Translations under genes and position numbers: made by a program
Notes under the pieces: generated by a model
The model's database searches: none
What the model was told of the DNA's origin: nothing
The model's input: the letters and a program-made list of their open reading frames with translations, nothing else
NCBI GenBank assembly: GCA_030463445.1
Contig: JAQGFW010008025.1
Span: 1 to 26,756, forward strand
DNA: 26,756 nucleotides
Direction: 5' to 3'
DNA from: Euplotes aediculatus
Taxonomy: Eukaryota; Ciliophora; Spirotrichea; Euplotida; Euplotidae
Shown here: one piece after another, positions 1 through 26,756 of the stretch
Layout: every line of letters starts with the position of its first letter
How positions within the stretch are numbered: position 1 is the stretch's first letter

Positions 1-170
1 TCGGTTAAATCTGTTGAATACATCTCTCTTTTTTGTTTAGTCACTTCAAAGAAAGTGTTTTTGTAAGTTTTTCCCTTGCCCTTATTTATTTTTATTAAGT
101 ATTTTTAAACAGCCTCTTAGCGTATGTTTAAAATATTCAAAAAATCAGACCCATAATTTTTGAAACCTAT

Positions 171-178
171 TACATTTG
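171..178 (+). promoter_or_regulatory. candidate -7 box of argF'
   Basis: TACATTTG fits the Bacteroidetes -7 consensus TAnnTTTG and lies 57 nt before the argF' start codon. No TTTG is present 19-20 nt upstream, so only half of the promoter is supported. Nothing else was recognised in positions 1-235. Confidence 0.4.
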
Positions 179-235
179 TGAGAATTTTTAACCAAAGAAA
201 AAACTCTTTCACGATAGATTGAGTACACAGGGTCG

Positions 236-1183
236 ATGAAACACTTTATTTCGCTTGATGACGTAGCGGATGTAAACGATTTAGTACAAGAAGGCATCCG
301 TCAAAAACAAAATCCTTTTGCTGACCAACACCTCGGAAAAAACAAAACCATTGGTTTGCTTTTTTTTAATTCGAGCCTTCGTACACGCCTAAGTACCCAA
401 AAAGCCGCTCAGAATCTCGGAATGAACGTAATGGTTATGAATGTCGGGCAAGATAGCTGGCAACTCGAAATGGAAGATGGCGTGGTAATGGATAGTGGTA
501 AAGCCGAACACGTCAAAGAAGCCGCGGCTGTTATTGGTCAATACTGCGATATTATTGCGGTGCGGGCATTTGCCGAGCTAAAGGACCGTGATGCCGACTA
601 CCGTGAGATTGTAATGAATAAGTTTAGGCAGTATGCTGGCTGCCCGATTGTAAATCTTGAATCAGCTACTCGACATCCGTGCCAGTCGCTCGCCGATTTG
701 ATTACAATAGAAGAATTACGCAAAACGACTCGCCCAAAAGTTGTTTTGACTTGGGCTCCGCACTTCAAGCCGCTTCCGCAAGCGGTGGCGAATTCTTTTG
801 CCGAATGGGTCAATCGCACCGATTATGAGTTTGTAATTACTCATCCTGAAGGTTACGATTTAGCACCAGAGTTTGTCGGAAACGCCCGTGTAACGCACAA
901 TCAGCTCGAAGCATTTGAAGGGGCTGAATTTATTTATACCAAAAACTGGTCTTCGTATAATCATTACGGACAAGTACTTACCCAAGACCCTGCATGGAAA
1001 ATTACGGCCGAGAAAATGGCTTTGACCAACGACGGGAAGTTTATGCACTGCCTACCAGTAAGACGAAATCTAAAAGTTGACGATGCCGTTTTAGACAGTC
1101 CAAATTCGGTTGTGATTCAGCAGGCGGGCAATCGTGAGTGGTCGGCTCAGGCTGTTTTGAAGAAGATTTTAACAGATATTTGA
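236..1183 (+). CDS. argF': N-acetyl/N-succinylornithine carbamoyltransferase
   Basis: Transfers the carbamoyl group of carbamoyl phosphate to an acylated ornithine in the Bacteroidetes arginine pathway; cytosolic, trimeric in the family. The 315-aa length is normal. Carbamoyl-phosphate motif S-L-R-T-R at residues 47-51, H-P-C-Q near 147-150, and H-C-L-P-V-R-R-N near 273-280, which is the form seen in the acetyl/succinyl branch rather than in classical ornithine transcarbamylase. Residue 90 is Ala in the K-A-E-H context. This aligns by eye with Pro90 of the Bacteroides fragilis succinylornithine enzyme and Glu92 of the Xanthomonas acetylornithine enzyme. From family knowledge, a small residue here favours N-succinylornithine; that assignment is inference. 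The gene stands alone, followed by a good terminator. The ATG at 236 is the first in frame and gives a complete N-terminus. Confidence 0.95.
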   Translation: MKHFISLDDVADVNDLVQEGIRQKQNPFADQHLGKNKTIGLLFFNSSLRTRLSTQKAAQNLGMNVMVMNVGQDSWQLEMEDGVVMDSGKAEHVKEAAAVIGQYCDIIAVRAFAELKDRDADYREIVMNKFRQYAGCPIVNLESATRHPCQSLADLITIEELRKTTRPKVVLTWAPHFKPLPQAVANSFAEWVNRTDYEFVITHPEGYDLAPEFVGNARVTHNQLEAFEGAEFIYTKNWSSYNHYGQVLTQDPAWKITAEKMALTNDGKFMHCLPVRRNLKVDDAVLDSPNSVVIQQAGNREWSAQAVLKKILTDI

Positions 1184-1201
1184 TACAGAATTATGTCTTG
1201 G

Positions 1202-1235
1202 AAGCTGATTCGAGATAGGATTCTCGAACCAGCTT
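1202..1235 (+). terminator. rho-independent terminator of argF'
   Basis: A 14-bp stem (AAGCTGATTCGAGA pairing with TCTCGAACCAGCTT, one A-C mismatch) with a 6-nt loop, followed by TTATC and an A-rich run. It begins about 20 nt after the argF' stop. Confidence 0.75.
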
Positions 1236-1254
1236 TTATCAAAAAAATCAATAA

Positions 1255-1280
1255 AAAAGTAGTCTCGTCGGGAATCGAAC
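1255..1280 (-). repeat. tRNA 3'-end-like fragment (possible attachment site relic)
   Basis: On the minus strand, GTTCGATTCCCGACGAGACT then ACTTTTTT looks like the T-loop, T-stem 3' strand, acceptor 3' strand and downstream T-run of a tRNA gene. The 5' side does not complete a T-stem (CATAG instead of a complement of CCCGA), and no anticodon or D arm follows, so this is not a tRNA gene. Such 3' fragments are left where a tyrosine-integrase element enters a tRNA gene; that origin is a guess. The partner tRNA was not seen in this window. Confidence 0.3.
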
Positions 1281-1730
1281 TATGTTTTTAATTGCCTGAT
1301 TATCAATACTTTGAACTTGCCTAATTCTTACAGGAGACCGAAAAGGATACCTTGTTAATGATATGATTTGAATTACTTTATTGAGTTCAAATATACCGTT
1401 TTCTATAAAATTATGCAATCAAAATGCACTAAAATAAATCAAATTGTATGTAGAGGGTGCTGAGGTACTGAGAAGGTGAGGTTTGGTTTTCTGACCTTAA
1501 AAGTAACGTTTCACATCATCGGTGTTTAAGCCTGTAAACTTGCAAAACTCTGTGATGGAAACTAATTGGTGTTCTCTTTTTGTTGGCGGTCTTCGGGATT
1601 GGGCGTGTCAGTGAGGTAAATTCGAGGTTTATTTTTCTTTGAGAGTGTTTGACGGGAGCTTCGAGTTTGGTTGTTAGAAAACCATTAGGATTTGGCAGGC
1701 AGCAAGGAAAGTTTTATGAATGTAGTTTTG
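1281..1730. other. non-coding stretch, nothing recognised
   Basis: No credible reading frame on either strand and no RNA gene recognised. It lies between the tRNA-like fragment and the long hairpin, at the edge of the accessory region. Confidence 0.5.
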
Positions 1731-1810
1731 CCATGATATAATTTCTCTCATTTACTGCGATTCATTTCGACTATGCTCAATGACCAACAATGAGAGAAAT
1801 TATATGATGG
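1731..1810. repeat. 80-nt palindromic repeat (REP-like hairpin)
   Basis: Two 22-nt arms (1731-1752 and 1789-1810) are reverse complements with one mismatch, around a 36-nt loop. The loop holds TTCGACTATGCTCAATGACC, with a further short pairing (TCATT/AATGA). This resembles the TTCGACTnnGCTCAGTGACC-type element that I recall as scattered through many Bacteroidetes genomes. It is too far from either flanking gene end, and lacks a T-run, to be a plain terminator. Confidence 0.6.
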
Positions 1811-1901
1811 CTACGGGTGGGTTGGTGCGTAAGGAAAATATTGGGGAATAGAGATAACTATTTACTGGTTCTTTTGAAGCCTTGTGCCAAACTACATGGC
1901 T

Positions 1902-3167
1902 TTATAAACTACTATTTTCAAATGCCCTACTCATCAATTCTTGGTCATTTTTACTGATTTTGTAATGGGATGCTACTGTTTTCCATGTAGAAACTGTTTT
2001 TTTTACTGATTCCACTATTTGCTTGGCTTTATCATTTTTGATACGAAAATAGGGAGCAACTTCAATGGCTAAATTTATTTCTAAAGCGTTGTCTGTTTCA
2101 CTGATATTAAGTTTCAAACCTGACCCGTTTTCGTTGGGATTTATGTCATAAGCAGGTGATAATTCCCAACCTTTGGATGTGAGTAGAAAACCGTGATTTC
2201 GGAGGTGGTCGTCGGTATTTGATACACAAATACTAAAAACGATTCGTCGCCAGAGTTCTTCTAAATCTTTTTCGATATTTACCCCGTTTTGCATGATAAA
2301 TTCGGCCAATTGTAAATAACTTACTCCTTCCTGAAAGTCTGCTCCATCGGAATAACCAAGTAATGTCATGGCAGATGCAAAGTGAATTCTTTGATGCTGG
2401 ATTCTATCAAACCTTTTGGTGATAAAGGTATGGTGGCGGCCACTGAATTTTTCAATAAAGGCATCTGCTACATTTATCTGTGCTTGCTTGGCTAAATTAT
2501 GCACAACCATTTCCCATGCACCTACGTTTCTATCATCAAATTTGCTTGGAAATTTGGCTATCCATAATTGTTGGGACGGGTCAATTATACTTGCTTTAGG
2601 TCTTGCACCACCGAGTGAAGAACCTGGAGCCATGAGCATATTTAGCCATTTGATATATTCGGGGTCATTGATGCTATCTTCTTGTTCGAGTCGCAAACTT
2701 GCTTGTTCGAGTTCACGCAGTGAGGTGAATGGTGGTGCAGCCATTGCACGATTATCGTTCAAAAATGCCCCTGTATTTTCGAGTTTGAAACGTAATGCTC
2801 CCATACGGTGTTCGTCATAAACTCCTAATAGATAATCAGTTTCAAACAAAAGGTTTTCTTTTCGTTGCTCTTTTCTTGCCAACATTGCTTCTCTTCTTCT
2901 CATGAGCAAACGCCCCCAACGGTCGGGCGAAGAGTCCATGAAAATGCCAAAATTAGATTTTGAGTCATTTAGGAATTGTCGGCCTGAGAAAAATTGTAAA
3001 TCGGGGTCGAGTTGGATATAGTTTGATTTTAACCAGTCTTTGTTATACTCAAAAGCAAATATTTCTTTGCCTCTGATTTGAATCGCCGACAGATTTCCCA
3101 TCAAAGCTGGTTGAGCCTCGTTCATCCAATCGGCATAAACTAAAATATTTCGTTCTCTTTGGCTCAT
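1902..3167 (-). CDS. hipA: HipA-type serine/threonine kinase toxin
   Basis: 421-aa HipA-family kinase, about the family's usual length. Seen in order: an N-terminal HipA domain; the Gly/Ser-rich P-G-S-S-L-G-G-A-R-P-K-A loop at 181-192, which carries the likely autophosphorylated Ser; A-K-F-P at 204-207 with the ATP-site Lys; the catalytic loop N-T-D-D-H-L-R-N-H-G-F at 317-327 (Asp and Asn); and Y-D-I-N at 340-343 as the metal-binding Asp. All kinase landmarks are present, so it looks intact. In the family, HipA phosphorylates aminoacyl-tRNA synthetases and causes dormancy; the target here is unknown. The start codon overlaps the hipB stop (ATGA), so the two are translationally coupled. Confidence 0.9.
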   Translation of the reverse strand: MSQRERNILVYADWMNEAQPALMGNLSAIQIRGKEIFAFEYNKDWLKSNYIQLDPDLQFFSGRQFLNDSKSNFGIFMDSSPDRWGRLLMRRREAMLARKEQRKENLLFETDYLLGVYDEHRMGALRFKLENTGAFLNDNRAMAAPPFTSLRELEQASLRLEQEDSINDPEYIKWLNMLMAPGSSLGGARPKASIIDPSQQLWIAKFPSKFDDRNVGAWEMVVHNLAKQAQINVADAFIEKFSGRHHTFITKRFDRIQHQRIHFASAMTLLGYSDGADFQEGVSYLQLAEFIMQNGVNIEKDLEELWRRIVFSICVSNTDDHLRNHGFLLTSKGWELSPAYDINPNENGSGLKLNISETDNALEINLAIEVAPYFRIKNDKAKQIVESVKKTVSTWKTVASHYKISKNDQELMSRAFENSSL

Positions 3168-3466
3168 TTTTTTGTTTTTGAAGCACGTTTTTTTACTAAA
3201 ATTTCAGCATCTTGCAGTTTTCTACCTAAAACATCATCGTTGGCAATTGCTAAAAAGTTTTTTTCTAAGCCAAATATAAACAGCACTTGTAGGTATGAGC
3301 CTATAGCTACACTTGGTGTGCCTTTTTCGATTTGCCAAAGCGTAGAGCGGCTAATCCCTGCACGTTCGCATACTTGTTCGGTACTCAATTTTCGTCTCAA
3401 TCGTGCCAATTTAATATCCTCACCTAATTGATTGAGTATTTTTTGCTGGTTGGGCAATAATAGCAT
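3164..3466 (-). CDS. hipB: HipB-type XRE-family antitoxin/repressor
   Basis: Small helix-turn-helix protein (100 aa from the chosen start), partner and neutraliser of the HipA kinase and probable repressor of the operon. The XRE domain covers roughly residues 14-68 (G-E-D-I-K-L-A-R-L-R-R, then A-G-I-S-R-S-T-L-W-Q-I-E-K-G). The tail is lysine-rich (K-K-R-A-S-K-T-K-K). The reading frame opens earlier at a TTG (3487), but that codon overlaps the -7 promoter box at 3485-3492, so the ATG at 3466 is preferred. The ORF overlaps hipA by 4 nt. Antitoxin-first order is the standard hipBA arrangement. Confidence 0.88.
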   Translation of the reverse strand: MLLLPNQQKILNQLGEDIKLARLRRKLSTEQVCERAGISRSTLWQIEKGTPSVAIGSYLQVLFIFGLEKNFLAIANDDVLGRKLQDAEILVKKRASKTKK

Positions 3467-3484
3467 AATGTTTAATATTTTAAA

Positions 3485-3515
3485 CAAAAATAATTGTTTT
3501 GTTTTTTAAAACAAA
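3485..3515 (-). promoter_or_regulatory. hipBA promoter and candidate HipB operator
   Basis: Read on the minus strand, TTTG (3512-3515), then exactly 19 nt, then TATTTTTG (3485-3492): a full match to the Bacteroidetes TTTG-N19/20-TAnnTTTG promoter. Inside it lies an inverted repeat TTGTTTT-N7-AAAACAA (3494-3514) that covers the -33 box and spacer, the expected place for an autorepressor site. The predicted transcript has a very short leader before the ATG at 3466. Confidence 0.75.
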
Positions 3516-3590
3516 CATTATTGCATACCAAAATAATACTGAGATTATTTGATATTTTAAAATAATGCACATTCTATTTACTTTATATTA

Positions 3591-4656
3591 AATAGGAGTT
3601 ACGCAAAGTCATAAATAAATTGTCTTTGAGCCTCCCTAAAAATGAGATTTTTTAAATCGTAAACGGAATTTAAAAATCTATTTAGAGTCAAAGAAGCCAA
3701 TTTCTGAAAAGCGGTCAATACCCCGAATAAATGGGTTTTGATAGCATTGGTATCCCTCACAAAAAACTTTTCTGCTTGGCAGCATTGCTTGACCGCCCGA
3801 AAGAAATTTGCTACATTCCAATGCCTTATATGCACTTCGTCAAATTCTTCACGAGTGAAAAATTTGATGACTGAAATATCCTCCTGTTGTTGGTAAAGTG
3901 CATAGTGTCTCACGTCTCCGTCTTTTGAGACTGTCCGAAACACCTGCACAAAACCATATCCATTTAGATGGGTATATAAACCACTTTCTACAATGTCAAT
4001 ATCTCTAACATATTGATATTCAGATGGTTGAATAGATACGGTTCGATTGCTTTCTATCCCTACCATAAAATTTATCTCAAGATTTCTCAAGAATTTTAGA
4101 TTATCTGTAACGCTATACCGCACGGGCGGCCCCGCAACTGTCGGCTGTTATCCATTTTGGACGCAACCCCCAATTCCATAATTCTCTTACCATTTCTTGA
4201 AAATATTCATTCTTAGTCTTTTCGTCCGATTTTCGATATACTCGAAAATTGACTGGAATACAATACCCACTTTTACTGCTATAAACTAAAACAATAATAT
4301 TTATACCTTGTACTACTTTATGATGTTTGCCAGAGTAAAATTTACCGACTAATTCTGTTGTACCTCGTTTTGAATAAGGCTTATCCAAAACAGAATCATC
4401 GACACTCAATGTTCCTCCCTCCAAATCTAAACTCTTGTAAACTGATTTGAATAGGCTTTTTCCATCAAATTTGCCACTAAGTAGGAAGCGATTTACTTCG
4501 TCATGACTTATAACTAAGGCTTTTGATGCTTTTACACAACTGCTACCTGATGGACTACTCATCAAATAAGCTACATACTCTCCTAAATCCATAGCATTTT
4601 TAATGCTAAATTAATACTTTTCAACCTAAAATTTAGATATCTGCGTAACTCCTATT
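3591..4656 (-). mobile_element. insertion sequence, IS701/IS4-like DDE type, 1066 bp
   Basis: Bounded by 15-bp perfect terminal inverted repeats (AATAGGAGTTACGCA at 3591-3605 and its complement at 4642-4656). ATTA flanks both sides (3587-3590 and 4657-4660), a possible 4-bp target duplication, though the flanks are AT-rich. It encodes one DDE transposase on the minus strand, now in two frames. The family call rests on the D-D-S-V-L-D-K-P-Y-S-K motif and a C-terminal F-R-A-V-K-Q region. It sits between hipB and a truncated TonB-type gene. Confidence 0.85.
3599..4592 (-). pseudogene. DDE transposase interrupted by a GC-rich 16-nt insertion
   Basis: The N-terminal part (4592 to about 4136, from MDLGEYVAY) carries the first catalytic region D-D-S-V-L-D-K-P-Y-S and runs to W-I-T-A-D-S. 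The C-terminal part (from Y-S-V-T-D-N-L-K-F to 3599) carries H-I-R-H-W-N-V-A-N-F-F-R-A-V-K-Q, matching the E-box region of IS4-type enzymes. Between them, positions 4120-4135 hold 16 nt, 15 of them G or C, exactly after the second catalytic Asp context T-A-D-S-W. Without them the two parts join in one frame as D-S-W-Y-S-V. As it stands, a stop follows a few codons later and the enzyme should be inactive. The stop codon lies within the terminal repeat at 3599-3601. Confidence 0.85.
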
Positions 4657-5054
4657 ATTATGAAAATGGGCAAATAAATCGATATTTTGAATACGATAAT
4701 CAAACGCAAAAAGTTATTGATGTAAAGTATTTTAAAGAAGACGGCACACCCAGTATACTAACAAAACCAAAATTTCCATTTAACGATGGTGACCACCTTG
4801 CGTATATTACATCTAAACTAAAATACCCAGAAGTTGCAAGAAAATCAAATATTCAAGGCAAAGTTTTAGTGAATTTTTGGGTAAAGATGGATGGCTCAAT
4901 AGATGATATTGAGATTGTAGAATCTTCAAATTCTATTTTTGATTCAGAAGCAAAACGTATAATTCAGTCAATGCCCAAATGGATTCCTGGAAATAGAGAT
5001 GGTAAACCAATAAATATGCGATTCTCTACTATTGTAAATTTTATTCTTGAATAG
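4657..5054 (+). pseudogene. 5'-truncated TonB C-terminal domain protein
   Basis: An open frame starts directly at the IS boundary, without a start codon at its edge, and runs to the TAG at 5052-5054. Its first part (Y-Y-E-N-G-Q-I-N-R-Y-F-E-Y) resembles a MORN/YwqK-like repeat. The rest is a TonB C-terminal fold: L-K-Y-P-E-V-A-R-K-S-N-I-Q-G-K-V-L-V-N-F, then a D-G-S-I-D-D-I-E-I-V-E-S-S strand pair and W-I-P-G-N-R-D-G-K-P-I-N. Intact relatives have an N-terminal signal or membrane anchor. No 5' portion is found on the other side of the IS, so that end was lost, probably with the IS insertion. The only internal ATG (4869) would give a 61-aa fragment. Confidence 0.7.
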
Positions 5055-5100
5055 ATGATTGTTTTTGTTTAACACGTTATCAATTCTTAAAACAAGTTCA

Positions 5101-5482
5101 CACCACTCTACATTTTTGAAAAGTGAGTGTAAAAGTCATAATTTTGAGATGACAAAACCAAAAATTAATAACTAAATACACTCATATACAACGATAGTCA
5201 ACTTTACGAATATTATGGACTATCAGGCATCAAGAATTTATTAGTAATAATAGGCGGTATCTTGCAATCACGGACAGTGAATTTGTACAAGATAAAGGAG
5301 TTGGAGGGATTTTAGGCAATGATACAACTGCACCACTAAGTCATTACCAGCGTTTGATTCGCTACTTTGCAGAATACCAACACTATGATTCGTATAGCCA
5401 GCATATACTGGACTTAAGCCATCGTTTTTTGCAATGCCCTATCGTTATATCATACTTGATGGGACAAAAAATGTAGAGTAGT
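5101..5482 (+). mobile_element. degenerate, internally deleted IS4-like element
   Basis: Between about 5207 and 5475 two frames hold pieces of an IS4-type transposase N-terminal region: L-L-V-I-I-G-G-I-L-Q-S-R-T-V-N-L-Y-K-I-K-E-L in one, then N-D-T-T-A-P-L-S-H-Y-Q-R-L-I-R-Y-F in another, ending at Y-I-I-L-D-G-T-K, the first catalytic Asp box. Everything after that box is missing. Imperfect inverted repeats sharing ACTCTACATTTTT lie at 5101-5118 and 5465-5482, the second immediately after the Asp box. This suggests one element shrunk by an internal deletion. The repeats are short, so the ends are tentative. The rest of 5055-5560 holds nothing else recognised. Confidence 0.5.
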
Positions 5483-5560
5483 ATGGGATATACTTCTAAT
5501 ATTACCAGTTCAAAGGCAAATACTGAATAAAAACCTTTTACTTATACGCAAATAATTAAT

Positions 5561-5598
5561 GACCCTTAAAACAAAGTAAACTTGACCTTTAAAACAAA
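5561..5598 (+). promoter_or_regulatory. paired direct-repeat operator before the SnoaL-hydrolase genes
   Basis: GACCCTTAAAACAAA (5561-5575) and GACCTTTAAAACAAA (5584-5598), 23 nt apart, the spacing of two helical turns. The same repeat pair occurs before araC at 7067-7103. The proximal copy begins 36 nt upstream of a -7 box. Probable binding site of the AraC-family regulator encoded at 7153. Confidence 0.7.
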
Positions 5599-5619
5599 AC
5601 TCCATTCTTCTATGTAATC

Positions 5620-5627
5620 TACTTTTG
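5620..5627 (+). promoter_or_regulatory. -7 box of the SnoaL-hydrolase promoter
   Basis: TACTTTTG fits TAnnTTTG. It lies 36 nt after the start of the proximal repeat, the same distance as in the araC promoter. The proximal repeat occupies the usual -33 region, fitting activator-dependent transcription. Confidence 0.55.
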
Positions 5628-5660
5628 TATCATTAATTAATTTAAAAACAAATTAAAAAA

Positions 5661-6104
5661 ATGGTACAGAATACATTTAAATCAGCAGCTCAATTGCTAA
5701 CTGCATTCCTCACAAGTGTAAGCGAGGGAAATCCCAAAACAACAGCGTCTTATTTCGCCACCAATGGCTACATTGAAGCACCTTATGTGGCCTCACTTGG
5801 TATGCCCGCAATCATGGCTGGCAGAGAAACCATAGAAGCTACTATGCAGGGTTTGTTGCAAAATGCCCCGAATTTTCATTTTACAAAAATTAAAATTATA
5901 ATGGAAACCCCAACCGAAGCGGTAGCTGAATATGAAAGCGAAGCCACTTTGGCAAATGGCAGAGCATACAAACAACTCTATATGTGTCATGTAGTTTCTA
6001 ATGATGGTGAAATAGTATCCCATCGAGAATTTCTAAATACCATTTCATTCGTGCAAGCTTTTTTCCCAAATGGCTTAGCAGATTTAATCACTTCTAAATC
6101 ATAA
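5661..6104 (+). CDS. SnoaL-like / NTF2-fold protein
   Basis: 147-aa single-domain protein of the SnoaL-like (NTF2 fold) type: an N-terminal helix pair (S-A-A-Q-L-L-T-A-F-L-T-S-V-S-E-G-N), an A-S-Y-F-A-T-N-G-Y-I-E-A-P-Y strand, G-R-E-T-I-E-A-T-M-Q-G-L-L helix, and a sheet ending in H-R-E-F-L-N-T. The fold serves as isomerase, hydrolase, cyclase or ligand-binding subunit in other systems, so no reaction can be assigned. No signal peptide. The stop is 4 nt before the next gene's ATG, so it is almost certainly co-transcribed with the alpha/beta hydrolase. The promoter carries two AraC-type repeats, implying induction by the local regulator. Confidence 0.75.
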   Translation: MVQNTFKSAAQLLTAFLTSVSEGNPKTTASYFATNGYIEAPYVASLGMPAIMAGRETIEATMQGLLQNAPNFHFTKIKIIMETPTEAVAEYESEATLANGRAYKQLYMCHVVSNDGEIVSHREFLNTISFVQAFFPNGLADLITSKS

Positions 6105-6108
6105 AATC

Positions 6109-7068
6109 ATGCAAGTAACAAAAGAAATGCACCACAAAGAGCTTCAAGGAAGCTATGAGATGATGAAATTTTCATCAAAGTTATTGATGAACAATGTTGG
6201 AGTAAAATTACTAAATGCAAATAGTAGGCGAGCAAAAGGAAAAAACATTGAAGGCTTGCATTGCGAAGAAACATATATTCATAGTAGAAATGGTGGTCCT
6301 GATATTCGTGTTAGAATTTTCAAACCTCTAAATTTTACAGGCCAATTACCTGGCATGTTATATATACATGGTGGTGGGTATATGTTGGGAAATCCCGAAG
6401 AGTTTATGGCCGTAATCAAGAATTTTATTGATACAAAACCTTGCATAGTAGTTGCTCCCGACTATCGTAAAGCAGTTGATGCTCCCTATCCTGCTGCCTT
6501 TAATGATTGTTATGATACTTTGCTATGGTTGAATGATAATGTAAAGGAACTAAATTTAATCTCCAACAAATTAATCATAGCAGGTCATAGTTCGGGTGGT
6601 GGACTTACGGCAGCCGTTTCGCTAAAGGCCACCGATACCAATGATGTAAAAATTGCTTTTCAGATACCCGTTTACCCAATGATTGATGATAGGCAAAACT
6701 CTGAGTCGGCAAAAGACAATAATTCGGCTGGTTGGAATGCAAACTCTAATAAAATGGGTTGGTCAAAGTATTTAGGAAATTTACAAGAGATACCACCTTA
6801 TGCAGCACCAGCAAGAGCAAAAGATTTTTCTAAACTACCGCCTACCATCACTTTTGTAGGTGATTTAGAACCATTTAGAGATGAAACCATAGCCTATGTA
6901 AAGCATTTAGAAAAACACGGAATACCTGTATCTTTCAAGCTTTTCAAGGGTTGTTATCATGCGTTTGAAGTACTTTTCCCCAAATTAGAAATCAGTAAAG
7001 AAGCTTGGGACTTTTTGCTTGGAACTTATGGTAAATATGTGGATACGTACATATATGACAAAAAATGA
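6109..7068 (+). CDS. alpha/beta-hydrolase (HSL-family esterase)
   Basis: 319-aa esterase/lipase of the hormone-sensitive lipase (alpha/beta hydrolase fold-3) family. The oxyanion-hole motif H-G-G-G-Y is at 87-91, the nucleophile elbow G-H-S-S-G at 159-163 with Ser161, the acid region G-D-L-E-P-F-R-D-E at 251-259, and the catalytic His284 in C-Y-H-A-F-E. In most relatives the acid motif is D-P-L/F-x-D-E; here Glu254 replaces the first Asp, so the catalytic acid could be Glu254 or Asp258. No signal peptide, so probably cytosolic and acting on small or medium acyl esters; the substrate is unknown. The distal araC operator repeat overlaps the stop codon. Confidence 0.85.
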   Translation: MQVTKEMHHKELQGSYEMMKFSSKLLMNNVGVKLLNANSRRAKGKNIEGLHCEETYIHSRNGGPDIRVRIFKPLNFTGQLPGMLYIHGGGYMLGNPEEFMAVIKNFIDTKPCIVVAPDYRKAVDAPYPAAFNDCYDTLLWLNDNVKELNLISNKLIIAGHSSGGGLTAAVSLKATDTNDVKIAFQIPVYPMIDDRQNSESAKDNNSAGWNANSNKMGWSKYLGNLQEIPPYAAPARAKDFSKLPPTITFVGDLEPFRDETIAYVKHLEKHGIPVSFKLFKGCYHAFEVLFPKLEISKEAWDFLLGTYGKYVDTYIYDKK

Positions 7069-7103
7069 CCTTTAAAACAAAACGATTTGACCTTTAAAAC
7101 AAA
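7067..7103 (+). promoter_or_regulatory. paired direct-repeat operator before araC
   Basis: Two exact copies of GACCTTTAAAACAAA (7067-7081 and 7089-7103), 22 nt apart. The proximal copy begins 36 nt upstream of the -7 box at 7125. They match the pair at 5561-5598 and are the likely autoregulatory site of the downstream AraC-family protein. Confidence 0.75.
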
Positions 7104-7136
7104 GGTAAAACTAAATACTTGTTTTACCTTTGTTTT
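7096..7136. promoter_or_regulatory. 16-bp perfect inverted repeat over the araC promoter
   Basis: Left arm AAAACAAAGGTAAAAC (7096-7111) and its exact complement (7121-7136), 9-nt loop; a T-A pair extends it to 17 bp. The left arm overlaps the proximal operator repeat and the right arm contains the -7 box TACCTTTG (7125-7132). It may be a second operator used for autorepression, or a hairpin that ends transcription from the hydrolase gene; no T-run follows. Confidence 0.6.
7125..7132 (+). promoter_or_regulatory. -7 box of araC
   Basis: TACCTTTG fits TAnnTTTG. No TTTG stands 19 nt upstream, where the proximal operator repeat lies instead, fitting activator-dependent or self-controlled transcription. 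Confidence 0.55.
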
Positions 7137-7152
7137 ATAAATTACAAAAAAC

Positions 7153-7968
7153 ATGGAACACATCACAAAATTCATCACTACCGAAATCAAGCTTTCTACC
7201 CTACAGGAGAGGCATTTCAAAACCGAAGTTACTTTGCAAGAACATGTTCTGGTTTTTATTTTTTCAGGTGAAACCAAATTAATTCAAGCTGATACAAGCC
7301 ATATATTTACTACCAATGACATTTTCTTGATTCCAAGAAATAAATTAACTACGGTTTTGAATTATCCAAAAGATGGATTACCGCATAAAGCAGTAGCCAT
7401 TCATTTATCAACAGAGCGTTTAAAAAAGTTTTATTCTGATATTAAGGTCGCAGAACATATAAAAAAAGATAAAATAATTGCCTATAATAACCACCCACTT
7501 TTAGATAGTTTCATTGCCTCACTTTTACCTTATTTTGATATGAAAGATGCGATACCTGAAAATATTGCATCCCTTAAAATACAAGAAGCCATCAGTATTC
7601 TTAGGACAATTGACAAAAGCATTGATTATGTATTAGCCAATTTTGAAGAACCCTGGAAAATACCATTAACAGAGTTTATGGAGAAAAATTTTATGTTTAA
7701 TATGCCATTGGAAAAGATTGGCTATTTAACTGGCAGAAGCTTATCCACTTTCAAACGAGACTTCAAAAAAACATTTAATACAACTCCTCAAAAGTGGCTT
7801 ACACAAAAACGATTAGAATTAGCACATTATAATTTATCTCAGAACAAAAAACCTGTGGATATATATTTTGAAGTGGGTTTTGAGAATCTTTCTCATTTTT
7901 CTTTTGCTTTTAAAAAGCAATACGGCTATGCACCAACACAACTTTTATCTAATTCAGCGAAATTATGA
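7153..7968 (+). CDS. AraC-family transcriptional regulator
   Basis: 271 aa: an N-terminal cupin-like sensing region (about 1-150, with L-V-F-I-F-S-G and F-L-I-P-R-N-K), then a C-terminal AraC double helix-turn-helix (about 175-265). The first HTH is M-P-L-E-K-I-G-Y-L-T-G-R-S-L-S-T-F-K-R-D-F, the second V-D-I-Y-F-E-V-G-F-E-N-L-S-H-F-S-F-A-F-K-K-Q-Y-G. Its stop overlaps the ATG of the metallo-beta-lactamase gene (ATGA). Direct repeats before this gene and before the SnoaL gene share sequence, period and distance to the -7 box, so it most likely controls both units. The inducer is unknown, plausibly a substrate or product of the neighbouring hydrolases. Confidence 0.88.
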   Translation: MEHITKFITTEIKLSTLQERHFKTEVTLQEHVLVFIFSGETKLIQADTSHIFTTNDIFLIPRNKLTTVLNYPKDGLPHKAVAIHLSTERLKKFYSDIKVAEHIKKDKIIAYNNHPLLDSFIASLLPYFDMKDAIPENIASLKIQEAISILRTIDKSIDYVLANFEEPWKIPLTEFMEKNFMFNMPLEKIGYLTGRSLSTFKRDFKKTFNTTPQKWLTQKRLELAHYNLSQNKKPVDIYFEVGFENLSHFSFAFKKQYGYAPTQLLSNSAKL

Positions 7969-9020
7969 GTCTAACTTTATTATCAATATGGGCTTCAAGG
8001 AAGTTACTTTTGAAAAAACGAGAAACACCAAAAACGACAAACTTTACTTCCAATACTGCGTTGAGAACTATTCATCCTAATTGGCAAGGCACGCCCTTAG
8101 ACCAAAATAGTAAATTTATATATCCCGAAAATCCAACTATTTTAAGTTTTAGAGAAATTCTGAAATTTATGCTCCAACGAAACCCTCAAAGGGAATTCAA
8201 AAAGCAAGATTCTTGGCGTATTCCAGTAATAAAAAATGGCAATTGGCTCAATGATAGTAGCGACAAAATAGTTTGGTTAGGTCACGCAAGTTTTTTTATT
8301 CAGTTATCATCTGTAAAAATTCTAATCGACCCTATGTTTGGCGATTTACCTGTAGCTAAACGGTATTCTGATTTACCTATTGAACCAAATAAATTTAGAA
8401 ATATTGATTATATTCTAATATCTCATGCTCACTATGACCATTGTGATAAAAACAGCATAAAACTATTGGCGAAAAACAATCCCAATGCACAAATATTTTG
8501 TGGTTTGGGTCTTGAAAAACTAATTAGCAAATGGGTAAAAAACACTATACAAATAGCAGGCTGGTACCAGCAATTTGACACAAATGATGCGTTGAAAATT
8601 ACTTTTGTTCCATCACGACATTGGGCAAATAGAAGTCTTTTTGATGTAAATACAACTCTGTGGGGTGGTTTTATACTTAAAACAAATGATAAGACTATTT
8701 ACTTTGGTGGAGACTCTGGATATGGTTCTCATTTTGCAGAAATAGGCATGGTTTTTCCAAATATTGATGTTGCTTTGATTGGTGCAGGTGCTTATGCTCC
8801 AACTTGGTTTATGGCTCAGCATCATCAAGACCCTCACAAAGCCGTTGATGCGTTTCATGCCACAGGTGCTAATACTTTAATTCCATTTCATTATGGCACT
8901 TTCGATTCTGCTGATGAACCTATGGGTGAACCCGAAGAAGTTTTAAATCAACTGAATGAAGAAGGAAAAATTAAGAATAATCTCAAAATTTTAAAATTGG
9001 GAGAAGCATTTTTAGTATAA
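7965..9020 (+). CDS. metallo-beta-lactamase-fold hydrolase (NAPE-PLD/UlaG-like)
   Basis: 351 aa. Metal-site motifs: W-L-G-H-A-S-F at 104-110, H-A-H-Y-D-H-C-D at 154-161 (the HxHxDH signature), H219 in P-S-R-H-W, D250 in G-G-D-S-G-Y and H309 in P-F-H-Y-G-T-F. This set, with the P-N-W-Q-G-T-P N-terminus, fits the branch containing N-acyl-phosphatidylethanolamine phospholipase D-like and UlaG-like enzymes. The N-terminus may be a weak membrane-associating segment but no clear signal is seen. It is translationally coupled to araC. Substrate unknown; with an esterase and a SnoaL-like protein next door, a two-step hydrolysis of an acylated or phosphodiester compound is possible but unproven. Confidence 0.85.
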   Translation: MSLTLLSIWASRKLLLKKRETPKTTNFTSNTALRTIHPNWQGTPLDQNSKFIYPENPTILSFREILKFMLQRNPQREFKKQDSWRIPVIKNGNWLNDSSDKIVWLGHASFFIQLSSVKILIDPMFGDLPVAKRYSDLPIEPNKFRNIDYILISHAHYDHCDKNSIKLLAKNNPNAQIFCGLGLEKLISKWVKNTIQIAGWYQQFDTNDALKITFVPSRHWANRSLFDVNTTLWGGFILKTNDKTIYFGGDSGYGSHFAEIGMVFPNIDVALIGAGAYAPTWFMAQHHQDPHKAVDAFHATGANTLIPFHYGTFDSADEPMGEPEEVLNQLNEEGKIKNNLKILKLGEAFLV

Positions 9021-9047
9021 TTACATCAAAAAATTAAGCAAAATAAC

Positions 9048-9197
9048 GTGCCTTGGAATACATCAAAATATAAAGAATTTCAAAAGAAATATAAGAGATT
9101 GTTTTTTGATTTGTTAGAGCATATACAAGATTCCTCCAATTTACAAATATTCGACAAGCTCTTAAAAGTTTGTATTTCTGATGTTCGGAATAATTAG
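9048..9197 (+). CDS. possible small protein or coding remnant
   Basis: A GTG-initiated 49-codon frame (V-P-W-N-T-S-K-Y-K-E-F-Q-K-K-Y...), in the same frame as the preceding hydrolase and open since that gene's stop. The composition looks coding: amphipathic, with F-F-D-L-L-E-H-I-Q-D and F-D-K-L-L-K-V-C-I. It is not a family I recognise. It could be a small gene or the tail of a decayed one. Confidence 0.25.
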   Translation: MPWNTSKYKEFQKKYKRLFFDLLEHIQDSSNLQIFDKLLKVCISDVRNN

Positions 9198-9313
9198 GTA
9201 AGTAGCCTGATAGTCATACAATTTTACTTCAAAGTAAATTTGTTTTTTAGATTTTAGCCTAAATACCTTTTTTACTTTTTTACAAATTTGTATAACTTAT
9301 TTAAACCTAATAG

Positions 9314-9391
9314 TGGCAATAAGTGTGGCACGTCTAATAAGTTTTTGGGGGACTAAATTAGACGTACCATACTTGCTTTGCGTAACTGCCA
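9314..9391. terminator. imperfect stem-loop between convergent genes
   Basis: TGGCA (9314-9318) pairs with TGCCA (9387-9391). Inside, AAGTGTGGCACGTCTAAT pairs with the complement of AAGTATGGTACGTCTAAT (16 of 18), with about 10 unpaired bases on the right arm. It lies between the end of the plus-strand hydrolase unit and the end of the minus-strand sulfur region, so it may stop transcription from both sides. Its right arm contains CTTTGCGTAACT, identical over 12 nt to the complement of the left end of the IS at 3591, so it could also be a MITE-like relic. The rest of 9198-9420 is AT-rich with nothing else recognised. Confidence 0.4.
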
Positions 9392-9420
9392 AAGATATAA
9401 TATTCCAAGGTATCTATTCT

Positions 9421-9915
9421 TCAATTTGGCAATTTGTCTTTAAAATATCCATAAGTCCACGTACCTGCAATGGCACTTAGGAGCGTTACCAAAACAACGA
9501 CAAATCCACTACCGATTTGAGCAAAAAGTGGCCCCGGACACGCCCCTGTAATCGCCCAACCTAAACCAAAGAGTAAGCCACCATACACCTGGCCTTTTTG
9601 AAATTTCTTTGGGTGAAACTCCACCGTTTCGCCAGAGATGGTTTTGATATTGAATTTTTTGATTAAGAAAACCGAAATCATACCCACCACAACAGCACTT
9701 CCGATGACTCCGTACATGTGAAAACTCTGAAAACGGAACATCTCTTGGATACGAAACCACGAAATAATTTCGGCTTTTACGAAAACGATTCCGAACATAA
9801 TCCCAACAACAAGGTATTTCAAGTTATCGATGAGGCTCTCTTTTTTTTTCATGTCGTTTGGTGCCTCACACACAAACGCCTCTTCTGGTTTTACAATTTC
9901 TTGAATATTATTCAT
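9421..9915 (-). CDS. YeeE/YedE-type sulfur-transport membrane protein (DUF6691-like half)
   Basis: 164-aa membrane protein with about four hydrophobic segments. G-L-G-W-A-I-T-G-A-C-P-G-P (117-129) contains Cys126 in the G-A-C-P-G-P motif of the YeeE/YedE family, where such cysteines hand on thiosulfate or sulfane sulfur. A soluble 30-residue N-terminus precedes the first helix. It is one half of a split transporter; the partner is encoded just upstream at 10045-10620. A 129-nt gap separates them, without a recognisable promoter. Bacteroidetes often place this pair beside rhodaneses and thiosulfate enzymes, as here. Direction and exact substrate cannot be read from sequence. Confidence 0.8.
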   Translation of the reverse strand: MNNIQEIVKPEEAFVCEAPNDMKKKESLIDNLKYLVVGIMFGIVFVKAEIISWFRIQEMFRFQSFHMYGVIGSAVVVGMISVFLIKKFNIKTISGETVEFHPKKFQKGQVYGGLLFGLGWAITGACPGPLFAQIGSGFVVVLVTLLSAIAGTWTYGYFKDKLPN

Positions 9916-10044
9916 GTGATTCCTTTCAATTTAAAATGTTTAACTCTGCAATAAATGGGTGAATTAGCAAATGATTTCAATATGACGAACCCTATTATTG
10001 ATTACATAATCCACTAATTATTAATTGGTTACAATAAAATTCTT

Positions 10045-10620
10045 TCAAAATAACTTAAAAATTTGTGGCAAAATAACGTGTGTCATCGTGATACCGCCAA
10101 TCATAAAACAACACGTTGCGATGAGCGATGGTAATTGCAGATTTGATAAACCCATGATTGCGTGTCCTGATGTACATCCGCCTGCGTAGCGAGTTCCGAA
10201 TCCGACCATGAATCCTCCTAAAACAAAGAAAATCAAACCTTTAACCGAAAATAGTGTTTCGACCGAAAATAAATCTGCCGGCATCAAACCCGAAAAGTCT
10301 TTGATTCCGAGAGCTTTTAAGTCATTAATTGTTGCTTCCGAAAGTACAAATGTGTTTGGGTTTTCTAAGAAATTGGTAGCAATCATTCCACCAAAAAATA
10401 CACCTAAAACAAAAACTAAATTCCAGATTTCTTTTTTCCAATCATACTTGAAAAACGGGACATTGGCAGGGATACACGCTGCACAGACATGGCGAAGGGA
10501 CGACGAAATTCCGAATGATTTATTTCCAATTAATAAAAGGGTCGGTACAGTAAGGCCAATCAATGGCCCTGCCACATACCATGGCCACGGTTGTAAGATA
10601 AAATCAAACATTTCTTTCAT
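10045..10620 (-). CDS. YeeE/YedE-type sulfur-transport membrane protein
   Basis: 191-aa membrane protein, the second half of the split YeeE/YedE pair. Segments: W-P-W-Y-V-A-G-P-L-I-G-L (11-22), a loop with C46 and C49 (H-V-C-A-A-C), a helix at about 68-84, and the family signature R-Y-A-G-G-C-T-S-G-H-A-I-M-G (144-157) with Cys149. In the thiosulfate transporter TsuA, three cysteines line the path and pass the substrate by S-H...S contacts; the cysteines here are candidates for that role. The gene follows the porin gene by 18 nt, so a porin-YeeE-YedE operon is likely. This would give outer and inner membrane passage for a small sulfur anion. Confidence 0.85.
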   Translation of the reverse strand: MKEMFDFILQPWPWYVAGPLIGLTVPTLLLIGNKSFGISSSLRHVCAACIPANVPFFKYDWKKEIWNLVFVLGVFFGGMIATNFLENPNTFVLSEATINDLKALGIKDFSGLMPADLFSVETLFSVKGLIFFVLGGFMVGFGTRYAGGCTSGHAIMGLSNLQLPSLIATCCFMIGGITMTHVILPQIFKLF

Positions 10621-10638
10621 ACTTTTTAGTTTAAAGAT

Positions 10639-12042
10639 TTAATAATGATAATTGATGATTATGTTTATATGGGTCATATTTACTTTATTGAACACAAATC
10701 GGTCGTTTTGGTAGGTTTCGCCCAAATCGTCTTTTCTGACTACCAACAATAGTGCATTAAGTCCTTTCAAAAAATGGTCGAATTGGTAAGTAACCCCCAG
10801 ATTTATTTGCGAATACGATGGCATTCCGTATTTATTCAATTCAAAATTCTTAACATCGGGTAGCCTGAAAAAACCGCCACTCAACTCGACCTTGATATGT
10901 TTTTCGGGTTTGTAGTAAGTATTTACCGAAACCGCCGAAACCCCGCCCATACCTTCGTTTCTTTCTCGTGGCATAAATGTATAAAAAGGCTCTCTGCCCC
11001 ACTCACGAGGCATCAAATAACGACCTTCGGCCGAGATTCTTGTTCCGTTGAGAAACCAATCAAATTTGGGTGATTGATGCCCAACTCTACCCGAAACAAC
11101 AGTTGATGTATTTCCTTCGTGAGCATACGCTACTTTAGAGTCTTCGTTTCCGCCGTTTCCGACTACATTTTGGCGAATCAATTGCCCGCCCAAAAACCAA
11201 TTTGAATTTACGATTGGCTTAGATTTCCACTCAACTTTTAGCATAGCCGTATTAAGCAAATTTTCGATGAATGTATCCCAAACCTGAAAACTCCACTGAT
11301 TTTTTCGATAGGTTGCTCCCAGAATCCCGACTCCTTTCGATTCTACGTGTCCTTTATACTGCGATGCCGTGCCAAGCTCGTTTACACCTACTGGATAAAT
11401 GCCGATGCTTTCACCAACTTTGAACCATCTGACCGTTGAGCGAGGAGATATTCGCCAAATGTACTCTCCGTGAAAACTCAAGTTTTTGATTTCATTCAAT
11501 TCAAACACAGTGGCCTCGGTAAGTGTCGGACGCATCCTTCCATCTTGTGGATTAATAAATGGTGTTTTCGGAATCTGCCTTCCAATCGTCAATGTCGATT
11601 TTTTCCCGAAATGAGTTTTTAGGAATAATTCTTCCAATCGGTCTAAATCTTCGTGGTCATTCGGTCTTTCGATATCAAACAAGCCAATTTCATACCGGTT
11701 ACCCTGATTGGTTTTGGGGTCAGTTTTTGATAAATCCGAAGATTTAACATTAAACATAAAAAATCCACTCAATCCTACCTGAAAGTGTTTCAGAAATTTG
11801 GGTGTCTCGTAACCAATCCCTGCTCCAACTCCCCAAGCATAATAATCGGTCAGTTCTTTTTGGTTGGTTGTCTGGGCTAAATATGACCTTGCATGACCAT
11901 AAAATCTACCTTTTTCAAAAAAATGGTTTAGCGTATTGGTATCTTTTTCAATCCCTTGGTGCGAATGAATACCTTGTGCTTTAAGGACTTCTATCGAATT
12001 ACAAAATGATACAACAACAAGTAAAATTCTGATTTTCATCAT
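10639..12042 (-). CDS. outer-membrane beta-barrel porin (OprD-like)
   Basis: 467 aa with a signal peptide (M-M-K-I-R-I-L-L-V-V-V-S-F-C, cleavage probably after L-K-A-Q). The mature part alternates aromatic and polar residues as in a beta barrel and ends in I-N-I-I-I-N-Y-H-Y, an aromatic-terminated last strand. R-F-Y-G-H-A-R-S-Y-L near the start and G-R-Q-I-P-K-T-P-F-I-N-P-Q-D-G-R-M in the middle recall the OprD/OprB-like porin class. It is first in a unit with the two YeeE/YedE genes. A CRP-type site and a -7 box lie directly upstream, so uptake of an anion such as thiosulfate is a reasonable guess; the family assignment is by overall pattern only. Confidence 0.75.
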   Translation of the reverse strand: MMKIRILLVVVSFCNSIEVLKAQGIHSHQGIEKDTNTLNHFFEKGRFYGHARSYLAQTTNQKELTDYYAWGVGAGIGYETPKFLKHFQVGLSGFFMFNVKSSDLSKTDPKTNQGNRYEIGLFDIERPNDHEDLDRLEELFLKTHFGKKSTLTIGRQIPKTPFINPQDGRMRPTLTEATVFELNEIKNLSFHGEYIWRISPRSTVRWFKVGESIGIYPVGVNELGTASQYKGHVESKGVGILGATYRKNQWSFQVWDTFIENLLNTAMLKVEWKSKPIVNSNWFLGGQLIRQNVVGNGGNEDSKVAYAHEGNTSTVVSGRVGHQSPKFDWFLNGTRISAEGRYLMPREWGREPFYTFMPRERNEGMGGVSAVSVNTYYKPEKHIKVELSGGFFRLPDVKNFELNKYGMPSYSQINLGVTYQFDHFLKGLNALLLVVRKDDLGETYQNDRFVFNKVNMTHINIIINYHY

Positions 12043-12062
12043 ATTTCAAACATTTATCGTTG

Positions 12063-12070
12063 CAAAACTA
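12063..12070 (-). promoter_or_regulatory. -7 box of the porin operon
   Basis: TAGTTTTG on the minus strand, fitting TAnnTTTG, 20 nt upstream of the porin ATG and exactly 21 nt downstream of the CRP-type site. Confidence 0.65.
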
Positions 12071-12091
12071 CCAGTTAACCCAATCGTCGTC

Positions 12092-12107
12092 CGTGACAAA
12101 TGTTACA
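12092..12107 (-). promoter_or_regulatory. CRP-type binding site, porin operon
   Basis: CGTGACAAATGTTACA on the plus strand; 15 of 16 positions are identical to the tsdA site at 14972. The same 21-nt gap to the -7 box is found at all three sites, placing the centre near -43, the class II activator position. Probable target of the regulator encoded at 20229. Confidence 0.75.
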
Positions 12108-12152
12108 TTTGAATAAGAATCTTGTAAAAAGTTGGTTATACGCCAATCGTCG

Positions 12153-13829
12153 TTAAACAAATTTATAATCTATTCCCGAAACCTGACTGAGCAAATCTTG
12201 TGGTCCATCCAAAATCTTGGCATCGTGGCGAAGTTGCGGAGTTACAGGCGAAAACTTCTGCAAATACTCTTTCAACATTGAATGCAAAGTAAATGATGTA
12301 TTTGTACCTTCTTTTACGCCTTTCATCCTGCAAAGCATATCTTCGGGGTCGCCATCACGCTCGCAAGCACACAGCACATAAACTTTGTTTAAATCTATTG
12401 GCTCATCGGCAATTGTTACTTTTTGTACTCGATGCCCCATTCTTTCAAAAGCCTTAAACTCTACTTGCATTCCTTTGAACCGAATCAACCAACCCCCAAA
12501 ACGTTTTGAGGCATCTTGGGCAAATACATTCTGAAGCTCTTTTTCGAGCCAATCTTTGATTTTTTGTCCCGTAGCTTTGGCGGTTCGGATAGTCGCATCT
12601 ACGGGCAACATATCGTATAAATAGCCTTCAGTTATGGCAACCTTGCCGTCTTTACCAGCCACCTTCGGCGGACAAAACCTAAAACCATTCGATAAAACGA
12701 CATCGGCATTTACCTTCCATTTGAGAGCATCTACAATCATCGTATCAATGGTATTCTCTACCACAAAGTTTCGGTACAACGGTAAAGTGCTGTATCCGAT
12801 TACTCGATTTAATTCTTCTTTATAGGGTTTTTCGATTTGTTCGATGATTTCAATAATTTCTTTTTTTGCTGGATATTTTTCTGGATTTACCTCAATAAGT
12901 TGGTAATTTTCGCCCACGATTTTACCGTTTTCGACCTTTAAATCTAAGCGACCGATAAATGACCCAAAAGCTCCGGGTTCAACTATTTTTGTGTATTCAG
13001 CTTGGATTGGTTTACGAACACGCTCGTGCGTATCAGCCCCGAAAATGTAATCAACACCTCGGCAATCTGGATGATTTCCTAATGCAATTTGTTGGGATAA
13101 TCCTAAATGCGAAAGTATAATCACAAAGTCGCATTGTTCTTGTTCTTTCAAAATCGAAACGTATTCTTTCAGATTTTCCTCAGGCTTTGTGTAAACAATT
13201 CCTTTACTGTAAAGTGGCGACTGACGAAGCGGAACTAATGGGTCGGTATAACCCAAAAATCCGATTTTTATGCCCAAACGATGAATAATTTGGTAAGGCT
13301 GAAAAATCAGTTCTCCTCTTTTTCCTTCGCCGAGGTCGTGGTACATATTGGCACAGACTTTCGGAGCATAGAGGCTTCCGAGTAGTTTTTGCATATTCTT
13401 TTTATAATAAACAACCTCCCAATTTCCAGGTAAATAAAGGTCGTAATTCAGAGCATTCAAGAGCGGAACAAACGCCTGACCGTTGGTTTTGACCGAAAGC
13501 ATACTTCCCTGAAACATATCACCCGTATCCATCGTGATAGTATTTGCCGGATTTTCTTTTTTCATGACATCGAGAGCCGTTGCAACATGGGCATAACCGC
13601 CCGCTTTGCGAAATGTAAGTTGGTTATTCTCCCAAAATAATTCGTCGTGGGCATGAAGTTGGCAATGCACATCGGTAGTTTGAAGAAGTGTAATTGTACC
13701 GCTTTTTGATGCCTCCGAGCCACTTAATTTATCGGCTAAATTCGATTCATTAGCTAAAATTGCCGACGGTGTACTTACCGAAGCCGTAGCCAACAAGCCA
13801 GACTGTAAAAATTGTCTTCTTGATTGCAT
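12153..13829 (-). CDS. SoxB-like metallohydrolase (Tat-exported)
   Basis: 558 aa of the 5'-nucleotidase/SoxB superfamily. The Tat signal S-R-R-Q-F-L (3-8) sends it to the periplasm. Metal motifs: T-D-V-H (52-55), D-T-G-D (101-104), G-N-W-E (135-138), S-H-L-G (240-243) and G-A-D-T-H-E (264-269). A Trp after Asn136 where nucleotidases have the catalytic His (GNHE) recalls SoxB, as does C-E-R-D-G-D-P-E-D-M-L-C-R in the C-terminal domain. Asp267 stands where the family has the first His of G-x-H-T-H. SoxB releases sulfate from a SoxYZ-bound thiosulfonate, but no SoxYZ, SoxAX or SoxCD genes are in the window, so the carrier is uncertain. It follows tsdA by 32 nt, probably in one operon. Confidence 0.8.
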   Translation of the reverse strand: MQSRRQFLQSGLLATASVSTPSAILANESNLADKLSGSEASKSGTITLLQTTDVHCQLHAHDELFWENNQLTFRKAGGYAHVATALDVMKKENPANTITMDTGDMFQGSMLSVKTNGQAFVPLLNALNYDLYLPGNWEVVYYKKNMQKLLGSLYAPKVCANMYHDLGEGKRGELIFQPYQIIHRLGIKIGFLGYTDPLVPLRQSPLYSKGIVYTKPEENLKEYVSILKEQEQCDFVIILSHLGLSQQIALGNHPDCRGVDYIFGADTHERVRKPIQAEYTKIVEPGAFGSFIGRLDLKVENGKIVGENYQLIEVNPEKYPAKKEIIEIIEQIEKPYKEELNRVIGYSTLPLYRNFVVENTIDTMIVDALKWKVNADVVLSNGFRFCPPKVAGKDGKVAITEGYLYDMLPVDATIRTAKATGQKIKDWLEKELQNVFAQDASKRFGGWLIRFKGMQVEFKAFERMGHRVQKVTIADEPIDLNKVYVLCACERDGDPEDMLCRMKGVKEGTNTSFTLHSMLKEYLQKFSPVTPQLRHDAKILDGPQDLLSQVSGIDYKFV

Positions 13830-13861
13830 ATTTTGATAGTTTTTAGGTCTTTTGCTGAATA

Positions 13862-14914
13862 TTAAATGGTTTTCTTTTTATGTGCAGCCTTCCAATCTTT
13901 AATTGGTTTAAACGGCCCATATTTATGTTGTTTTTCGGGGAATGGGTCGGAGTACGGCCCAAACGGATGGTCGAATGGCTTACCCGCAATATTTGGCCAA
14001 TCTTTGCTTAGGTCTTTTTCGGGCCGAGGCATTGAGTTTACAAACGCCGCAACATCCCACGCTTCTTCATCGTTTAGTTGAGGTTTATCATAAGTTGCCC
14101 CCAATGGCATATTGTATTTTGCATAGCCCGCAAAATTCGAGATTCGGTACAATCCTGCTCCATGATTGTAGCTATTTTTGCCCCAAAGTGGTGGGTAAGT
14201 ATAACTTTTTCCATCTTCTGCCAACAAACCTTCTCCATTTGCTTGATGACAAGTCTGGCATTTTTGTTCGTAAACCAATCTACCTTTATCGGGGTCTGCA
14301 GCACGTTTCAAACCCTTGAGTTTAAAAATCCCCGAACCTTTTGGTGCCATTTTTTTGGGTACATCTGAGCCAAGCCATTTGATATATGCCAAAATCGCTT
14401 TCATTTCTCTACTGCTCGAATCAAGACCTCTTCCGTTGAGACTTCTTTCAAAACAATCATTTACTCGCTTCACCTGATTCTCGACCGAACCCGACCTTTC
14501 TCTAAATTTCGGATAAGTTGATTGTACTGCAAAGTAATTATTCCCCCACGGCTGAGTACCAGCATTCAGATGGCAATTTTGACAATTCATACCATTTGAG
14601 ATTTGAGCAACACTACCTTTCGGGCCGAGGTATTCGGATGTATGAGCAATGAGTTCTTTGCCGTATTTGACCAATTTTTGTTCTTCGACATCCAAACGCA
14701 TCATTCTCCAGTCGGATGGAGCAGTCCAGAGATTTACAAAATTTGTATCAATTTTTACAAATTCTTTTTTTTCGGTAGAAACTTTTGTTTTGGGAGTATG
14801 GGCAAGAAATAAATTTAGGAGTAATCCCGAAATGACCAAGATTATTAATAAAACTAAGATATTAAGTGCAATAAAAAGCCGTTTTGAACTTTTTTCGTCA
14901 ATAATATTATTCAT
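13862..14914 (-). CDS. tsdA: TsdA-like dihaem thiosulfate dehydrogenase
   Basis: 350-aa membrane-anchored dihaem cytochrome c. An N-terminal helix (about 12-38) places the rest in the periplasm. Haem 1 site C-Q-N-C-H at 111-115 in the context N-G-M-N-C-Q-N-C-H-L; Cys154 in V-N-D-C-F-E-R-S-L-N-G fits the unusual axial Cys ligand of TsdA catalytic haem. Haem 2 site C-Q-T-C-H at 219-223 with Met269 (Y-N-M-P) as likely distal ligand. TsdA joins two thiosulfates to tetrathionate (or the reverse), passing electrons to the respiratory chain. cydAB lies just upstream on the same strand, a possible final oxidase through the quinone pool. A CRP-type site and -7 box precede the gene. Confidence 0.85.
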   Translation of the reverse strand: MNNIIDEKSSKRLFIALNILVLLIILVISGLLLNLFLAHTPKTKVSTEKKEFVKIDTNFVNLWTAPSDWRMMRLDVEEQKLVKYGKELIAHTSEYLGPKGSVAQISNGMNCQNCHLNAGTQPWGNNYFAVQSTYPKFRERSGSVENQVKRVNDCFERSLNGRGLDSSSREMKAILAYIKWLGSDVPKKMAPKGSGIFKLKGLKRAADPDKGRLVYEQKCQTCHQANGEGLLAEDGKSYTYPPLWGKNSYNHGAGLYRISNFAGYAKYNMPLGATYDKPQLNDEEAWDVAAFVNSMPRPEKDLSKDWPNIAGKPFDHPFGPYSDPFPEKQHKYGPFKPIKDWKAAHKKKTI

Positions 14915-14942
14915 CCAATCAATCAGATTTGTTAACTAATAA

Positions 14943-14950
14943 CAAAGATA
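14943..14950 (-). promoter_or_regulatory. -7 box of tsdA-soxB
   Basis: TATCTTTG on the minus strand, fitting TAnnTTTG, 28 nt before the tsdA start and 21 nt downstream of the CRP-type site. Confidence 0.65.
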
Positions 14951-14971
14951 TTGGATTGTTTGAGAGATATA

Positions 14972-14987
14972 TGTGACAAATGTTACA
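14972..14987 (-). promoter_or_regulatory. CRP-type binding site, tsdA-soxB
   Basis: TGTGACAAATGTTACA, a near-perfect palindrome of the TGTGA-N6-T(C/T)ACA kind. It lies between cydB and tsdA, 21 nt from the -7 box, as at the porin and peroxiredoxin promoters. Confidence 0.8.
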
Positions 14988-15043
14988 TATTAAAAATATT
15001 TTAGGATTATTTCGATAAATAAAGTGATTTTTTAGAGACGAAA

Positions 15044-16078
15044 TCAATAACTCGTTTCGTCGAGCTTGACTTTGCCTCTGAATGTCCAGAATACAAAAGT
15101 TGTGTATGAAAGTACCAACGGAAAACCAATCGCCGCAAAAAGCAACATTATTTTTAATGATTTTGCCGATGATGCCGCTTTTTGAATTGTTATGTTGTAA
15201 TCGGGATTGATACTCGAAATAATGATATTTGGGTAAAACGAAACGGCAACCATAAGCATCAACAAAGCAGTGACACCTGCCGAAGAAAGGAAAGCAAAAA
15301 AGTATTTTCGTTTAGAAATCAATCGGGTAATATTGGCTACCAATAAAATTGCTCCAATCGGCAATACGAATAGAGCAGGATAATCCTTAAAATCTTGGCT
15401 CATGTGTGGTAAGTACAGCCATGTAGCTACCGTAGTTATTGAAAACATCAAGACAAAAAATATGGTGGTATTTTTTACAAGAACCGTGAGTTTTGCATAA
15501 AGGCGATTCTCGGTTTTCATGGTAAGGTAGATTCCGCCGTGCATCATAAACAATGAAAGTGTCGTGATTGCGATTAGTATAGCATAAGGATTAAAGAAAT
15601 CAATAAGATTTCCGTGATAATCAAAGTTTTGGTCAATGGCAACTCCTTGAACCACATTGCCAAGCACCAAACCCAAAGCTAAAGAAATCATACAACTCGA
15701 AACACAATACGAAATATCCCAGAGTTTTCTCCACCAAAGCATGGGTTCTTTGCTACGAAATTCTATCGAAATTGCTCGCATGATGAGCATTACCAAAAAA
15801 AGAATAATCGGGATATAAAAAGCCGAGAATAAAGTACCATAAACTACCGGAAAACCCGCAAACAAAGCCCCACCACCAATCACAAGCCAAACCTCGTTGC
15901 CATCCCAAACCGGTCCGATAGCATTGAGTGCAATTCGGCGGCTTTCTTCTTTATTAAAAAACAAATGCAATGCACCTGCACCTAAATCAAAACCATCGAG
16001 GATTGCGTATCCTGAGAATAATCCGCCAACAATCAAAAACCACCAAGTAGATAATTCGATTCTGAGTATTGTTTCCAT
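15044..16078 (-). CDS. cydB: cytochrome bd quinol oxidase subunit II
   Basis: 344-aa polytopic membrane protein with the CydB N-terminal signature G-P-V-W-D-G-N-E-V-W-L (residues 55-65) and eight to nine hydrophobic helices. Subunit II supports the haem-bearing subunit I in reducing oxygen to water with electrons from quinol, without pumping protons. The start is one base beyond the cydA stop, so the two are co-translated. No cydX-like small ORF was recognised after it. In other bacteria cytochrome bd resists sulfide inhibition, which would suit a locus handling reduced sulfur; that link is inference. Confidence 0.93.
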   Translation of the reverse strand: METILRIELSTWWFLIVGGLFSGYAILDGFDLGAGALHLFFNKEESRRIALNAIGPVWDGNEVWLVIGGGALFAGFPVVYGTLFSAFYIPIILFLVMLIMRAISIEFRSKEPMLWWRKLWDISYCVSSCMISLALGLVLGNVVQGVAIDQNFDYHGNLIDFFNPYAILIAITTLSLFMMHGGIYLTMKTENRLYAKLTVLVKNTTIFFVLMFSITTVATWLYLPHMSQDFKDYPALFVLPIGAILLVANITRLISKRKYFFAFLSSAGVTALLMLMVAVSFYPNIIISSINPDYNITIQKAASSAKSLKIMLLFAAIGFPLVLSYTTFVFWTFRGKVKLDETSY

Positions 16079-16079
16079 A

Positions 16080-17456
16080 TCAGTTGTTATTTGGAATTAA
16101 ATTTCTTTTTGAACTCTCTTCACTTTCTTCTTCGTGAATTACCGTATAACCATGTTTGATTTTTTTATTGAGCAAATAAATAAAAAGTAGAAAAAGTAGC
16201 GAATAAACCAAAGTGAATAAGACCAACGAAAACATCACATGCTCGGCTGTAACCGATTTTGAGAGAGCATCGGATGTTCTCAACAATCCATAAACTACCC
16301 ACGGCTGTCTCCCGACTTCGGCGGCATACCAACCTACTTGATTGGCAATTTGTGGCAATAAAACCGCCCAAGAAAAGATGAACATCAACCACTTTTTATC
16401 GAAAAGATTCCCTCTAAACCAATAATAAACTCCCAAAAGAGTTAAGGCAATCAATCCCATGCCGATAGCAACCATCAAATGATACATTTGAAATACAAAA
16501 TTGACAGCGGTCGGCCTGACTGATTTATCGAATGATTTTAAGCCTTTTACGGGTGTTGTAAAGTCTTGATGCAGAAGAAAAGTTAATCCTTTGGGGATTT
16601 TGATACCCTTGACCTGTTCGGTTTTGGTATCTACCCACCCAAAAAGGTACATATCGGCCACGGCAAGCGAATCATAATGCCCCTCAAAAGCTGCTAATTT
16701 AGCAGGCTGATTGACGGCAACACCATCGGCCGAGCGATGACCCGTAAATAACTGAAGCAGAGCAGCCACAATAGCAATACTTAAAGCAATTTTGAAAGCA
16801 GGTTTGGCGATTTCGACATCACGTTTGCGGCGGATAAAGTAGGCATTTACACTCAAAACCAAAAATGAACCCGACAACATTGCCCCAATTACGACATGCG
16901 AGAGCCTATCCATACTCGAAGGATTGAAAACCATTGCCCAAAAGTCGGTGATGATGGCACGAGCCGCCATGCCTTGGCCTTCGATTACAAAACCTGCGGG
17001 TGTTTGCTGCCACGAATTGGCAACCACAATCCAGATTGCCGAAAAAGTAGAACCAAGTGCTACCATCAGCGTGGCTATAAAATGGGTTCGGTGGCTCACA
17101 CGATTCCAGCCAAAAAGCAATACCCCCAAAAAGCCGGATTCTAAGGCGAATGCAAAGATACCTTCGGCGGCCAATGCACTACCAAAAATATCGCCGACGT
17201 ATCTCGAATAAACTGCCCAGTTAGTACCAAATTCAAACTCCATAACAATTCCCGTTGCAACGCCAATCCCGAAGATTAAAGCAAAAATTTTAATCCAAAA
17301 GCGGGTCATTTGCTCATAAATTGGGCTTTTAGTTTTGAGGTATTTCCATTCCATCAAAACCAAAGTCCACCCCAAACCAATGCTCAAGGGTGGGTAGATA
17401 TAATGAAATGCTACCGTGAAGGCAAACTGTATGCGAGATAGTATTTCGACATTCAT
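16080..17456 (-). CDS. cydA: cytochrome bd quinol oxidase subunit I
   Basis: 458 aa from the chosen ATG. The frame opens earlier with a TTG at 17480, but M-N-V-E-I-L-S-R-I-Q-F-A-F-T-V-A-F-H is the classic CydA N-terminus, with His18 as haem ligand. Other family features: G-H-R-S-A-D-G-V-A-V-N-Q-P-A-K-L-A-A-F-E-G in the quinol-loop region and G-W-Y-A-A-E-V-G-R-Q-P-W-V-V-Y-G near residue 385. It is shorter than the 522-aa E. coli protein, consistent with the short quinol-loop type. A TATATTTG box lies about 20 nt upstream, so cydAB may have its own promoter as well as read-through from the rhodanese gene 76 nt away. No CRP-type site at the standard distance is seen here. Confidence 0.94.
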   Translation of the reverse strand: MNVEILSRIQFAFTVAFHYIYPPLSIGLGWTLVLMEWKYLKTKSPIYEQMTRFWIKIFALIFGIGVATGIVMEFEFGTNWAVYSRYVGDIFGSALAAEGIFAFALESGFLGVLLFGWNRVSHRTHFIATLMVALGSTFSAIWIVVANSWQQTPAGFVIEGQGMAARAIITDFWAMVFNPSSMDRLSHVVIGAMLSGSFLVLSVNAYFIRRKRDVEIAKPAFKIALSIAIVAALLQLFTGHRSADGVAVNQPAKLAAFEGHYDSLAVADMYLFGWVDTKTEQVKGIKIPKGLTFLLHQDFTTPVKGLKSFDKSVRPTAVNFVFQMYHLMVAIGMGLIALTLLGVYYWFRGNLFDKKWLMFIFSWAVLLPQIANQVGWYAAEVGRQPWVVYGLLRTSDALSKSVTAEHVMFSLVLFTLVYSLLFLLFIYLLNKKIKHGYTVIHEEESEESSKRNLIPNNN

Positions 17457-17532
17457 GGTGAAGTCATTTTGATGAACCAAATATAGTGATAAACTTAAAC
17501 CAAACAGAATTATTGCCCTACTATTTTAGGGT

Positions 17533-17928
17533 TTATTTAGGAGTTTGAATAGCAAAACCAGAAGCCTGCCAAGCATTGATTCCGCCTTCGAGATTATAGA
17601 TTTGTTTGAAACCTTTTTCTTGAAGAATCTGCCCTGCACCAATGCTTCGCCCACCAACGGCACAATAAACAAAAACGGGTTTCGATTTATCAAGTTTCTC
17701 GATTTCAGACTCAAAAGAAGGGCTATTGTAGTCAATCTGCACGGCTGAATTGATTATGCCTATTGCGACTTCATCGTTGGTTCTGACATCCAAAACGATT
17801 TTTTCAGGGCTTTTATCCATCATTTCTTTGAATTGATTGGCCGATAAATTAACCACCGATTGTTCTCCACCGCAATTCCACAAACCAATAATAGTCAATC
17901 CTATGAATAAATTTTTTAATAATTTCAT
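17533..17928 (-). CDS. exported rhodanese-like sulfurtransferase (probable lipoprotein)
   Basis: 131 aa. The N-terminus M-K-L-L-K-N-L-F-I-G-L-T-I-I-G-L-W-N-C-G-G looks like a lipoprotein signal with Cys19 as lipid anchor, although W-N before Cys is an unusual lipobox. The rhodanese domain follows (about 28-128), with D-V-R-T at 47-50 and the active-site loop C-A-V-G-G-R-S (Cys89-Ser95). Rhodaneses carry sulfur as a Cys persulfide; this one would work at the periplasmic side or envelope, near the TsdA and SoxB-like proteins. It lies 23 nt after the methyltransferase gene, so the two are probably co-transcribed. Confidence 0.85.
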   Translation of the reverse strand: MKLLKNLFIGLTIIGLWNCGGEQSVVNLSANQFKEMMDKSPEKIVLDVRTNDEVAIGIINSAVQIDYNSPSFESEIEKLDKSKPVFVYCAVGGRSIGAGQILQEKGFKQIYNLEGGINAWQASGFAIQTPK

Positions 17929-17951
17929 ATCCCTTAATTTAATAATTCGTA

Positions 17952-18548
17952 TTACAATTTTTTAGCAATCATCCTAACTACATGCCCTTTGCCTTGGTGA
18001 TAAAGTCCTTCGTCGAGTTCGATAACTTTGTCTTCGAGTAAGAGAATAGTCAGATTTTTGAAATCGTTTTCTAATTCTTCAGTCGTGAATAAGAATGCTT
18101 CATCTTTTGGTCCACCAGACTGATAAAACTTTTGATTTTTGTGGAATCCTTCAAAAATGATATAGCCCGATTTTTTTAGAGATTGTTCGATTTTTTGATG
18201 AAAATCCGAACGCAGTTCTGGCGGGAAATGCGTATAAAACAATCCAATGGCATCAAACAGATTTTGTTCCACAACAAAATCTGCTACATCCTTGACCTCA
18301 TATTTTAAACAAGCATCGTAGCGGTTGGCTAATTCAAAAGCCTTTACCATTCCTTCGATACTAAAATCAAAAGCTGTTACATCCCATCCTTTACGTGCGG
18401 CATAAACGGCATTTCGTCCTTCACCTTCGGCAGGGAGCAGAATCCGTCCAGCAGCCAGTTTGTCTATGTTTTCTTGAAAAAATTCATTAGGTCTTGTTCC
18501 ATAAGCAAAAGTGGGTGCTTTGTAGCGTTGATTCCAAAATTCTTTCAT
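17952..18548 (-). CDS. class I SAM-dependent methyltransferase (TehB/TPMT-like)
   Basis: 198-aa Rossmann methyltransferase. F-W-N-Q-R-Y-K-A-P-T-F-A-Y-G-T-R-P-N-E-F at the N-terminus and the SAM motif I variant I-L-L-P-A-E-G-E-G-R-N-A (36-47), then A-F-D-F-S (59-63), are typical of the small TehB/thiopurine methyltransferase-like group. Family members methylate tellurite, selenite or thiols. Flanked by two rhodanese genes in a sulfur locus, methylation of sulfide or a small thiol is a plausible role, but the sequence does not show the substrate. No signal peptide; cytosolic. Confidence 0.8.
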   Translation of the reverse strand: MKEFWNQRYKAPTFAYGTRPNEFFQENIDKLAAGRILLPAEGEGRNAVYAARKGWDVTAFDFSIEGMVKAFELANRYDACLKYEVKDVADFVVEQNLFDAIGLFYTHFPPELRSDFHQKIEQSLKKSGYIIFEGFHKNQKFYQSGGPKDEAFLFTTEELENDFKNLTILLLEDKVIELDEGLYHQGKGHVVRMIAKKL

Positions 18549-18628
18549 AAAGTCAGTTCAAATTAGGTCAAAAAATAGTAACGAAACACCCAATAGCAGA
18601 TTTAAACCACTTACTATAAACAAAGGTC

Positions 18629-18955
18629 TTAATAAGGCCAGCTCATAATTCCACCAGCAAGATTATATACTTTTTCAAAGCCAGCTTCAGTCATAATCAG
18701 GCAAGCACTACCGCTACGGTTTCCGCTACGGCAATATACAAGGTAAGTTTTGTCCTTATCAAGATTTGAAACCTGCTGAACAAAGTCTGGGCTCATTATA
18801 TCAATATTTACAGCACCATCGAGGGCTTCTTGATGATACTCAGCTGAGGTTCTCACATCAAGAATTACTGCATCTGGATTTTCGTTCATCAAATGATAGA
18901 ATGTCATGGCAGTGGCATTCTGATACGTTTTTATTGTTTTTAGAAAATCGAACAT
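18629..18955 (-). CDS. rhodanese-like sulfurtransferase (cytosolic)
   Basis: 108-aa single rhodanese domain without signal peptide. D-V-R-T-S-A-E-Y at 33-40 and the active-site loop C-R-S-G-N-R-S at 75-81 with catalytic Cys75. The six-residue loop after Cys with Arg at its start is the form that binds thiosulfate or persulfides. It is the intracellular counterpart of the exported rhodanese at 17533. It is downstream of the peroxiredoxin gene, separated by 59 nt that contain a GC-rich hairpin, so it may be partly co-transcribed with it. Confidence 0.88.
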   Translation of the reverse strand: MFDFLKTIKTYQNATAMTFYHLMNENPDAVILDVRTSAEYHQEALDGAVNIDIMSPDFVQQVSNLDKDKTYLVYCRSGNRSGSACLIMTEAGFEKVYNLAGGIMSWPY

Positions 18956-18983
18956 GATTAATATCGTTTAAGTTTTGAGAATC

Positions 18984-19004
18984 GGGTGGTAACACTTACC
19001 ACCC
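18984..19004 (-). terminator. GC-rich hairpin after the peroxiredoxin gene
   Basis: GGGTGGTAA (18984-18992) pairs perfectly with TTACCACCC (18996-19004), 3-nt loop, 11 nt past the peroxiredoxin stop. No T-run follows, so it may be an attenuator, processing site or mRNA-stabilising hairpin rather than a full terminator. Confidence 0.5.
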
Positions 19005-19014
19005 AGTTTAAAAA

Positions 19015-19662
19015 TTACAATGTTTTTTTAGCAAGATAGAAATCCATCATTTCTAAATCACTGTTGTTTCTCTCGATAAGAGCCTCAACGGTTTTTGGTG
19101 CAGGAATAATCACCTTTGCACCCGGTTCCCAATTAAGCGGCATCGCTACCTTGTGTTCGTCAGAGGTTTGGAGTGCCAAAAGACATCTTTTGATTTCTTC
19201 CATATTGCGGCCAACATTGAGCGGATAATACATTATCAATCTGATTTTACCTGTAGGGTCAATAAAGAAAACAGCTCTAACGGCTGCGGTTTCGCTTTCG
19301 CCGGGTTGGAGCATTCCCCAAAGTTTTGAAATACTCATATCAATATCGGCAACGATTGGGAATTTGAACAACACCCCTGAATTTTTACGGACATTATCTA
19401 CCCACGCAATGTGTGAATGAATACTGTCGATGCTCAAACCCATGAGTTTGCAGTTATGTTGGTCAAAAAAACTCTCTTGCTCGTTTGCAAATCCGCTCAT
19501 TTCGGTTGTACAGACTGGTGTAAAATCGGCAGGATGCGAAAAGAAAATTACCCAATTATCTTTATTGTATTCCGAAAACTTTATTTTTCCTGTTGTTGTA
19601 ACTGCTTCAAAATCTGGAGCTATATCGCCAATTCTTGGCATTTGGTTCACATGTTCTGACAT
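19015..19662 (-). CDS. 1-Cys type peroxiredoxin (Prx6 family)
   Basis: 215 aa. The peroxidatic motif H-P-A-D-F-T-P-V-C-T-T-E (43-54) has Cys51. The long C-terminal domain with P-L-N-W-E-P-G-A-K-V-I-I-P-A-P is that of the Prx6 family. R-A-V-F-F-I-D-P provides the conserved Arg. A second Cys in I-K-R-C-L-L-A-L is present, but no C-terminal resolving pair is obvious. The enzyme reduces hydrogen and organic peroxides; peroxiredoxins also react with persulfides. A CRP-type site with the same layout as the tsdA and porin promoters lies upstream, tying it to the sulfur regulon. Confidence 0.92.
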   Translation of the reverse strand: MSEHVNQMPRIGDIAPDFEAVTTTGKIKFSEYNKDNWVIFFSHPADFTPVCTTEMSGFANEQESFFDQHNCKLMGLSIDSIHSHIAWVDNVRKNSGVLFKFPIVADIDMSISKLWGMLQPGESETAAVRAVFFIDPTGKIRLIMYYPLNVGRNMEEIKRCLLALQTSDEHKVAMPLNWEPGAKVIIPAPKTVEALIERNNSDLEMMDFYLAKKTL

Positions 19663-19701
19663 TTCTGTATTTGTATTTAGATTATCAATTTATTTATGAT
19701 A

Positions 19702-19709
19702 CAAATTTA
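19702..19709 (-). promoter_or_regulatory. -7 box of the peroxiredoxin gene
   Basis: TAAATTTG on the minus strand, fitting TAnnTTTG, 39 nt before the start codon and 21 nt downstream of the CRP-type site. Confidence 0.65.
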
Positions 19710-19730
19710 GCCCGCCCTCAAAACGATTTC

Positions 19731-19746
19731 TGTGATAAAAGTTACA
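19731..19746 (-). promoter_or_regulatory. CRP-type binding site, peroxiredoxin
   Basis: TGTGATAAAAGTTACA, differing from the tsdA site at two central positions while keeping both half-sites. Its 21-nt distance to the -7 box is identical to the other two sites. Confidence 0.75.
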
Positions 19747-19822
19747 GTAGTGAAAAAATATTTGAAAAATCTATAATATTTTAATATAATATAGATTTAA
19801 GTAATGGATTATTCATTAAAAA

Positions 19823-19857
19823 ACCACAAAGTCATGAGATAAACACGTCTTTGTGGT
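19823..19857 (-). terminator. terminator of the crp-DUF202 unit
   Basis: ACCACAAAG pairs with CTTTGTGGT (9 bp) around a 17-nt loop. Read on the minus strand the stem is followed by TTTTTAATG. It lies 62 nt past the DUF202 stop. Confidence 0.7.
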
Positions 19858-19918
19858 ATAAATATTCGAGGAATATCCGATTATTACGTTAAAGCCTAAG
19901 CATCAGAATTTTATGCGA

Positions 19919-20218
19919 CTACTGAAAATACTCATCCTTAAAATTACCAATATGAATCTTGCTCTGATTGATTCTTCTTCGGTGAATGATATAATTAACA
20001 ACTCCATAAATGAACAATCCCGCCGAAAAACTAAAAAATAGATACTGATAAGCAATATCGGTTTTTATAAGATTTTCGATTGATAATCCCGCAACCAAAA
20101 AATACATTGAAGTTCGTAAAAATGCCAAAAAAGTAGATTGATTTGCCAAAATTGTTCGCTGAATTGCGAGCCTTTCACGCAAAATCAAGTCTTTGTTTAT
20201 TCGCTCTTCGTTTTTCAT
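19919..20218 (-). CDS. DUF202 (YidH-like) small membrane protein
   Basis: 99 aa from the ATG at 20218; the frame also opens at a GTG (20236) that would overlap the crp gene. D-L-I-L-R-E-R-L-A-I-Q-R-T-I-L-A-N-Q-S-T-F-L-A-F-L-R-T is the DUF202 hallmark (R-E-x-L-A-x-x-R-T...L-A-x-x-R-T), followed by two membrane helices and a short basic loop. The function of the family is unknown. It begins 11 nt after the regulator's stop, so it is in the same transcript and may be a membrane partner of that stress response. Confidence 0.82.
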   Translation of the reverse strand: MKNEERINKDLILRERLAIQRTILANQSTFLAFLRTSMYFLVAGLSIENLIKTDIAYQYLFFSFSAGLFIYGVVNYIIHRRRINQSKIHIGNFKDEYFQ

Positions 20219-20228
20219 GTGTGATTGA

Positions 20229-20870
20229 TTAAGCACTAAGTAGTTCTATTTTGTTCCGAGAGAGTTTAACTCGACCCATTTTTTCGAGTTGTTTCAACAG
20301 TCTCGAAATCACTTCTCTCGATGTCGCAAGTTCAATACCGAGTTCTTCGTGTGTGATATTAAAAACTGTACAGCCACACTGCTTTGATTTTTTTTGGAGT
20401 AATGCCACCAGTCTTTCGTCGAGTTTCAAGAACACAATCTGGTCAATTGCAGTAAGTAAATCATCAAACCTCCTCTGATAAGTCATAAAAACGAATTGTT
20501 TCCAAGATGAATATTTCGACATCCATTCTTCGACTTTTTCGGTCGGAATCATCAAAAGCGAGGTTTTCATATCTGCAACAGCCACTATTTCACTTTGTTT
20601 ATGATTGAGGCAACACGTCAAAGACATCGCACACGAGTCTTTATCGCCTAAGTAATAAAGTAACGCTTCTCTCCCATCATTATCTGCTCTCGAAATCTTG
20701 ATTGAGCCTTCTAAGATAATAGGTACCGACCTGATAAATCCGCCAGAATTAAAAAGAACTTGTCCTTCTTCAAATTCCTTGAATTTACCCACTTTAATCA
20801 TTTCTTCTAATAAACCTTGTTCAAATAATCCGCCAAATTTATTTCTTAGAAAAGATATGTCTAATGTCAT
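20229..20870 (-). CDS. Crp/Fnr-family regulator with cysteine-rich sensor region
   Basis: 213 aa. The cyclic-nucleotide-binding-like beta roll is at about 20-115, the dimer helix at 120-150, and the winged HTH at 160-210. The recognition helix T-S-R-E-V-I-S-R has Arg185, Glu186 and Arg190, spaced like the Arg-Glu-Arg of E. coli CRP that reads TGTGA. Cys80, Cys86 and Cys87 cluster in D-S-C-A-M-S-L-T-C-C, and Cys165/Cys167 form C-G-C near the HTH. The N-terminal Cys set of FNR is absent, so it is not a classical Fe-S FNR. Matching palindromes precede three local sulfur or redox operons. Sensing by thiol or persulfide chemistry is an inference. Confidence 0.88.
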   Translation of the reverse strand: MTLDISFLRNKFGGLFEQGLLEEMIKVGKFKEFEEGQVLFNSGGFIRSVPIILEGSIKISRADNDGREALLYYLGDKDSCAMSLTCCLNHKQSEIVAVADMKTSLLMIPTEKVEEWMSKYSSWKQFVFMTYQRRFDDLLTAIDQIVFLKLDERLVALLQKKSKQCGCTVFNITHEELGIELATSREVISRLLKQLEKMGRVKLSRNKIELLSA

Positions 20871-21203
20871 AGAGGTTTTTGCTTATTTTCATTGAAATTA
20901 GATAACATATTTTTAGGAAGAAAGAATTCAATAAAAAATCAATTTTATTAGTACAAGATATAAATTAGTTTACCTTATTCGTCAATAGCAACTACTAATA
21001 ATCAGGCGATTATGAATTCCAATTAACTATTTTCGATTAACCACATAAAACCTTACGAATATTCACTATTTTTTGATGTCGAAGTCCAAAAAATACAAAT
21101 ACTGCGATAAAATGACTCATTCAGATTAGGTAATTGAATTATTATCCCAAAACCGACAATATTATTTTTTTTAGATTGTTTTATACAAAACTGAAATATT
21201 CTT
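20871..21203. other. divergent intergenic region, nothing further recognised
   Basis: AT-rich spacer between the minus-strand crp gene and the plus-strand dehydrogenase subunit gene. No CRP-type palindrome at the 21-nt spacing and no full TTTG/TAnnTTTG pair was found before crp. No coding frame is credible. Confidence 0.4.
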
Positions 21204-21217
21204 TTGTAAGTTTACAA
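21204..21217. promoter_or_regulatory. TTGTAAGTTTACAA palindrome before the GMC pair
   Basis: A 14-nt palindrome (TTGTAA-GT-TTACAA) 35 nt upstream of the GTG start of the subunit 3 gene. It could be an operator; the binding protein is unknown. TTACA resembles one half of the CRP-type site, but the spacing is too short for it. Confidence 0.35.
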
Positions 21218-21252
21218 TTCAGTTTTAATAACCTTTAATCTATTAGAAATAC

Positions 21253-21903
21253 GTGAATAGACGTGATGCCTTACAGAGAGTTGCCATCCTGATGGGTGGT
21301 GCTGTTTCTGCTCCGACGATGATTGCTATGTTGGAGGGTTGTAAATCAAGCACGAGTGCAGCAACCGAAACCGCCAATTTTGCTTTTTCTGCCGATTACA
21401 AAAATCTCGTTTCTGAAATTGCCGAAATTATCATTCCAAAAACCTCAACTCCGGGGGCAAAAGATGCTGGGGTTGGCCCATTTATAGAAATGATGCTCAA
21501 AGATTGCTATAAGCCATCACAACAAGAGCATTTTGTAAAAGGACTTGATGCCCTCGAAGAAGAAGCCAAGAAAGTAGGCGGAAAAAGCTTTTTAGAGTGT
21601 TCTAAAGAACAACAAACTGTTGTATTGACTACTTTTGAACAAAAAGCAAAAGAAGAAGCCAAAGCAAATGAGGCTTCGGCTGGCAAAAAAATGGTTGATG
21701 CCGAAACTGGTCTAACCAAAGAGTCAAAAGGTAAAGCAGAAGCCCCCCCTACTCCATTTTTTAGTCTGATGAAGGAACTTACATTGCTTGGTTATTTTAC
21801 ATCTGAAGCGGGTGCTAAAAATGCTTTAGCCTATGTCGAAGTGCCAGGTCGCTACGAAGGTTGTGTAAAAATGGAACCAGGACAGAAGGTCTGGGCTTTG
21901 TAA
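21253..21903 (+). CDS. gluconate 2-dehydrogenase subunit 3-like protein (Tat signal)
   Basis: 216 aa from a GTG start. N-R-R-D-A-L-Q-R-V-A-I-L-M-G-G-A-V-S-A is a twin-arginine signal, and L-E-G-C-K-S-S may put a lipid-type Cys after it. The body has I-A-E-I-I-I-P-K-T-S-T-P-G-A-K-D-A-G-V-G-P-F-I-E, the signature of the gluconate 2-dehydrogenase subunit 3 family. A charged Lys/Glu/Ala-rich insert covers about 130-165. Subunit 3 accompanies a GMC flavoprotein, carries it through the Tat system and stabilises it. The GMC gene follows 59 nt downstream. Confidence 0.85.
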   Translation: MNRRDALQRVAILMGGAVSAPTMIAMLEGCKSSTSAATETANFAFSADYKNLVSEIAEIIIPKTSTPGAKDAGVGPFIEMMLKDCYKPSQQEHFVKGLDALEEEAKKVGGKSFLECSKEQQTVVLTTFEQKAKEEAKANEASAGKKMVDAETGLTKESKGKAEAPPTPFFSLMKELTLLGYFTSEAGAKNALAYVEVPGRYEGCVKMEPGQKVWAL

Positions 21904-21962
21904 GATTAAGCATAACGATAATAAACTAACCTATTTTAAGGCAAAAAATTGAACTAAGAGAA

Positions 21963-23681
21963 ATGAATATTCAAGGAAAAGCAAAAGAACAAATGACCTA
22001 CGATGCCATCGTCGTTGGTTCTGGAATATCGGGCGGTTGGGCTGCCAAAGAATTATGTGAGAAAGGATTAAAAGTATTAATGCTTGAGCGTGGACGCAAT
22101 ATCGAACACGTTTCGGGATACGAAACTGCCATGAAAAACCCGTGGGAGTTTCCGCATCGTGGCAAGGTAGATAACATGGCTCGTGAAGAGTACTGGGCAA
22201 GTGTGCGTACTGGATATACAGCAAACGAAGAACACCGCCATCATTTCGAGAACGACAAAGAGAATCCTTACGGCGAAAAACGCCCATTCGACTGGATTCG
22301 TGGCTATCACCTCGGAGGGCGTTCGTTGATGTGGGGTCGCCAATCTTACCGCCTGAATGAGCGTGACTTTACGGCAAATATCGAAGACGGGCATGGAATC
22401 GACTGGCCTATTCGCTACAAAGACCTTGCTCCGTGGTATTCTTATGTTGAGAAATTTATCGGCGTAAGTGGTACTCGTGAAGGGTTAGACGTACTACCCG
22501 ATGGCGATTTTCAGCCCGGTATGGAATTAAATTGTGTAGAACGTGAAGTAAAAAAATCAATTGAGAAAAACTTCAAAGGCCGCCATTTAATGATTGGTCG
22601 TGCGGCACATATTACCTCGCCAACAGCCATTCAGACAGCATTGGGTCGTGCTTCTTGCCAATACCGCAACGCTTGTATGCGTGGTTGCCCTTATGGTGGT
22701 TATTTTAGCACGCAATCTGCCACATTGCCAGCAGCACAAAAAACTGGTAATTTGACCGTAATTACTGATAAGATTGCCTATCAAGTTATTTATGATGACG
22801 AAAAAGGGCGTGCAACAGGTGTAAGAGTGATTGACCAAAACACCAAAGAACACGAAGAATATTATTCAAAAATTATATTCTTGAATGCTTCTGCCATTAA
22901 TTCTGCTTGGATTATGATGCAGAGTACTTCTGCTAAGCATCCTAATGGTTTAGGAAATGAATCTGACCAATTGGGCCGTAACATCATGGACCACCACCTT
23001 GCGGTTGGTGCAAGTGGTACTTTTGAAGGTATGGAGGATATGTATTACTACGGACGCCGTGCCAATGGCGTTTATATTCCACGTTTTACAAACTGGGGAA
23101 GTGATAACAAACGTGATTTTGTTCGTGGATTTGGCTATCAAGGTGGTGCAAGCCGTGAAGGTTGGGGACGAGGAACAAAAGTTGATGGATTCGGAGCAGA
23201 TTTCAAAGAGAAAATGACTCAGCCAGGCCCTTGGACATTCGGTATCGGTGGATTTGGTGAGACCTTGCCAGACTCTAACAATCGTTTTACATTATCCGAT
23301 AAAAAAGATAAATGGGGACTTCCAGTTGTTGAGTTTGATGCTGCTTGGGGCGAGAACGCAATCAAAATGCGAGTTGCCATGATGAACGAAGCCGCTGAGA
23401 TGCTCGAAGCTGCTGGTCTGAAAAATATATCTACTTATGATGACCGTAGCAAAAACCCAGGCATCGGTATCCATGAGATGGGAACTGCCCGTATGGGAAG
23501 AGACCCTAAAACTTCGGTTTTGAATGCTCACAATCAAGTTTGGGGTGCCGAAAACGTATTTGTTACTGACGGAGCAGCCATGACCTCGGCTTCTTGTGTA
23601 AACCCATCTCTGACTTACATGGCACTCACTGCCCGTGCTGCCGATTTTGCAGTTTCAGAGATGAAACGTTTGAACTTATAA
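21963..23681 (+). CDS. GMC-family FAD oxidoreductase
   Basis: 572 aa. FAD-binding V-V-G-S-G-I-S-G-G-W-A-A-K-E-L at 17-31 and L-E-R-G-R (41-45). G-G-R-S-L-M-W-G-R-Q is the GMC signature near 117-126. A Cys-rich C-Q-Y-R-N-A-C-M-R-G-C-P-Y-G-G insert lies around 230. The active site is H-E-M-G-T-A-R-M-G, with N-P-S-L-T-Y-M-A-L-T-A-R-A-A-D near the C-terminus. Paired with a Tat-exported subunit 3, it is likely a periplasmic sugar or polyol dehydrogenase. Similar Bacteroidetes pairs include glucoside 3-dehydrogenases, but the substrate is not shown here. It has no signal of its own. A strong terminator follows. Confidence 0.9.
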   Translation: MNIQGKAKEQMTYDAIVVGSGISGGWAAKELCEKGLKVLMLERGRNIEHVSGYETAMKNPWEFPHRGKVDNMAREEYWASVRTGYTANEEHRHHFENDKENPYGEKRPFDWIRGYHLGGRSLMWGRQSYRLNERDFTANIEDGHGIDWPIRYKDLAPWYSYVEKFIGVSGTREGLDVLPDGDFQPGMELNCVEREVKKSIEKNFKGRHLMIGRAAHITSPTAIQTALGRASCQYRNACMRGCPYGGYFSTQSATLPAAQKTGNLTVITDKIAYQVIYDDEKGRATGVRVIDQNTKEHEEYYSKIIFLNASAINSAWIMMQSTSAKHPNGLGNESDQLGRNIMDHHLAVGASGTFEGMEDMYYYGRRANGVYIPRFTNWGSDNKRDFVRGFGYQGGASREGWGRGTKVDGFGADFKEKMTQPGPWTFGIGGFGETLPDSNNRFTLSDKKDKWGLPVVEFDAAWGENAIKMRVAMMNEAAEMLEAAGLKNISTYDDRSKNPGIGIHEMGTARMGRDPKTSVLNAHNQVWGAENVFVTDGAAMTSASCVNPSLTYMALTARAADFAVSEMKRLNL

Positions 23682-23699
23682 ACATTTGATAATAAGTAA

Positions 23700-23744
23700 A
23701 TAACAAAAGGGTGGTTCGCTATTTGCAAATCACCCTTTTGTTAT
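23700..23744 (+). terminator. terminator of the GMC operon
   Basis: ATAACAAAAGGGTG (23700-23713) pairs perfectly with CACCCTTTTGTTAT (23731-23744) around a 17-nt loop that can itself pair partly (TTCGC/GCAAA). It begins 18 nt after the GMC stop. Confidence 0.8.
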
Positions 23745-23785
23745 ATCTATTCATCAAAACTCTAAACTATTTACAGCAATAATTC

Positions 23786-24628
23786 ATGAAAAATGATAAT
23801 TCTCAGAAAATAAATAAGTATTTGATGCCAATAATTAGCATTCCTGCATTATTTTTTGGGGTATATACAATGATATTTTTAGGAGTTCCAAAATCAATTT
23901 GGTTAAAGAATATCATCTTTAATTTCTCAATAATTTTGTTGGTTTTAGGGTATTTATCAATATACAAATCCAAAAATCAGATTGCAAAGGAATATCCATC
24001 TCTAAGATTGGTATTTTTATTATTAGTATTGTTGCTACCTTTTCTAAATGAAGATATGAATGGCGTTCGGCGTTGGATTACCCTTTTTGGTTTTCAATTA
24101 AATATCGGGCTCATTATAACACCTTTGTTAATTATTGAAATTGAAAAAAATCGAAATATTAGGAGTAGTTTACTAACCTTTTTGATTGGTATAGGTATTT
24201 TTTTAGTACAGCCCGACGCATCACAAGTTATGGCATTTGGCTTGGCATCTGCCTTAATATTGTGGACAAAATACAAGGTTTTCTACATCCGAATCCTTTT
24301 GATTTCTATTACGCTTTTAGCATCAGCGTTTGCTTGGATAAATCTGGATAATTTACCGCCTGTCGATTATGTTGAGAGAATTCAGCAGGTTAGCGTTCAA
24401 ATAAATCTTGTTTACTACGTTTTTTCTTTGTTATCCCTTTTTCTTCTACTTTACCCTTTCTTCTTTAGTCATTCAAAAAGCATTGTTTCATCAAGTTTGG
24501 GGCTGTATTTTGCACTTCTGATTTTGGCAACATTCTTGGGTAATTTCCCAGTTTTGATTATGGGATATGGAGTATCTCCAATGATTGGTTATTATTTTGC
24601 CTTGACTTGGTTAATTAAAAACCAATAA
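23786..24628 (+). CDS. SEDS-like (FtsW/RodA-related) multispanning membrane protein
   Basis: 280 aa with eight to ten hydrophobic helices. N-G-V-R-R-W-I-T-L-F-G-F-Q-L-N-I-G (92-108) matches the G-A-R-R-W-I...F-Q-P-S-E segment of FtsW/RodA glycosyltransferases, V-Q-P-D-A-S-Q-V recalls Q-P-D-L-G-T, and the end (G-N-F-P-V-L-I-M-G-Y-G-V-S-P-M-I-G-Y) recalls the SEDS C-terminal helix pair. It is about 100 residues shorter than RodA and lacks the extracytoplasmic L-P-E-x-H-T-D-F-I-F segment with the catalytic Asp. It may therefore be a non-catalytic or divergent relative. It stands alone between two terminators. The homology is judged by eye. Confidence 0.5.
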   Translation: MKNDNSQKINKYLMPIISIPALFFGVYTMIFLGVPKSIWLKNIIFNFSIILLVLGYLSIYKSKNQIAKEYPSLRLVFLLLVLLLPFLNEDMNGVRRWITLFGFQLNIGLIITPLLIIEIEKNRNIRSSLLTFLIGIGIFLVQPDASQVMAFGLASALILWTKYKVFYIRILLISITLLASAFAWINLDNLPPVDYVERIQQVSVQINLVYYVFSLLSLFLLLYPFFFSHSKSIVSSSLGLYFALLILATFLGNFPVLIMGYGVSPMIGYYFALTWLIKNQ

Positions 24629-24631
24629 AAA

Positions 24632-24655
24632 AGCTACCACATTTCTGTGGTAGCT
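24632..24655 (-). terminator. terminator between convergent genes (katG side)
   Basis: AGCTACCACA and TGTGGTAGCT form a perfect 10-bp stem with a 4-nt loop. Read on the minus strand it is followed directly by a T-run (TTTTTATTGG), a standard rho-independent terminator for katG; the plus-strand gene ends 4 nt before it. Confidence 0.9.
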
Positions 24656-24675
24656 GAATAAGAGAAACACGATAA

Positions 24676-26756
<2,081 letters not shown>

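Follow-up and report, generated by a model that had tools for sequence, protein, structure and literature searches.

Candidate operators of a Crp/Fnr-family regulator ahead of three sulfur operons

The sulfur locus and its three composite sites

The window, by which we mean the whole stretch of 26,756 nucleotides analysed (contig JAQGFW010008025.1), contains a sulfur locus whose genes all lie on the minus strand. The first operon begins with an OprD-like outer membrane porin (10639–12042; Pfam PF03573, E 1e-8), followed by a YeeE/YedE-type half transporter, a candidate for thiosulfate or sulfur import (10045–10620; PF04143; 38 bits with the TsuA model, below its cutoff), and a second YeeE/DUF6691 half transporter (9421–9915; PF04143, PF20398). 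The second consists of a TsdA/SoxA-type cytochrome c, a candidate thiosulfate dehydrogenase (13862–14914; PF21342, PF00034), and a candidate SoxB-like thiosulfohydrolase (12153–13829; TIGR04486, E 2e-80, 270 bits, below the 550-bit equivalog cutoff). The names SoxB and TsuA are used here for candidates only, because the model scores are below the equivalog cutoffs. The third operon encodes a 1-Cys-type peroxiredoxin (Prx; 19015–19662; PF00578, PF10417; NF009668 above cutoff), a single-domain rhodanese (18629–18955; PF00581), a TPMT-like methyltransferase (17952–18548; PF05724, PF13649), a second rhodanese (17533–17928; PF00581) and subunits I (16080–17480; PF01654) and II (15044–16078; PF02322) of a cytochrome bd oxidase. 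On its upstream side the Prx operon is adjoined by the genes for a Crp/Fnr-family regulator (20229–20870; PF00027, PF13545) and for a DUF202 protein (19919–20236; PF02656), which overlaps the end of the regulator gene.

Ahead of each operon lies a Crp-type palindrome followed, in the direction of transcription, by 21 nt and a −7 box. Read directly on the minus strand, the porin composite is TGTAACATTTGTCACG-N21-TAGTTTTG from 12107 down to 12063 (operator 1, 12092–12107; box, 12063–12070), the tsdA composite is TGTAACATTTGTCACA-N21-TATCTTTG from 14987 down to 14943 (operator 2, 14972–14987; box, 14943–14950), and the Prx composite is TGTAACTTTTATCACA-N21-TAAATTTG from 19746 down to 19702 (operator 3, 19731–19746; box, 19702–19709). 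The start codons follow the boxes after 20 nt (porin), 28 nt (tsdA) and 39 nt (Prx). An earlier note on this DNA had described the three sites as TGTGA-N6-TTACA, with one C for the first T, each 21 nt from a TAnnTTTG box and upstream of the porin, tsdA or peroxiredoxin gene. Positions and pattern are exact to the base, the gap is exact at all three sites, and each of the three genes heads an operon.

The same note considered coincidence improbable, and by the figures the arrangement is far beyond chance. Two exact copies of TGTGA-N6-TTACA stand in the window, with 0.05 expected; operator 1 deviates from this pattern by one base, C replacing the first T. This deviation is kept in relatives, where CACG closes the coding strand of most orthologous porin sites. 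A 45-bp matrix, trained on the sites of other genomes only and then run over the window, recovered the three operators (scores 34.0, 33.0 and 28.6 for operators 1 to 3) and no further site, the next-best position scoring 5.3. In first-order Markov versions of the window (n=30), the best matrix score averaged 4.8 and the highest was 26.5. An operator in the window's own crp promoter was sought with the matrix and none was found.

Conservation of the composite site in related genomes

A first survey started from 13 loci that encode relatives of the regulator, and 12 of their genomes were scanned with a loose pattern allowing any gap from 10 to 32 nt. Among the 29 matches, 14 had a gap of exactly 21. 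Some of these 14 lie ahead of genes for a TsdA ortholog (75% identity), for a YeeE ortholog (73% identity) and for metallo-beta-lactamase-rhodanese proteins. The earlier note had proposed a scan of related genomes: in 150 genomes of the related group, a gap of 21 dominates with 66 of the 150 matches listed, compared with a mean of 3.8 for every other gap length. The nominal Poisson P for this excess among the matches listed is 1e-56, without correction for the relatedness of the genomes, which are non-independent samples, so that our P values are nominal. The gap-21 sites comprise 38 distinct 16-mers. A sample of 296 genomes from across the phylum gave 80 matches, 39 of them with a gap of 21.

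The sites follow the regulator. An ortholog of the local Crp protein, defined by at least 54% identity, is encoded in 63 of the 150 genomes, and these hold 61 of the 66 gap-21 sites among the matches listed. When the ortholog is close (at least 64% identity), 25 of 31 genomes have a gap-21 site, again among the matches listed. For 17 of the 61 sites the crp gene is no more than 20 kb away, a significant proportion judged against a small comparison group. In genomes with the ortholog, 18 of 20 loci had a composite site upstream of the YeeE homolog; in genomes without it, 2 of 20 had one. This difference may be confounded by the on average greater divergence of YeeE homologs from ortholog-less genomes. 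At the two exceptional loci, the site precedes TauE-like genes.

Annotation of operons in 40 fetched regions placed gap-21 sites ahead of tsdA-dsrE-soxB, of porin-yeeE1-yeeE2, of a gene for a TauE exporter and of a metallo-beta-lactamase plus rhodanese-domain protein of the persulfide-dioxygenase type; in the genome of one relative the crp gene itself is preceded by such a site. Conservation ahead of orthologous genes, on which the earlier note had made its reading depend, is thus seen for porin/YeeE and for tsdA, and more weakly for Prx. Operator 2 is kept before tsdA orthologs. Of nine Prx orthologs (69–91% identity), four have a degenerate gap-21 counterpart directly ahead of their gene, so that among the three predicted operators that of Prx is conserved least. 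The computation shows that the sites exist, that their spacing is fixed, that they are kept ahead of orthologous genes and that they occur together with the regulator. Among 54 sites, 39 are hybrids of one TGTGA and one TGTAA half (Fisher P 0.007). This bias is modest, and a rule requiring one half of each kind per site was not built on.

Promoter geometry and the regulator protein

In Flavobacterium psychrophilum, the TAnnTTTG box has been mapped at −12 to −5 (PMC9723704). Combined with the 21-nt gap, this position puts the palindrome at −49 to −34, with its centre at −41.5. The latter is the class II position of Escherichia coli CRP. The sites thus pair a TGTGA-type palindrome with a class II centre, which rests on the box mapping in the other species, and this computed centre supports the class II activator suggested in the earlier note. 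A conserved −33 element was looked for in the spacer among the gap-21 sites and none was found, as expected for an activator-dependent promoter. Start codons are mostly located 15–50 nt past the box. The E. coli class II promoters are alike in having a TGTGA-N6-TCACA-type palindrome at −41.5 and 21 bp between the 16-mer and the −10-type element, and CRP has the same recognition residues as the local regulator. They differ in that the box here is the sigma-A box TAnnTTTG, that the halves are often one TGTGA and one TGTAA, and that the cAMP contacts are missing.

The local protein belongs to the Crp/Fnr superfamily: PF00027 and PF13545 score above cutoff, and its AlphaFold (AF2) model (mean pLDDT 89) matches CRP-family structures, with residues 81–89 forming a helix in the cNMP-binding domain. 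Arg185, Glu186 and Arg190, which the earlier note had pointed out, are present and identical in 44 of 44 aligned sequences. In the same alignment Cys80 is identical in all 44, Cys86 in 42 and Cys87 in 41. In a wider set of 37 sequences Cys80 is invariant, Cys86 nearly so, and the recognition residues are invariant or nearly so; this set includes a clostridial protein of 31% identity whose gene lies beside rhodanese genes. The nearest solved structure is 3DV8, a Crp/Fnr protein of Eubacterium rectale (27% identity, E 9e-17), which has cysteines aligned at positions 80 and 86. Unlike the local regulator it is clostridial, and it is described merely as a putative regulator.

The protein lacks defining traits of cAMP-dependent CRP, of FNR and of HcpR2. 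The positions equivalent to the E72 and R82 contacts of cAMP-dependent CRP are Met82 and Gln92, as inferred from an ungapped alignment around Ser93, and the Gln92 position is variable. FNR is marked by an N-terminal cysteine cluster for a [4Fe-4S] centre and by the site TTGAT-N4-ATCAA. Here no Cys precedes residue 80 and the sites are of TGTRA type. HcpR and HcpR2, found in Bacteroidota and others, share the Crp/Fnr fold, and the HcpR motif GTAACnnnnGTTAC is close to the present one (PMC1274295). They differ in having hcp as target, in the heme-dependent NO response of HcpR (PMC12750200) and, for HcpR2, in Pro in place of Glu181, a glutamate that is kept here as Glu186 in 44 of 44 sequences. 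Among the annotated genes of the window and the regulon genes near orthologs there is no hcp gene; the hcp-like genes of two genomes have sites at gaps 21 and 22.

Regulators that sense persulfides, such as CstR, SqrR/BigR and FisR, have cysteines that react with sulfane sulfur. The fold of the local protein is Crp/Fnr, not the CsoR or ArsR fold of CstR and SqrR/BigR. Cys80, Cys86 and Cys87 may be candidate sulfane-sulfur-reactive cysteines at the ligand pocket. Two orthologs without Cys86-Cys87 still keep the sites, and we rejected this pair as a requirement for the regulon. The paralogs (33–41% identity) keep the Arg-Glu-Arg residues, Cys80 and Met82, not Cys86-Cys87.

Proposed control of sulfane-sulfur metabolism

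The three palindromes are very probably operators of a Crp/Fnr-family activator that controls sulfane-sulfur metabolism, and its likeliest gene is that at 20229–20870. Bound at −41.5, the regulator would overlap the place of the missing −33 element and, as a class II activator, would recruit the Bacteroidota sigma-A polymerase to the TAnnTTTG box. Turning on the first operon would allow thiosulfate uptake through the porin and YeeE1/2, and turning on the second would allow thiosulfate oxidation by TsdA and the SoxB-like protein. The third would provide for the handling of sulfane sulfur and peroxide by Prx, the two rhodaneses, the methyltransferase and the CydAB bd oxidase. Beyond the genes that the earlier note had named, the predicted regulon here takes in the SoxB-like, rhodanese and cytochrome bd genes, to which relatives add TauE, the persulfide-dioxygenase-type rhodanese and DsrE. 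The signal may be sulfane sulfur or a related thiol-reactive species, sensed at Cys80, together with Cys86-Cys87, in the place of cAMP. We infer that the local protein rather than a paralog is the binder and that it activates, and infer in the same way the identity of the signal.

For the signal, parallels were drawn with three systems. In Erythrobacter flavus, TsdA and SoxB convert thiosulfate to zero-valent sulfur, and the pair is reported in Bacteroidetes (PMC7608252). The pairing of tsdA and soxB is the same at our locus; unlike here, Crp-type control is not mentioned in the consulted passages of that paper. In Hyphomicrobium, SoxR/sHdrR with SoxT control thiosulfate oxidation and YeeE-like transporters (PMC11582611; PMC12423496), the YeeE-like proteins importing sulfur for oxidation and signalling (PMC11582611); these regulators differ from ours in being ArsR-type repressors of a different phylum. 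The persulfide-controlled CstR of the Staphylococcus cst operon targets TauE, a persulfide dioxygenase-sulfurtransferase and sulfurtransferases (PMC5480029). The TauE and persulfide-dioxygenase-sulfurtransferase content matches the regulon of the relatives, and the difference lies in the regulator, a CsoR-like repressor there and a Crp-family activator here. These parallels would point to persulfide or sulfane sulfur as the most likely signal and to Cys80 as its most likely sensor.

The main rival for the signal step is a sensor of heme or redox type. The regulator would then detect a diatomic gas, the redox state or sulfide through heme or another cofactor, with Cys80 and Met82 as metal ligands, both of which are common even to paralogs outside the sulfur-locus clade. 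CooA has a cysteine ligand in a similar place. It is absent among the structure matches listed, which is uninformative either way. Heme binding is reported for HcpR and PgRsp, relatives of the regulator within the Bacteroidota (PMC12040651). We nevertheless consider such a sensor unlikely, as the regulon consists of sulfur chemistry and Cys86-Cys87 is largely limited to the sulfur-locus orthologs.

A different doubt concerns the binder. The sites could be true class II Crp/Fnr operators bound mainly by another paralog, the local protein having a narrower or overlapping role. Since paralogs at 33–41% identity keep Arg-Glu-Arg and Cys80, cross-binding is possible; the recognition residues are common to them, and one genome has a 34% paralog within its sulfur locus. 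In other Bacteroidota, hcp-like, thioredoxin, DUF983 and DsbD-like genes are headed by palindromes that are nearly identical to these and stand at the same position, and two genomes without a close ortholog have sites before TauE. With this palindrome and spacing in use at other genes of the phylum as well, the geometry is evidently common to several Crp/Fnr proteins. The presence of the sites, however, follows the local Crp ortholog and they cluster near the crp gene, which leaves a paralog as main binder quite improbable.

It is very unlikely that a cAMP-CRP catabolite regulon happens to include the sulfur genes. The half sites, spacing and recognition helix are CRP-like and the top NCBIfam match is CRP, but its 45 bits are far below the 266-bit cutoff, Met and Gln, or varying residues, occupy the two positions that contact the cAMP phosphate, and the regulon is sulfur-specific; the residues of the ligand pocket led us to reject control by cAMP. 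Chance resemblance, or repeated DNA without a regulatory role, for which only the one random window in 30 reaching a score of 26.5 could be cited, is rejected as next to impossible because of the gap histograms and the conservation at orthologous promoters, with which all comparative evidence agrees.

For the activator encoded at 20229–20870, a broader proposal can be put forward tentatively, at somewhat less than even confidence. It would represent a new Crp/Fnr subfamily of Bacteroidota that senses sulfane sulfur by cysteines at the place of cAMP in CRP. Acting strictly as a class II activator at −41.5, it would govern thiosulfate import, thiosulfate oxidation and persulfide detoxification, and would thus be the activating equivalent of the CstR and SqrR/SoxR repressors. 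In the open literature we found no report of Crp-family control over thiosulfate or persulfide genes in this phylum; subscription papers were mostly outside this search, and priority is not established by it.

What is understood of the control of sulfur oxidation comes mainly from ArsR- and CsoR-type repressors of other phyla. Here, a conserved activator regulon would be legible from sequence across the Bacteroidota, which form a major phylum in soil and water, and its candidate sensor site is open to test by single mutations. On the unusual TAnnTTTG promoters of these bacteria, the class II Crp geometry appears to be preserved down to the base pair, and so fixed a geometry may offer a ready rule for predicting Crp/Fnr regulons in Bacteroidota.

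Gene content of the window

A DsrE-family gene sits between tsdA and soxB in several relatives but is absent from this interval in the window (13829–13862). Two adjacent ORFs of 174 and 159 amino acids (3599–4592, minus strand) look like one transposase split through a frame change, and at 1902–3487 a HipA-like protein and a neighbouring small ORF of helix-turn-helix-like character probably form a toxin–antitoxin pair.

Promoters of hcp-like and DsbD-like genes

At two comparison loci (L142, L143), hybrid-cluster-protein-like genes are preceded by the palindromes TGTAACCTTGGTTACA and TGTAACATTGGTTACA, with gaps of 21 and 22 nt to the TAnnTTTG box. Both agree with the motif described for HcpR2, GTAACnnnnGTTAC (PMC1274295), and these gaps place the motif at the class II position. 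The gene for a DsbD-like protein is preceded in five genomes (L155, L156, L158, L162, L163) by a separate conserved promoter with a gap of 22 nt. Its sites are TGTAACGTNGGTCACA-like (TGTAACGTTAGTCACA at one locus), and the box-to-start-codon distance is unusually long (about 259 nt).

Relatives of the regulator and their cysteines

A Clostridium saudiense Crp/Fnr protein (L013:10001-12708; about 31% identity to the regulator) has Cys80 and Cys86. Two rhodanese genes adjoin its gene, which suggests that the Crp/Fnr–sulfur link extends to Bacillota. Two regulator orthologs (58% identity; L204:3223-3855, L209:1905-2537) lack Cys86 and Cys87 and retain Cys80; with both, the operators upstream of YeeE are retained. 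These orthologs represent a natural test for which cysteine of the regulator matters.
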